A DNA stretch of 64,000 bases, taken from an uncultured Clostridia bacterium. Lineage in GTDB: Bacteria > Bacillota > Clostridia > Oscillospirales > Ruminococcaceae. Location of the stretch: positions 1 to 64,000 of the forward strand of contig CANRNN010000009.1 of NCBI GenBank assembly GCA_947632025.1, in the 5' to 3' direction. Position numbers and translations under genes: made by a program. Below are positions 1 to 64,000 of this stretch, one piece after another (positions within the stretch are counted from its first letter, which is position 1; every line of letters starts with the position of its first letter). The notes under the pieces are model-generated. The model searched no databases and was not told where the DNA came from. It saw only the letters and a program-made list of their open reading frames with translations.

Positions 1-2
1 AC

Positions 3-128
3 GACCTCAAAACCGCGTATAATGATCTCAAGTCCGCTTACGAGTCGCTGACGTCGCCGACGACAACGAAGGGGGACGTCCCACAGATGGCACGAAAAAT
101 GCCCCGCAGCAACGTGCGGGGCAAATAA
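3..128 (+). CDS. C-terminal fragment of a CDS truncated by the window edge (coiled-coil-like ...DLKTAYNDLKSAYESL...)
   Basis: Open frame from base 3 to TAA at 126-128; heptad-like sequence; terminator hairpin overlaps its end. Confidence 0.35.
   Translation, partial: DLKTAYNDLKSAYESLTSPTTTKGDVPQMARKMPRSNVRGK
101..122. terminator. Rho-independent terminator hairpin
   Basis: GCCCCGCA-gcaac-(G)TGCGGGGC followed by AAATAAAATTTT. Confidence 0.6.
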
Positions 129-145
129 AATTTTGCGTAAAAGCA

Positions 146-664
146 TTAAAGCCCATTTCTCGTGACGCTTCCGATAACTCCGCAGGCTATCTTTTTTCCC
201 GAATTTCCCGCCGGCTGAGTCGTAAAATCATCGGGACTGTCGTGTATTATTATTGTTTTTCCGAGAACATTTTCAATATTGAATCTGTTAGTCAGAAATA
301 CCGAAAGCGCAATTCCGTTGTTCCCGAATAACGGCGGCAGATCGCCGCTGTGTGCGGGGTGCTTACAGTTGTTTTTTGAATAATGCGCTCCCGAATTGGA
401 AAACGGATCCTTTTCGCTTCCTGTACAGGACGTTCCGCCGTGAATATGAAATCCAAAAATTTCTTTCTTGCACGGCGAATTTGACTTCGGCAATCCTGTT
501 ATTTCTGCAAAAACTACTGTTCCGTTCTGTGTTCGGTAAAATCTGACTACACCTTTTATTTCAGGATAAGCGGCGCTTCCGCTGATAACAGCTACCGCCT
601 GCGGCATATTTCTCAGCAGCTCTGACAGCTGCGGTTTTATAATATTATTTTGTTCGTAATTCAT
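146..664 (-). CDS. Cu/Zn superoxide dismutase family protein (SodC-like)
   Basis: Motifs GFHIHGGTSC, GAHYSKNNCKHPAHSGDLPPLF, IIIHDSPDDFTTQPAGNSGKKIACGVIG typical of Cu/Zn SOD. Confidence 0.85.
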   Translation of the reverse strand: MNYEQNNIIKPQLSELLRNMPQAVAVISGSAAYPEIKGVVRFYRTQNGTVVFAEITGLPKSNSPCKKEIFGFHIHGGTSCTGSEKDPFSNSGAHYSKNNCKHPAHSGDLPPLFGNNGIALSVFLTNRFNIENVLGKTIIIHDSPDDFTTQPAGNSGKKIACGVIGSVTRNGL

Positions 665-763
665 GATCTATCCTCCTTTATTGCATTGTATGTTTCAGGT
701 GGAAAATGTTGACGATAATTCGGTACATAATAAAATATATTCAGCAAATAATAAATTCAAGAG

Positions 764-1045
764 GTGATAAAATTGGCAAAGCAAGGAATGAAACGACCTG
801 AGGACACTCATAAACCGAAAAATGAAGTGCCTCCCGTACCCGAAATTCAGGGAAAAGCAAAGCGCGGAAATGAAAAAGCCCGTCCTATAATCGCGGGAAC
901 ATCAGGACCGTCCCTTAAAGTATGGCACAATAAGGCTTACTCCGATGAAAAGCCCATTTCATCGGTGTACAGAACTATAGATACCGACCTTGCCCGTGAT
1001 AATCTGGAAAACGATATTCCGGAAGCTGATCTTCAGGATCTATGA
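764..1045 (+). CDS. Small hypothetical protein (93 aa)
   Basis: ORF with upstream AGAGGTGA ribosome-binding site; no recognised domain. Confidence 0.5.
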   Translation: MIKLAKQGMKRPEDTHKPKNEVPPVPEIQGKAKRGNEKARPIIAGTSGPSLKVWHNKAYSDEKPISSVYRTIDTDLARDNLENDIPEADLQDL

Positions 1046-1081
1046 TATATCATCATTTTGTCCTTATTTAATAATAAATAA

Positions 1082-1110
1082 GACCCCATTTCCGCTATGG
1101 AAACGGGGTC
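1082..1110. terminator. Bidirectional terminator
   Basis: GACCCCATTTCC-gctat-GGAAACGGGGTC. Confidence 0.7.
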
Positions 1111-1133
1111 GGATATTATCATAAAATAATTTT

Positions 1134-2339
1134 TTATTTGTCGGATTCCGACAGCCACCGCAGGGCTATCTGTGCAAGAGCCACGCTTCCGAGATAAAGC
1201 ACAGAATCGTCAAATCTCACTTTCGGGTGATGCTGTCCGAACGTGTATCCGTCCTTTGAGCTTCCGGCAACCAAAAACATACTCACCGTAGGCACTTCGT
1301 GACTTACAAACGCGAAATCCTCGCTGCCGCCGCCTGCTTTTCCGCCTGAGATCAGATTCAAGTCCATAGCTTTTTCACCAAAAAGCTCGCGCATATAACG
1401 GAGCGTTTTTTCCGATAATTCCTTGTCTATCACCATACAAGGGCAAAAATCGTAAAATTCAACGTCTGCCGTGCAGCGCATAGCCGTGCATATACCCTGA
1501 GTTATCTCGCGGATACGTTTTTTTATCAGCTCTCCGACGGCATTGTCCTCGTCAGTAGTGCGGATAGTCCCCCACATCTCTGCGGTGTCGGGAATAACGT
1601 TTGAAGCCGAGCCTGCCGAGAATTTTCCTGTCGTGAAGATACCGAACTGATTTCCCTCAAGCTCGCGGGCGTTTATTTCCTGAAGCGCCAAGTGAACGTG
1701 AGCCGCGGCTGTTATGGGGTCGATGGATTCGTGCGGAGTAGAACCGTGTCCGCCCTTGCCGTGAACGGTGATATGATACTGCTCGCATGAGGTAGAGGAG
1801 ATCCCTCCGCCCGCGACAAGGAATGTTCCCGACAAAAGCGGCATTCCGGCGGTAACGTGTATCATCGCAGCTGCGTCGACTTTCGGATCTTCTAGGAGTC
1901 CCGACTTCAGCATATCGGGTGAGCCCTGAAAAATTTCCTCGGCAGGCTGAAATTCAAGCTTGACAGTACCCTTAAGTTCCGACTCGTGAGCTTTCAGAAG
2001 TTTTGCCGCACCCAGCAGCATTGCTGTATGCATATCGTGTCCGCAGCCGTGCATTTTCCCGTCGACCGTGCTTTTGTAAGGAACGTCGGCTTCTTCGGTC
2101 ATATTCAGTGCGTCCATATCCGCACGCAGAAGAATGGTTTTACCGTTAGTGTTTCCGACAGTCGCGACTACTCCGGCTTTTCCGATCTCCCGCGGGGTAT
2201 ATCCCAATTCTGTCATTTTTTTGAGGACGAGTTTTTTTGTTTCGGGAATATCAAAACCTGTTTCGGGATTAGCGTGTATTTTCCTGCGGACAGAAACCAA
2301 TTCTTCCTGTAATTTTTCTGCTTCTTCAACTAAAGACAT
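1134..2339 (-). CDS. M20-family amidohydrolase/peptidase
   Basis: ADMDAL, GCGHDMHTAMLLGAA, QPAEE, GGSEDFAF motifs; start trimmed to MSLVEEAEKL behind GGAGGGAATT. Confidence 0.85.
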   Translation of the reverse strand: MSLVEEAEKLQEELVSVRRKIHANPETGFDIPETKKLVLKKMTELGYTPREIGKAGVVATVGNTNGKTILLRADMDALNMTEEADVPYKSTVDGKMHGCGHDMHTAMLLGAAKLLKAHESELKGTVKLEFQPAEEIFQGSPDMLKSGLLEDPKVDAAAMIHVTAGMPLLSGTFLVAGGGISSTSCEQYHITVHGKGGHGSTPHESIDPITAAAHVHLALQEINARELEGNQFGIFTTGKFSAGSASNVIPDTAEMWGTIRTTDEDNAVGELIKKRIREITQGICTAMRCTADVEFYDFCPCMVIDKELSEKTLRYMRELFGEKAMDLNLISGGKAGGGSEDFAFVSHEVPTVSMFLVAGSSKDGYTFGQHHPKVRFDDSVLYLGSVALAQIALRWLSESDK

Positions 2340-2363
2340 ATAATTCCCTCCAAATGATAAAAT

Positions 2364-2390
2364 AAAGGCTGCGCTGATAACGCAGCCTTT
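2364..2390. terminator. Terminator at the 3' end of the purine operon
   Basis: AAAGGCTGCG-ctgataa-CGCAGCCTTT. Confidence 0.7.
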
Positions 2391-2400
2391 TTCGGTCGAT

Positions 2401-3579
2401 TTAATGATGGAACAGCCGTATCCCCGTGAACGCCATAACGATGCCGTACTTGTCGCAGACCTCGATAACATTGTCGTCACGGATAGAACCGCCCGGCTGT
2501 GCGATAAACTCAACTCCGCTCTTGTGAGCGCGTTCGATATTGTCGCCGAACGGGAAAAACGCGTCCGAACCGAGCGACACACCTTTCATAGTATCGAGCC
2601 ACGCGCGTTTCTGTTCGCGGGTGAATACCTCAGGCTTTACCTTAAATATCTTCTGCCACTCGCCCTCTGCAAGAACGTCCATATAGTCCTCGCCGATATA
2701 GAGGTCAATGGCGTTGTCGCGGTCGGCACGGCGAATATCGTCCACAAACTGCAAATTCATAACCGTGGGCGACTGGCGCAGATACCAGTTGTCCGCTTTT
2801 GTGCCCGCAAGACGCGTGCAGTGAATTCTCGACTGCTGACCCGCGCCTACGCCTATTGCCTGACCGCCGCAGGCGTATGCCACGGAATTCGACTGCGTGT
2901 ATTTAAGCGTTATAAGAGCGATCGCCAAATCGTCGCGTGCGGATTTCGGGAGAGTTTTATTCTTGGTGGGCATATTCGCGAACAACTCGTCATTGATCAC
3001 AAGCTCGTTTCTGCCTTGCTCGAATGTCACACCGAATACCTGTTTTCTCTCGATTTTTTCGGGAACATAGTTCTCGTCAATTTTGATGATATTATACGTT
3101 CCCTTTCTCTTTGACTTGAGAATTTCAAGCGCATCCGCGTCATAATCCGGCGCGATAACTCCATCGGATACCTCGCGCTGTATAATTTTCGCAGTTGACG
3201 CGTCAACCTTATCGGAAAGCGCGATAAAATCGCCGTACGAGGACATTCTGTCCGCGCCGCGTGCTCTGGCATACGCGCACGCAAGCGGAGAAAGCTCGCC
3301 AAGGTCGTCCACCCAGTATATTTTCGCGAGCGTTTCGGAAAGCGGAAGCCCTATTGCCGCGCCAGCAGGAGAAACGTGCTTGAAGGAAGTCGCAGCGGGC
3401 ATTCCCGTTGCGGCTTTAAGCTCTTTTACAAGCTGCCAGCCGTTGAACGCGTCCATAAAATTGATGTAACCGGGTTTGCCGTTGAGTACCTCTATGGGAA
3501 GGTCTTTGCCGTTTTCCATAAAAATTCTTGATGGCTTTTGATTGGGATTACAGCCGTATTTCAGTTCCAGTTCGTTCAT
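2401..3579 (-). CDS. Stand-alone AICAR transformylase (phosphoribosylaminoimidazolecarboxamide formyltransferase), no fused IMP cyclohydrolase domain
   Basis: MNELELKYGCNPNQKPSRIF, SFKHVSPAGAAIG, KYTQSNSVAYACGGQAIGVGAGQQSRIHCTRLAGTKAD; start after AGGAGGACAAT. Confidence 0.88.
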   Translation of the reverse strand: MNELELKYGCNPNQKPSRIFMENGKDLPIEVLNGKPGYINFMDAFNGWQLVKELKAATGMPAATSFKHVSPAGAAIGLPLSETLAKIYWVDDLGELSPLACAYARARGADRMSSYGDFIALSDKVDASTAKIIQREVSDGVIAPDYDADALEILKSKRKGTYNIIKIDENYVPEKIERKQVFGVTFEQGRNELVINDELFANMPTKNKTLPKSARDDLAIALITLKYTQSNSVAYACGGQAIGVGAGQQSRIHCTRLAGTKADNWYLRQSPTVMNLQFVDDIRRADRDNAIDLYIGEDYMDVLAEGEWQKIFKVKPEVFTREQKRAWLDTMKGVSLGSDAFFPFGDNIERAHKSGVEFIAQPGGSIRDDNVIEVCDKYGIVMAFTGIRLFHH

Positions 3580-3607
3580 ATTGTCCTCCTTGTTCTTCTT
3601 GTACTCC

Positions 3608-4102
3608 TTAAAAGCTGTTTGAATGCCAGTTTTTTTCTTTTTCAAAACCGTAATACAGCTCGTCAAGAAGCCATGCCCCGCCGACAAGCCTTATCACGAA
3701 TTTATGCTTTTGTCCCATACCTGCCTTTTCAAAATGCGTTTCAACACTAGCCTTGTCGGGGTAGCGCATTTTGAATTCCGCATAAAAATCACCATTTACA
3801 TAACCAAACTTCTGCGGTTCGCCGCAACTCCCGCCGCACCCGCGCGACAACATTTTGTCGGTGCAGTTTGGTTTTAGCAGAGAATACATTCTCTCGTGGT
3901 ATTCCGCCATAAGCTCTTTCCAGCCTGGAGCAGTTTGATAAGACGGTATTCCCGCCTTTTCTTTTTCGATTTCAAGCTGATTATCCCGCTCGAAAATCTC
4001 CTTTTCAAGCGCTGAATGCTGTTTCAACAGCTCGAAAAGCGGGTCGCAGATTTCGTTCATCAGCGGCGCGTATTTCGCGCTTGCTTTGCAGATAAGTTCC
4101 AT
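3608..4102 (-). CDS. Hypothetical protein, possibly NTF2-fold/immunity-like (164 aa)
   Basis: ORF inside the pur operon; C-terminal FVIRLVGGAWLLDELYYGF resembles NTF2-like domains; fold assignment tentative. Confidence 0.5.
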   Translation of the reverse strand: MELICKASAKYAPLMNEICDPLFELLKQHSALEKEIFERDNQLEIEKEKAGIPSYQTAPGWKELMAEYHERMYSLLKPNCTDKMLSRGCGGSCGEPQKFGYVNGDFYAEFKMRYPDKASVETHFEKAGMGQKHKFVIRLVGGAWLLDELYYGFEKEKNWHSNSF

Positions 4103-4117
4103 AACAGTATTCCTTTC

Positions 4118-5351
<1,234 letters not shown>

Positions 5352-5382
5352 TTTTGTCCTCCTTTAATTTGTTCTTGCCAAA

Positions 5383-5655
5383 CTACTTGCCCTTAGCAAA
5401 TCCTCCCCCGCCGCGATAAGTATTTACGCAGCAGGAAAACTCCTGCCCGCAAGTTTCACAGCGAATGAGATGATAAATTATATCGTCAGCCCATTGTCCG
5501 TCTTTGTCCTTTACCTCGTCAAGCGGACAATTCCCCGAAACAAGCGAAAAATCGCCGCTTGCGATAAGCTGCTTTATATATTCCACCGTCTGTAAATACT
5601 CCCGCGGTGAACGAAACAAGCTTACAAGCCTGATTTCCGAACACCGTTCACACAT
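5383..5655 (-). CDS. Hypothetical protein with Cys pairs (90 aa)
   Basis: CERC...RCETCGQEFSCCVNTYRGGGGF; overlaps purN stop by 8 nt. Confidence 0.5.
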   Translation of the reverse strand: MCERCSEIRLVSLFRSPREYLQTVEYIKQLIASGDFSLVSGNCPLDEVKDKDGQWADDIIYHLIRCETCGQEFSCCVNTYRGGGGFAKGK

Positions 5656-6274
5656 CTACATACGCCTTTCCCTCGCGAATGGTTATCCTGTCCTCGCAAA
5701 ACAGCGAAACCGCTTTCGGAAGCAGTTTCCATTCAACGTTCTCCATTATTTTTTTCTGGAGAGATTCGGGAGTTTCATCATTTGCGACCTCAACCGTTCC
5801 TTGTAGAATTATCGCGCCCGCGTCGGCTTTTTCGTTTACAAAATGTATAGTAGCTCCCGATACCTTAACGCCGTATTCCAAAGCAGCTTTATGGACTCTC
5901 AGCCCATAATATCCCTCGCCGCAGAAGCTCGGAATAAGCGCGGGGTGAACGTTGATTATCCTGTACGGATACGCTTTTGTCACGCACTCGTCAAGTATTG
6001 TCATAAAGCCCGCCAGAACGATAAGATCGGCGTTTTGCTTCTGAAGCTCTGCCAGAACAGCCTCACTGTACATTTTAGAGCTGTAAAAATCTTTTCGCGG
6101 AATGACAACGGTGGGAATTCCCGCCCTGCGTGCGCGTTCGAGAGCGTAAGCGTCCGTTTTCGACGAGATGACGCAGGTTATCTTTCCGCCCTTTATCTCG
6201 CCGCGGTTTTCGGCGTCGATAAGGGCCTGCAAATTCGTCCCTCCGCCCGACACCAGCACCACAATGTTTTTCAT
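5648..6274 (-). CDS. purN: Phosphoribosylglycinamide formyltransferase
   Basis: MKNIVVLVSGGGTNLQALIDA, NVHPALIPSF, HFVNEKADAGAIILQ. Confidence 0.93.
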   Translation of the reverse strand: MKNIVVLVSGGGTNLQALIDAENRGEIKGGKITCVISSKTDAYALERARRAGIPTVVIPRKDFYSSKMYSEAVLAELQKQNADLIVLAGFMTILDECVTKAYPYRIINVHPALIPSFCGEGYYGLRVHKAALEYGVKVSGATIHFVNEKADAGAIILQGTVEVANDETPESLQKKIMENVEWKLLPKAVSLFCEDRITIREGKAYVDV

Positions 6275-6279
6275 AACGT

Positions 6280-6783
6280 TCACCTCAGTTTCTTTAGCTG
6301 TATTTCAACCAGCATATACCCGCTTTCGGGGGAACCTTCCTTGACATAACCGCCGTTCGCCGTATAAATTCCCATATCAAGCCGCTTGAAAACGCCGTTT
6401 TGCTTTCCGTAATACGGGAGGGTTTCAAACGCCTGTTTCCACGGCATACCGCAAATGTTAAGTTCCCCGCCGAAAAATTCTCTCGGAAAATGCCGCGACC
6501 ACATCTCGCCCTCGCGCATTAGTATCTCTAAAGCGTACACGACCGAGCCGTTTTTTGTAGGGCAATAAACGCCCAGTCTGTCCCATACATAATTTACCTG
6601 TCTTTGATACAGCGGGTCTTTTTTTCGGCTGTCTTTCGGGAAAGCTACCCGCCGCGGCTTTCCGAGCAACTTTTCAAACACGCTTATGTGCGACGGAATG
6701 TCGATTTTCTCGCCGTTTATAACTATCTCGTCCTCGTCTATGGCAATTTTAAACGGCGCGGAAATTTTCTTTTTAAAAAACAT
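6280..6783 (-). CDS. Hypothetical protein, paralogue of the adjacent upstream gene
   Basis: I(D)IPSHI..LLGKPRR..NYVWDRLG.Y..TKNGSVVYALE pattern shared with 6785..7309. Confidence 0.6.
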   Translation of the reverse strand: MFFKKKISAPFKIAIDEDEIVINGEKIDIPSHISVFEKLLGKPRRVAFPKDSRKKDPLYQRQVNYVWDRLGVYCPTKNGSVVYALEILMREGEMWSRHFPREFFGGELNICGMPWKQAFETLPYYGKQNGVFKRLDMGIYTANGGYVKEGSPESGYMLVEIQLKKLR

Positions 6784-6784
6784 T

Positions 6785-7309
6785 CTATTCCTCGGCAAGC
6801 TGCACCGAAAGCGTGGTAAAATCCTTTTCCGTGCGGGAATTTTCGTCCTGCTCGAAATCAACATACTCCGCAAGCGCACTGTAACTCCCAAGCGTTATCT
6901 CGCGGAAAAATTCGGGTTCTTCGGGAGCAATAGGCGTAGGCGGAGCGTTCTTCACAGCGTCAAGCCACGGAATACCGTTTATTGTGACCTTACCCTTGAA
7001 AAACTCTTTCGGGTAGTGCTTTGGGCAAATTTCTCCCTTGTTCAATCTCATCTCGAAACAGTACACAACCGAGCCGTTCTTCGTATAGCAGCAAAGTCCG
7101 AGCTTGTCCCACGCGTAGTTCACACGATTCATGTCCTTGCCCTTAAAGGCAGCTTTCCGCGGCTTTCCGAGAATTTTCACAAGCGCGTCGATATGCGTCG
7201 GAATGTCGATTCTCACGCCGTTTACAGTTATCCTGTCCTCATTCAATTCAACAACTACGTCTTCGGGGGATATAAGGCTCTTCTTCCCAAACAAACCAAA
7301 AAATCCCAT
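6785..7309 (-). CDS. Hypothetical protein, tandem paralogue of 6280..6783
   Basis: IDIPTHIDALVKILGKPRKAAF...VNYAWDKLGLCCYTKNGSVVYCFEM; ends at the purM stop region. Confidence 0.6.
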   Translation of the reverse strand: MGFFGLFGKKSLISPEDVVVELNEDRITVNGVRIDIPTHIDALVKILGKPRKAAFKGKDMNRVNYAWDKLGLCCYTKNGSVVYCFEMRLNKGEICPKHYPKEFFKGKVTINGIPWLDAVKNAPPTPIAPEEPEFFREITLGSYSALAEYVDFEQDENSRTEKDFTTLSVQLAEE

Positions 7310-8343
7310 TACGCGAAGATGACCCCCTCGTCGGACTTTACGGTTTCGCCGATAATGTAAGCGCGTTCGCCGTTCTGCTCTAAGATCTCAACGGCTTTTG
7401 CAGCGTTCTCCTTGTCGACCGTGATAGCCATACCGATGCCCATATTAAATGTGTTGAACATATCGTGTTCGGAAATATTTCCCTCTTTTTGGATAAGTGC
7501 GAAAATCGGCGGAATATCGAAGCATTTTTTATCAATTTTCGCGGAAATTCCCTCCGGCAGCATACGCGGGATATTCTCGTAAAATCCGCCGCCCGTGATG
7601 TGGGATATTCCCTTTACGGGAATTTTGGATATAAGATCCAGAACGGGCTTTACATAAATCCTAGTCGGTGTTAAAAGCGCTTCGCCGAGTGATTTTCCGA
7701 GTTCGGGAATAAAGCTTGTAAGGTTCCTGTCATTAATATTGAAAACTTTCCGCACAAGCGAGAAACCGTTCGAGTGAACGCCGCTTGAAGCAATGCCTAT
7801 AACGGCGTCGCCTTCTTTTATTGTGTTGTTGTCGATGATTTTTGACTTATCGACTATGCCCGTGGAATAGCCCGCTATATCGTACTCGTCCTCAGCCATC
7901 ATTCCGGGGTGTTCAGCGGTTTCGCCTCCTACCAGAGCGCAGCCTGCCGCGACGCAGCCGTCAGCCACACCCTTTACGATAGACGCGACCTTTTCCGGAA
8001 TATTCTTTCCGATAGCGATATAGTCGAGGAAATACAACGGCTTTGCGCCGCAGCATATGATGTCGTTTACACACATCGCGACGCAGTCTATTCCTATTGT
8101 GTCGTGCTTATTCAGCAGCATAGCGATCTTGAGCTTTGTACCCACGCCGTCCGTGCCGCTTACAAGAATAGGCTCTTTATAGTCCGTAAGATCTAACTGA
8201 AACAGTCCGCCGAAGCCTCCTATTCCCGAAATGCAGCCTGCTATCTTTGTTCTCTCAACGTCTTTCTTCATCAGGCGAACAGATTCATACCCCGCCGTAA
8301 CGTCAACGCCTGCTGCCTTATAGCTTTCGCTGTAACTTTTCAT
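7309..8343 (-). CDS. purM: Phosphoribosylformylglycinamidine cyclo-ligase (AIR synthetase)
   Basis: [49 protein letters not shown]. Confidence 0.95.
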
Positions 8344-8397
8344 TGCACACTTTCCTTTATAAAAACATTAAAATCAGTCTTAACCGAAAATTTTCCG

Positions 8398-9822
8398 TTA
8401 TTCGTCGAACTTTGTTTCAAATTTATCTTTCGGGAATTCTTTCGGGACTTCTACAGGATATTCTCCCGTAAAGCAGCCGCGGCAGAATCCGCATTTCGCG
8501 CCGTCCGCGATTTTCACGACAGCGTCCGTACTTAAAAAGCCGAGTGAGTCCACGCCGATAATTTCGGCTATCTTCTCAACGGAATGTTTATTCGCTATAA
8601 GATTTTCCTTGCTGTCGATATCCGTGCCGAAATAGCACTCGCTGATAAACGGCGGCGCGGAAATTCTCATATGTATCTCCTTTGCGCCTGCCGCTCTGAG
8701 AAGCTTCACGACTTTCGCGGAAGTCGTCCCTCTGACTATGCTGTCATCTACCAGCACCACGCGCTTGCCCTCGACCGTTTCACGGATAACGTTAAGCTTT
8801 ATCCGCACGGAGTTTTCCCTCATGCCCTGTGTGGGCTGAATGAACGTTCTTCCTATGTAGCGGTTTTTAATGAAGCCGACGCCGTAGGGTATTCCCGATT
8901 CCTGCGCGAATCCCAAAGCCGCGTCAAGACCGCTGTCGGGGCAGCCTATGACAACGTCCGCGTCGCAGGGGTGTTCTTTTGCCAGAAAATGCCCTGCACG
9001 AAGCCTTGCCTTATGCACGGACGCTCCCTCAATTACCGAATCGGGACGCGCAAAGTAGATGAACTCGAAAACGCACATAGAGCTTGGACCGCCGCAGTGG
9101 GTCTTTATTGACTCAATTCCGTTCTCGTCGATAACGACGATCTCTCCGGGTTCGATATCACGGACGAATGACGCTCCGATACTGTCAAAAGCGCAAGTTT
9201 CGCTTGCCACGACATAGCCCTCGTCATCTGCCAGTTTTCCCAGAGCCAACGGTCTGAATCCGTGCGGGTCCCGCGCTGCTATAAGCTTTTTCGGTGACAT
9301 TATGCACAGTGAATACGCGCCCTTGATACGATACATTGCACGTTCCACTGCTTCCTGTATCGAGCCGCACTCCAGACGCTCGCGGGTTATTGCATAAGAA
9401 ATGACCTCCGTGTCGGACGTGCTGTGGAAAATAGCGCCCTTAAGCTCGAATTCCCGCCGCAGATCCAGCGCGTTTATGAGGTTTCCGTTATGCGCTATTG
9501 CCAGTGCGCCCTTTACATGCCGCACAGTCATCGGCTGACAGTTTGCAGTGTTGACGTTTCCCGTCGTGGAATATCGAACGTGTCCGACGGCGATTTTTCC
9601 GTTCTCGAATTCGTCCAAAACGCGCTTGCTGAACACCTCGTTTACAAGTCCCAGACCCTTGTGCGTCTTGAAAACGCCGCGCTCGTTGACTACTATTCCG
9701 CAGCTTTCCTGACCTCTGTGCTGCAGCGCGTACAGCGCGAAATACGCGCTTGACGCAACGTTTGTGGGCTTGTTGGTGTAAATTCCGAAAACACCGCACT
9801 CTTCATGAATACTGTTGAACAT
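8398..9822 (-). CDS. purF: Amidophosphoribosyltransferase
   Basis: ECGVFGIY, YALQHRGQES, GHVRYSTTG, KGAYSLCIMSP, VVLVDDSIVRGTTS. Confidence 0.96.
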   Translation of the reverse strand: MFNSIHEECGVFGIYTNKPTNVASSAYFALYALQHRGQESCGIVVNERGVFKTHKGLGLVNEVFSKRVLDEFENGKIAVGHVRYSTTGNVNTANCQPMTVRHVKGALAIAHNGNLINALDLRREFELKGAIFHSTSDTEVISYAITRERLECGSIQEAVERAMYRIKGAYSLCIMSPKKLIAARDPHGFRPLALGKLADDEGYVVASETCAFDSIGASFVRDIEPGEIVVIDENGIESIKTHCGGPSSMCVFEFIYFARPDSVIEGASVHKARLRAGHFLAKEHPCDADVVIGCPDSGLDAALGFAQESGIPYGVGFIKNRYIGRTFIQPTQGMRENSVRIKLNVIRETVEGKRVVLVDDSIVRGTTSAKVVKLLRAAGAKEIHMRISAPPFISECYFGTDIDSKENLIANKHSVEKIAEIIGVDSLGFLSTDAVVKIADGAKCGFCRGCFTGEYPVEVPKEFPKDKFETKFDE

Positions 9823-9892
9823 CTGAAATTTTCCTCGATTCGGTTTTTTATTGAGGCGGCTTATCCGACCTCAAATCATTCTGAACCATGAA

Positions 9893-10609
9893 TCACTTGA
9901 TACCAAGGCGGCGCATGATCTCCTTGTAAGCGTCCTCAACTCCGCCCATATCACGGCGGAATCTGTCCTTATCAAGCTTCTCGTGAGTTGTGGAATCCCA
10001 GAAGCGGCAGGTGTCGGGAGAAATTTCGTCCGCCAGCAGGATCTTTCCGTGGAAACGCCCGAACTCTATCTTGAAGTCGATAAGGTCGATATTGAGCTTT
10101 TTGAAGAAGCCGAGCATAAAGTCATTCACCTTGAAAGCGTATTTGGAAATATCCGCAAGCTCCTCTTCTGTAGCAAGTCCCAAACCGAGCGCGTAATAAT
10201 CGTTGATGAACGGGTCGCCAAGCTCGTCGTTCTTGTAGCTGAACTCAAGCGTCGGACGTTTTAAGGGAGTGCCCTCCGCTATGCCGAGCTTCTTTGAAAA
10301 GCTGCCAGCAGCAACGTTTCTTACAATAACCTCCAGCGGCACTATTTCCACTTTCTTTACAAGCGTTTCGCGGTCGGAAAGCTCCTTCACAAGGTGTGTC
10401 GGAACGCCCTCTTTTTCAAGCAGACCGAACATATAATTCGTCATTTTGTTGTTGATAACGCCTTTGCCGACGATAGTGCCTTTCTTTTCGCCGTTGAACG
10501 CTGTAGCGTCGTCCTTGTAATCAACAATGACCATATCGGGGTCATTTGTCGCGAAAACTTTCTTTGCCTTGCCCTCGTAGAGCTGTGCGCCTTTAGTAAT
10601 ATTTTCCAT
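9893..10609 (-). CDS. purC: SAICAR synthetase
   Basis: [56 protein letters not shown]. Confidence 0.96.
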
Positions 10610-10632
10610 TTTGATTTCCTCCGTAAATTATC

Positions 10633-11130
10633 TTAAAGATCCTCAAGTTCCGTCTGGAGCTTTCGGTCGTTTTCATTTATCTGGTCTATCATAGTGCGCT
10701 TTGCCACGGAAAGTTGGGCCGCGAGCGCCTCGTTTGAGAGAGCGAGTATCTGAATAGCGAGTATAGCAGCGTTTTTAGCGCCGTCCACAGCTACCGTAGC
10801 GACAGGTATCCCCGACGGCATCTGCACTGTCGCAAGAAGTGCGTCCAGACCGTTGAAGCTGCTTCCCGAACAAGGTATACCGATAACAGGAAGCGTTGTA
10901 TGACCTGCGACTATTCCCGCAAGGTGTGCAGCCATTCCTGCCGCGCAAATTATCACTCCGAAGCCGTTTGACTTTGCGCTCTCGGCGAAATCACATACAA
11001 GGCGCGGTGTCCTGTGTGCCGACATAACATGGCACTCGTACTCCACCCCAAAGAATTTCAGCTCCTCCAGAGCCTTTTTGACCACGGGCAGATCGCTCCG
11101 GCTTCCCATTATTACTGCAACCTTAGACAT
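10633..11130 (-). CDS. purE: N5-carboxyaminoimidazole ribonucleotide mutase
   Basis: [50 protein letters not shown]. Confidence 0.96.
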
Positions 11131-11156
11131 AAAATCTTCCTTTCAAAATAAAAATA

Positions 11157-11177
11157 GCTGTATTTTCAGGATACAGC
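11157..11177 (-). terminator. Terminator/attenuator hairpin between pur promoter and purE
   Basis: Minus strand GCTGTAT-cctgaaa-ATACAGC-TATTTTTATTTT. Confidence 0.6.
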
Positions 11178-11326
11178 CGTTGAATTATTGCATTTTTCGT
11201 GCAAAAAGCCACGTCAGCTCCACAAGGCTATTCAACCTTACTCAGGGAATACGACCGAATTTCAATATACTGTGAACATCGACAATCTCCTGTCTAAATA
11301 TGGGTACTTCCATGACGATCAAACAC
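11157..11326 (-). ncRNA. Structured purE leader or independent small RNA (6S-like architecture possible; class unproven)
   Basis: Starts downstream of a minus-strand promoter, contains several nested complementary segments and ends in a hairpin plus U-rich tract just before the purE RBS. Confidence 0.4.
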
Positions 11327-11332
11327 ACTTAT

Positions 11333-11361
11333 ATTTTACAACATATTGAAGATAATTTCAA
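11333..11361 (-). promoter_or_regulatory. Promoter of pur operon/leader RNA
   Basis: Minus strand TTGAAA-17 bp-TAAAAT. Confidence 0.6.
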
Positions 11362-11467
11362 GGGGTTTTTTGATTTTCCGCGAAATTTATCTATAAAAGT
11401 TTGATTACGGCGAATTTTACGCACAATTTATTCGCATTTGAGAATCACGCAGGTTCGGACATCAATA

Positions 11468-12151
11468 CTACAAGATTCTTGAATTATTTATGACCAATCC
11501 GAAAGCAACTCCAAGAGAGCCGGCAGCTGTGCGGCAGAGGGTCATTCTTCCGAGAAATATCTCGAAATACTCCATTACTGAGCTTATCTTCGTATCTATT
11601 GTCAGTTCGAGAACAAGCTCTTTTTTATCATCAGAGAATTTCAGCTCGGACTTTTCAACGGCATAGTTCACGCGGTCGTGAATATCGGAAATATATCCTG
11701 TCTTTGCTTGTTCACGTTCGGGAGCGCGGACGCGGCTTCGGCGAACATCGGATTTATCCGCGATTATGAGCGCAGCGGCGATAGGCGTTACCGGAGCGGC
11801 AGCGGTTTCGTCGTGATTTCCGATTGCCGAAATTATCATTGCTATCTCTGAGGCGGGCATTCCTAAACGATCCAGAAGCCTGAATGCCATAACAGCGCCT
11901 GTCTGGGCGTGACCCACTCTGTTCACGACATTTCCTATATCGTGCATATAAGCGGCGATCTGTGCGAGTTCGCAGGTACGGTCATCAAAACCGAGAGTAT
12001 TTAAAATAAGGTAAGCTGTATCGGCTGCACGTTCGACGTGAGCATTGGAATGTTCGGTATATCCGATAGAATTGAGTGCTGCGTCTGCCAGGCTGATGTA
12101 AGTCTGAACATCTTTATTTGTTTTTATGTATTGGTAAGTTACATTACTCAT
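11468..12151 (-). CDS. HD-domain phosphohydrolase-like protein
   Basis: HVERAADTAYLIL...QIAAYMHDIGN...NHDE...IIADKSDVRRSR. Confidence 0.75.
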   Translation of the reverse strand: MSNVTYQYIKTNKDVQTYISLADAALNSIGYTEHSNAHVERAADTAYLILNTLGFDDRTCELAQIAAYMHDIGNVVNRVGHAQTGAVMAFRLLDRLGMPASEIAMIISAIGNHDETAAAPVTPIAAALIIADKSDVRRSRVRAPEREQAKTGYISDIHDRVNYAVEKSELKFSDDKKELVLELTIDTKISSVMEYFEIFLGRMTLCRTAAGSLGVAFGLVINNSRIL

Positions 12152-12205
12152 AACGATCCCTCCGAGAACATTATAGCAAATTTGCTAAAAAATTTCAAGT
12201 CCCCC

Positions 12206-12234
12206 TTGACAAATATTATTTTCTGTGGTATAAT
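12206..12234 (+). promoter_or_regulatory. Sigma-A-type promoter of tRNA-Ser
   Basis: TTGACA-17 bp-TATAAT. Confidence 0.8.
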
Positions 12235-12270
12235 AAAATTTGTGAGGTTTTTCTTTTATTTATTTGAAAC

Positions 12271-12359
12271 GGAGAGGTATCGAAGTGGTCATAACGAGGC
12301 GGTCTTGAAAACCGTTTGGGAGCAATCCCACAAGGGTTCGAATCCCTTCCTCTCCGCCA
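12271..12359 (+). tRNA. tRNA-Ser (anticodon TGA), CCA encoded
   Basis: GGAGAGG acceptor pairs with CCTCTCC; anticodon arm CGGTCTTGAAAACCG; long variable arm; GGTTCGAATCC T-loop; 3' GCCA. Confidence 0.95.
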
Positions 12360-12410
12360 GCAGGGCATAGCCCTGCACCGATTCCCAGCAGGGGTGGCTC
12401 TGCTGGGAAT
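12360..12410 (+). terminator. Tandem hairpins downstream of tRNA-Ser
   Basis: GCAGGG-catag-CCCTGC then ATTCCCAGCAG-gggtggct-CTGCTGGGAAT followed by GTTGTTTTCT. Confidence 0.6.
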
Positions 12411-12660
12411 GTTGTTTTCTGTAAGGATATAATGTTAATTTTTTTATCAAGGTCAGACAGCCTGTGTGACCGGCGGCAAGTTCGTCTCGCAGGCTCCTGC
12501 GGGACGATTTGTTTTCTCTCGAATTAAAAGAAATCAAAGGACAGACAGTTGGTAGAGCAATGCCCTGTACCTATTATGCCCCTCACGTTGCTGCGGGGTA
12601 TTTTATACTGCGGGAGAATAAAGGACAAACTTCAAACTTTATGTGCATAAATTTGATGAA

Positions 12661-12690
12661 CGCCGGACTTCGATTTGAGTCCGGCGTTTT
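12661..12690. terminator. Terminator hairpin
   Basis: CGCCGGACT-tcgattt-GAGTCCGGCG-TTTTTAT. Confidence 0.65.
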
Positions 12691-12762
12691 TATAATCAAT
12701 ATTAAACCTTGCTTTTTTGGCAGAAGTATGTTATAATGTATCAAAAAGGGGGGAGTGAATAT

Positions 12763-13107
12763 ATGAAAAAAACATTTTTTCATACTGGCGCGCAAATTTG
12801 CACTTTGGCTTTTATAGCCGTTAATACTATATACATAACTCCTATGTTTATTTTATTGGCACTTGCCTACAACTATAATCCGCTAGAATTGGAATTGGCA
12901 AGAAATTATTTTATTTCATTCATCTTATATATTGGATTAAGACTGATGTGGTTTTTCATCGCTTTTGACGTTTTTTTTATCATATTATACATTAGCCAAT
13001 TTATAAAAACAAGAAAACGTGGTATGTTCATTTTTTCTTTGGTAATAGCTATTAGCAACATTTTATTAAATTCCATTTGCTTTTTTCTGACTCCGATGAC
13101 AATATAA
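12763..13107 (+). CDS. Small hypothetical integral membrane protein
   Basis: Start MKKTFFHTG behind AAAGGGGGGAG; three to four hydrophobic segments. Confidence 0.55.
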   Translation: MKKTFFHTGAQICTLAFIAVNTIYITPMFILLALAYNYNPLELELARNYFISFILYIGLRLMWFFIAFDVFFIILYISQFIKTRKRGMFIFSLVIAISNILLNSICFFLTPMTI

Positions 13108-13234
13108 CTTGCCATAAATGTTTTCTGTGTAAATTTATTAACATACACAATGAAAGTACACCCTGTTATGAAAAAGATAATCTCCCTGTTAGTGGACCTT
13201 ACTGCATCTGAATGTTTTTAGTGCCAAAAATGTC

Positions 13235-13263
13235 TTGCAATTAAGGAAAAAATGTGCTATAAT
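13235..13263 (+). promoter_or_regulatory. Promoter of cobalamin biosynthesis operon
   Basis: TTGCAA-17 bp-TATAAT with extended TGC -10. Confidence 0.7.
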
Positions 13264-13312
13264 AAATATGTATGTTGATTTTCTACTAAATTGCGTTTTT
13301 ATAGGTGCCTGA

Positions 13313-14461
13313 ATGTTTGAAAAGTACATTTTGCGCGGCGGACGAAAGCTCCGCTGCGGATATACCACCGGTTCGTGCGCTGCCGCAGCAGCGGGCGCGG
13401 CAGCGGAAATGCTGCTGTCGGGCAGGATCTTATCGGAATATTCAATAGAAACCCCAAAGGGAATTTCACTCTCGCTTGAGATCCTTAACGGGATAATTTC
13501 CGATAAGTCAGCTTCTTGTGCCGTTAGAAAGGACGGCGGCGACGATATCGACGCGACAGACGGGATACTCGTTTGTGCAAGTGTGAAAAAACTGCCGGAC
13601 GGTGTCGCGATCTTCGGCGGCAAGGGCGTGGGAAAAGTCACAAAAGCCGGACTTGACAGACCAGTAGGGGATTTTGCAATAAACTCCGTTCCGAGAAAAA
13701 TGATAGAGGATAATCTCGCGAGGGCTGCCGAAAAATTCGGCTACACAGGCGGATTTTCAGTGGAAATTTCCGTCCCCGACGGCGAGCGTATCGCCGAAAA
13801 GACTTACAATCCGAGAATGGGTATCGAGGGCGGTATCTCTATCATCGGCACTACGGGGATCGTCGAGCCGATGAGCCGAGCAGCGCTTGTGGATACTATC
13901 CGAGCCGAGGCGAAGATGCGCCGTGCGGAGGGCGTGGAAAATCTCGTCCTTACACTTGGAAATTACGGAGAGAGTTTTCTTTCGGAGAATTTTCCGTTTT
14001 TCGAGGAACGCTCCGTGAAATGCTCAAATTTTATCGGTGAGGCGGTCGATATAGCCGCTGAGGAGTGTTTTTCAAGCGTGCTGTTGGTCGGGCATTTCGG
14101 GAAAATGGTAAAGGTCGGCGCCGGAATTATGAATACGCACTCCCGCGAGGCTGACGGCAGAATGGAAGTGCTTGTGACGTGCGGTCTTAAGGCGGGAGTG
14201 CCCGTCGAAAAGCTGCGGAAAATCCCGGAATGTGTGACGGTAGATCACGCTCTTGAGGTGCTTGACGAAAAAGAACGCGAAAGAACGCTTGAGATCCTTG
14301 CGGAGCAGGTGGGTTTTTACCTGAATACACGAGCCGCAGGTACTCTTAAGATCGGCGCATTGATGTTTTCGGACAAGTTGAATATTTTCGTGAAAACCAA
14401 AAACGCCGACGATATCATCGGCAGGATACGGAGTGAGATCACTTCAAAAAACAATCTGTGA
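13313..14461 (+). CDS. cbiD: Cobalt-precorrin-5B (C1)-methyltransferase
   Basis: LRCGYTTGSCAAAAA, DGGDDIDATDG, GGKGVGKVTKAGL, GHFGKMVKVGAGIMNTHS. Confidence 0.95.
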   Translation: MFEKYILRGGRKLRCGYTTGSCAAAAAGAAAEMLLSGRILSEYSIETPKGISLSLEILNGIISDKSASCAVRKDGGDDIDATDGILVCASVKKLPDGVAIFGGKGVGKVTKAGLDRPVGDFAINSVPRKMIEDNLARAAEKFGYTGGFSVEISVPDGERIAEKTYNPRMGIEGGISIIGTTGIVEPMSRAALVDTIRAEAKMRRAEGVENLVLTLGNYGESFLSENFPFFEERSVKCSNFIGEAVDIAAEECFSSVLLVGHFGKMVKVGAGIMNTHSREADGRMEVLVTCGLKAGVPVEKLRKIPECVTVDHALEVLDEKERERTLEILAEQVGFYLNTRAAGTLKIGALMFSDKLNIFVKTKNADDIIGRIRSEITSKNNL

Positions 14462-14470
14462 GGCGGTACT

Positions 14471-15226
14471 ATGGTGCATTTTGTCGGAGCGGGAAGCGGC
14501 GCGGCGGATCTGATAACTTTGAGGGGAAAGGCTATCCTCGAAAGCGCGGACGTGATAATTTACGCGGGGTCGCTTGTAAATCCGAAGCTTCTGAAATTCG
14601 CGAAAAAAGACTGCGAGATCTTTAACAGCGCGGAAATGACGCTCGACGAAGTGATCTCTGTAATGGAAAGATCCGAGCGGGAAAACAAGACCACGGCGCG
14701 TCTGCACACGGGTGATCCGTCGCTTTACGGCGCTGTCCGCGAGCAGATGGACAGGCTGGCGGAAAAGGGGATAGAGTTTGACGTTTGCCCCGGAGTAAGT
14801 TCAATGTGCGGGGCGGCAGCGGCTCTCAAGGCGGAATATACACTGCCCGGAGTGTCGCAGAGCGTGATAATAACGCGGCTCGCGGGGCGAACGGACGTTC
14901 CGGAAAGAGAATCCGTAGAAAGTCTGGCGGCTCACGGGGCGACAATGGTCATTTTTTTGAGTTCGGGAATGACCGGTGAGCTTTCACGTCAGCTGATAAA
15001 TGGCGGCTGCACTTCGGAAACGCCTGCGGCGATAGTTTACAAGGCAACATGGGAGGACGAAAAAATCGTTCGGTGTACGGTCGGGACTCTCGAAAAAGCC
15101 GCTTCGGAAAACGGGATCTCAAAGACTGCGCTTATTGTTGTCGGGAATTTTCTCGGAGATGATTACGAGCTTTCAAAGCTGTATGATAAGGATTTTTCGA
15201 CGGGTTTCCGAAAGGGGAACGTATGA
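14471..15226 (+). CDS. cbiF: Cobalt-precorrin-4 C11-methyltransferase
   Basis: VHFVGAGSGAADLITLRG, ADVIIYAGSLVNP, RLHTGDPSLYGA, CPGVSS. Confidence 0.95.
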   Translation: MVHFVGAGSGAADLITLRGKAILESADVIIYAGSLVNPKLLKFAKKDCEIFNSAEMTLDEVISVMERSERENKTTARLHTGDPSLYGAVREQMDRLAEKGIEFDVCPGVSSMCGAAAALKAEYTLPGVSQSVIITRLAGRTDVPERESVESLAAHGATMVIFLSSGMTGELSRQLINGGCTSETPAAIVYKATWEDEKIVRCTVGTLEKAASENGISKTALIVVGNFLGDDYELSKLYDKDFSTGFRKGNV

Positions 15227-16269
15227 GAGCAGCAATAATTTCCGTGACGGAAAAAGGAGCTGTGCTGGGAGAAAAGATTGCCGAAAGGCTTTTTCCCGAA
15301 ATCCCCGCAAAAAGGTTCTGTTTCAGGAAAAATTCCGTCGGTATCCCGCATAACGGCGCGGAATTTTACGACGATCTGTCAAAGCTTACGGAGGATGTAT
15401 TCGGAAAGTTCGACGGGATCGTTTTTGTGTGCGCCTGCGGGATAGCCGTTCGTGAGATCGCTCCGTTCGTAAGATCTAAGGCAACCGATCCCGCTGTGAC
15501 GGTGGTCGACGATTGCGGAAAATTCGTCGTGCCTATATTGTCGGGACACCTCGGCGGCGCAAATATTTTAGCCGAAATAATTGCTGAAAAAATCGGAGCT
15601 ATTCCCGTGATAACGACCGCCACGGACATTTCGGGGAAATTTTCACCGGATTCGTTCGCCGCAGCAAACAGGCTTATAGTGACCGACCTTGCTGCGGCAA
15701 AGGCGGTCGCGTCAGCAGTGCTTCGGGGAGAAAAGATCGGACTTAAAAGCGAATTTCCGTTTTTGAACCTGCCTGTGGAGCTAAGTTTGAACGAGAAAAC
15801 AAAAATCGGTATTCAAATCGCAGAAAAACGCTTGACAGAGCCGTTTGAAACGACACTGACGCTTATTCCGAAAAATATAATAGCAGGGGTCGGCTGCCGG
15901 AAAAACACGGAGTTGGCAGAGATCGAAAACGCAGTGTTTTCGAGATTGAGAGAGCTGGGTATCGACGAAAAAAGACTGTGCGCGCTCGCTTCAGCCGATA
16001 TCAAAAGAGGCGAAAAGGGGCTTTTGGAATTCGCCGAAAAATATAAGCTCACACTGAAATTTTTCAGCGCGGAGGAGCTGATGAGCGCCAAGGGAGAATT
16101 TAATTCGTCCGCTTTCGTTGAGAAAATCACGGGCGCGGATAATGTCTGCGAGCGTGCCGCGGTGTGTTTCGGAGGAAGGGTCATCGCGCCGAAAGCCGTA
16201 TCGGGACGCGTCACAACAGCGATAGCGCAGCTTCCCGTCAGACTCGATTTTGAAAGGAGAACGCTATGA
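15223..16269 (+). CDS. cbiG: Cobalt-precorrin 5A hydrolase
   Basis: DGIVFVCACGIAVREIAPFVRSKATDPAVTVVDDCGKFVVPILSGHLGGAN; C-terminal IIAGVGCRKNT. Confidence 0.93.
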   Translation: MRAAIISVTEKGAVLGEKIAERLFPEIPAKRFCFRKNSVGIPHNGAEFYDDLSKLTEDVFGKFDGIVFVCACGIAVREIAPFVRSKATDPAVTVVDDCGKFVVPILSGHLGGANILAEIIAEKIGAIPVITTATDISGKFSPDSFAAANRLIVTDLAAAKAVASAVLRGEKIGLKSEFPFLNLPVELSLNEKTKIGIQIAEKRLTEPFETTLTLIPKNIIAGVGCRKNTELAEIENAVFSRLRELGIDEKRLCALASADIKRGEKGLLEFAEKYKLTLKFFSAEELMSAKGEFNSSAFVEKITGADNVCERAAVCFGGRVIAPKAVSGRVTTAIAQLPVRLDFERRTL

Positions 16270-16994
16270 AATTATACGTTGTCGGGTTTGGCGGAGGAAA
16301 CGCCGAGGGTATGACTTTAGCAGCGAAAACAGCGATAGAACGCAGCGAACTGGTCGTCGGATACACGGTTTACTGCGAGCTTATGCGGGAGGTATTTCCC
16401 GAAAAAGAATACTATTCAACAGGAATGAAAGCCGAAAAAGAACGTGCCGCATACGCTTTGGAACAGGCAAAAAACGGCATTGTGACCGCGCTTGTTTGCA
16501 GCGGCGATTCTCAGGTCTACGGAATGGCGGGGTTGGTGTATGAGCTTTCAGGGAATTTTCCGGAGGTGGAGATCGAGGTCGTTTCGGGAGTTACGGCGGC
16601 AGTTTCCGGGGGCGCTGTACTTGGTTCGCCGCTTACAAATGATTTTGCGGTGGTGTCGCTGTCCGACCTGCTGACGCCGTGGGATGTCATTGAAAAACGG
16701 CTTCGCGGAGCGGCTTGCGGGGATTTCGTCACCGCTATCTATAATCCAACTTCAAAAAAAAGGGTCGACAATCTCAGGAAAGCCTGCGATATTTTTTTGG
16801 AATACCGTGATAAAAATACAGTCTGCGGCGTTGCGAAAAACATCGGAAGAAAAGGCGAAAACGGCTTGATAATGCGGCTCTGCGAGCTTCGGGAATACAA
16901 GGCGGATATGTTTTCGACGGTTTTTATCGGAAATTCGCAGACGAAAATAATTCGCGGTAAAATGGTGACTTCAAGAGGTTATCACGATGTTTAA
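16266..16994 (+). CDS. cbiH: Precorrin-3B C17-methyltransferase
   Basis: VVGFGGGNAEGMTLAAKTAIERSELVVGYTVY, CSGDSQVYGMAG, SLSDLLTPWDVIEKR. Confidence 0.93.
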   Translation: MKLYVVGFGGGNAEGMTLAAKTAIERSELVVGYTVYCELMREVFPEKEYYSTGMKAEKERAAYALEQAKNGIVTALVCSGDSQVYGMAGLVYELSGNFPEVEIEVVSGVTAAVSGGAVLGSPLTNDFAVVSLSDLLTPWDVIEKRLRGAACGDFVTAIYNPTSKKRVDNLRKACDIFLEYRDKNTVCGVAKNIGRKGENGLIMRLCELREYKADMFSTVFIGNSQTKIIRGKMVTSRGYHDV

Positions 16995-17745
16995 GGCACT
17001 TGTCTTCGCAGGGACGACGGAGGGCAGACAGCTTGCGGAATTCTGTGCAGAATCGCATATTGATGTGGATTTTTCGGTGGCAAGCGAACGAGGCGGAGAA
17101 ATTATTTCCGCGGTTTCCGATAAATTCGGGATTTTTATAGGAAAAAAGAATTCAGCCGAAATAAAAGAGCTTATCTCGCGTGAAAATTACGGAATCGTTT
17201 TCGACGCGACGCACCCGTACGCCGTGGAGGTTTCAAAAAATATTTCCAAGGCGTGTTCGGAATTGAACGTTGAATTGTTCAGGGTGATGCGCGAAAAATC
17301 AACGGAAAAATTCGGGCTGTACGTTAAAGACCTTGAAGAACTGATAACGCTGTTAAACGGCTCTGACAAACCGATCTTAAGCACTCTCGGAAGCAAGGAA
17401 GCAGCGATTTTCAAACGCGTGAAAAACTTTCGGGAAAGAGTGTGGCTAAGGATCCTTCCGGACGAAAAAGCAATTGAATACTGTCTGGAATGCGGATTCA
17501 GGCGGGAGCAGATCATAACGGGCTGCGGACCGTTTTCCGTTGAGGAAAATCTGCGTGATCTAAGAGCGTCAAACGCGGGATTCTTAATTACAAAGGACAG
17601 CGGAAAAATCGGCGGATACCCCGAAAAAACGGCTTCAGCAAAGGAATTGGGAGTTACGTTGGTAACGATAGATCGACCGGACGAGAACGGCATATCTCTC
17701 GCCGACGCTGTCAGAATAATCAAGGAAAGGAGCGGAAAGACGTGA
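16987..17745 (+). CDS. cbiJ: Precorrin-6A reductase
   Basis: ALVFAGTTEGRQLAEF, FDATHPYAVEVSKNI, ITKDSGKIGGYPEKTASAKELG. Confidence 0.9.
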   Translation: MFKALVFAGTTEGRQLAEFCAESHIDVDFSVASERGGEIISAVSDKFGIFIGKKNSAEIKELISRENYGIVFDATHPYAVEVSKNISKACSELNVELFRVMREKSTEKFGLYVKDLEELITLLNGSDKPILSTLGSKEAAIFKRVKNFRERVWLRILPDEKAIEYCLECGFRREQIITGCGPFSVEENLRDLRASNAGFLITKDSGKIGGYPEKTASAKELGVTLVTIDRPDENGISLADAVRIIKERSGKT

Positions 17746-18935
17746 AGGTTTTTCTCGTCGGAACAGGTGTTGACGGAAAAAATACTTTGACAAATAAAGC
17801 AGCGGAAATTATTGAAAATTCCGATCTTATTATCGGCGCAAATCGCATTGTAAAGCCGTTTTCAAACGATAAAAAAAATATTTTTACGACGTGGGACACA
17901 GACGAGATCGTGAATATTCTGAAAAATAATTCGTTTGAAAATGCTGCGGTCCTGCTTTCGGGCGACACAGGTTTTTTTAGTCTTGCGGAAAAGCTTTCAC
18001 GGATTTTAAGTGATTTTCAGACGGAAATTATTTGCGGGATATCGTCGGTTTCATATTTCTTTTCAAAGCTCGGAAAACCGTGGCAGAATGCGAAATTTAT
18101 CACTCTTCACGGGAGAGAAAATTCGATTGCGAGAAACACTGCGTCAAACGAATTTTGCTTTTTCCTTTTGGGCGGAAATTATTCTCCGTCAGACGTCTGC
18201 CAAAGGCTGAATGAATTCGGTCTGGGCGAAATTGACGTTTACGTCGGCGAAAATTTGGGCTATGAAAACGAAAAAATTACGCATGGTAAAGCGAAAGATC
18301 TTGTTTTCGGAAGTTTTGGGAAACTGTGTGTTATTCTCACGGAAAATAAAAATTACGAGATAAATGCCCGCTGCGGAATTCCCGATGAGGAATTTATACG
18401 CGGAAAAATTCCGATGACAAAATCCGAAATACGCGCACTTGTTATTTCAAAGCTTCAAATAAAAAGCAGCGATGTTTGTTGGGATATAGGCGGGGGAACA
18501 GGCTCGGTCACGGTTGAAATGGCTTTGCAATGCGCTTTTGGAAAGGTGTATTCAGTCGAAAAAAATCATGATGCAGTTCAGCTTATCCGTGCGAACAGTC
18601 TTAAATTTTCGTGTGATAATGTCGAAGTCGCTGAGGGAAAAGCGCCTGAGATCCTTGACGTTCTCCCGCCGCCCGACCGCGTGTTTATCGGCGGAACAAG
18701 CGGAAAAATCAACGAGATTTTAGATGCGGTCCTCGAAAAAAATCCATATGCGAAAATTGTTGCAACGGCAATTTCAATCGAAACGGTATCGTCAATTATC
18801 GAATATATGAAGTCGCGGAATTTCGGCTGCCGAGAGGTGATACAAGCTGCTGTGTCGCGGTCTGATGAGGTCAGAGGTCATACGATGCTCCGAGCCGAAA
18901 ATCCGATTTTTATTGTAAAGGGAGCGCTCAAATGA
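17742..18935 (+). CDS. cbiET: Fused precorrin-6Y methyltransferase/decarboxylase (CbiE-CbiT)
   Basis: N-terminal VFLVGTGVDGKNTLTNKA and LLSGDTGFFSLAEKL; C-terminal IPMTKSEIRALVISKL, CWDIGGGTGSVTVEMA. Confidence 0.92.
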   Translation: MKVFLVGTGVDGKNTLTNKAAEIIENSDLIIGANRIVKPFSNDKKNIFTTWDTDEIVNILKNNSFENAAVLLSGDTGFFSLAEKLSRILSDFQTEIICGISSVSYFFSKLGKPWQNAKFITLHGRENSIARNTASNEFCFFLLGGNYSPSDVCQRLNEFGLGEIDVYVGENLGYENEKITHGKAKDLVFGSFGKLCVILTENKNYEINARCGIPDEEFIRGKIPMTKSEIRALVISKLQIKSSDVCWDIGGGTGSVTVEMALQCAFGKVYSVEKNHDAVQLIRANSLKFSCDNVEVAEGKAPEILDVLPPPDRVFIGGTSGKINEILDAVLEKNPYAKIVATAISIETVSSIIEYMKSRNFGCREVIQAAVSRSDEVRGHTMLRAENPIFIVKGALK

Positions 18936-20260
18936 AGCGGATAATAATTGCGGGAACGCACAGCGGCTGCGGAAAAACCACAGTCACCTGCGCCGTTCTG
19001 GAGGCTCTCAAACGGCGCTGCAGTAACGTTTCTTCGTTCAAATGCGGACCCGATTACATTGATCCGATGTTCCACAAAAAGGTTCTCGGAATTGATTCGC
19101 ACAATCTTGACAGTTTTTTTTGCGACGACAATACGCTTAAATTTTTGACGAACAAATATTCGGGTGAAATTTCCGTAATTGAGGGCGTGATGGGCTATTT
19201 TGACGGAATTCCGGAACGAGGTTCGGCTTATTCTTTAAGCGGGATTTTGTCCACAGGAGCGATAATCGTCATTGACTGCAAGGGCGCGTCGGAGTCAATA
19301 GGCGCGATGATAAAGGGATTCCTGGAATATAAAAAGCCGAATGGTGTGTGTGGATTTATTTTCAATCGACTGCCGGAACGCTTGAAACCGCGTATTGAAG
19401 AGCTTTGTAACTCGCTTGGGACGGAATATTTGGGTATGCTTCCAAAGCTCGATTTTTCATTTGAATCGCGGAATTTGGGACTTGTGACAGCTGATGAGGT
19501 CGGTGAAATTACGCTTAAAATTAAAAAGCTCGGTGATCTGGCGGAAAAATATATTCGGCTTGACAGAATTCTTGAAATAAGCGAGTGCGGAAGTCTGAAC
19601 TGTGAAGAAATAAATATTCCTCGAATGGTCGAAAAACCGCTTCGTATTGCGGTCGCACAGGATAGCGCTTTTTCATTTGCCTATTCGGAAAATTTAGATA
19701 TTTTGCGTGAAATGGGCTGTGAAATTGAATTTTTTTCGCCGATCTTCGATAAAAATATTCCGGATAAATGCTGTGGAATTTATATTTGCGGAGGGTATCC
19801 GGAACTTTATGCAAAAGAATTGTCAGAAAATAAAAAAATGCTGTTCTCGTTAAAAAAATCAATTCAAAGCGGGATACCGATAATTGCCGAATGCGGCGGT
19901 TTTATGTACCTTCACAAACGGCTTCGTGACGCAGATAATAGGGAATTCGACGGCGTCGGGACAATTGACGGAGAAACATTTGAAACCTCGTCGCTCAAAC
20001 GTTTCGGGTATGTTGAATTATGCGCGGATTCGGATAATTTGATCTGTAAAAAAAGCGAAAAAATCAAAGCTCACGAATTTCATTATTGGGACAGCACCGA
20101 CTGCGGAAATGATTTTTCAGCAAAAAAAATCAACGGAGCAACATGGAGATGTGTTCACGCAGATCCGCACTGTTATGCGGGATTTCCGCATTTGTATTTT
20201 TATTCGGATATAAATATTGCAATAAATTTTGTTCGTGAATGTATGAAATTTGGAGGCTAA
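18932..20260 (+). CDS. cbiA: Cobyrinic acid a,c-diamide synthase
   Basis: IIAGTHSGCGKTTVTCAVL, FKCGPDYIDPMFH, ICGGYPELYAKEL, AECGGFMYL. Confidence 0.95.
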   Translation: MKRIIIAGTHSGCGKTTVTCAVLEALKRRCSNVSSFKCGPDYIDPMFHKKVLGIDSHNLDSFFCDDNTLKFLTNKYSGEISVIEGVMGYFDGIPERGSAYSLSGILSTGAIIVIDCKGASESIGAMIKGFLEYKKPNGVCGFIFNRLPERLKPRIEELCNSLGTEYLGMLPKLDFSFESRNLGLVTADEVGEITLKIKKLGDLAEKYIRLDRILEISECGSLNCEEINIPRMVEKPLRIAVAQDSAFSFAYSENLDILREMGCEIEFFSPIFDKNIPDKCCGIYICGGYPELYAKELSENKKMLFSLKKSIQSGIPIIAECGGFMYLHKRLRDADNREFDGVGTIDGETFETSSLKRFGYVELCADSDNLICKKSEKIKAHEFHYWDSTDCGNDFSAKKINGATWRCVHADPHCYAGFPHLYFYSDINIAINFVRECMKFGG

Positions 20261-20262
20261 TT

Positions 20263-21312
20263 ATGAACAGTATATGCGAAATAAAAGCTCCTGACCTTGA
20301 AGCCGAAAAATCAGCCGCCGAAAGATGGAATTCGGTCGCAAAACCGCTTGGAAGTCTGGGACTTCTTGAATCGGCAATAATAAAAATCGCAGGAATACAA
20401 GGTACAGAAAATGTTGACATTTCAAAACGAGCCGTCGCCGTTTTTTGTTCTGACAACGGGATCGTCGAGGAGGGCGTAACACAATCGCCAAGCAGTGTTA
20501 CCGCACTTTGCAGTGCGGATATTTCAGATGGAAAATCAAATATAAACGCGCTTGCGCGTGTGTATTCCGCCGATGTTTCAGCTTATGATGTGGGAATAGT
20601 TTCGGAATTAAACTGTGCGAATCTTGTTGACAGAAAAATTTCATTCGGAACAAAAAATTTCTTAAACGAGCCTGCAATGACTATCGAACAAGCAAAAAAA
20701 GCGGTCAAAATAGGAATAGATGTCGTCAGGGAATTAAAATTAGCGGGATATAAAATTATTGTTGGCGGCGAAATGGGGATCGGAAACACCACATCTGCTT
20801 CGGCAATTTCAAGTGTTTTATTAAATTTGCCCGCGGAAGAGGTTACAGGGCGCGGCGCGGGGTTGGACAGTGCTGGATTGGCGAAAAAAATTTCCGTGAT
20901 AAAACAGGCTTTAGAGCTTCATAAACCGCGTCGTGATGCACCTTTGGACGTTATTTCCAAAATAGGCGGATACGATATCGCGGCGCTTTGCGGGTTGTTT
21001 TTAGGAGGCGGAATTTATCGTGTTCCGATAGTTATTGACGGATTTATTTCTGCTGTCGCGGCAAATCTTGCAGTGATGTTTGCCCCTCTTTCGGCGGAAT
21101 TTATGCTTGCAAGCCACGTTTCGGGTGAGCCTGCGGCAGAAAAACTCCTCGAAAAAATCGGACAAAAACCTTTGATAAAAGCCGAAATGCGGCTTGGTGA
21201 AGGGACAGGAGGAATTATGCTTCTGCCGCTTCTGGACGGGGCGCTGGCGGTTTATAATTCCGCTCACAGTTTTGAGAATCTCGGAATTGAAAGGTATCGT
21301 GATCTGAAATGA
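20263..21312 (+). CDS. cobT: Nicotinate-nucleotide--dimethylbenzimidazole phosphoribosyltransferase
   Basis: RWNSVAKPLGSLGLLE, CSDNGIVEEGVTQSPSSVTA, GEMGIGNTTSASAISSVLL, GRGAGLD; start after TTTGGAGG. Confidence 0.95.
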   Translation: MNSICEIKAPDLEAEKSAAERWNSVAKPLGSLGLLESAIIKIAGIQGTENVDISKRAVAVFCSDNGIVEEGVTQSPSSVTALCSADISDGKSNINALARVYSADVSAYDVGIVSELNCANLVDRKISFGTKNFLNEPAMTIEQAKKAVKIGIDVVRELKLAGYKIIVGGEMGIGNTTSASAISSVLLNLPAEEVTGRGAGLDSAGLAKKISVIKQALELHKPRRDAPLDVISKIGGYDIAALCGLFLGGGIYRVPIVIDGFISAVAANLAVMFAPLSAEFMLASHVSGEPAAEKLLEKIGQKPLIKAEMRLGEGTGGIMLLPLLDGALAVYNSAHSFENLGIERYRDLK

Positions 21313-21884
21313 TGGCGTTGGTTACGGGCGGTTCAAAATGCGGAAAATCGTCATTCGCGGAGAGTTTATTTGACAATTATAACGGCGCTAAATTTTATGT
21401 AGCGACAATGCTGCCGAATGATCCGGAATCGCTTAAACAAATTGAGATCCACCGAAAAAACCGCATGGGAAAAGGATTTGAAACGATTGAAAAATTTACG
21501 GATATTGATGAAATAAATGTACGCAGATGTGGGATCTTGCTTGAATGTCTTGGAAATTTGCTTGCGAATGAAATTTTTTCGGGAAATAAAATAAATGACC
21601 CCGTTGACAAAATTATGCGAGGGATTGATAAGCTTAAATCAAATTCCGATTTATTTGTGATCGTTTCAAACGATGTGGCACGCGACGGGATTTTATATGA
21701 TGACACAACCGAAAAATATATCAGATATCTTGTTGATTTGAACTCAAAAATCGCTAAGTTAAGCGATATTTTCGTTGAATGTGTTTACGGAATCCCGATT
21801 ATTGGAGGAAAAAATTTTGAAAATTCTGAACTCGCTGGTTTCGGCATTTTTGATGTATTCGCGAATCCCGATGCCAAAGGTTGA
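21309..21884 (+). CDS. cobU: Adenosylcobinamide kinase/guanylyltransferase
   Basis: LVTGGSKCGKSSFAE, YVATMLPNDPE, EIHRKNRMGKGFETIE, LLECLGNLLANE. Confidence 0.9.
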   Translation: MMALVTGGSKCGKSSFAESLFDNYNGAKFYVATMLPNDPESLKQIEIHRKNRMGKGFETIEKFTDIDEINVRRCGILLECLGNLLANEIFSGNKINDPVDKIMRGIDKLKSNSDLFVIVSNDVARDGILYDDTTEKYIRYLVDLNSKIAKLSDIFVECVYGIPIIGGKNFENSELAGFGIFDVFANPDAKG

Positions 21885-22590
21885 CTGGAACGAGGAAAAC
21901 AGACGATATTCGCTGTGTTTTTTTCCGCTTGTCGGAATTGTTGTAGGAGCTGTTTTATTCGGTTGGATTAATCTCTGCAAATGGCTTGACATCAACGTTT
22001 TTTTAAGCTCGGCAGGTGCTGTTCTTATTCCGGTTTTAGTCACGGGAGGAATTCATCTTGACGGATTTTGCGACGTTTCTGATGCTCTTGCGAGCCGCAC
22101 AGAGGGTGAAAAATTATTTGAAATTATGAAAGATTCCCGTGTCGGGGCGTTTGCGGTGATAAATCTGGTTTCGTATTTTATTTTGCAATTTGCGCTTTTT
22201 TCGGAGATTTCCGATATGCGTTCTGTGCTTGTAATTTCGCTTGGCTATGCGCTTTCACGGGGACTTTCGGGACTTGCAGCCGCGACATTCCGATCCGCAA
22301 ATAAAAATGGGACGCTTTACGCTTTTTCATCTTCAGCTCCTAAAATCACGACTATAATTGTTTTGTCAGTTTTGATTTTACTTTTTGCTGAGGCAATGAT
22401 CGTGGTTTCTCCTGTTTATGGAACTTTTGCGGCACTTGGCGCTTTTGTTTCGTTTGTTTTTTATCGGCTGTTTTCATATAAGAAATTCGGCGGTATAACA
22501 GGCGATCTCGCGGGTTGGTTTTTGCAGATCTGTGAAATTTCTCAACTTTTGTTTGCAGTTTTTGGATCGAAAATTGCGGAGGTGATTTAA
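21817..22590 (+). CDS. cobS: Adenosylcobinamide-GDP ribazoletransferase
   Basis: FLMYSRIPMPKVDW, GGIHLDGFCDVSDALAS, KIMKDSRVGAFA-like segment; probable TTG start after TTGGAGG, inside the cobU 3' end. Confidence 0.9.
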   Translation: MKILNSLVSAFLMYSRIPMPKVDWNEENRRYSLCFFPLVGIVVGAVLFGWINLCKWLDINVFLSSAGAVLIPVLVTGGIHLDGFCDVSDALASRTEGEKLFEIMKDSRVGAFAVINLVSYFILQFALFSEISDMRSVLVISLGYALSRGLSGLAAATFRSANKNGTLYAFSSSAPKITTIIVLSVLILLFAEAMIVVSPVYGTFAALGAFVSFVFYRLFSYKKFGGITGDLAGWFLQICEISQLLFAVFGSKIAEVI

Positions 22591-22980
22591 TTGATTTTTG
22601 TAATCGGTGGAGTATTTGAGGGAAAAAAACAGTTTGCGGAAAAACAATTTTCGCTTTTGGACGATGAGATTTTAGACGGAGAAAAATGTGATTTTGAAGC
22701 TGTTTTTTCGGCAAAATGTGTCAATAATTGCCACAATTTAATTAAACGTCTGATAAATAATAAAATTGATCCCATTGAATTTACCCGTGAAATTATTTTA
22801 AGAAATTCGGGTTTGATTTTAATTATGGACGAGATAGGCTGCGGAATTATTCCGATCGAAAGAGATGATAGGGAATATCGCGAGTTAGTCGGTAAATGCG
22901 GGTGCATTATTGCCGAAAAATCAGAAGCAGTTATCCGAATTTTTTGCGGGATACCAAATGTAATAAAGGGTGAAATTTGA
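22591..22980 (+). CDS. Short divergent CobU-like protein
   Basis: MIFVIGGVFEGKKQFAEKQF, ILIMDEIGCGIIPIERDDREYRELVGKCGCIIAEKSEAVIRIFCGIPNVIK; TTG start. Confidence 0.65.
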   Translation: MIFVIGGVFEGKKQFAEKQFSLLDDEILDGEKCDFEAVFSAKCVNNCHNLIKRLINNKIDPIEFTREIILRNSGLILIMDEIGCGIIPIERDDREYRELVGKCGCIIAEKSEAVIRIFCGIPNVIKGEI

Positions 22981-23540
22981 TGAAAATAATTTTGATAAGG
23001 CACGGAAAAACCAAAAGCGGACTTGAAAAAAGATATATCGGAAAAGCCGATGAGCCCTTATGTGACGCGGGTTTATCGGAAATTAAAAACCGTGTTTATC
23101 CGAAATGCGAGATCGTAATTTCAAGCACCGGAAAAAGATGTATTGAAACTGCAAATTTAATTTATCCGGAACAGGATTTAATTCTTGAAAAAAATTTATT
23201 AGAAATTGATTTTGGCAAATTCGAGGGTAAAAATTATGATGAACTCCGCGATGATCCCGATTATATAAAATGGCTTGAAAGCGGCGGCACTATCGCGTTT
23301 CCTGAAGGTGAAAGCCCCTTGGATTTCAAGTGCCGTTGTATTAGAGCGTTTAAGAAAATAATTTCGGATAATCCCCAAATAAATACTTTTGCTTTTGTTG
23401 TTCACGGCGGAACGATAATGGCTTTAATGGAGAAATTTGCTGTTCCGAAGCGTAATTTTTACGATTATCAGGTAGGACACGGCGAGGGATTTATTTGCGA
23501 ATTTGATGGAAATAATTTTGTGAAATCGGAGAAATTATGA
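22977..23540 (+). CDS. cobC: Histidine phosphatase, likely alpha-ribazole phosphatase
   Basis: IILIRHGKTKSGLEKRYIGKADEPL, VHGGTIMALM; position between cobS and cbiB. Confidence 0.85.
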   Translation: MMKIILIRHGKTKSGLEKRYIGKADEPLCDAGLSEIKNRVYPKCEIVISSTGKRCIETANLIYPEQDLILEKNLLEIDFGKFEGKNYDELRDDPDYIKWLESGGTIAFPEGESPLDFKCRCIRAFKKIISDNPQINTFAFVVHGGTIMALMEKFAVPKRNFYDYQVGHGEGFICEFDGNNFVKSEKL

Positions 23541-24514
23541 ATATATTTTTATCTGTTTTGCCGCTTGCAGCGGGATTTCTTCTTGATGCAGCAATAGGCG
23601 ATCCGTATTGGCTGCCGCACCCGATAAGGTTAATCGGAAAATTTATTTCCTTTTTAGAAAAAACAACAAGAAAATTATTCAGAAAACATTTATTTCTTGG
23701 CGGCTTAATTTTAACTTTAATTGTTTTATTTTTTTCCACTTTAATTCCGCTGATTATTTTAATTTTATGTTACAAATTAAATGTTTGGCTTGGCGCTGCG
23801 GTTGAAAGCATTTTTTGTTTTTATCTTCTGGCTGCAAAAAGTCTGAAAAAAGAAAGCATGAAGGTTTATTTCGAATTAAAAAATGGAAACATAGAGTCCG
23901 CGAGAAGTGCCGTTTCAATGATTGTCGGACGTGATACAGAATCTCTTGACGCAGACGGAATTGCGCGGGCAGCAGTCGAAACTGTCGCCGAAAACACATC
24001 CGACGGCGTCTGTGCGCCGATAATTTATATTGCCCTTTTTGGTGCTGCGGGTGGTTTTTTTTACAAGGCGGCAAACACGATGGATTCGATGATAGGCTAC
24101 AAAAACGAAAAATATTTTTTAATCGGAAAAGCCGCTGCAAAACTTGATGATTTTCTGAATTTTATTCCATCAAGGCTCTCCGCAGTCATTATGTTTTTTG
24201 CTTCTCGTATTTTGAATTTTAATTATAAAAATGCAATTAAGATCTGGAGGAGAGATAGATTAAAACACGCAAGCCCGAATTCCGCTCAGACTGAATCTGT
24301 CGCCGCGGGTGCGCTTGAATTGAGGCTTGCGGGCGATGCGTTTTATTTTGGAGAACTGCACCACAAGCCTTTTATCGGCGACGCTTTGCGCGAAATCGAG
24401 CCTGACGATATTCCACGCGCAAACAAATTGATGTACACGACATCAATTTTGGTTTTGATTATTTTTATGGTTGTCAGATTTTTAATTTCGGAAGTGATTT
24501 TTTATGAATTCTGA
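23537..24514 (+). CDS. cbiB: Adenosylcobinamide-phosphate synthase
   Basis: AAIGDPYWLPHPIRLIGKFI, VETVAENTSDGVCAPIIYIALFGAAGGFFYKAANTMDSMIGYKN. Confidence 0.95.
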   Translation: MNIFLSVLPLAAGFLLDAAIGDPYWLPHPIRLIGKFISFLEKTTRKLFRKHLFLGGLILTLIVLFFSTLIPLIILILCYKLNVWLGAAVESIFCFYLLAAKSLKKESMKVYFELKNGNIESARSAVSMIVGRDTESLDADGIARAAVETVAENTSDGVCAPIIYIALFGAAGGFFYKAANTMDSMIGYKNEKYFLIGKAAAKLDDFLNFIPSRLSAVIMFFASRILNFNYKNAIKIWRRDRLKHASPNSAQTESVAAGALELRLAGDAFYFGELHHKPFIGDALREIEPDDIPRANKLMYTTSILVLIIFMVVRFLISEVIFYEF

Positions 24515-25538
24515 ACACGGCGGAAATTCGCGGAATTTAAGAATAAAATATGATTTTTCGGCGAATTTGAATCCACTCGGTATGCCTTTATCGGTCATAA
24601 ACGGTCTTCGTGATTCGATTGAAAATTGGGATAAATATCCCGATCCGAACTGTACGGAGCTTGTCAATTCTATTTCAAAAATTTATTCTGTTCCGAACAA
24701 AAAAATCGTATGCGGAAACGGAGCTGACGATTTGATTTTTCGAGTTATCCGCACTCTGAAGCCCAAGAAAGCTCTTGTTGCTTCGCCGTGTTTTTCTGAA
24801 TATGAAAAGGCATTTTCGGAAATCGGCTGCGATGTTCGGCATTATTTTTTGAAAGAATCAAATCAATTTGAGCTTACTACCGATTTTTTGAGCGAAATAA
24901 CCGTCGAACTTGATATGATAATTCTTTGTTCCCCGAATAATCCGACTGGAAGGCTTATTTCCCGCGATATTATTTCAGAAATTTGTCGTTTGTGCGGCGA
25001 AAAAAATATAATTTTTTTATGTGACGAATGTTTTCTTGATTTTGTGATTGATGGGAATAACTATTCTGCATTGAATTTTTTGAACGAAAATATAATTGTA
25101 TTAAAAGCGTTTACTAAAATTTTTTCAATGGCAGGTTTGCGGCTTGGTTATGCGATTTTCGGAAGTGGGGAAATTGCTGATAGGGTCAGAAGATGTGGTC
25201 AATTCTGGAGTGTTTCCGCTCCCGCTCAGACGGCGGGAATTGCGGCGCTTAAGGAAACAGAACATATTAGATCAACTCGTGAATTTGTAAAAAAAGAAAG
25301 AATATTCCTAAGTGAAAATATTGCCGAATTAGGGATCAAAGTATTTGATTCCGATGCGAATTTTTTGCTTCTTAAACACGAGAATCCGCTTTATAACGCG
25401 CTTTTGAAGCAAAAAATTCTGGTAAGAAACTGCGCGAATTTTATCGGACTTGATGATAAATTTATCAGGATCGCGGTTAAAAATCACGAAGAAAATATTG
25501 CAATTTCAGATGCTTTGAGGAGGATAATTTGTGGCTAA
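24504..25538 (+). CDS. cobD: Threonine-phosphate decarboxylase/PLP aminotransferase
   Basis: HGGN..., DFSANLNPLGMP, CSPNNPTGRLIS, LKAFTKIFSMAGLRLGYAI. Confidence 0.92.
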   Translation: MNSEHGGNSRNLRIKYDFSANLNPLGMPLSVINGLRDSIENWDKYPDPNCTELVNSISKIYSVPNKKIVCGNGADDLIFRVIRTLKPKKALVASPCFSEYEKAFSEIGCDVRHYFLKESNQFELTTDFLSEITVELDMIILCSPNNPTGRLISRDIISEICRLCGEKNIIFLCDECFLDFVIDGNNYSALNFLNENIIVLKAFTKIFSMAGLRLGYAIFGSGEIADRVRRCGQFWSVSAPAQTAGIAALKETEHIRSTREFVKKERIFLSENIAELGIKVFDSDANFLLLKHENPLYNALLKQKILVRNCANFIGLDDKFIRIAVKNHEENIAISDALRRIICG

Positions 25539-27000
25539 AACTATAATGCTTCAAGGGTCAATGTCAAACGTCGGAAAAAGCGTCCTTACTGCTGCGCTTT
25601 GCAGGATCTTTATGAGGGACGGATATCGTGCCGCGCCGTTCAAATCGCAGAATATGGCGCTTAATTCGTATGTTACGCGCGAGGGTCTTGAAATAGGACG
25701 CGCGCAGACAATGCAGGCTCAGGCAGCGGGGCTTGAACCGTCCGTCCTGATGAATCCGATCCTTCTTAAACCTACTTCCGATGAGGGTTCGCAGGTAATC
25801 CTGAATGGAAAGGTTTACGGAAATATGTCCGCCCGTGAATTTTTTTCCAAAAAAAGAGAATTTATTCCCGCAATTCTCGAAGCGTTTGAAAAGCTCTCAA
25901 ATTCAAACGATATTATCGTTATCGAGGGTGCGGGAAGTCCGGCGGAACTGAATCTGAAATCCGATGATATTGTAAATATGGGGCTTGCGAAGCTTGTAAA
26001 TTCGCCGGTTATGCTTGTCGGCGACATCGACAGAGGCGGAATTTTTGCGCAGCTGCTAGGTACCTTTTCGCTTTTGGAAAACGACGAGCGCTCGCTTATC
26101 AAAGGTTTTGTTGTTAATAAATTCCGCGGGAACAGGGACGTTTTTTCCGATGGAATTAAAATTCTGGAGGAGCGTTCGGGAATTCCCGTTGCGGGCGTTG
26201 TTCCGTACTTAAATGTCAAAATGGAAGATGAGGACAGCCTTTCCGAACGTCTGGAAAACCGCGCTGCGAAAGGGATCATCGACATTTGTGCGGTCCGTTT
26301 GCCGAGAATTTCAAACTATACCGATCTTGATGTTTTTGAGCAGTACGACGGCGTTTCGGTGAGATATATTTCAAATATTCACGAGCTTGGAGAGCCCGAT
26401 TTAATTGTAATTCCGGGAACAAAAAATACGATTTCGGATATGATCTTTTTGCGCGAGAGTGGGCTTGAAGCTGCGATAAAAAAGCTTTCGGCAAGCGGTA
26501 CCCCCGTGTTCGGGATCTGCGGAGGATATCAGATCTTGTGTGAGGAGATATTCGACCCGAATAATTCGGAGGGAGGCGGGAATATTCGCGGAATGGGCTT
26601 GCTGAAAGGCAGGACAGTTTTTTCCGGCGAGAAAAAAACCACTCTCACCGAGGGAGAGATACTTAAAACAAACGGGATTTTTTCTGAACTTTCGGGAAAG
26701 AAATTTTCGGGCTATGAGATACATATGGGCGTTACAAATACCTCTGAAAAGCCTTTTCTGAGCGTTGGCGGCGCACAAAAAAACAATGTTTACGGCTGTT
26801 ATATTCACGGTTTTTTCGATTCCGCGGAAATTTCCGAAACCATTATAAAATCACTTTTTGAAAAGAGGAATATCCCGTTTGATCAAAGAGCGCTTAGTCA
26901 TGCGGAATTTCGGGAGTCACAATTTGATATTCTCGAAAAAAGTGTACGGGAAAGCTTAAATATGAAGCTTGTTTATAAAATTTTGAACGACGGAATTTAA
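25531..27000 (+). CDS. cbiP: Cobyric acid synthase
   Basis: MLQGSMSNVGKSVLTAALCRIF, APFKSQNMALNSYVTREGLEIGRAQTMQAQAAG, VIEGAGSPAE, GICGGYQIL. Confidence 0.97.
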   Translation: MAKTIMLQGSMSNVGKSVLTAALCRIFMRDGYRAAPFKSQNMALNSYVTREGLEIGRAQTMQAQAAGLEPSVLMNPILLKPTSDEGSQVILNGKVYGNMSAREFFSKKREFIPAILEAFEKLSNSNDIIVIEGAGSPAELNLKSDDIVNMGLAKLVNSPVMLVGDIDRGGIFAQLLGTFSLLENDERSLIKGFVVNKFRGNRDVFSDGIKILEERSGIPVAGVVPYLNVKMEDEDSLSERLENRAAKGIIDICAVRLPRISNYTDLDVFEQYDGVSVRYISNIHELGEPDLIVIPGTKNTISDMIFLRESGLEAAIKKLSASGTPVFGICGGYQILCEEIFDPNNSEGGGNIRGMGLLKGRTVFSGEKKTTLTEGEILKTNGIFSELSGKKFSGYEIHMGVTNTSEKPFLSVGGAQKNNVYGCYIHGFFDSAEISETIIKSLFEKRNIPFDQRALSHAEFRESQFDILEKSVRESLNMKLVYKILNDGI

Positions 27001-27014
27001 ATTTTAAAACCCCC

Positions 27015-27043
27015 TTGACAAACGTCGTGAAATGTGTTAAAAT
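27015..27043 (+). promoter_or_regulatory. Promoter of riboswitch/transport operon
   Basis: TTGACA-17 bp-TAAAAT. Confidence 0.7.
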
Positions 27044-27059
27044 AGTATTAAAATTGAAT

Positions 27060-27235
27060 AGGCGGAAGGTGTCGGAAGTCGTTTGATGTTCCGATGAAAA
27101 GGGAAGCGGGTGTGATTCCCGCACGAACTCGTCACCGTATCGGGGGAGCGAGGAAAGATTATGTCACTGAATTTTTCGGGAAGACCTTTCCGAGCGTTGA
27201 GAACCAAGTCGGGAGACCTGCCGTCCGCTGTACAG
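27060..27235 (+). ncRNA. Cobalamin riboswitch
   Basis: AAGGTGTCGG...GATGAAAAGGGAAGCGGGTGTGATTCCCGC...GGGAAGACC...GAGAACCAAGTCGGGAGACCTGCCG matches the B12-element consensus. Confidence 0.92.
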
Positions 27236-27297
27236 AGCTTTGCTCATGCCACGAGTAATTGGCAGTACGCCGCGCTGTTATGCGCTTTTTTGTCGTG

Positions 27298-27327
27298 CGC
27301 CATTACGTTCGTGAGGGCGTTTTTTTA
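27298..27327 (+). terminator. Terminator of the cobalamin riboswitch expression platform
   Basis: CGCCATTACG-TTCG-TGAGGGCG-type hairpin followed by TTTTTTT. Confidence 0.7.
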
Positions 27328-27351
27328 TTTGCTTTTTCGGAGGAATATATT

Positions 27352-28014
27352 ATGAATGAACTACCAAACGGCTCGTTTTTAGCCGAAATTACATTGGAGG
27401 GCGGTTCGGGAAGGGCGAAGATCCAGTCCCCCGCTCCGATACATATTGAGGACGGTAAAATTACGGCGACGCTTACATGGAGCAGCTCGTCTTATGATTA
27501 TATGGAAATAGGCGGCGTTGGATATACCTCGAAAATTGTTGATGGGAAAGCCGTTTTTGAGGTGGAGATCCCCGCTCTTGACACACCGCTTGATATAAAA
27601 GCGGAAACTGTCGCCATGTCGGAGCCGCATATGATAGACTACGTTTTAACGGTAAGCGGGGAAGAAATAAAATTAACAGGTTCTGAACAAAATTCGTCGC
27701 CGGAATCTTTCGCTTCCTCTGTACAGAGCGATAATGATTCCACGGGCAGTGACGTGGTTTCAAGTGCGGAAAATTCCTCGGAGAGTGTTTCCGGTACAAT
27801 TTCGGTCAACTCATACGAAAGCGTGGTTTCGTCGTCGGAACTGTTTTCCTCCACGTCGGAAAACGTTCAGTCCTCCACAGAATATATATCTACCGCAGCA
27901 GCAGAGCAGGTATCGTCAAATGGCTCTGCTGTCGGATTTGTGGCGATAGGAGCAGGTGCCGTGGTCTTGGTCGCGGCGGTAATAGCAATAATCATCGGAA
28001 AGGTCAGAAAATGA
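27352..28014 (+). CDS. NEAT-like surface protein with C-terminal TM, no recognisable signal peptide
   Basis: ELPNGSFLAEITLEGGSGRAKIQSPAPIHIEDGKITATLTWSSSSYDYMEIGG...; Ser-rich linker; C-terminal TM plus GKVRK; RBS CGGAGGAA. Confidence 0.7.
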   Translation: MNELPNGSFLAEITLEGGSGRAKIQSPAPIHIEDGKITATLTWSSSSYDYMEIGGVGYTSKIVDGKAVFEVEIPALDTPLDIKAETVAMSEPHMIDYVLTVSGEEIKLTGSEQNSSPESFASSVQSDNDSTGSDVVSSAENSSESVSGTISVNSYESVVSSSELFSSTSENVQSSTEYISTAAAEQVSSNGSAVGFVAIGAGAVVLVAAVIAIIIGKVRK

Positions 28015-29180
28015 AAAAGTTATCAGCTGTATTTTTAATTGTTTTGTCGCTTGCCTTTGCCGGTTGTTTAAATAATGTTGACAATATTCAGGACAGCAAT
28101 TCATCAGATGTTTCGGTTTCCGATACGGGAAATTCCGCAGCGGACGAGTTGACACTTATTGAACACGTTGAAAACGAATACGCCGAGCAGTTTTCTATCG
28201 ACAGATACGAGGGCGGTTTCTCGAAAATAACGACAATGAACGGCGAGGAGTTTTTAATTGTCCCGGAGGGAAAAACTCCGCCCGAAAAGCTTGATGAAAG
28301 TATAACAGTTATTGAACAACCTGCCGAGAATTTCTATCTTGCAGCAACGGCGGCAATGGGTCATTTCGCGGAAATAGGAGCGGGAAATTCGATAAAATTT
28401 TCAAGCATAAACGCCGATGACTGGTACATTGATTATGCTCGTGAAGCCATGAAATCGGGAGAAATGGTTTATGCCGGAAAATATCGCGAGCCCGATTACG
28501 AGTTGCTTCTCACGGGGAAATGCAAGCTCGCTATTGAGTCAACTATGATTGAACATTCTCCTGCCGTGAAGGAAAAGCTGCTGGAACTGGGGATCCCCGT
28601 TTTCATTGATTATGCAAGCTATGAAAATCATCCGCTCGGACGAGCCGAGTGGATAAAGGTATACGGTGAAATTACGGGAAAATCCGCCGAGGCTGAACGC
28701 ATTTTTGACGAACAGGCAGCAAAATTGAAGTTGATAGAAAATTCGGAGAAAACCGAAAAAACAGTCGCGTTTTTTTACATAAATTCCGCAGGGCAGGCTG
28801 TCGTCCGCAAATCGGGCGATTACATAACAAAAATGATAGAACTCGCTGGCGGAAAATATGTTTTCGAGGACTTAAGCGGCGGCGGACTTTCGACGGTCGT
28901 TATAGAGCCCGAAGCCTTTTATAATGCCGCAAAAGACGCTGATATCGTCATCTACAACAGCACTATCGGCGGTGAGGTCGACTCGCTTGAATCTATCGTA
29001 GCGAAATGTTCGCTGCTTTCCGATTTTAAGGCTTTTAAGGACGGAAATGTCTGGTGTACAAAGGAAAATCTTTATCAGGAATCAATCAAATTCGGCGAAA
29101 TGATAAATGATTTTCACAGCGTCCTTACGGGAAAAACCGAGGAAGAACCTCCCGTTTTTCTGTTCAGACCCAAGGATTGA
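28011..29180 (+). CDS. ABC transporter substrate-binding lipoprotein (corrinoid/BtuF-type by context)
   Basis: Lipobox LSLAFAGC; Peripla_BP_2-like features; followed by FecCD-type permease and ATPase. Confidence 0.82.
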   Translation: MKKLSAVFLIVLSLAFAGCLNNVDNIQDSNSSDVSVSDTGNSAADELTLIEHVENEYAEQFSIDRYEGGFSKITTMNGEEFLIVPEGKTPPEKLDESITVIEQPAENFYLAATAAMGHFAEIGAGNSIKFSSINADDWYIDYAREAMKSGEMVYAGKYREPDYELLLTGKCKLAIESTMIEHSPAVKEKLLELGIPVFIDYASYENHPLGRAEWIKVYGEITGKSAEAERIFDEQAAKLKLIENSEKTEKTVAFFYINSAGQAVVRKSGDYITKMIELAGGKYVFEDLSGGGLSTVVIEPEAFYNAAKDADIVIYNSTIGGEVDSLESIVAKCSLLSDFKAFKDGNVWCTKENLYQESIKFGEMINDFHSVLTGKTEEEPPVFLFRPKD

Positions 29181-29183
29181 ATT

Positions 29184-30197
29184 ATGACTATGACGAAAAT
29201 AAATAAACGATATTTTTTCGCGTTCGTATTTTTGAGTGTCGGAACGATATTGTGCCTTGTCGGTTCAGTTTTAATCGGAAGTACGAAGATACCGCTTGCC
29301 GAAGCCGTGAGGTCGCTTTTCGGAAACGGGGATTATTCGGATATTTTATGGAAGATAAGAATACCGCGGGCGCTTTCGGCGCTGCTGCTCGGAGGAGCAT
29401 TGAGCCTTTCGGGATATTTGCTGCAGACGTTTTTCCATAATCCGATAGCGGGTCCGTTTGTTCTGGGAGTGTCGTCGGGAGCGAAGCTTACGGTGGCGCT
29501 TGCTATGATATTTATGTATCGTTTAGTGCGTTCGTTAAATTCGGCTGCGATGGTGCTTGCGGCATTTGTGGGAGCGATGCTTTCTCTCGGATTCGTACTG
29601 CTTGTTTCAAGAAAAATGAAGCGAATGTCAATGCTGGTCGTATGCGGCATTATGATCGGATATATCTGCAGCGCGATAACGGATTTTGTCGTGACTTTCG
29701 CGCAGGACGCAGACATTGTAAATCTTCACGATTGGTCAAAGGGAACGTTTTCGGGGCGCACAATGAACGATGTTCTGGTAATTTTGATAATCGTACTTGT
29801 CGGAGTTGTCGGGACGGTACTTATTTCAAAGCCGATGGGCGCTTATATGCTCGGAGAGGGCTACGCCGAGAGCGTCGGCGTGAATTTAAGATTCCTTAAG
29901 GTCGCGCTTGTGACATTGTCGGGGCTGTTGTCGGCGTGCGTCACAGCTTTTGCGGGTCCTGTTTCGTTTGTCGGGATAGCCGTGCCGCATATCGTGCGTC
30001 TGATGTTCGGAACGTCAAGACCTGCTGTAATGATACCGGCGTGTTTCCTTGCGGGAAGCGTTTTCTGTATGGTCTGCGATGTTATAGCGAGGACCGCGCT
30101 TTCCCCGACAGAGCTTTCGATAAGCACAGTGACTGCTGTTTTCGGCGCTCCTGTAGTTATCGCGGTCATACTCCGAAGGAAGAAGGGAGAGCTGTGA
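29184..30197 (+). CDS. FecCD/BtuC-family ABC transporter permease
   Basis: RIPRALSALLLGGALSLSGYLLQTFFHNPIAGPFVLGVSSGA, GPVSFVGIAVPHIVRLM. Confidence 0.92.
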   Translation: MTMTKINKRYFFAFVFLSVGTILCLVGSVLIGSTKIPLAEAVRSLFGNGDYSDILWKIRIPRALSALLLGGALSLSGYLLQTFFHNPIAGPFVLGVSSGAKLTVALAMIFMYRLVRSLNSAAMVLAAFVGAMLSLGFVLLVSRKMKRMSMLVVCGIMIGYICSAITDFVVTFAQDADIVNLHDWSKGTFSGRTMNDVLVILIIVLVGVVGTVLISKPMGAYMLGEGYAESVGVNLRFLKVALVTLSGLLSACVTAFAGPVSFVGIAVPHIVRLMFGTSRPAVMIPACFLAGSVFCMVCDVIARTALSPTELSISTVTAVFGAPVVIAVILRRKKGEL

Positions 30198-30943
30198 GCG
30201 TTTTCGTTGAAGTTTGTAATCTTTCGGCGGGATACGGGAAAAAGGACGTTATATCCGACGTGAATTTTACGGTTTCGGAGGGCGAGATACTTACGCTTAT
30301 CGGACCGAACGGCGGCGGAAAATCCACAGTTTTGAAAGCGGTCACGGGATTTTTGCCGAAGCGCGGCGAGGTGAAATTTCTCGGACAGGAACTCGAAAAG
30401 ATCCCGCGTCGGGAGCTTTCAAAAATACTTTCGGTAATGCTTACCGAGCGCGTCCGACCGGACCTTATGACCTGCCGCGACGTGGTTTCGGCGGGAAGAT
30501 ACCCCTACACGGGAATGATGGGCGTGCTTTCGGAAAACGACCGCGAGATAGTCGAGGATTCAATAAAGATCGTTGAAGCTGAAAATTTCGCTGACGCCGA
30601 TTTTAATTCCATAAGCGACGGTCAGCGGCAGAGAATACTGCTTGCGAGAGCGATCTGTCAGCAGCCTGAGATCCTCGTGCTTGACGAGCCGACCTCATAC
30701 CTCGATATACGGCATAAGATAGTGTTTTTTGAAATACTTGAAAAGCTTGCTGCAGAGCGGAAAATAGCAGTGATACTCTCGCTTCATGAGCTTGATTTCG
30801 CGGAAAAAATATCCGCGAAAACGGTCTGCGTCCGCGACGGGAAGATCGTTCTTTCGGGAACGCCCGACGAGGTTTTCACGCGGGAAAATATCCGCGACCT
30901 TTACGGCATTTCAGAAATGCTGTACGGTAAATATTTCGATTGA
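30194..30943 (+). CDS. ABC transporter ATP-binding protein (FecE/BtuD type)
   Basis: GPNGGGKSTVLKAVTG, SDGQRQRILLARAICQQPEILVLDEPTSYLD; GTG start overlapping permease stop. Confidence 0.93.
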   Translation: MSVFVEVCNLSAGYGKKDVISDVNFTVSEGEILTLIGPNGGGKSTVLKAVTGFLPKRGEVKFLGQELEKIPRRELSKILSVMLTERVRPDLMTCRDVVSAGRYPYTGMMGVLSENDREIVEDSIKIVEAENFADADFNSISDGQRQRILLARAICQQPEILVLDEPTSYLDIRHKIVFFEILEKLAAERKIAVILSLHELDFAEKISAKTVCVRDGKIVLSGTPDEVFTRENIRDLYGISEMLYGKYFD

Positions 30944-31003
30944 AACGCCTGAAGCGTTTTATGATCCAATAAATCAAAATCAAAAAATCAGGAGGAAAAC
31001 ATT

Positions 31004-31591
31004 ATGAAGAAATTTACGGCAATCATTACTTCCTGCGCGGTGTGCGCGGCTGTTGCGGGAACGGCTCTCGCCGAAACGACCGCAGCCGACCTTAATGACG
31101 GCACCTACAGCATAACAGTCGATTCCAACAACAAAATGTTCAAGGTGACGGACTGCAAACTGACCGTAAAGGACGGCAAACTCACCGCCGCGGTAACTCT
31201 TTCCGGAACGGGCTACGGAAAGCTGTTTGTCGGCACGGGCGAACAGGCTGCTGCGGCTGCGGAAAGCGACTATATCCCGTTTGAGGACGTTGACGGAAAG
31301 TATGTTTACACATTTGAAATTACCGCGCTGGACGCGCCCGTACAGGTCGCGGCTTGGAGTACAAAGAATTCCGAGTGGTATGACAGAACTCTTACGTTCA
31401 ATTCTGCGGATCTTCCCGCGGAGGCTCTGAAAAACGGCGCGGGCGCGTCTGCTCCGTCTGAATCTTCAACGCCGTCTGATGCTCCGTCAACTGACAAGGA
31501 CAACCCCGATTCGGGATTTGGAACTCTCGCGCTGACAAGCGCTGTCCTTGCGGGCGCGGCAGTTGCCGTTTCAAGAAAAAAGAACAAGTGA
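31004..31591 (+). CDS. NEAT-like surface protein with signal peptide and NPDSG C-terminal sorting-like tail
   Basis: Signal peptide ...GTALAETTA; DLNDGTYSITVDSNNKMFKVTDCKLTVKDGKLTAAVTLSGTGYGKLFVG; NPDSG-TM-RKKNK. Confidence 0.75.
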   Translation: MKKFTAIITSCAVCAAVAGTALAETTAADLNDGTYSITVDSNNKMFKVTDCKLTVKDGKLTAAVTLSGTGYGKLFVGTGEQAAAAAESDYIPFEDVDGKYVYTFEITALDAPVQVAAWSTKNSEWYDRTLTFNSADLPAEALKNGAGASAPSESSTPSDAPSTDKDNPDSGFGTLALTSAVLAGAAVAVSRKKNK

Positions 31592-32088
31592 TACAGATAT
31601 ACTGCGGCGACGGCAAAGGCAAAACCACAGCCGCCATTGGGCTTGCGGTGCGCGCTGCGGGGGCAGGTATACCGGTTTGCTTCGCGCAGCTTATGAAAGG
31701 AAATCAGACCTCCGAAATAGCGCTGCTTTCCGATATCGGAAATATAACGGTCGTTCGTCCGACGAAGAATTTCGGTTTTTTCAAGGATATGACAAATGAA
31801 GATAAAGCGGAACTGTCCGAGATACATAATGAACTTTTGAAACGTGTTTTTTCCGAAAATTACAAAATGATAATTCTCGATGAATTCAATTCCGCGTATT
31901 CGTATAATTTGCTTGACAGAGCGCTTTCGCGGGAGCTTATCCTAAACTCCCCCGACAAGGAGATAATTCTCACGGGACGAGATCCCGACGGGATATTTCT
32001 CGAAAAAGCCGATTATATCAGCGAAATAAAATGCGTCCGACACCCGTATCAAAAGGGGATCTCTGCAAGAAAGGGGATAGAATTCTGA
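31588..32088 (+). CDS. cobO: Corrinoid adenosyltransferase (CobO/BtuR type)
   Basis: IQIYCGDGKGKTTAAIGLAVRAAGAG, MIILDEFNSAYSYNLL; GTG start overlapping upstream stop. Confidence 0.9.
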   Translation: MIQIYCGDGKGKTTAAIGLAVRAAGAGIPVCFAQLMKGNQTSEIALLSDIGNITVVRPTKNFGFFKDMTNEDKAELSEIHNELLKRVFSENYKMIILDEFNSAYSYNLLDRALSRELILNSPDKEIILTGRDPDGIFLEKADYISEIKCVRHPYQKGISARKGIEF

Positions 32089-32090
32089 AT

Positions 32091-32705
32091 ATGGAATACG
32101 TTCTTCCGGGCGATATAGAAAATCGCAGCTTCGAGATAATCGAAAGCGAGCTTAAACGGGAAATTCCCGACGAAATAAAGCCGATAGTTATACGCGTTAT
32201 ACATACGACGGCGGATTTCGATTTTGCCGAAAATCTGAAATTCTCGGAAGGTGCAGTTGAAAAAGCCCTTGAAGCGATAAAAAACGGCGTGACATTCGTC
32301 ACCGATACGAATATGGCAAAGGCGGGGATAAATAAAAAATTGCTTGAAAAGCACGGGTGCAAAGCCGTTTGCTTTATGGCTGACGAGGACGTTGCGAAAA
32401 CGGCTTCGCAGCGCGGTATCACTCGTGCCGCAGCTTCCGCCGAAAAGGCTGCTGAACTGAAAGAGCCTGTAATTTACGCGGTCGGGAACGCTCCCACGGC
32501 GCTGGTAAGGATATGCGAATTATCGGCTGAGGGGAAAATTTCTCCGAAGCTTGTTATAGGCGCTCCCGTGGGATTTGTGAACGTGATACAGTCAAAGGAA
32601 ATGCTAACACAGACCCGTATCCCTTACATCGCCGCAATGGGCAGAAAGGGCGGCAGCACCGTCGCGGCAGCGATATGCAACGCGCTGCTGAAAATGGCGC
32701 TTTGA
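32091..32705 (+). CDS. cbiC: Precorrin-8X methylmutase
   Basis: RSFEIIESEL, VIRVIHTTADFDFAENL, VTDTNMAKAGI, YAVGNAPTAL, GAPVGFVNV. Confidence 0.95.
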   Translation: MEYVLPGDIENRSFEIIESELKREIPDEIKPIVIRVIHTTADFDFAENLKFSEGAVEKALEAIKNGVTFVTDTNMAKAGINKKLLEKHGCKAVCFMADEDVAKTASQRGITRAAASAEKAAELKEPVIYAVGNAPTALVRICELSAEGKISPKLVIGAPVGFVNVIQSKEMLTQTRIPYIAAMGRKGGSTVAAAICNALLKMAL

Positions 32706-32742
32706 AATTCTTCTCGGAAATTAGGAAATTCTGGCTCAAAAT

Positions 32743-32777
32743 TTTCGGGGACGTATTAAAACTATACGTCCCCGAAA
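32743..32777. terminator. Terminator after cbiC
   Basis: TTTCGGGGACGTAT-taaaact-ATACGTCCCCGAAA. Confidence 0.75.
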
Positions 32778-32823
32778 TTATGTATTTTAATTAGTGGTCG
32801 GGCATTTGTGTCCGACTTTTGTT

Positions 32824-33756
32824 TTATTCCGCCCGTAAAAGCTCCGCGTAGACGAAACCTCCGCCGTTTTCTTTGTATACTACCCGAACGTTTTTCATTG
32901 TGACCTTGACTTCGGCGTAACTGCTGTCCTTAAACAGATCGGACAGATCTATCGGAACTTCGGAAATATTACCAAAGCTTATTTTCTTTCCGTCATAAAC
33001 AGCCCCGAATTTCTCGTTAGGGTCTGCCCATTCCTCGGTAAAACTGTACAGCATAGGCGGAACAGGAACGTATTCACTTTTTACGGAATCAGCGAAAAAT
33101 GTCAGATCGCCTTTTGAGTCAATATAGTCAGTCGTTTCCGGATAGCAGTACAGAACGCCCTCAAGTGTTATTTCGCCGTCGAAAATTATCTCGCTGCTGA
33201 GTATTTGACCCGTTAAGTCTACCCAATAATTCGCACTCGTGACGGTAAGCCCGTTGTCAAGCTTGTCGCCTGCTTTTACCTTGAAATATTCGGGATCTTC
33301 GACCGTAGATTCAATATCGGTATTGAATTCAAGGGTATCCCAATTGACAAGTCCGGAATTTTTTAAGGTGTTGTCGTAAAGCGGCTTTGCAAACCGTATA
33401 TACGAAAAATCAAATCCGACAGCATAAGTTGTACTGCCGTCATTGTTCGCCTGTGCATAAACAGCTTCGGACTTGTCGAGCGTGCCGCCGTCGGGAGCGG
33501 GAATGTTTTCGAGAGAAAATGTATCGATAAGCGCCTGAGTTTCGGGGCTTACAGCAGAAGCGGAGCTGTTTTGCGAACTTTCGGAGTTTTCGCTGTTCTC
33601 AGGGGAATTATTTTCGCTCGAATTATTCGCTGAACTTTCGATTGAATTTGTCGTGGAATTATCGCTCGAATTTTGTGAATTGCTGCACGCAGTAAGCGAC
33701 AGCGTGAGCGTGAGAGAAAGGATTGCTGATGTTTTCCTGAAATTCATTTTTTTCAC
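32824..33756 (-). CDS. Lipoprotein of unknown function, paralogue A
   Basis: Lipobox SLTACS; Ser/Asn-rich linker; shares ..YDNTLKNSGLVNWDTLEF.., AGDKLDNGLTV, GEITLEGVLYC layout with next gene. Confidence 0.75.
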   Translation of the reverse strand: MKKMNFRKTSAILSLTLTLSLTACSNSQNSSDNSTTNSIESSANNSSENNSPENSENSESSQNSSASAVSPETQALIDTFSLENIPAPDGGTLDKSEAVYAQANNDGSTTYAVGFDFSYIRFAKPLYDNTLKNSGLVNWDTLEFNTDIESTVEDPEYFKVKAGDKLDNGLTVTSANYWVDLTGQILSSEIIFDGEITLEGVLYCYPETTDYIDSKGDLTFFADSVKSEYVPVPPMLYSFTEEWADPNEKFGAVYDGKKISFGNISEVPIDLSDLFKDSSYAEVKVTMKNVRVVYKENGGGFVYAELLRAE

Positions 33757-33768
33757 CTCATTAAATTT

Positions 33769-34695
33769 TTAATTATTGATTTTTTCAATGGAAACGATCT
33801 CCCCAAAACAACCGAATGCTCCTCCGCCGGAGTTGGGTCCTTGGGTAACTATTCTTATGTTTTTGATTGTTACAGTTACCTCGGCGGCTTTTCCTTTCTC
33901 GATTATATCGTCACGACCTAATTCGGAAATATTTCCCAAACGATACGCACTTGTGCCGACGACCGCCAGACCTGCGTCGGGATATACCCGTTCCGGTACA
34001 TCATATTCTTTTTCGCCGTCAGAGATAAAAGAGATCCAATCCGGAAAATGAGAAAAATTTGTCGTGTCGGGGAAAAAATAAAGATCTCCCTCATAATCTA
34101 TATAATCATCTTCCGGAACACAATACAAAGCCCCGTTGAGTGTCAGCTCGCCATCAAAATAAACCCAACCGGTATAATCGACCCAGTCGTCTATAAAATA
34201 TTCCAGTATATGCCGCGCTTCTTTCACTTTAAGTCCGTTGTCAAGAACATCACCGGCTTTCACTCTTTCCCTCACAGGAGTATAATTATAATCGTGCGAA
34301 GCGAATTCATTAGTTTCCCAGTTTATAAGGTCGGGATTTTTAAAAGTATCATCATAAATTGGTGGTGCGTATTCAATAATGGAATAGTTGAACATAACAT
34401 ATTCATCGCCAGCACCTGAATGTTCAATGACCGCATCCGATAATGGTAAAGGTTCGCCGTCCGCACCAATAAGATCCTCCTCCCAATGGCTGACCTGCTG
34501 AACAGGACTTGACGAATTTGAAGGCGTAGTATCTGTTGAAGATGAAGTGTCAGGTGTTGTCTTTATGCTCGATGATGCAGACGAACTTGAATTACCGGAG
34601 GTGCTTGTAGTATTCGTCAAAGGTTTTTCAGTGCTGCACGCAGTAAGCGACATAATCACCGCTAATGAAATAAGTACAGATGTAATTTTTTTCAT
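33769..34695 (-). CDS. Lipoprotein of unknown function, paralogue B
   Basis: Lipobox SLTACS; YDDTFKNPDLINWETNEF, AGDVLDNGLKV, GELTLNGALYC. Confidence 0.75.
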   Translation of the reverse strand: MKKITSVLISLAVIMSLTACSTEKPLTNTTSTSGNSSSSASSSIKTTPDTSSSTDTTPSNSSSPVQQVSHWEEDLIGADGEPLPLSDAVIEHSGAGDEYVMFNYSIIEYAPPIYDDTFKNPDLINWETNEFASHDYNYTPVRERVKAGDVLDNGLKVKEARHILEYFIDDWVDYTGWVYFDGELTLNGALYCVPEDDYIDYEGDLYFFPDTTNFSHFPDWISFISDGEKEYDVPERVYPDAGLAVVGTSAYRLGNISELGRDDIIEKGKAAEVTVTIKNIRIVTQGPNSGGGAFGCFGEIVSIEKINN

Positions 34696-34767
34696 AGTTA
34701 TTTCCTCCTAAATTATTTATGTTGTAGAAACGCCTGTTTGAAAAGCCCCGACCTTTTCAATAATTTT

Positions 34768-34796
34768 ATTGTAACATAAAGTTTTTTCCTTGTCAA
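34768..34796 (-). promoter_or_regulatory. Promoter of lipoprotein operon
   Basis: Minus strand TTGACA-17 bp-TACAAT. Confidence 0.75.
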
Positions 34797-34802
34797 TAAA
34801 AG

Positions 34803-34882
34803 GTAACAAAACTGTAATTTTTTCCGGTAAATTGTAACCTTTTTGTAATCTTTTGAAACTTTTTTGTAACCATTTTGTAACC
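34803..34882. repeat. Array of GTAAC-type direct repeats at ~11-bp period, candidate response-regulator binding array
   Basis: GTAAC/GTAAT/GAAAC cores at 34803, 34814, 34834, 34845, 34855, 34866, 34877 (steps mostly 10-11 bp). Confidence 0.75.
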
Positions 34883-34977
34883 TTTGCGACAGGAGCATAA
34901 AAAAGTCATAAAATCTTCATAATTTCTTCAGATCCGCTTTACTATCGCGTTTTTTGAAAAAAATCCGCGCGCGGCGC

Positions 34978-35006
34978 TTGACAAATACTGAAAAAAGGTG
35001 TATCAT
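34978..35006 (+). promoter_or_regulatory. Promoter of the two-component system operon
   Basis: TTGACA-17 bp-TATCAT. Confidence 0.65.
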
Positions 35007-35035
35007 TAAATTGTAGAATGTTTCGGGAGGAGTAT

Positions 35036-35722
35036 ATGAACGAGAAGATACTTATTGTGGACGATGAACATGAGATCGCCGACCTCGTCGAACTTTGCCT
35101 GTCAAATGAGGGCTTCCTTACACGAAAATTCTACGACGGCGCATCTGCTCTCGAATTCCTGAACGGCGAAAGCGTCGACCTCGCCGTGGTGGACGTGATG
35201 ATGCCCGATATCGACGGGTTCTCTCTGGTCAGACTTCTGCGCGAGCGATACGTCTTTCCAGTTATAATGCTCACCGCCAGAGTGGAGGAATCCGACAAGA
35301 TAACGGGACTTATGCTCGGCGCGGACGATTATATGACTAAGCCTTTCAGCCCGCCGGAGCTTGTCGCGAGAGTCCGTACACAGCTTCGCAGATTCTACCG
35401 TTATAATGTAAACTCCAAACAGAATACCGAAATAGATATTCGCGGACTTTCCATAAACTCCGAAAACAGAAAATGCACACTTGACGGGAAAGCCGTAAAC
35501 CTCACGCCGCTCGAATTCAATATATTGCTCTACCTGTGCGAAAGACAAGGAAGCGTCGTCACAAGCGAGGAGCTTTTTGAAGCCGTGTGGGGAGAGAAAT
35601 ATCTCGACAGCTCCAATACCGTTATGTCGCATATTGCACGTCTGCGTGATAAGCTCGGCGAACAGCCGCGCCGCCCGAAGTACGTCAAGACCGTCTGGGG
35701 GGTGGGCTATACCGTTGAGTAA
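35036..35722 (+). CDS. OmpR/VanR-like response regulator
   Basis: REC (VDDEHEIADLVEL, VVDVMMPDIDGF, MLTAR, KPF) plus winged helix C-terminus. Confidence 0.92.
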   Translation: MNEKILIVDDEHEIADLVELCLSNEGFLTRKFYDGASALEFLNGESVDLAVVDVMMPDIDGFSLVRLLRERYVFPVIMLTARVEESDKITGLMLGADDYMTKPFSPPELVARVRTQLRRFYRYNVNSKQNTEIDIRGLSINSENRKCTLDGKAVNLTPLEFNILLYLCERQGSVVTSEELFEAVWGEKYLDSSNTVMSHIARLRDKLGEQPRRPKYVKTVWGVGYTVE

Positions 35723-36818
35723 AGGTAAAAATAAACGCTATCGCAAACTTTCCCGCGAAATATTGATACGGTATTTTCTGATACTTATCGTGGGAACGTT
35801 GTTTTTCGCTTTTTTCGTGACTACGGTCAAGTGGTTATGCGGGAGTTTGTCATTTCAAAGGGCAGGGAGAATTTACCGCGTACTGTTGTTTGTTGACGAA
35901 AATCTAGATATTTTCGAAGCGGCGGTAATAATCATTATGTGGGGGATCATCACACGGCTGTGTTTTATAAAGCCGTTGAAATTTCTGGACGAACTTACCG
36001 ACGCAGCTGTGAAAATGTCGTCCGGGTTTTCGGAGAACAGTGAGATAAAGCTCTCGCCCGAACTTCACGAAACAGAGCTTGAATTGAATTCCGCAAGGGA
36101 ACGTTCGGCTCGGAACGCTCAACGTGCGGCACAAGCCGAACAGCGCAAGAATGACCTTGTCGTCTATCTGGCTCACGACCTGAAAACTCCGCTTACGAGC
36201 ATTATCGGCTATCTTACGCTGCTGCGTGACGAACCTAATATTTCGCCCGAAAACCGCGCACGCTTCACGGATATAGCGCTTAATAAGGCAGATCGGCTGG
36301 AGCAGCTTGTAAACGAGTTTTTCGATATCACGAGATTCAACCTCACAACACTTACGCTTGAACGGGAGTCGGTCAACCTGTCGTTTATGCTGGAGCAGAC
36401 TGTAAGCGAGTTTCTGCCGATTTTCGCCGAAAAGGAGCTTGCAGCGCGGACAGATATTCAAAGCGGGATAATGCTTTTATGCGATCCGGACAAGCTGGCA
36501 AGGGTGTTTGACAATCTTCTGCGCAATTCTTTCAATTACAGCTACGACAAAAGCGAGGTCTTTATTTCTTTGAAGTCTGACGGGAGCTTTGCGGAAATTC
36601 TCGTGAGAAATCACGGAAAGAATATCCCCAAGGAAAAGCTCGGCAGGATCTTCGAGCAGTTTTTCAGAGTGGATTCCGCCAGAAGCTCCGGAACAGGCGG
36701 CGCCGGTCTTGGACTTGCTATAGCAAAGGAAATAGTCGACCTTCACGGCGGTGAGATCTCAGCCGGAAGCGAAAACGAAATAATAGAATTTAAGGTAAAA
36801 TTGCCGCTTGATATGTAA
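35715..36818 (+). CDS. VanS-like sensor histidine kinase (TTG start)
   Basis: YLAHDLKTPLTSIIGYL, two TM segments, LGRIFEQFFRVD, GGAGLGLAIAKEIV. Confidence 0.9.
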   Translation: MSKGKNKRYRKLSREILIRYFLILIVGTLFFAFFVTTVKWLCGSLSFQRAGRIYRVLLFVDENLDIFEAAVIIIMWGIITRLCFIKPLKFLDELTDAAVKMSSGFSENSEIKLSPELHETELELNSARERSARNAQRAAQAEQRKNDLVVYLAHDLKTPLTSIIGYLTLLRDEPNISPENRARFTDIALNKADRLEQLVNEFFDITRFNLTTLTLERESVNLSFMLEQTVSEFLPIFAEKELAARTDIQSGIMLLCDPDKLARVFDNLLRNSFNYSYDKSEVFISLKSDGSFAEILVRNHGKNIPKEKLGRIFEQFFRVDSARSSGTGGAGLGLAIAKEIVDLHGGEISAGSENEIIEFKVKLPLDM

Positions 36819-36849
36819 TTTTCAAAAAATCAAAAGGAGAACAGTTATT

Positions 36850-38007
36850 ATGAGAAAATCAGCCTTGTTTTTAGCAGCGGTCATAACGGCATCGGCTCTG
36901 ACGGGCTGTACGGAAACTTCGGAACATATAAGCGTTCCGAAGCTCTCGCATATGTCCTCAGAGAGTGAGAGTGAAGCTCCCGTATCGTCTGACACTTCGC
37001 ATTCAACGGATACGTCGGACTCGTCGGGCGCAGCGGCTTCTTCGGATACGAAAAGCTCGTCCACTTCGGAGAGTACGTCAAGCACTTTGAACGCGTCAAG
37101 CTCGTCAAGCGTGAAAAGCAGCTCGTCAAAGACCGCGAGCTCAACGAAAAAGCTTCCCGAAAAAAGCTCGTCGAAGGTATACACATCGTTCGAGCCTGAG
37201 TTGAAAGACGGCGTCCCCGAAGGCGAAACGCTGACCGTTCCGAGCGGCTCGATGCTTGAAATAGACGGGGATTTTCGGGTCGAGGGAACGCTCGACTGCT
37301 CCGAGGGCGGTCTGGTCGTAGTAAAGGACGGAGGACGGCTCCAACTCGACGGGAACGCCGTACTGAACGGCTGTATGCGCATAGACGAGGGCGGCGAAGT
37401 CTGCGGGGACGGAGTACTTAAGCTTGTGAACAATTTCGACGACATCGACTGCAAGGGCGGTTTTACCGCGAAGATCGACCCGCCCGCTCCCATTGAGAAA
37501 AACGGGGTAACATATGTAGGCGGAATACTTCTCGTCAACAAACAGTATGCACTTCCGAAAAAATACGGCAGCGGTCTTGATCCCGAACTTCAGGCAGCCG
37601 TCGAGGAAATGCGTAAGGCTTCGGGCTTTACTATGAGAATATCATCCGGATTCCGAAGCTACACTGAGCAGGAATGGTGGTACAATTACTGGTGTTCGGT
37701 GGACGGAGAGGAGATAGCAAGTACATATTCGGCGCTTCCCGGACACAGTGAGCATCAAACGGGTCTTGCCGCCGACATCACCAGAAGCGAACTTGATTAC
37801 GCAGATACTCCCGAAGGGAAATGGCTCGCGGCACACAGTTGGGAATACGGCTTGATAATCCGATATCCGCAGGACAAGGTGGACAAGACAGGCTATATTT
37901 ATGAACCGTGGCATGTGCGCTATCTCGGCAAAAGCACCGCGAAGCTCGTTCATGACAGCGGACTTTGTCTGGAGGAATTTCTGGGTGTTTGTGAAGAATC
38001 TGAATAA
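36850..38007 (+). CDS. Lipoprotein M15-family D-alanyl-D-alanine carboxypeptidase (VanY-like)
   Basis: Lipobox SALTGC; SSGFRSYTEQEWWYNYW, PGHSEHQTGLAADI, EPWHVRYLG. Confidence 0.9.
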   Translation: MRKSALFLAAVITASALTGCTETSEHISVPKLSHMSSESESEAPVSSDTSHSTDTSDSSGAAASSDTKSSSTSESTSSTLNASSSSSVKSSSSKTASSTKKLPEKSSSKVYTSFEPELKDGVPEGETLTVPSGSMLEIDGDFRVEGTLDCSEGGLVVVKDGGRLQLDGNAVLNGCMRIDEGGEVCGDGVLKLVNNFDDIDCKGGFTAKIDPPAPIEKNGVTYVGGILLVNKQYALPKKYGSGLDPELQAAVEEMRKASGFTMRISSGFRSYTEQEWWYNYWCSVDGEEIASTYSALPGHSEHQTGLAADITRSELDYADTPEGKWLAAHSWEYGLIIRYPQDKVDKTGYIYEPWHVRYLGKSTAKLVHDSGLCLEEFLGVCEESE

Positions 38008-38060
38008 AATCCGGATATTCAGAGTTAAGAAGCAGCAGATAAAATGCAGGAAATGGAGTA

Positions 38061-38086
38061 AGCCCGCCCTCAGGCGGGCTTTTTTT
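38061..38086 (+). terminator. Terminator
   Basis: AGCCCGCC-ctca-GGCGGGCT-TTTTTT. Confidence 0.8.
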
Positions 38087-38168
38087 GTGAAAATATGCTT
38101 GACAATATAACTTGTTCGTGATATAATTACTATGTATATTATTTTATTGCTTGAACGGAGGTCATTTT

Positions 38169-41100
38169 ATGTACCACTGCCGACTTAAATTCTGTTTCGT
38201 GGATTTTCCCGACGAATATGCCGAGATGATCAAGAGTATGCCCGTACTCTCAAAAAACTTTGAACACGACTTTTCAGACTGGAAGCCCGAAGAGGCGGAT
38301 ATCGTCCTGTTCGGCAATACTGCCGTGGACAGAATAAGAAGCTCTTTCAGAAAGAAATTGCCGCACTCTGTCTTTGTCGCCCTTTGCGAGCGCGACAACT
38401 TTGAATATTTCAAGAACCTCGCGGACGAGATATGGGAGCTTCCGCTAAACGAGTCCGAGTTTGAATACCGCTTCTTGTGTCTTCAGCGCGACATTAAGCT
38501 GATGATGGACAAGTGGGAGTCTGATAATTTCCTTAATGCCGCCATTGACAACTCTCCAAGCATGGTATGGTTCAAAAGCCGTGACGGCGTCCACGAAAAA
38601 GTGAATCAGAGCTTCTGCAACGCAGTCGGAAAGACAAAGGCTCAGGTTCAGGGACGAAGCCACGCATATATATGGGACGTTGAGGACGACGATCCGGCGT
38701 GTGTGGAATCCGATAATCAGGTAATGGAAACGCGCTCCTTGAAAATTTCCGAGGAGAAAATTATGACGGGTCAGGGCGAACGGCTGCTTACTACATATAA
38801 ATCCCCGCTCATCGACTGGGACGATTCCGTTATGGGAACGGTCGGTGTGGGTATTGATATAACCCGTGAACGCGCCTTTGAGGAGGGAATAGTAAGCCGC
38901 AGCCGCACTCTTGAAAAGGTACTCACGTCTATCGACGCGGGCGTTATCTGTCATTCTCTTGACGGAAAGAAAATAATAAGCACGAATGACGCGGCACTGA
39001 GGATACTCGGCTACAAAAGCGTCGACGAGATGCTCGCGGCGGGATTCGATATGGTGGCAAAGTCGGTTTTCGACGAGGATAAGCCTATATTCCGCGAGAA
39101 GATACGTTCACTGCGTGCAGAGGGCGACACCGTAGATGTTGAATATCGCGTGCGCCACGAGAACGGCGAAATAATACACGTTCTCGGAAATGTAAAGCTG
39201 CTGAGTGAAAATGGCGAGCTTTTCTTCCGCAGATTTCTGATCGACGTGACCGAACAGAAGCTGCGCGAGCGCGAACAGAAGCGTCGTTCCGACGCGCTGA
39301 TCCAAGGGCTTTCCACGGATTTCAGCCTTGTGTGCTATTACAATCTGATAACCGGTCTGGGCGAGCCGCTGCGTGTTAATGAAAACTGCGCAAAGGGTCT
39401 TTTGCAGTCGATATTCAAGGGAAACATCTCCCTTGAGGAGAGCTTCGGGCTTTATATCGGAAGCTGCGTTGTCGAGGAGGACAAGCGGGCTCTTCGGGAA
39501 ACTCTCACACGGCAGACGCTCCGCGAAAAGCTTTCAGACCGTGACACAATTTTCCTGAATTATCGCTGCTCCTGCGACGATAAGGTGCATTTCTTCCAGC
39601 TTAAGATCGTGAAAACAGGCGACTGGGCAATCGAGCCGAGCGTCGTTATAGGACTTCGCAGCGTCGATTCCGAAATACGCAAGGAGCTTGAAAAGGAGCT
39701 TCAGCTTGAGGCTGCTCTTGCCGAGGCAAACCGCGCAAATATTGCGAAAAGCGCCTTTTTGTCGAATATGTCCCACGACATAAGAACGCCCATGAACGCC
39801 ATCGTCGGTTTTACGACGCTTGCGCTTTCCCACCCCGAAAGAAAAGAACAGGTCGAGGAATGTCTTAAAAAGATAATGGCGTCGGGCAACCACCTGTTGT
39901 CGCTTATCAACGACGTTCTCGATATGAGCCGTATCGAAAGCGGAAAAATGCACCTCGACGAGAAGCCCGCAAGCCTTTCGGATATCATTCACGGACTTCA
40001 GAATATCCTTTACGCGGACGTTAGCTCCAAGGGTCTTGAAATGTCCGTCAATGCGTCGGAGATCTACGATGAGGAAATTCTCTGCGATAAATTAAGGTTG
40101 AATCAGGTGCTGCTCAACCTGCTCTCAAACGCGGTGAAGTACACTCCCTCAGGCGGAAAGGTAATGTTCGGCATATCACAGCACAACAGCCCGAATGAGG
40201 GATCTGCCCGCTACAGATTTGTCGTTAAGGATACGGGAATAGGTATGAGCGAGCAGTTCATAAAGCATATTTTCGAGCCGTTTGAGCGGGAGCGCAACAC
40301 GACCATAAGCGGTATCCAAGGAACGGGACTCGGTATGGCGATAACGAAAAATATCGTCGATATGATGCACGGGACTATTGATATTCAAAGCCGTCAGGGC
40401 GAAGGCACGACGGCGACGGTCGAGTTTGAGTTCAAAATAAATACCGGACATATCGACCTTCACACTATGGAGGAATTCAAAAATTGCCGTGCTCTGGTCG
40501 TTGACGACGACTTCAATACCTGCGACAGCGTTTCCTATATGCTCGAACAGCTGGGTATGCGCGCCGAGTGGACGCTTTCCGGAAAAGAAGCCGTTCTGCG
40601 CACAAAACAGGCGCTTTCCCGCGGTGACAGCTACGACGTTTATATCGTCGACTGTTTTCTGCCCGACCTAAATGGAATAGAGGTCGTTCGCCGCATACGC
40701 AAAGCAACGAAAACGAATGTTCCGATAATCGTCCTTACTGCTTACGACTGGACGGAATTTGAGGACGACGCGAGAGAAGCGGGAGTTTCGGCGTTCTGCT
40801 CGAAGCCGCTGTTTATGTCGGAATTAAAGAGCTGCCTGTCGGCGCTTTCGGCGAAGAAAGGTGAGGAAGGTTCCGAGAATGAAAGCAAAACACGTTCGGG
40901 AAGGCTGCTCCTCGCCGAGGATAACGAGCTGAATCAGGAAATAGCCGAGGCACTCCTTACCGAAGCGGGATTCGAGATCGACATAGCCGAAAACGGTCAG
41001 GAGGCTGTTGATGCCGTAAAATCACATGAGGCGGGGTATTACAAAGCTGTGCTTATGGACGTGCAGATGCCTGTAATGAACGGCTATGACGCTACCAGAG

Positions 41101-41270
41101 CGATACGCGCTCTTGATGAAAAAGCGAAATCGGAAATACCGATACTCGCAATGACCGCGAACGCCTTTACCGAAGACAGGGAAGCAGCCCTTGCGTGCGG
41201 AATGAACGGTCATATCGCGAAACCGATAGATATAAATGTCCTGCTTGAAACGCTTGACAGCGTGATTTGA
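38169..41270 (+). CDS. PAS-containing hybrid sensor histidine kinase with two receiver domains
   Basis: FLSNMSHDIRTPMNAIVGFT, GTGLGMAITKNIVDMM, two REC modules (VVDDDFNTCDS; LLAEDNELNQEIAEALL...MDVQMPVMNGYDATRAIR). Confidence 0.92.
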   Translation: MYHCRLKFCFVDFPDEYAEMIKSMPVLSKNFEHDFSDWKPEEADIVLFGNTAVDRIRSSFRKKLPHSVFVALCERDNFEYFKNLADEIWELPLNESEFEYRFLCLQRDIKLMMDKWESDNFLNAAIDNSPSMVWFKSRDGVHEKVNQSFCNAVGKTKAQVQGRSHAYIWDVEDDDPACVESDNQVMETRSLKISEEKIMTGQGERLLTTYKSPLIDWDDSVMGTVGVGIDITRERAFEEGIVSRSRTLEKVLTSIDAGVICHSLDGKKIISTNDAALRILGYKSVDEMLAAGFDMVAKSVFDEDKPIFREKIRSLRAEGDTVDVEYRVRHENGEIIHVLGNVKLLSENGELFFRRFLIDVTEQKLREREQKRRSDALIQGLSTDFSLVCYYNLITGLGEPLRVNENCAKGLLQSIFKGNISLEESFGLYIGSCVVEEDKRALRETLTRQTLREKLSDRDTIFLNYRCSCDDKVHFFQLKIVKTGDWAIEPSVVIGLRSVDSEIRKELEKELQLEAALAEANRANIAKSAFLSNMSHDIRTPMNAIVGFTTLALSHPERKEQVEECLKKIMASGNHLLSLINDVLDMSRIESGKMHLDEKPASLSDIIHGLQNILYADVSSKGLEMSVNASEIYDEEILCDKLRLNQVLLNLLSNAVKYTPSGGKVMFGISQHNSPNEGSARYRFVVKDTGIGMSEQFIKHIFEPFERERNTTISGIQGTGLGMAITKNIVDMMHGTIDIQSRQGEGTTATVEFEFKINTGHIDLHTMEEFKNCRALVVDDDFNTCDSVSYMLEQLGMRAEWTLSGKEAVLRTKQALSRGDSYDVYIVDCFLPDLNGIEVVRRIRKATKTNVPIIVLTAYDWTEFEDDAREAGVSAFCSKPLFMSELKSCLSALSAKKGEEGSENESKTRSGRLLLAEDNELNQEIAEALLTEAGFEIDIAENGQEAVDAVKSHEAGYYKAVLMDVQMPVMNGYDATRAIRALDEKAKSEIPILAMTANAFTEDREAALACGMNGHIAKPIDINVLLETLDSVI

Positions 41271-41274
41271 AAAT

Positions 41275-41304
41275 AGAAAGCCCCCTTAAAAAAGGGGGCT
41301 TTCT
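41275..41304. terminator. Terminator
   Basis: AGAAAGCCCCCTT-aaaa-AAGGGGGCTTTCT. Confidence 0.8.
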
Positions 41305-41367
41305 ATGTATACGATTATAAATTCCCGATAAATACTTTGATCTCCCCCGCCTGTCGGTGGCTTTCAT

Positions 41368-42399
41368 TTACAGATGTTTTACTATCCTGTCTATTACGGG
41401 AGCGTAATGCTCGTCAGAAATTCCAAAGTCCATCAGTTTGTAGCTCCACACGGCGCGTCCTATGCCGTGTTTCTCAAATACCTCGTGAATATCCTCAAAC
41501 CACCTCACCGTATCTTCGGCGGGTGCCTGATCAATAACGCCGTATTCGCCGCAGTAAAGCGGCACGTTCCGATTTTCGCATACCTCGACCGCTTCTCGGA
41601 AAAGCTCCTCGAAAAATCCCGTGCCGAGCGCGGTTATCTTCGGATTTTCCTCCGCGAATGCACCCGCCATTGTGCCTGGGATCTTTGCGGATTCCTCGCG
41701 GTATTTCGCATAACTGTCCGGATAGCCGATGTGGAAATCCTTAGGCATTCCCTCCACCCACCATGCTGTCTGGTGAGTAAATAAAAGCGGCTCATAGCAG
41801 TGGAAATTGTACACGATATTTTCGTCGACAGGAGGTAAAAGCAGCTTTACGGAGCTTACCGCGCTGTAGCACACTCCGCCGTAAAGTATTTTCACGTCCG
41901 GAGCATTTTTGCGGATAGTTTTTATGCAGCGTGCGGCTATCTCGTTCCATTTGTCGGCTACATTCGGGTCAACAACCTCGTTCAGCATCTCAAACATCAT
42001 CATATCGGAATATTTCGCGTATCTCTCGGAAAGTCTGTCCCAAAGCGTGATGAATCTGTCCTGAAGTCCCTTGTCATCAAAAAATCCCGCCGAATAATTC
42101 TTGTCGTCGAAAATATATCCGCACGTCTTGTGCAGGTCGAGAACGACGTTCAGACCGTACTTTCTGCACCACGAAACACATTTGTCAATGTAGCCGAATC
42201 CTTCGGGCTTTGGCGTTCCGTCGGGATTTTCTACATTCTCGTAATCAATGGGAAGCCGAACGTGATCAACACCCCACGATGCAATTTTTTCAATATCGGA
42301 TTCGAGAATAAACGTGTCGAGATGTTCCTTTTCGAGCTTGCCTTGTGAGAGCCAGCCGCCGAGATTTACGCCGCGGCAGAATTTTTCGAGCTTTTTCAT
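41368..42399 (-). CDS. Glycoside hydrolase family 5-like (endoglucanase-type)
   Basis: RGVNLGGWLSQ, VDHVRLPIDYENV, VVLDLHK, MFEMLNEV, YCGEYGV. Confidence 0.85.
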   Translation of the reverse strand: MKKLEKFCRGVNLGGWLSQGKLEKEHLDTFILESDIEKIASWGVDHVRLPIDYENVENPDGTPKPEGFGYIDKCVSWCRKYGLNVVLDLHKTCGYIFDDKNYSAGFFDDKGLQDRFITLWDRLSERYAKYSDMMMFEMLNEVVDPNVADKWNEIAARCIKTIRKNAPDVKILYGGVCYSAVSSVKLLLPPVDENIVYNFHCYEPLLFTHQTAWWVEGMPKDFHIGYPDSYAKYREESAKIPGTMAGAFAEENPKITALGTGFFEELFREAVEVCENRNVPLYCGEYGVIDQAPAEDTVRWFEDIHEVFEKHGIGRAVWSYKLMDFGISDEHYAPVIDRIVKHL

Positions 42400-42501
42400 A
42401 TTTGTTCCTCCGAAAAAATAATTTTTTGTTGATTTTATTATAGCATTTTTTTGAAGAATGTGTTATAATAATAGGGGCATATTTTACGTTTTGGGGGTGT
42501 T

Positions 42502-43248
42502 ATTACGGGAGATATACAAAAAGACCTTGCTGCCGCAAATCTGACCCGTCGGGAAAGCGGTTTCGTTCACCCGACATATGATTCGGAGCTTGAATTCTAC
42601 GAGCTTGTGAAGTCGGGAAACGTCGAGGCGCTTGAAGCCCGCAACGATTACGGAGGTGTCGACGACCCGTCACGGGGACAGCTCTCCCGCGACAGAATAC
42701 GGAATCTGCGGTATCATATAATAGTCACGGTCGCTATGATCTCGCGTTTCTGCATTGAGGGCGGACTTGACGAGCGCGAGAGCTACGCGCTTTCCGACCT
42801 GTACATTTCTCTCCTCGACAAGACCGATACCGAGGAAAAGCTTCGCAATATCCATCGCGAGGTCGTTCTGGAATATGCGTCAAGAATGCGGAAAATAAAT
42901 TCCCGACGCCGCGTTTCTATTCATATAATAAAGGCGCTCGATTATATCGACGCTCATTTGTGCGAGCGCATTTCCATAACGGACGTGTCGGAGTATCTGG
43001 AACTTGACAGGACATATTTCGGAAAATTGTTTACAAAAGAAATAGGCGTGAATTTTTCGGAATATGTGCGCAGGAGAAAAACAGATTCCGCCGAGAATAT
43101 GCTGCTTTATTCCGAAAAAAATATCGGGGAAATTTCCGATTTCCTGGGATTTGCTTCACCAAGCCGCTTTTCCGAGATCTTCCGGAAATATAAAGGAATG
43201 ACCCCCACCGAGTTCAGACAGGAATATTATCGCAGACATTGGAAGTGA
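42502..43248 (+). CDS. AraC-family transcriptional regulator (start uncertain; ORF track begins at GTG 42607)
   Basis: C-terminal HTH_18: ISITDVSEYLELDRTYFGKLFTKEIGVNFSEYVRRRK...GFASPSRFSEIFRKYKGMTPTEFRQ; frame open upstream to an SD-like GGGGGTG. Confidence 0.75.
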   Translation: MTGDIQKDLAAANLTRRESGFVHPTYDSELEFYELVKSGNVEALEARNDYGGVDDPSRGQLSRDRIRNLRYHIIVTVAMISRFCIEGGLDERESYALSDLYISLLDKTDTEEKLRNIHREVVLEYASRMRKINSRRRVSIHIIKALDYIDAHLCERISITDVSEYLELDRTYFGKLFTKEIGVNFSEYVRRRKTDSAENMLLYSEKNIGEISDFLGFASPSRFSEIFRKYKGMTPTEFRQEYYRRHWK

Positions 43249-43319
43249 ATTTGTTAATATGTCAGAAAAAATCTCGTATATACTTATGAAATACCGATAT
43301 TTCAACAAGGGGTGAACAG

Positions 43320-43880
43320 ATGGACGACAGCGGGATAGTCGCGCTTCTCGCCGAACGTTCCGAGCGCGCAATAACGGAGGCTTCACACAAATATTTCAGC
43401 TATCTTAAAACCATAGCGTACAATATCCTTGGAAACAGCGAGGACGCCGAACAGGTCGCAAACGACACTCTGATGCGGCTTTGGACGGTCGATCCCGAAA
43501 AAATTCCGCCCGTTATAAAAACATATCTTTCCCGAATCGCGAAAAATTTAGCGTATGACATTCTGCGTTCCGAGCGTCGCGAAAAACGCGGAGGGGGAGA
43601 AGCCGTTCTCGTTCTTGACGAGCTTTCGGAGTGCGTTTCCGGAAACATTTCCGCCGAGGAGGCATTTTTTGAAGCGGAATTTTACGCGGATATAAACGCT
43701 TTTTTAGCTTCGCTTAAAGCGAAGCACAGAAAAATGTTCGTGCTGAGATACTGGTACTGTTTCAGCACGGCTGATATAGCAGAGCGAATGGGAACGTCCG
43801 AAAGTACGGTTTCGGTGACGCTTTCAAGACTGCGGGGAAAGCTGCATGATTTCCTTATTGAAAGAGGGTACGATTTATGA
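43320..43880 (+). CDS. ECF-type RNA polymerase sigma factor
   Basis: Sigma70 r2 (NSEDAEQVANDTLMRLW) and r4 (STADIAERMGTSESTVSVTLSRLRGKL). Confidence 0.88.
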   Translation: MDDSGIVALLAERSERAITEASHKYFSYLKTIAYNILGNSEDAEQVANDTLMRLWTVDPEKIPPVIKTYLSRIAKNLAYDILRSERREKRGGGEAVLVLDELSECVSGNISAEEAFFEAEFYADINAFLASLKAKHRKMFVLRYWYCFSTADIAERMGTSESTVSVTLSRLRGKLHDFLIERGYDL

Positions 43881-45025
43881 AGAGCGACAAACTGTTTCTC
43901 GCGATAGACAAAATTGACGACAAATATCTTGAAGAAGCGTCCGGCAGCGGAAAAAAGCGGCATAAGGTTTTTTATATCGGAAGCTTCGCGTGTGCTGCGG
44001 GATTCGCGGCGGTTATGTTGGCGGGGATCCTGTTTTTCACGGTCGGAAGGTCGGCTCTCGTGGATAATACGAGCGGTGCCGCGTCCGGAGGTATCTCTGT
44101 CGACTATACCTCCGACGGGGATTCAAGAATAAACGAGATAATCAAGAACTGGCAGCAAACCGCCGAAGCGCCGCTTAACAGCGGGGAAATATTTTCGGAA
44201 TTTGAGGTGAAGATCAACGGGCAAGATATTTTGACCGAATGGTTAGGAAACGAACCTTTGACAGTTAATGTCAAGGCAAAACTTCCGGAGGAGTGGGTGA
44301 CTAGATCCGTGTCGGTCACAACAAAGGTTTTTGTTGACGGGGAAAGATTTTATACTAAGAGAGAAAATAATTATGACTTCGGTGTACGGACGGATCCCGT
44401 AAACACGGTGTATGAAGCTACGTTCAATGTCGTACCGCCGCATGATTTCGGTACTATGGTCGTGACGTGTGAGGCTTCTTTGTGGCATGAAGAGGGAGAA
44501 AACGACAAGTCAGACTATAATGCTGTCGCCTCACGGGTCTTTTACAATTCCGAAAAGATCACCCCCGAATATTATGAATTTGTCCGCAGTTCGGCTGTGG
44601 ACCCCGAAAATAAATATATCTCGTATACTTGGGATAAAGCCGGCGGGCAAATATTTATCGGCGACGAGAACGGCAACTTTCCACGTCTTAGCAGCAATTC
44701 GGAAGATGTCTATATTTATCTTTACGGCTTAGATGCCGGAGTTTACAATGTCAGCCTGATTCTGGGCGGAGAAGGTATATTGGGAATGACAATGGACCGG
44801 TACAAAAGAATTGTATGTGTCGGGGATAATGAATCCATAAGACTAAAGCTCAACAGCGAGGAATTTAATGTAACTTTGATGGCATCTGAACGCTATGGCG
44901 ACGGTCTGACGGTCACTGCAACGGCTTTTCCCGCGGCAGTCGAATCGCTTGAAGAGCTTCGCGAAGATCTTCCCGACTCGCTTATGCACGGATATGTTTC
45001 GGATTGTTATTATTTCTGCCCTTAA
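43877..45025 (+). CDS. Membrane-anchored protein, probable anti-sigma/cognate regulator
   Basis: Overlaps sigma gene by 4 nt; single TM near residues 30-55; extracytoplasmic domain. Confidence 0.6.
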   Translation: MKSDKLFLAIDKIDDKYLEEASGSGKKRHKVFYIGSFACAAGFAAVMLAGILFFTVGRSALVDNTSGAASGGISVDYTSDGDSRINEIIKNWQQTAEAPLNSGEIFSEFEVKINGQDILTEWLGNEPLTVNVKAKLPEEWVTRSVSVTTKVFVDGERFYTKRENNYDFGVRTDPVNTVYEATFNVVPPHDFGTMVVTCEASLWHEEGENDKSDYNAVASRVFYNSEKITPEYYEFVRSSAVDPENKYISYTWDKAGGQIFIGDENGNFPRLSSNSEDVYIYLYGLDAGVYNVSLILGGEGILGMTMDRYKRIVCVGDNESIRLKLNSEEFNVTLMASERYGDGLTVTATAFPAAVESLEELREDLPDSLMHGYVSDCYYFCP

Positions 45026-45111
45026 AATACGCTTTCAATATCCGTTCCGTTTTTCAAAAATTCCCGCAGATCATTTCAACAGTAGCTTCGCATATCGGAT
45101 ATTTGAAATAA

Positions 45112-45137
45112 AAAAGCCCGTTTTCACAACGGGCTTT
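45112..45137. terminator. Bidirectional terminator
   Basis: AAAGCCCGTT-ttcac-AACGGGCTTT. Confidence 0.75.
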
Positions 45138-45157
45138 AGCTTTATGTTTATTTGGAA

Positions 45158-46066
45158 TTATTCTTCATGGAGAGTTTTCAGCGCGGCTTCTATCTCGTCC
45201 TTTGAAGCTAGTTTCTGTGAAAATGCCGTTGCGCCGCCTGCCGCCGTGCCAAGCTCCAGAGCGTTCAGGTAATTTCCCGTCCTTATATACCCCGCAAGGA
45301 ATCCCGCTACCATAGAATCTCCCGCTCCCACAGGATTTACGACGGTGCCCTTTGCCGTTCCGATAAGGTGAATACTGTTGTTTGCGTCGAGCAGGATAGC
45401 TCCCTTGCTGCCCATTGAGATGAGAATATTATCAGCATCGAGCTTTTTCGCACACTCTGCCGCCTCGCCCGAAGTGGATATTTCTTTCCCGAAAAGCGCC
45501 GACAGCTCGTGAATATTAGGCTTTACGAGGAACGGGCGGTATTTCAGCGCGCTTCTTAAAAGCTCCCCCTCTGCGTCCACCACAAAGCGTATTCCGCGCC
45601 CCGAAAAGCGCTTGAGTATCTGCTCGTATGTATCGTTCGGCATTGACTTCGGGATACTTCCCGAAAGGACGATAAAGTCCCCTTTCTCAGCGACTTCGAG
45701 CCTGTCCAGCAGCTTTTTTAGTTCCTCTTCGGAAATGTCTGGTCCCATGCCGTTTATCTCGGTGACTTCGCCGTTTGCCTGAAGCTTGACGTTTATTCTT
45801 GTCAGACCGTTTCCGACGGTTATGAAGTCTGTCTTAACGCCGTCCTTTTCGACAACATCCACGACAGCTTGTCCCGTAAATCCCGCTGCGAAGCCGAGAG
45901 CCACGTTTTCGATACCTAGCCTTGACAGCACGACGGACACGTTAAGACCCTTTCCGCCGTATGTGAGGATCTCTCCCGACGTTACGCGATTGACACGTCC
46001 GAAAGTCACGTCGCCGGCCGACAGGTAGTAGTCAACGGAAGGATTCAAAGTTACCGTATAAACCAT
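45158..46066 (-). CDS. 1-phosphofructokinase family hexose kinase
   Basis: VYTVTLNPSVDYYL, GGKGLNVSVVLSRLG, VNPVGAGDSMVAGFLAG. Confidence 0.9.
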   Translation of the reverse strand: MVYTVTLNPSVDYYLSAGDVTFGRVNRVTSGEILTYGGKGLNVSVVLSRLGIENVALGFAAGFTGQAVVDVVEKDGVKTDFITVGNGLTRINVKLQANGEVTEINGMGPDISEEELKKLLDRLEVAEKGDFIVLSGSIPKSMPNDTYEQILKRFSGRGIRFVVDAEGELLRSALKYRPFLVKPNIHELSALFGKEISTSGEAAECAKKLDADNILISMGSKGAILLDANNSIHLIGTAKGTVVNPVGAGDSMVAGFLAGYIRTGNYLNALELGTAAGGATAFSQKLASKDEIEAALKTLHEE

Positions 46067-46279
46067 AGCCCAGCACCTCTTTCCCAGAAATATACTTTTC
46101 ATTTTATTATACCACTTTCCCCTCGAAAAATCAACAGTTTTTTCATTCAACACAAAAATCCTGCCTTAAAAGTTAAATTTTTGGACAATTTGTCACTTGA
46201 TTTTGAAAACTGCTGAGTGTATAATATTAGTCAGTGTGTTGTTCCGTATGAGGATAAAATCAGGGTAGGAGTGATTAAG

Positions 46280-47647
46280 ATGACAAAGTCCGCCGTTCGC
46301 GACCTTACCGAGGGAAAGCCCATGAAGCTTATTCTCGGATTTATGCTGCCGCTTTTGTTCGGAATGCTTTTTCAGCAGTTCTATAATATGGTGGATACCA
46401 TAGTCGTGGGGCAGTATCTGGGGATAAACGCCCTTGCGGGAGTAGGCTCGACGGGTTCGATAAATTTTCTCGTGCTGGGATTCGTTATAGGGATATGCGC
46501 GGGCTTTGCCATTCCCGTGGCTCAGAAATTCGGCTCGCGTAATTTTGAGGAGCTTCGCCGTTACGTCGGCAACACCATTTGGATATCGGCTGTGTTCGCG
46601 CTGATACTGACGGTGCTGACGTGTGTTTTCTGCGCGGATATACTTAGGCTTATGAAAACACCCGACGACGTTTTTATGGAGGCTTACAATTATATTTGGG
46701 TGATTTTTCTGGGGATCCCGATAACGTTTGTGTACAATATACTTTCGGGATTTATACGTTCGCTGGGCGATTCAAAAACTCCGGTAATTTTTCTGGTTAT
46801 CTCAAGCCTGCTTAACGTCGCGCTCGATATCGTGATGATAGTTGTTTTCAAAATGGGAGTAGCGGGAGCGGGCTGGGCTACGGTCATTTCTCAGTTCGTA
46901 TCTAGCGTGATGTGCTTTGTGTACATAATCAAGCGGTGCGAGATACTCCACCTAAAAAAAGACGACCTGAAACCGCGCCGATATTATATCGTACAGCTTT
47001 GCGGCGTGGGGCTTCCCATGGGACTTCAGTACTCAATAACGGCGATAGGGACTATCCTTATCCAGACAGCGGTGAACGGTCTGGGTTCGATGTATATGGC
47101 GTCTGTCACGGCAGGAAGCAAGGTGGGGCAGTTTATGTGCTGTCCGTTCGACGCTATGGGAAGCACCATGGCTACATACGGTGGACAGAACGTCGGCGCA
47201 GGGAAGCTTTCCCGCGTAAAGAGAGGATTGTTCGACTGTATCCTTCTCGGAGTGGGATACGCGCTTATAGCGCTTGTGATAGCTGTTTTTCTGGGAGATA
47301 AGCTTGCGATGCTGTTTATAAGCGGCGAGGACGCGTCCGCAGGAAATGTCGAGGATATAATCGCGCTTGCAAAGCAGTTTCTCGTGACGAACGCGGCGTT
47401 TTATGTGCCGCTTGCGTTTGTGAATATCGTGAGATTTATGATACAGGGAATGGGCTCGTCGCAGGTCGCTCTCTATGCGGGAGTGTTCGAGCTTGCCGCA
47501 AGAGGAGTCGTCGCTTTGGCGCTTGTGCCGTTCTGGGGATACAACGCGGTATGTTTTGCGAATCCTTTCGCGTGGATATTGGCGGACGCTTTTCTGATAC
47601 CCGCGTTTTTCCTGTGTTTCAGAGCGATAAAGAAAAGGATACCTTAG
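46280..47647 (+). CDS. MATE-family efflux transporter
   Basis: Twelve hydrophobic segments; QQFYNMVDTIVVGQYLGINALAGVGSTGSI, GVGLPMGLQYSITAIGTILIQ. Confidence 0.92.
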   Translation: MTKSAVRDLTEGKPMKLILGFMLPLLFGMLFQQFYNMVDTIVVGQYLGINALAGVGSTGSINFLVLGFVIGICAGFAIPVAQKFGSRNFEELRRYVGNTIWISAVFALILTVLTCVFCADILRLMKTPDDVFMEAYNYIWVIFLGIPITFVYNILSGFIRSLGDSKTPVIFLVISSLLNVALDIVMIVVFKMGVAGAGWATVISQFVSSVMCFVYIIKRCEILHLKKDDLKPRRYYIVQLCGVGLPMGLQYSITAIGTILIQTAVNGLGSMYMASVTAGSKVGQFMCCPFDAMGSTMATYGGQNVGAGKLSRVKRGLFDCILLGVGYALIALVIAVFLGDKLAMLFISGEDASAGNVEDIIALAKQFLVTNAAFYVPLAFVNIVRFMIQGMGSSQVALYAGVFELAARGVVALALVPFWGYNAVCFANPFAWILADAFLIPAFFLCFRAIKKRIP

Positions 47648-47686
47648 GAAGAATAAGCATAACCAAACTGTTCTTTCGCATAAAAC

Positions 47687-47720
47687 ATTAGTGCCCCGCG
47701 ATCTCTCACGGGGCACTAAT
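47687..47720. terminator. Terminator
   Basis: ATTAGTGCCCCG-cgatctctca-CGGGGCACTAAT. Confidence 0.7.
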
Positions 47721-48222
47721 GCTGGTTTGGTTGGTAATTATATGAAAAGAATGGTTATCAAAAGAGTTTTGCTTAACAATTATATTATATTCTCGCTGTG
47801 TGGATTTACAGTGTTTTCTTTGTGAAAATTAGATGAAAATCGCCCCCGTTCAGATGAAGCATTCTTGCCAAAAGCGAAAGCAGACTTGTAAAATCATTTT
47901 TGTCAAAGCCGACAGGCGTGTTTAGGATCGTGTTTTGTTCATAATTCCTCCGAAAAATAAATAAATTACAATTTATTTTAGCATTTTTATTTTAATTTTG
48001 TAATAGAAAATAAAAAATTATTATTTTTTTAGAATAATTTGCTGTATAAAATTGCTAAAAAACGGCAAGTATAATTAAAGAATTTTGTAAGAAGTTACAA
48101 AAATATGCAAAAAGCTACATTTACTACTTGATTTATAAAACTGTATTGCTTAAAATATATAGTAGTATGCAAAGTGCATAAATACAATTTGCGCTAAAAT
48201 AAATTTTTTCAGGAGGATTTTT

Positions 48223-48678
48223 ATGAATATCAGACCTTTAGCGGACAGAGTTGTCATCAAGTCGGTCGAGGCAGAGGAAACTACAAAAAGCGGTATCATT
48301 CTTACCGCCGCCGCACAGGAGAAACCTTCTATCGCAGAAATAGTCGCAGTAGGTCCCGGCGGAGTGGTTGACGGCAAGGAAGTTAAAATGTTTGTCAAGG
48401 TCGGCGAGAAGGTACTCATCAGCAAGTATTCCGGCACTGAGGTCAAGGTCGACGGAGTGGAGTATTCCATCGTAAGACAGGAAGATATTCTCGCTGTAGT
48501 TGATGAAGCCGCAGGGGAAGCCGCTCCCCGCAAGAGAGGCAGAGCCGCAGCATCCGCTCCCGCTGCAGCAGCGGAAACACCCAAGAAAACACGCGGAAGA
48601 AAAGCAGGCGCAAAACCCGCAGCCAAGAAAACAGGCGCAAAGCGCGGCAGAAAACCCGCAGCTAAAAAGGAAGGCTAA
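48223..48678 (+). CDS. groES: GroES co-chaperonin with an atypical Lys/Arg/Ala-rich C-terminal extension
   Basis: NIRPLADRVVIKSVEAEETTKSGIILT...KVGEKVLISKYSGTEVKVDGVEYSIVRQEDILAVV, then EAAGEAAPRKRGRAAASAPAAAAETPKKTRGRKAGAKPAAKKTGAKRGRKPAAKKEG. Confidence 0.95.
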   Translation: MNIRPLADRVVIKSVEAEETTKSGIILTAAAQEKPSIAEIVAVGPGGVVDGKEVKMFVKVGEKVLISKYSGTEVKVDGVEYSIVRQEDILAVVDEAAGEAAPRKRGRAAASAPAAAAETPKKTRGRKAGAKPAAKKTGAKRGRKPAAKKEG

Positions 48679-48704
48679 TCCCTAAACATAATATAAAAAT
48701 ATAA

Positions 48705-50354
<1,650 letters not shown>

Positions 50355-50450
50355 TTGACTAATTACTAAATTTGGCATACAAGTTGATAAGGGGACTCTC
50401 AAGAAACAGAGCATAAAAAGGAGTAAAGTAACCCCCGCCGGACACACAAA

Positions 50451-50494
50451 AACAAGCCCGAAACTTCCGTTTAGTCGGTTGTTTCGGGCTTGTT
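50451..50494. terminator. Terminator after groESL
   Basis: AACAAGCCCGAAAC...GTTTCGGGCTTGTT. Confidence 0.75.
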
Positions 50495-50535
50495 TATTGA
50501 GTAAAAGCTGTGCGGGCGTTATTGTGAGTTTAGGC

Positions 50536-51249
50536 TTATTTATATTTTATTACTTCAAGAATTTTTTCGGCAGCTTGCGTTCTCTGTTCATCTGGGGTAA
50601 TAGCCCCGGCTCCGTCGCCGCGCTGTTCTCCGTAATCCCCGAAGCCCGAATGATTGCCACCCTCAATAACGAACTCCTCGTATGTATCGGGCATCATACC
50701 GCGTCCCTGAACGATTTTTTCCATATTTACGACCTTGTCCTCACTGCCGTAGACAGAAAGAACCTTGAGATGTGAATCTTTCAGGTCTTTTGTAGAATAT
50801 GCCGCTAAAAGTATCAGTCCGTCGAGCTTTTCGGAATTATCGGCTGCATAGCTTGCCGCCATAGCCCCGCCGAGAGAGTGTCCCGCAAGATACACGTTTT
50901 CGTAGCCGTATTCCTCTATAATATCGTCCGCCCTGTTTATTCCGAAAAAAGCCAGATTGCACGGCATACTTACGAGAAAGCAGTCCACGCCGCCCGCCGA
51001 TATTTCCTTAAGAAGCGCCGAATACGCGATATCCTCTACCTTTGCTCCGGGATAGAAAATAAGAGCGTCCTCCTCGCCCGGACCGTCGTAAAAATATCCC
51101 CTATCTGTTTTTGAGATGCTTACAAGATCGGTATTTTCAAGCGCACTGTCCCTGTTTATGACGTGATAATAATCGTTGACGTAAATGACAAAAGCAAGCG
51201 CTGCCGCTGCTATTGCCGCCGCAATGATAATGAGGATTTTCTTTTTCAT
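50536..51249 (-). CDS. Membrane-anchored alpha/beta hydrolase
   Basis: N-terminal TM; LAGHSLGGAMAASYA; SEDKV; GGNHSGFG. Confidence 0.8.
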   Translation of the reverse strand: MKKKILIIIAAAIAAAALAFVIYVNDYYHVINRDSALENTDLVSISKTDRGYFYDGPGEEDALIFYPGAKVEDIAYSALLKEISAGGVDCFLVSMPCNLAFFGINRADDIIEEYGYENVYLAGHSLGGAMAASYAADNSEKLDGLILLAAYSTKDLKDSHLKVLSVYGSEDKVVNMEKIVQGRGMMPDTYEEFVIEGGNHSGFGDYGEQRGDGAGAITPDEQRTQAAEKILEVIKYK

Positions 51250-51371
51250 ATGCTGCATTGCTCCCTTAAAAAATTATTTTAAATATTATATCACGAAAAA
51301 ATAAAATTGTCAACCAAAAATGTAACGAAATAAAAAAATCAGGTACTAATATAACGAAAGAGGGTGAAAGC

Positions 51372-51881
51372 GTGACAGCATTGGACGATTTATTCGCGGA
51401 ATTTTACGATGATGTTTTCCGATACATTTACAGCCTCTGCCGTGACGTTTCACTCGCCGAGGACCTTACAGCGGACGTTTTTCTGGAGATAGTAAAATCT
51501 ATAGGCAGCTTCAACGGAAAAAGCAGCGTCAAAACGTGGATCTTTTCGATAGCACGGCACGTTTGGTTCAAATATCTTCGGAAGAAAAAACGTTCCGCCG
51601 ATATTATCGGAATTTCCGAGCTTGCTGACTGCGAACCTCCCGATTTCAACTCGGCGGAGGGTTCATTTTTGAGCCGAGAGCTTATTTCACGGATCTATGA
51701 AATAATAAATTCCGAGCCCGAAAACAGGAAAAACGTCGCCCTTATGCGTATCCAAGGGTATTCGTTCTATGAAATAGGCGAAAAGACGGGAATGTCCGAA
51801 AATTCCGCAAGGGTAACTTTTTTCCGGATAAAAGAAAAAATACGAAAAATTCTTAAAGAGGAGGGTCTTTACAATGAATGA
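51372..51881 (+). CDS. ECF-type RNA polymerase sigma factor
   Basis: YIYSLCRDVSLAEDLTADVFLEI...; r4 IQGYSFYEIGEKTGMSENSARVTFFRIKEKIRK. Confidence 0.9.
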   Translation: MTALDDLFAEFYDDVFRYIYSLCRDVSLAEDLTADVFLEIVKSIGSFNGKSSVKTWIFSIARHVWFKYLRKKKRSADIIGISELADCEPPDFNSAEGSFLSRELISRIYEIINSEPENRKNVALMRIQGYSFYEIGEKTGMSENSARVTFFRIKEKIRKILKEEGLYNE

Positions 51882-52398
51882 AAATAAAATACCATGCGGC
51901 GTATGTCGTGACCTTATGCCGCTTGTGAAGGACGGCGTGGCAAGTCCCGAAAGCGAAAGCGCGGTGAGAGATCATATTTCGGAATGTTCCGAGTGCGCCG
52001 ATATTTTCGGCGGGGAGGAGCTTCAGTTTCCTAAATCGAACTCCGAGAAGGTGATTTCAAGAGCAAAGGTAAAATCGGCGGTTTTCGGCACTGCCATGAT
52101 AATTATAGCGTTTTTCGCGTTTGCCGCAAGCCTTGACCTTTTTGTCGGACTGTTTTTAATGCCGTTTATCGGTGCACTCGGATATATGGCGTTCAGGAAC
52201 AAAGCGTTTTTTATCGTGCCGATACTGCTGATAATAATTGACGCGGCAGCGTATTTAATAAATCTTATTTCGGGAAATTCCGAATTTAATTATTCGATGC
52301 TGATACTGAGCGTTATTTTCGCCATGATGGGCTTTATTATCGTGTTTTTACTGAAATTCGCCTTTACAAAGGCTCCGAAAGGAGAGGATAAAAAATGA
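51874..52398 (+). CDS. Putative zinc-finger anti-sigma factor
   Basis: CGVCRDLMPLVKDGVASPESESAVRDHISECSECADIF plus TM segments; overlaps sigma gene. Confidence 0.85.
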   Translation: MNENKIPCGVCRDLMPLVKDGVASPESESAVRDHISECSECADIFGGEELQFPKSNSEKVISRAKVKSAVFGTAMIIIAFFAFAASLDLFVGLFLMPFIGALGYMAFRNKAFFIVPILLIIIDAAAYLINLISGNSEFNYSMLILSVIFAMMGFIIVFLLKFAFTKAPKGEDKK

Positions 52399-53249
52399 TC
52401 AGAAAATTTATTGAAAAGCACAGACTTTTTTTCAGAATAGCGGCGGCAGTTATTGCTTTCGCCATGATAGCGTTCATTATTGATTATGCTATAGAGCTGC
52501 TTGGCAATCCCATCTCGTATTTCGCCGCAAAAAACAACGTTGAAAAATACGTCGCCGAAAATTACGGCAGCGAGGGGTATTACGTTCAAAAAGTCGGATA
52601 TAATTTCAAATTTAAAACATATTACGCGTTCGTCACCAAACCCGATACGCTTGACTGTTATTTCAGTGTTGACTGCGACTGGTGGGGCAGAGTGGCATAT
52701 GACAATTACAAAAGCTCCATAACGGAAAAAGGTAACACATTTGTACGTCTTATGAACGAATACTCCGCTTTTGGGAAAAAGCTGAAAGAGATCCCACATT
52801 TTAAGTATAATGCAAATGCCCTGTCGGAATCAGGAGATCATTTCTCGTTCAGCCTTAAAAATGAATATAATTATAATGATTCAGGTCTTTCACAAGACGA
52901 GCTTCAAATCGACGGCGTGTACAATATCTATGAACTTGGAAAGCAATTCGGACAACTAATTATTTATATTTACACCGACGACCTCTCGCCCGAAAATGCA
53001 GCCGAGATACTGCTGACATTCAGGGAATACGCCGACAAATGCGGCGCGTCGTTCTATACAGCGGATTTGAGCCTGTGCGACAAAACCTCCTCGGAGGGGT
53101 GGAAAAGCTACAATATGCTTGATTTCCGTTATTCCGATATTTATCCTGAGGGCATTGTCGAACGTGTGAAAGCAAATCACGAGCGTACCGAGGAATATTA
53201 CAGAGCAGAGGACGAAAAGCGCCGCCTTGAAGAAGAAAATCTGAAATAA
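52395..53249 (+). CDS. Membrane-anchored hypothetical protein of the sigma/anti-sigma operon
   Basis: Overlaps anti-sigma stop; N-terminal TM; no confident family. Confidence 0.6.
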   Translation: MIRKFIEKHRLFFRIAAAVIAFAMIAFIIDYAIELLGNPISYFAAKNNVEKYVAENYGSEGYYVQKVGYNFKFKTYYAFVTKPDTLDCYFSVDCDWWGRVAYDNYKSSITEKGNTFVRLMNEYSAFGKKLKEIPHFKYNANALSESGDHFSFSLKNEYNYNDSGLSQDELQIDGVYNIYELGKQFGQLIIYIYTDDLSPENAAEILLTFREYADKCGASFYTADLSLCDKTSSEGWKSYNMLDFRYSDIYPEGIVERVKANHERTEEYYRAEDEKRRLEEENLK

Positions 53250-53270
53250 GTAAATACTCCGGATAAAAAA

Positions 53271-53293
53271 TGACCGCCGATTTTCGGCGGTCA
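53271..53293. terminator. Terminator
   Basis: TGACCGCCGA-ttt-TCGGCGGTCA. Confidence 0.75.
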
Positions 53294-53327
53294 TAATTAT
53301 TACATATTACTTCGCGGCGCTCAGGTT

Positions 53328-53984
53328 TCAGATACACTCAACAGGTTCGTTTTCGGACGCTTCGGAGAATTCGGACGTTTCGGAAACGCTTTTCGTTTCG
53401 GCGTAGACTTCAGGCGGAACGACTTCAAAAAGGTTCGTCAGCGTTTCGTGAACACGGCGCTTGTTGTACAAAAAATCGTGCAGCTTCTGAAGCTCTGTTT
53501 CGCCGTTTATAAGGTCTTTGTAGTCCTCACGGCGGAAATATTCAAGCTCCTTCTTCTGCTTTTCAAGGAGTTTTTCGACGTATTCCAAAGCCACGTCGTC
53601 CTTGTTTTTCCCGTTGGAACTTTCCTCTTCGAGATGCTTTGCAAGCAGTTTTTCCTCGTCCGTCACGGAGTTTTCGCCTGTTGCGTTATCCGCAAGATAG
53701 TCCGCGAATTTCTCTAAAAGAGCGTCCATTGAAAAATCGGGAGTTTCTGTATCGCCCGTATTTGCATTATCCGCGGAAGTTTCTTCCGCGTCGGTTTTTT
53801 CGCCTTCGGGAGTCCACGCCGCGACACTCTGTGCCGTAATGCTCTTTAGTGAATCCGAAAACGTCACACCCTGCCCGTGCGAAGCCATAATGCTCTCTTT
53901 AGCGGCTATGCCTTTCTTGACCTTATTTTCTCCTATAGCATGGGAATTATAGCTCTCCATGCGGTATTTTTCCATATTTGTCAT
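53328..53984 (-). CDS. Hypothetical acidic protein (218 aa)
   Basis: Long ORF, acidic and low complexity in the middle; no recognised domain. Confidence 0.55.
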   Translation of the reverse strand: MTNMEKYRMESYNSHAIGENKVKKGIAAKESIMASHGQGVTFSDSLKSITAQSVAAWTPEGEKTDAEETSADNANTGDTETPDFSMDALLEKFADYLADNATGENSVTDEEKLLAKHLEEESSNGKNKDDVALEYVEKLLEKQKKELEYFRREDYKDLINGETELQKLHDFLYNKRRVHETLTNLFEVVPPEVYAETKSVSETSEFSEASENEPVECI

Positions 53985-54031
53985 AATTGTTTCTCCTAAA
54001 AAGATGTCAGATATTACCTTTAGCCGTGTCC

Positions 54032-54766
54032 TCAGCCGTTCCTGTCAAATATCTTTGTGAACAGATTGAGAAAATCATCATACAGCGGCATATAGCTTGT
54101 TCTTATAAGTTCGGCGAATTCGGAATCGCCTGCGACGGCAAGCAGTGGATTTTTCGATCGGTTATCGTAGAAATCGTACATATCATTGAGATAGTCGCGT
54201 GTAAGTCTTGCGTTGTCTAAAGGGCTTGCCTTTCCCGCACCCGAAAGAATACTTTCTGCGTATCCCGAAAGCACTGAAAATCCGTTCGGTCGTGTGTCGA
54301 GCGGCGAAACGGGAACAACAAGGTCATCATAGGAATACGCTCCCAGATAGGCAAGGTCGGCGAGGAAGTTGCAATATTCGGCAGTAGACCTGATTTGCGG
54401 CTGAGTACGCACGCCGCCGTCCACAGGTATATACTCCACGGTATACTGCGTCATATTCGCGAAATCGTGCCGCGAGCGCAGCCACGAAATCTCCTCGTCG
54501 GTAAGCTCGTGCGGCTTGCGCTTATCGGGGTCTATCCCCAATTCCCGCAGTTTTTCGTAGGCTTTTTTGACGGAATTCGCGGACAGTCCCGCCTCGTCCG
54601 TCCACTTATCGGGAGCGTTTTGAAGGAGCGGGTCTGTTTGTTCCTCCGAATCTATCAATCCCGACAGTATCTCGCCGAACGTGCCGCTGTCATTTCGAGA
54701 GCTGCTTCGTCTGACTTGTTCGGCGGCTATCCTGTTTATAAAACCGTTGTTGTGTACTTCGTTCAT
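54032..54766 (-). CDS. Hypothetical protein (244 aa), likely co-transcribed with 53328..53984
   Basis: ORF behind AAGGAGGACTTCAC; no recognised domain. Confidence 0.6.
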   Translation of the reverse strand: MNEVHNNGFINRIAAEQVRRSSSRNDSGTFGEILSGLIDSEEQTDPLLQNAPDKWTDEAGLSANSVKKAYEKLRELGIDPDKRKPHELTDEEISWLRSRHDFANMTQYTVEYIPVDGGVRTQPQIRSTAEYCNFLADLAYLGAYSYDDLVVPVSPLDTRPNGFSVLSGYAESILSGAGKASPLDNARLTRDYLNDMYDFYDNRSKNPLLAVAGDSEFAELIRTSYMPLYDDFLNLFTKIFDRNG

Positions 54767-54903
54767 TGTGAAGTCCTCCTTAATAAGTAAAATGAAAATA
54801 GAAAAGCGTCATTGCGAAAATGAAAGAGAACTCCATTTCTCCTTATACATTATATCGTCAGAAAAAAGTAAAACTTTAGCATTTTATCCAAGTTTTTAAA
54901 AAG

Positions 54904-54927
54904 CTCCCCGAAATCGGCTTCGGGGAG
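54904..54927. terminator. Terminator of hydrogenase gene
   Basis: CTCCCCGAA-atcggc-TTCGGGGAG with flanking A/T tracts. Confidence 0.75.
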
Positions 54928-54938
54928 TTTTGTGTTAT

Positions 54939-56366
54939 TCAGTTGAGTTTCGCTCCGACCGCGTCGCCTATTGTTTCGTGACCGGATTTAGCGTAGTTGT
55001 CCACCGCGGCTCGACCGTTTGCCTCGCTGTGAGTAAGACACCCCGCGCCGCCTATACAGCCGCCCACGCACGCCATTCCCTCAATGAAATTCGCGTCGAG
55101 CACGTTTTTGGATTTTTTCAGCAATGCCGCACGGCACTCTTCGATACCACTGCACGCTATCGCCTTAAGCTCGAAGCTGTCGAGATTTCTCTCCTTAAGC
55201 CCCTGAGCGACAGCTTCCGACAGTCCGCCGCTGCGTCCGAACACTCTTCCGAAATACGAAGCCCCTCTCATCGGAGTTTCGTCCAGAGCCGTTATTTCTA
55301 TATCTCTTGCGTCAAACAGCGCCTGCAGCTCTTCAAATGTCAGTGCCGCGTCGACATACGGCTTCACCTCGTCAAGCTGTACTTCCATTTTCTTTGAGGT
55401 ACACGGTCCGACAAAAATGATCTTCGAGTCCTCGTATTTTTCCTTGATATACTTCGCGATTGTCGCCATAGGCGAGAGATTTCCCGAAATATGCGGCGCA
55501 AGCTCCGGAAAAGCGGATTTTATGTACTTCACGAACGCGGGACAGCACGAGCTTGTAAGGAAGCCCTTTTCCGCAAGCTCCTCGGATTCTTTCTGCGCGA
55601 CCATATCCGCTCCCAATGCCGCCTCGACGATATTGCCGAAGCCGAGCTTTTCAAGTCCCGTTACCACTTGACCGAGCTTTGCGTACTTGAACTGACTTGC
55701 GACAGCCGGCGCAACTATCGCGTAAAGATTTTTCTTCGGCGTTTTTTTCAGCAGGTCGATAACAGTAAGAATAAACGATTTGTCCATTATTGCGCCGAAC
55801 GGGCATTGATAAACGCACGCGCCGCATTCTATGCACTTTTCGTTGTCGATTTCTGCGGCATTATCCTCGGAAATGGAGATGGCGTTTACCTTGCAGGCGT
55901 TCTGGCAGGGGCGCTTCTGGTTGACGATAGCGGAATACGGGCAGACTTTCGCGCATTGACCGCATTCTACACATTTGGACTTGTCTATGTAGGCGACGTG
56001 TTCGTGGTCGAACGAGATAGCTCCCCGCTTGCATACGTCCTCACAGCGGTGCGCAAGACAACCTCTGCACGAAGCGGAAACCGAATATCCCGCCGCGGGA
56101 CAGCCGTCGCACGCTATCTCGATAACCTCGATGATGTTCGGGTTTTCGGGGTGTCCGCCCATAGCCAGCTTGACACGCTCGGCAAGTATTGCGTGTTCCT
56201 TGTAGACGCAGCAGCGCATGGTCGGGGTTTTTCCGGGGACGATAGTTTTCGGAATGTCGACAATATTTTCCAGCAAAGTATTGTCCCATGCCAGTCGTGC
56301 GACCTCACGCAGCACTTTATAATTCAGGTATTGCACCTTGGTGTCGAATTTTCTGATTCCCGCCAT
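54939..56366 (-). CDS. Monomeric [FeFe] hydrogenase, group-B-like
   Basis: Two 4Fe-4S motifs (CVECGQCAKVCPYSAI; CIECGACVYQCPFGAI); H-cluster motifs TSSCCPAFV, FVGPCTSKKME, EGMACVGGCIGGAGCL. Confidence 0.9.
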   Translation of the reverse strand: MAGIRKFDTKVQYLNYKVLREVARLAWDNTLLENIVDIPKTIVPGKTPTMRCCVYKEHAILAERVKLAMGGHPENPNIIEVIEIACDGCPAAGYSVSASCRGCLAHRCEDVCKRGAISFDHEHVAYIDKSKCVECGQCAKVCPYSAIVNQKRPCQNACKVNAISISEDNAAEIDNEKCIECGACVYQCPFGAIMDKSFILTVIDLLKKTPKKNLYAIVAPAVASQFKYAKLGQVVTGLEKLGFGNIVEAALGADMVAQKESEELAEKGFLTSSCCPAFVKYIKSAFPELAPHISGNLSPMATIAKYIKEKYEDSKIIFVGPCTSKKMEVQLDEVKPYVDAALTFEELQALFDARDIEITALDETPMRGASYFGRVFGRSGGLSEAVAQGLKERNLDSFELKAIACSGIEECRAALLKKSKNVLDANFIEGMACVGGCIGGAGCLTHSEANGRAAVDNYAKSGHETIGDAVGAKLN

Positions 56367-56522
56367 AGAATGAACCTCCGTATAATTGCAAATTTACACA
56401 TTATATTATAAACCATTTTCATCAGTTTGTCAAGTGGCGTATGCTGTGCTGTGAAAGGGACGTTGTGCATAATACACAATTTTATCCGGGAAAATTCATA
56501 TAAATTTACACCTCGAATAAAC

Positions 56523-56551
56523 TTGACAAAGTTTCCTTAATTTGTTATGAT
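56523..56551 (+). promoter_or_regulatory. Promoter of the PL9-like surface protein gene
   Basis: TTGACA-17 bp-TATGAT. Confidence 0.7.
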
Positions 56552-56676
56552 AAAATAGAATAGGGTAGAAGCATTTTCTGTGGGGATTTCTGGGACTGAT
56601 TCTCAGATTTTCTGAAAATGAGAACGATGATCCTCATAAAAGCGAAATGTTTTTCCCGATATTTTTAAGGAGGATC

Positions 56677-59600
56677 ATGATGAAGACCAAAAGCATTAAC
56701 AGGGTTATTGCCTTTGTGACGGCGCTGTTTCTTCTGCTGACGTGCTTTGCGTTCAGCCCGATAGTAAACACGCGCGCTCACGCCGCAGGCAGTACCTACG
56801 TTCTTGAGGCTTCCGAGCTTGATAACGTTCAAGATAAGGGAGTTATTAAGGACGGAGAAACCAGAACCGCAGGCACAGATAAGTATTTTACTGTGTACTG
56901 TGGTGCGGACGCAAGATTCGACAAGAGCGAAAAACCGTTTGACGACGGTTACACCGGCGCTCAGAGAATCAACTTCAACGGCGGCGCTGATGCGACTACT
57001 CCTAAGAATGTAGTCGGCTTTACAACAAGCGCGGCGGCTACCATTAAAGTATGGTGGGCTAAAAACGGCGATGATGAACGCCAGATAGCTGTTTTTGACG
57101 CTTCCGGCAATCAGGTAGATGCAACAACAGGTACTGTTGAGAAAAACGCCGCTGCTATTTCTACTCTCAAAGTTGACAAGGCAGGCAAATACTACATAGG
57201 TGGCACTCCCAAGAGCAACTACCTTTTCAAGATTGAAGTGACCGAAGAAGCAGCAGCTCAGACCTTTGAGCTTGACTCCACCGCAAACCTTGCCTCTTTT
57301 AACCAGGGCGATAAGGCAGACGGCGAATCTGAAAAAGCTGGCACGGACGGCTTTTTCACGGTTTATTACAGCGCAAAGACTAAGATCGACAAATCCGAAA
57401 AAACGTTTGATGACGGTTATACCGCTTCTCAGCGTATCAACTTCGGAGGTGCGGGTGATGCGGCTACTCCCAAGAACGTAGTCGGCTTCACTGTAGGCTC
57501 TGCTGCTGAAGTAACGCTATGGTGGGTAAGCAACGGCGACGACCGTCAGATGGCAATTTTCGACAAAGACGGCAAGACTGTTGACATTACCGAGGGCGTT
57601 CATACTAAGAATTCTTTCTTTATTGACAAGTTTACTATTCCCGCTGCAGGTACTTATTACCTCGGCGCGACCAACGGCGGCAACTACATATTCAAAATTC
57701 AGGTAGTCGCGGGCGCGGCTAAGGTAGAGCGCGGCGACTGGAGCAAGGTTGCGGCTCCCGTTATCGCTTCCGCTAAGGACGACGGCGCAGGCAATATGAT
57801 AGTTACCGTTACTGCCGATGTATCCGACAACGGCGGCGATGCAGTGGCTGTTACAATGACCGATTCCAACGGAAACGCGGTCGACACCAAGCGTTCCTCC
57901 GCGACAAAGACTTCTCACGAACTTACATTCACTCCCGACGCTTCGGACGATTATACCTTTAAGGCTACACTTTCCCGCGACGGCGAAACCGACAAGACCT
58001 CCGCTGAGGTCAAGGCTTCTTTCACGCTCCCGCTCGGAAAACCCGCTATCACAAGCGCGACCAGCAAGGGCAACGGCTCTGTAAAGGTCGTATGGACACC
58101 CGTTGACGAGGCTACAGGCTATAATGTATATTACGGCTCGACCAAGGCGGGTACTGCAAAGGCTGATGAAACCACTTTCACCGTAACAGGACTTACTGTA
58201 GGTCAGAAGTATGATTTTACTGTTGAGGCAGTGCGCGACACCGAGGTCGGCGCAAAGTCCGACAAGAAAACCACAGAGGCTACCAAGGACGCACAGACTG
58301 AGTGGGGCTTTATCCGCTACGGTACTTCCACGGACGACAAGAACAACTATGTTGAGGGCGACCTTAACGAAGACGGCAAGATCACTATCGCTTCCACAGG
58401 CGGTAAGGGCAAGTTCCAAGAGGGCAGCAACGACGGTGTAGCGTTCTATTACACGTCCATTCCCTCATCTAAAAACTTCACCATCCGTGCTAAGGTTCAC
58501 GTTGACGAATGGACGCTTTCCAGCGGACAGGAGGGCGTGGGCATCATGGCTATCGACAGCCTGCCCGGAAACGGTTATGGTACGCCTAACTCCACAGACC
58601 TGTTCTGGTCTAATTCCTACAGAGTTGGTATCCAGCGTTTCGCTTACTGGTATGATAAGGAAGCGGGCGTAAATACCGCCGCTGAAAAAATCGGCGATAA
58701 GTATCAGATGAATATCGGTGTCGGTATCCAGACCAAGCTCGGAATGACAAAGGCTAATATCGACGATGTTTACAAATCGGCTAACGGTATTGTTGAATTC
58801 GGTGAGTACGCTCTTGAAACCCTCGCAGCTGACAAGGGACTTGGTGCCGGCACCTATGCCACTATCGGCAACTGCACCAACCCCGCAACATTCAAGAGCC
58901 CCGCTGTAGCAGAGCTTACCGATTTTATCCTTGAGCTTACCAGAAACAACACCGGTTATTTCCTCTCTTACTACACTCCCGATGGCAAACTCGTAAGAAC
59001 TCAGAAATTCTATGACCCGAAGGCTCTCGACCAGCTTGATCCCGACAATGTTTATGTCGGATTTGCTGCTGCGAGAAATATGAAGGCGACAATTTCCGAT
59101 GTAACTCTTACCACTATCGACCCCAAGGACGACAAGCCCGCAGAGGCTAAACCCGCTACTAAGATAACTCCGAAGGTTACTGTCGGTTCTTCAAATGTAG
59201 CTAACTCCGATAAATACCCGCTTCTCGTCAAGGCGAACGTTAAAGGTTCGGCTGACGTTATCGTAGGCGGCAAGACTGTGGCTACCGTTTCCATTGACGG
59301 TACCGACGAGTACGCAAAGACCATAGTTCCTATTTCGGCAGGAACCAACAAGGTTGAAGTAAAGTTCACACCCGATGCTAAACAGGCGCTTCCGGAAAAT
59401 ACTGTTCTTTCTTCGACCGCTCCCATAACCTCAACTATCACTGTTAAGTACGATACTTATCTTGCAAAGCAGAGCAACCTTTATGTTGCTCCCAACGGAA
59501 CAAAGGGCGGCAACGGCTCCAAGGCTCACCCGCTCGACATTTACACCGCTGTAAACCTTGTAAGAGCAGGTCAGACCATCATTCTTATGGAGGGTACTTA

Positions 59601-60777
59601 CAACCTTACTTCTTCCGTATCTATCGAGCGCGGCATCAACGGTACTGCCGAAAATGCTGTTAAGATGATCGCGGATCTTGAAGCAAAGACCCGTCCTGTA
59701 CTTGATTTCGGCGCGAACGCAAATGTTAAAACAGCAGGTCTGCTTGCGGCAGGCGATTACTGGTACTTCTCCGGATTTGATGTTACAAAGTCGCCCGACG
59801 GTGTCCCCGGCGTTATGGTATCGGGCAGCAATTGCACGTTCGACAACATAAAGTCTTATACAAACGGCGACTGCGGTATTTATATCCGCTCTAAGGGCAA
59901 CTCTGCTGATCCTAAGTCCCTCTGGCCCACAAACAACCTCATTCTCAACTGCGAAGCGTTCAACAACGCTGACGCTACGGGTGAGAACGCAGACGGCTTC
60001 GCGGCTAAGTTCTCCGTAGGCGCAGGCAACGTATTCGACGGCTGCGTATCTTACAACAACTGTGACGACGGTTGGGATCTCTACGCAAGAGGCGTAAGCA
60101 TCGAGCCTGTTACTATCAAAAATTGTGTTGCTTACGAAAACGGTCATAATACCGACGGCTCTATCAAGGGCAACGGTAACGGCTTTAAACTCGGCGGCGA
60201 GAATATGCCTGCAGGTCATACCATAATCAACTCTATTGCGTTCAACAATGACGCAAACGGCATTACCTGCAACTCCTGCCCCGATATCAAGATCGAAAAC
60301 TGCACCTCTTATAACAACAAATCTTCCAATGTTACGCTTTACACAGGAAATTCGTCGCTCACGACTAATTTCTCGGTTGACGGCGTCCTCTCATTCAAAG
60401 ATAAGTACACAAGCGAATACGACAGCCTTAAGCCTCAGGTACAGACTCTTGAAAGTCTGATGGCATCTAACAACTTCTACTGGCTCGCAGGCTCTACCGT
60501 AACGGCTGATATGTTCAAGTCGCTGAAATTCGGCGGCAAGATCGCACGCAACGCCGACAACACCATCAATATGGAAGGCTTCCTTGAGCTTACCGACAAG
60601 GCTCCCAAGGATTCCGGCGCTGTTATGGCAGGTACGGCTTCCGCAAACTTCGAGGTAACTCCCGACGAGGAAGTCCCGAACCCCAGAACAGGCGTGGAGA
60701 TAGGCTTCACGATCGCTGTCATCGCACTTGCGGGCGCGGCTGTAGTCGTACTCCTTCTTAAGCGCCGCAAGGTGTAA
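56677..60777 (+). CDS. Large cell-surface protein: signal peptide, two tandem CBM-like repeats, Fn3, PL9-type parallel beta-helix pectate-lyase domain, NPRTG sorting-like tail
   Basis: Duplicated ~140-aa units (KSEK.FDDGYT..QRINF.G.....TPKNVVGF); Fn3 GKPAITSATSKGNGSVKVVWTPV; ENADGFAAKFSVGAGNVFDGCVSYNNCDDGWDLYA typical of PL9; C-terminal NPRTG-TM-KRRKV. Confidence 0.85.
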   Translation: MMKTKSINRVIAFVTALFLLLTCFAFSPIVNTRAHAAGSTYVLEASELDNVQDKGVIKDGETRTAGTDKYFTVYCGADARFDKSEKPFDDGYTGAQRINFNGGADATTPKNVVGFTTSAAATIKVWWAKNGDDERQIAVFDASGNQVDATTGTVEKNAAAISTLKVDKAGKYYIGGTPKSNYLFKIEVTEEAAAQTFELDSTANLASFNQGDKADGESEKAGTDGFFTVYYSAKTKIDKSEKTFDDGYTASQRINFGGAGDAATPKNVVGFTVGSAAEVTLWWVSNGDDRQMAIFDKDGKTVDITEGVHTKNSFFIDKFTIPAAGTYYLGATNGGNYIFKIQVVAGAAKVERGDWSKVAAPVIASAKDDGAGNMIVTVTADVSDNGGDAVAVTMTDSNGNAVDTKRSSATKTSHELTFTPDASDDYTFKATLSRDGETDKTSAEVKASFTLPLGKPAITSATSKGNGSVKVVWTPVDEATGYNVYYGSTKAGTAKADETTFTVTGLTVGQKYDFTVEAVRDTEVGAKSDKKTTEATKDAQTEWGFIRYGTSTDDKNNYVEGDLNEDGKITIASTGGKGKFQEGSNDGVAFYYTSIPSSKNFTIRAKVHVDEWTLSSGQEGVGIMAIDSLPGNGYGTPNSTDLFWSNSYRVGIQRFAYWYDKEAGVNTAAEKIGDKYQMNIGVGIQTKLGMTKANIDDVYKSANGIVEFGEYALETLAADKGLGAGTYATIGNCTNPATFKSPAVAELTDFILELTRNNTGYFLSYYTPDGKLVRTQKFYDPKALDQLDPDNVYVGFAAARNMKATISDVTLTTIDPKDDKPAEAKPATKITPKVTVGSSNVANSDKYPLLVKANVKGSADVIVGGKTVATVSIDGTDEYAKTIVPISAGTNKVEVKFTPDAKQALPENTVLSSTAPITSTITVKYDTYLAKQSNLYVAPNGTKGGNGSKAHPLDIYTAVNLVRAGQTIILMEGTYNLTSSVSIERGINGTAENAVKMIADLEAKTRPVLDFGANANVKTAGLLAAGDYWYFSGFDVTKSPDGVPGVMVSGSNCTFDNIKSYTNGDCGIYIRSKGNSADPKSLWPTNNLILNCEAFNNADATGENADGFAAKFSVGAGNVFDGCVSYNNCDDGWDLYARGVSIEPVTIKNCVAYENGHNTDGSIKGNGNGFKLGGENMPAGHTIINSIAFNNDANGITCNSCPDIKIENCTSYNNKSSNVTLYTGNSSLTTNFSVDGVLSFKDKYTSEYDSLKPQVQTLESLMASNNFYWLAGSTVTADMFKSLKFGGKIARNADNTINMEGFLELTDKAPKDSGAVMAGTASANFEVTPDEEVPNPRTGVEIGFTIAVIALAGAAVVVLLLKRRKV

Positions 60778-60806
60778 TTTCACGCACGGCGTAATTGAAT
60801 AACAGA

Positions 60807-60832
60807 AGCTCCCTCGGCGACGGGGGAGCTTT
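60807..60832. terminator. Terminator
   Basis: AAGCTCCCTC-ggcgac-GGGGGAGCTT. Confidence 0.7.
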
Positions 60833-60858
60833 TTTGTGTGGGAGTTTTTAGCGGAATT

Positions 60859-62130
60859 TCAAAGCTTGACGACCTCGAATCTGTTTTGCATAACAAGAAA
60901 ATTCGGTATATAACAGCGGTTGACCGTCCAGTAGGATATGCCCGCAAGGTCGAATTCGTCCACCAGCGCTAGTTTTGCATTAACGCTGCGCGGGTCGTCA
61001 AACCAGACGACATGGCGTGTGCCGTTTTCGTTGTAATAGAAGTAGGGGGTCTGCGTTTTTTCGTCGTAAAGTATCTCGGAGTTTGTGGAAATAGCAAGCT
61101 CTGTCGCGGCAAGGAAACCGATAGAGGAAGCCGGAGTACCTCTTGTAAACGGAAGCGTCCAGTCATAGCCGTAGTTTGGCATTCCCATAAGTATTTTCTC
61201 TGACGGTATCTCGGTTACGGCATAAGACAGCACCTTGCGAACCTCGTCAATAGGCTGAACGGACATCGGCGGTGAATAAGTGTAGCCCCACTCATAAGTC
61301 ATAATTATGACGTAATCGGCGTATTGCCCCTGCGCGGCGTAGTCGTGTGATTCGTACAGAAGTCCCTGCTGGTCGGCACGGTATTTCGGAGCTACAGCCG
61401 TTATAAGAATAACTCCCTTGTCGTGCAGCCGTTCCGATAGCTCCCGAAGAAATTCGTTGTAGCTGTCTTTGTCGTCGGGCGATATGTACTCCATATCAAG
61501 GACAACTCCGTAGTAGCCTTTGGTATCCTGTTCGCGGATTATGGAATTAAGCAGGTTCTCGCGGTATTCGGGCTCGGCGAGGATACCCGAAAGCGTTTCG
61601 GTGGAAAATGTCCCGTCGCTGATGTTCGTCACCACCATCATCGGCATTACTCCGCTGCTTTGAGCCCGATAGATAAGGTTATCGGCATCGGGCGCCGTAA
61701 TATCTCCCGTTTCGGTGATCGAATAGGAAAACGGCGACAGATACGTTAAAAACGGCAGCACACAGTTCAGTGAATTGTCGGTTATCGACGGATAGGCGAA
61801 TCCGTTGACGACAGCGGGACGGCGGGGAATTTCCTCGACCTGCGGGATAGTTATCACCTCTCCGACCTGAAGAGCTATCGGATTTGCGTTGGGATTAGCG
61901 TCGATAAGCGTTTCAAGCGGTATCCCGAATTCCTGAGAAATAGAGTACAGTGTCTGTCCCTCGCGTATGACGTATCTTTGCGAATCCGACATAATGACTA
62001 GATTTTGCCCGACCACGAGAGCATTGGGGTTTCTCAGCATATTGTCTGACGCTATGCGGTTTATCGGAACTCCGAACCGCCGTGATATCTCCGTGAGCGT
62101 ATCGCCCGCCTCAACAGTATAGATGTACAA
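60859..62130 (-). CDS. LysM-containing glycosyl hydrolase family 18 protein (spore SleL/YaaH-like)
   Basis: Two LysM (YTVEAGDTLTEISRRFGVPINRI; YVIREGQTLYSISQEFGIPLETL); GH18 core with GVVLDMEYI. Confidence 0.9.
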   Translation of the reverse strand: MYIYTVEAGDTLTEISRRFGVPINRIASDNMLRNPNALVVGQNLVIMSDSQRYVIREGQTLYSISQEFGIPLETLIDANPNANPIALQVGEVITIPQVEEIPRRPAVVNGFAYPSITDNSLNCVLPFLTYLSPFSYSITETGDITAPDADNLIYRAQSSGVMPMMVVTNISDGTFSTETLSGILAEPEYRENLLNSIIREQDTKGYYGVVLDMEYISPDDKDSYNEFLRELSERLHDKGVILITAVAPKYRADQQGLLYESHDYAAQGQYADYVIIMTYEWGYTYSPPMSVQPIDEVRKVLSYAVTEIPSEKILMGMPNYGYDWTLPFTRGTPASSIGFLAATELAISTNSEILYDEKTQTPYFYYNENGTRHVVWFDDPRSVNAKLALVDEFDLAGISYWTVNRCYIPNFLVMQNRFEVVKL

Positions 62131-62142
62131 TTCTGTCCCTCC

Positions 62143-62649
62143 TTAAAAATCGGTGTTTTTTCTTGCTCCGATAATGTGGAATCCGACCGCGTCAGCGTAA
62201 TTGTACGTTGAAAGGCGGCGGTTTCTGGCGTTGATGGAATGTGCGCAGACGAAGATCTGGCGCGGGTCCGGACCGAAGATCTCAGATATGAAAAGCGTGT
62301 GATAGAATCTTCCGGCAGGATTTACAAGCTGGATAACATCGCCGCGCCGCAGCTCGGAATACGGGGCTTCTTCGCCGTAAACTCCCGTGCCGAGGTTGTT
62401 TATCAGAAATTCACGGAAGAAATTCACGCCTGTCCAAGCGGGAGCGCGGTTGTTGGAGTTTATGTAATACCAGCCCGTTTCGGGAGTGTAGTTCATCACT
62501 CCGCAGCCCGCGTAAAGACATTGTGAAACATAGTTCGTGCAGTCGCCGCCGATATCCTGAAAATCATAGAATCGCGGATTCCTCGCGAACGCCCAGTTCA
62601 GGGCATAACGAACAGCTGCACGACGGTCGTATTCGGTTTCGATAAGCAT
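62143..62649 (-). CDS. Putative amidase-domain protein (amidase_6-like)
   Basis: YDRRAAVRYALNWAFARNPRFYDFQDIGGDCTNYVSQCLYAGCGVMNYT; start trimmed to ATG after AGGAGG. Confidence 0.85.
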   Translation of the reverse strand: MLIETEYDRRAAVRYALNWAFARNPRFYDFQDIGGDCTNYVSQCLYAGCGVMNYTPETGWYYINSNNRAPAWTGVNFFREFLINNLGTGVYGEEAPYSELRRGDVIQLVNPAGRFYHTLFISEIFGPDPRQIFVCAHSINARNRRLSTYNYADAVGFHIIGARKNTDF

Positions 62650-62702
62650 AATAAAACCTCCTTTGGAGCAGTATATGCCGAAAGGGGGAATTTGGTCAAA
62701 GA

Positions 62703-62730
62703 AAAACCCCGTATTTATCACGGGGCTTTT
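62703..62730. terminator. Terminator
   Basis: AAACCCCGT-atttatc-ACGGGGCTTTTTT. Confidence 0.7.
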
Positions 62731-62731
62731 T

Positions 62732-63103
62732 TCAGAGTATTTTCCACAGCGACGGAGTCTGCATTTCCTTAAACAGCCGTATCTGAGCCTGCGCCCTGTC
62801 GCAGGACGCGTAAAGTTCGTCGTCCTCGTCCTGTGCGAACGAAACTATTTCCGCTATCGACGAGGTTATTTCCAGTGCCGAGCCAGTGTCCGATATCAAG
62901 ACCGTAAAATCCGTGAAATCGTCCCACATTTCCTGAAGCTCACGCGCCTGCTCGTCACATTTTTCACCGTTCGAGTAAAGCGTTTCCACCTCGTGTATCT
63001 TATCGGAAATTTCGGTCGTGACCTTCGACACATACAGCGCCGCCGCCGTGCTTACCGCCGTCAATATTACAAGTATTACGGCGCTTATGATTATACGCTT
63101 CAT
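62732..63103 (-). CDS. DUF4363-like membrane-anchored protein
   Basis: Small protein with N-terminal TM, overlapping a DUF421 gene; pairing typical of clostridial loci. Confidence 0.65.
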   Translation of the reverse strand: MKRIIISAVILVILTAVSTAAALYVSKVTTEISDKIHEVETLYSNGEKCDEQARELQEMWDDFTDFTVLISDTGSALEITSSIAEIVSFAQDEDDELYASCDRAQAQIRLFKEMQTPSLWKIL

Positions 63104-63777
63104 TTAGCGTCCTCTTTTCGTATGATAGTGTAGTTTCCGCCGTTATCCGCGGTCATAAGAAACACCTGCTTTTCGGAAACGTTATTTTCCCGAAGAATTT
63201 TACTGAGCCATTTCTGCCCCAGCTCCAGCAGCCTCAGCTGATTCGGGTCGGCTATCCCGTCGCGGATTATCACCGAAGGCGGATCTTTTGTTGAGCCGCC
63301 CGCATTTACGTCCGCTTTTTCGGCGGGCTGATAGTCTTTTTTCTGGAGGAAGCTTATTTTGCCGGTGGTTTCGACGATAGCGTAGTGTACTTCGGTTATA
63401 TCGAAGATGCCTTGACCGCGCATAGCTTCAAAAAGGTCGTCGACAGTATAGCGCAGCCGCTTCATTTCTTTCTGAAGGATCTCGCCGTCGGATACGATTA
63501 TTCTCGGAGAGCCTATCATAAGCTTGCGGAATCTCGCGGATTTCAGCATTACTCCCGACAAGATAACGTCAAGACACACCAGCGTCAGTATCGGCACTAT
63601 CCCCATGACCATCGGCACTCCGCTTTCCTCAACAGGAAGCGACGCAATGTTTGAAATAAGGATAGTCACGACCAGCTCCGACGGCTGAAGCTCGCCCAGC
63701 TGACGCTTTCCCATAAGACGAAGCGAAAAGGTTATAACAACATACAGAATAACCGCACGAATAAGCACAATAGCCAT
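63100..63777 (-). CDS. DUF421 (YetF/YcaP-like) membrane protein
   Basis: LRLMGKRQLGELQPSELVVTILISNIASLP, GSPRIIVSDGEI. Confidence 0.9.
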   Translation of the reverse strand: MAIVLIRAVILYVVITFSLRLMGKRQLGELQPSELVVTILISNIASLPVEESGVPMVMGIVPILTLVCLDVILSGVMLKSARFRKLMIGSPRIIVSDGEILQKEMKRLRYTVDDLFEAMRGQGIFDITEVHYAIVETTGKISFLQKKDYQPAEKADVNAGGSTKDPPSVIIRDGIADPNQLRLLELGQKWLSKILRENNVSEKQVFLMTADNGGNYTIIRKEDAK

Positions 63778-63919
63778 AAAATCACTCCTTTTTGTTATTG
63801 TCGCCCTGTTTTTGCGAAATATTCCTTTCCCGCCTTGACAATTTCGGCAATGTTGTGCTATAATAAAGGTTAGGGATTAGAGGTTAGAGGTAAGAAGTAA
63901 GAGATAAGGTGGTGAGAGA

Positions 63920-64000
63920 ATGGTTGTGGGAGTTTCAACGGCATCGCTGTATCCGCTTCACGCGGAGGACGCTCTCGCGGAACTGGCGTCGCTCGGCGTG
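63920..64000 (+). CDS. 5' end of a sugar-phosphate isomerase/epimerase-like CDS (truncated by window)
   Basis: MVVGVSTASLYPLHAEDALAELASLGV resembles the N-terminus of xylose-isomerase-like TIM barrels. Confidence 0.55.
   Translation, partial: MVVGVSTASLYPLHAEDALAELASLGV

Follow-up and report, generated by a model that had tools for sequence, protein, structure and literature searches.

A helically phased half-site array upstream of two lipoprotein genes recurs at envelope gene promoters across a genus of Ruminococcaceae

The lipoprotein genes and the divergent VanR-like operon

The window, i.e., the whole stretch of 64,000 nucleotides that was analyzed (contig CANRNN010000009.1 of assembly GCA_947632025.1, an uncultured Clostridia bacterium of the Ruminococcaceae), contains two lipoprotein genes and a divergent regulatory operon with a repeat array between them. 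The first gene after the array, on the minus strand (33769 to 34695), codes for a lipoprotein of 308 aa with a Ser-rich linker and the lipobox LTAC, for which no family match was obtained in Pfam or NCBIfam. A second lipoprotein gene (32824 to 33756, minus strand) begins 12 bp downstream, and the two are presumably co-transcribed. Their products are 39% identical (E value of 3e-40), which bears out the paralogy proposed in the original prediction, made from the DNA sequence of the window. The minus-strand promoter that it placed next to the array, TTGACA-17-TACAAT, was also confirmed by reading the sequence at 34796 to 34768.

On the plus strand, domain matches identified an OmpR/PhoB-class response regulator of 228 aa (35036 to 35722), a VanS-like histidine kinase (35718 to 36818), and a VanY-domain D-Ala-D-Ala carboxypeptidase with a lipoprotein-type N terminus (36853 to 38007), in agreement with the operon content originally described. 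The regulator, with Response_reg and Trans_reg_C domains, is VanR-like, scoring 345 bits to vanR_ACDEGLN against a cutoff of 350. Its promoter (TTGACA-17-TATCAT, 34978 to 35006, plus strand) is located ca. 96 bp from the array edge, and upstream of it there is a second, different 11-bp repeat (TCTGAAGAAAT/TATGAAGATTT/TATGAC; 34905 to 34936, minus strand). This repeat is the best VanR-box match upstream of vanR, with two mismatches, a match that is not significant alone (P of about 0.19), and it is a candidate VanR autoregulatory site. VanR-like genes in three other species (L082, L084, and L085 in genomes G023, G022, and G009) have near-identical upstream DNA, which suggests horizontal transfer.

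Structure of the array

The array (34801 to 34884, read on the minus strand) comprises some seven half-sites of the GGTTACAAAA type, which read TGTAAC on the plus strand and follow one another at steps of 10 to 11 bp. The plus-strand cores are GTAAC at 34803, GTAAT at 34814, GTAAC at 34834, GTAAT at 34845, GAAAC at 34855, and GTAAC at 34866 and 34877, giving core-to-core steps of 11, 20, 11, 10, 11, and 11 bp, with one double step. The cores thus lie where they had been reported, with the spacing described. The longest chain comprises five cores, a length reached by none of 3,000 first-order Markov sequences of the same region, and exact GTAAC was observed five times compared to a maximum of three in the simulations. 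An independent repeat finder recovered four 22-nt copies spaced 11, 10, and 11 bp apart. The array is a genuine feature of this DNA.

In a correction to the original prediction, the element at 34803 (AAAGGTAACAAAA) is oriented opposite to the others, forming an inverted pair. Viewed on the promoter strand, direct repeats of GGTTACAAAA are followed by an inverted unit at the −35 box, TTACA-GTTT-TGTTACC (34802 to 34818, minus strand), which extends from −21 to about −5 relative to the −35 box. Most of the array promoters that precede lipoprotein or Cys-rich genes keep this unit in the form TTACA-N4-TGTNA (see below). On the plus strand, the array holds two perfect WalR boxes, TGTAACCTTTTTGTAAT at 34833 to 34849 and TGTAACCATTTTGTAAC at 34865 to 34881, the only two in the 64-kb window.

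Recurrence and helical phase across the genus

Regulon membership was defined by pattern searches with reversed-motif controls. In the window genome (G000), all 30 matches to GTTACA-N4/5-RTTACA fell within 15 promoter arrays, compared to three matches for the reversed control, while the strict motif, TTTGTAAY-N2..4-TTTTGTAAY, had 18 matches against none. The window array is one of about 15 in the genome and no peculiarity of the VanR locus: the 14 others have no vanR nearby. In 14 of these 15 arrays, the TTACA cores are placed, relative to the first base of the −35 box, at about −20, −31, −41, −52, and −62.

Of 43 congeneric genomes, 42 contained the strict motif, and the reversed control gave a single match. 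We read 90 further loci of the genus and analyzed a total of 104 array promoters, 90 of which had a clear sigma-70-type promoter. Across these 90, the cores hold a phase of 10.4 to 10.5 bp with the −35 box (positions −20, −31, −41, −52, −62, and so on; R of 0.73). With each promoter represented by its proximal core alone, the Rayleigh P value was about 6e-22, to be read as indicative since the sequences are related and not independent. Outside the genus, 33 of 196 family-level genomes had the strict motif, mostly once, with ca. 10 matches for the reversed control; the dense array form is therefore mainly a genus trait. A single repeat array has in this way led to a defined envelope regulon, with about 15 promoters in each genome and common across the genus, and no regulon map for this genus was known in the literature searched. 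The promoters also provide a natural series, from two to eight half-sites, suited to measuring output against site number.

Genes behind the arrays

The recurrent first genes downstream of the array promoters cluster as envelope genes across the genus. They include a G5-DUF348-3D protein (two cores, at −61 and −50), a LysM-G5 protein (cores near −22 and −11), a 50-aa Cys/Gly-rich membrane protein (at most six cores per array), a solute-binding-like lipoprotein, an S11 D-Ala-D-Ala carboxypeptidase in one clade, and, above all in the window genome, a multicopy family of Ser-rich lipoproteins. The G5-DUF348-3D, LysM-G5, and S11 carboxypeptidase genes are peptidoglycan-active targets of the kind expected for a WalR regulon. 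The 50-aa protein (MCGFNxGNNSCCWIILLILL...GCGCGC), without a match in Pfam, is in many genomes the gene product that follows the largest arrays (for example, at L001, L049, L190, and L197).

Since the promoter architecture of the two window lipoproteins is common to envelope genes, we infer that they belong to the same envelope regulon. The original prediction had presented them as outputs of a cell-envelope sensing system, with regulator dimers on the array acting as activators. The genus-wide presence of the same array, in phase with the −35 box, before envelope genes supports both this role and the class of mechanism. It also offers functions by association for uncharacterized lipoproteins and for the small Cys/Gly-rich membrane peptide.

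The neighboring VanR and other candidate regulators

Of the proposal that dimers of the neighboring regulator occupy the array, the part that stands is the presence of tandem sites of ca. 11 bp, of the OmpR/PhoB class, upstream of the −35 box; the choice of VanR as the regulator was probably mistaken. The VanR-like protein is the divergent neighbor and belongs to the right class. Direct repeats upstream of the −35 box are likewise VanR targets, and the published VanR site, (T/C)CGTANGAAA(T/A)T, shares a GTA core with TGTAAC (PMC4405338). Some promoters of vanR orthologues have a TTACA ca. 20 bp from the −35 box as well. However, only 35 of the 43 genomes had an orthologue at an identity of 58% or higher, and in the other eight the arrays are still in phase (37 of 40 cores), although these eight are 73 to 97% complete and some absences may be assembly gaps. 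All 15 arrays of the window genome differ from the VanR box by two to four mismatches, compared to zero or one in five vanR-orthologue promoters of the genus, where the position of the box relative to the −35 box is about −35. Of the vanR-orthologue upstream regions that were read, the window's alone has an array, and in another genome (G012) a lipoprotein homologue ca. 2.2 kb from vanR has none. That this regulator activates the lipoproteins from the array as VanRS outputs is thus quite improbable, and VanR is unlikely to be the sole regulator of the arrays. Given the likeness of the cores YCGTAnG and TTGTAAC, it may be an additional binder at the window locus.

A somewhat less improbable, but still unlikely, reading is that a different conserved member of the OmpR family drives the arrays, with P0002 (G000:C1:61023) as the foremost candidate, or that several regulators sharing the motif do so. 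P0002 was found in every genome checked, with 82 to 86% identity, so that its distribution does not tell against it, and its DNA-binding domain resembles those of the PhoP and VicR types. Upstream of P0002 itself, however, the 11-bp repeat is of another kind (TCACATTTCTATCATA type), in place of TTACA arrays. PhoB was rejected as the genus-wide regulator because it is present in 16 of the 43 genomes; in the pstS promoter of the window genome, the sequence is TTTACA-N5-TTTACA.

A Bce-type regulator (R30, at L030) could bind the proximal inverted unit TTACA-N4-TGTAA, the upstream repeats being extra half-sites. The unit does correspond to the published Bce-box consensus, TNACA-N4-TGTAA (PMC9020739), a Bce box (TTACAAAATTGTAA) lies between the R30 gene and a divergent ABC transporter gene, and TTACA-N4-TGTNA is found in 39 of the 90 array promoters. 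Against this, R30 occurs in 16 of the 43 genomes, a count that covers R30 alone among the Bce-like regulators. Genomes without R30 hold 52 of the array promoters, 18 of them with the inverted unit, and the hydrolase-type promoters have direct repeats only. R30 was rejected as the general regulator on the grounds of its distribution, and we regard this reading as the least probable of all. Hardly more credible is a regulator-free explanation, in which the repeats would be a phased A/T-tract UP element or an intrinsic bend that strengthens the promoter. The TTTT tracts do recur once per helical turn, at a local GC content of 24 to 30%, but the GGTTACA core, which goes beyond A-tracts, is kept over 42 genomes, and at some promoters there are no cores other than the two at −61 and −50. 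The phyletic distributions exclude VanR, PhoB, and R30, each as sole genus-wide regulator, subject to the completeness of the draft genomes.

A conserved WalR-like regulator as the best candidate

The question of the regulator therefore shifts from the neighboring VanR to a conserved WalR-like system. Among the nine Trans_reg_C regulators in the genome, P0001 (G000:C5:131988-132683) is WalR-like and present in all 43 genomes. It belongs to a lipoprotein-regulator-kinase operon, a layout like that of walA-walR-walK in Clostridioides difficile (PMC9210968), and the kinase has HAMP, HisKA, and HATPase domains without PAS. A perfect WalR box, TGTWAH-N5-TGTWAH, was found in all 15 array promoters of the window genome, and both this consensus and its binding as a direct repeat are documented (PMC4168254). 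In Staphylococcus aureus, a WalR site upstream of the −35 box means activation whatever its orientation (PMC10746227); both array orientations occur here, the opposite ones before lipoproteins in G004 and G018 (L234 and L246).

Distribution, motif, and target type make P0001 the best candidate, and we consider it somewhat more likely than not that this regulator activates a genus-wide envelope regulon that recruited the window lipoproteins. Naming the regulator by sequence alone was tried and abandoned, as NCBIfam and PDB comparisons, of full-length proteins and of DNA-binding domains, failed to separate the WalR-like, P0002, and VanR-like proteins. P0001 scores 198 bits to YycF at full length against a cutoff of 340, its DNA-binding domain is nearer to RegX3 and OmpR than to WalR, and its sequence by itself does not single it out as WalR. 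No array was seen upstream of the WalR-like operon in the window genome.

Under the favored reading, the array would be a platform on which a conserved response regulator of the OmpR/PhoB family, most likely P0001, docks at multiple sites. Dimers would bind head to tail on the half-sites of 10 to 11 bp (TGTAAC, or GGTTACA on the promoter strand), all on the side of the helix that the −35 box defines. The final unit would reach the −35 region, and the bound regulator would activate transcription. The cooperative binding of dimers, the activation, and the identity of the regulator are all inferred. The window lipoproteins would then be lineage-specific members of a genus-wide envelope regulon, together with peptidoglycan-active and other surface proteins. 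A bolder proposal, which we put forward only tentatively and hold to be doubtful, is a distinct array code: two to eight WalR-type half-sites, phase-locked to the −35 box and often capped by the inverted unit. Through this code the WalR-like regulator would grade the expression of an envelope regulon specific to the genus, whose outputs would be expanding chiefly among lipoprotein families and Cys-rich membrane peptides.

The arrays resemble the sites of several known systems. As in WalR/YycF/VicR of the Bacillota, TGTAAC/TGTAAT half-sites form direct repeats with a 5-bp spacer upstream of the −35 box, and cell-wall enzymes, including a 3D-domain protein, are among the targets. However, the arrays have four to eight half-sites against one or two for WalR, the seventh base is C or A/T instead of the A of Streptococcus mutans VicR, the main targets are lipoproteins and the Cys-rich peptide, and the WalR-like regulator is here a candidate. 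Bacillus subtilis PhoP and Escherichia coli PhoB are also OmpR-family activators that use tandem 11-bp half-sites just upstream of or overlapping the −35 box, and the TT(A/T/C)ACA repeats of B. subtilis PhoP are very similar to the array half-sites; the difference lies in the restricted occurrence of PhoB in the genus. The VanR boxes of the van operon are 12-bp direct repeats upstream of the −35 box, bound by an OmpR-class regulator (PMC4405338), but the arrays depart from their consensus (YCGTANGAAAWT). Many array promoters have a proximal inverted unit identical to the Bce box (PMC9020739), while the Bce regulator is missing in most array-bearing genomes.

Copies and variants of the lipoprotein promoter

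Members of the multicopy lipoprotein family (MKRFTAIISTLAVVASLTGCN...) are found on contigs C16, C22, C26, C29, and C31 of the window genome (L008, L010, L012, L014, and L017). Their array promoters are near-identical and several copies lie at contig ends, which suggests a recent amplification that broke the assembly. A 133-bp orphan copy of the window promoter and array, 96% identical (G000:C29:13064-13200; L016, L128:3555-3687), is not followed by a lipoprotein gene and faces a GH25-lysozyme-like gene. Other lipoprotein homologues (L228, L229, L231, and L238 in G042, G041, G035, and G031) have promoters without direct repeats that keep the inverted unit TTTACA-N4-TGTAA ca. 20 bp before a weak −35 box. 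As for the two homologues with the array in opposite orientation (on contigs G004:C70 and G018:C382), one has some seven or eight TGTAACC units directly adjoining TTGACT.
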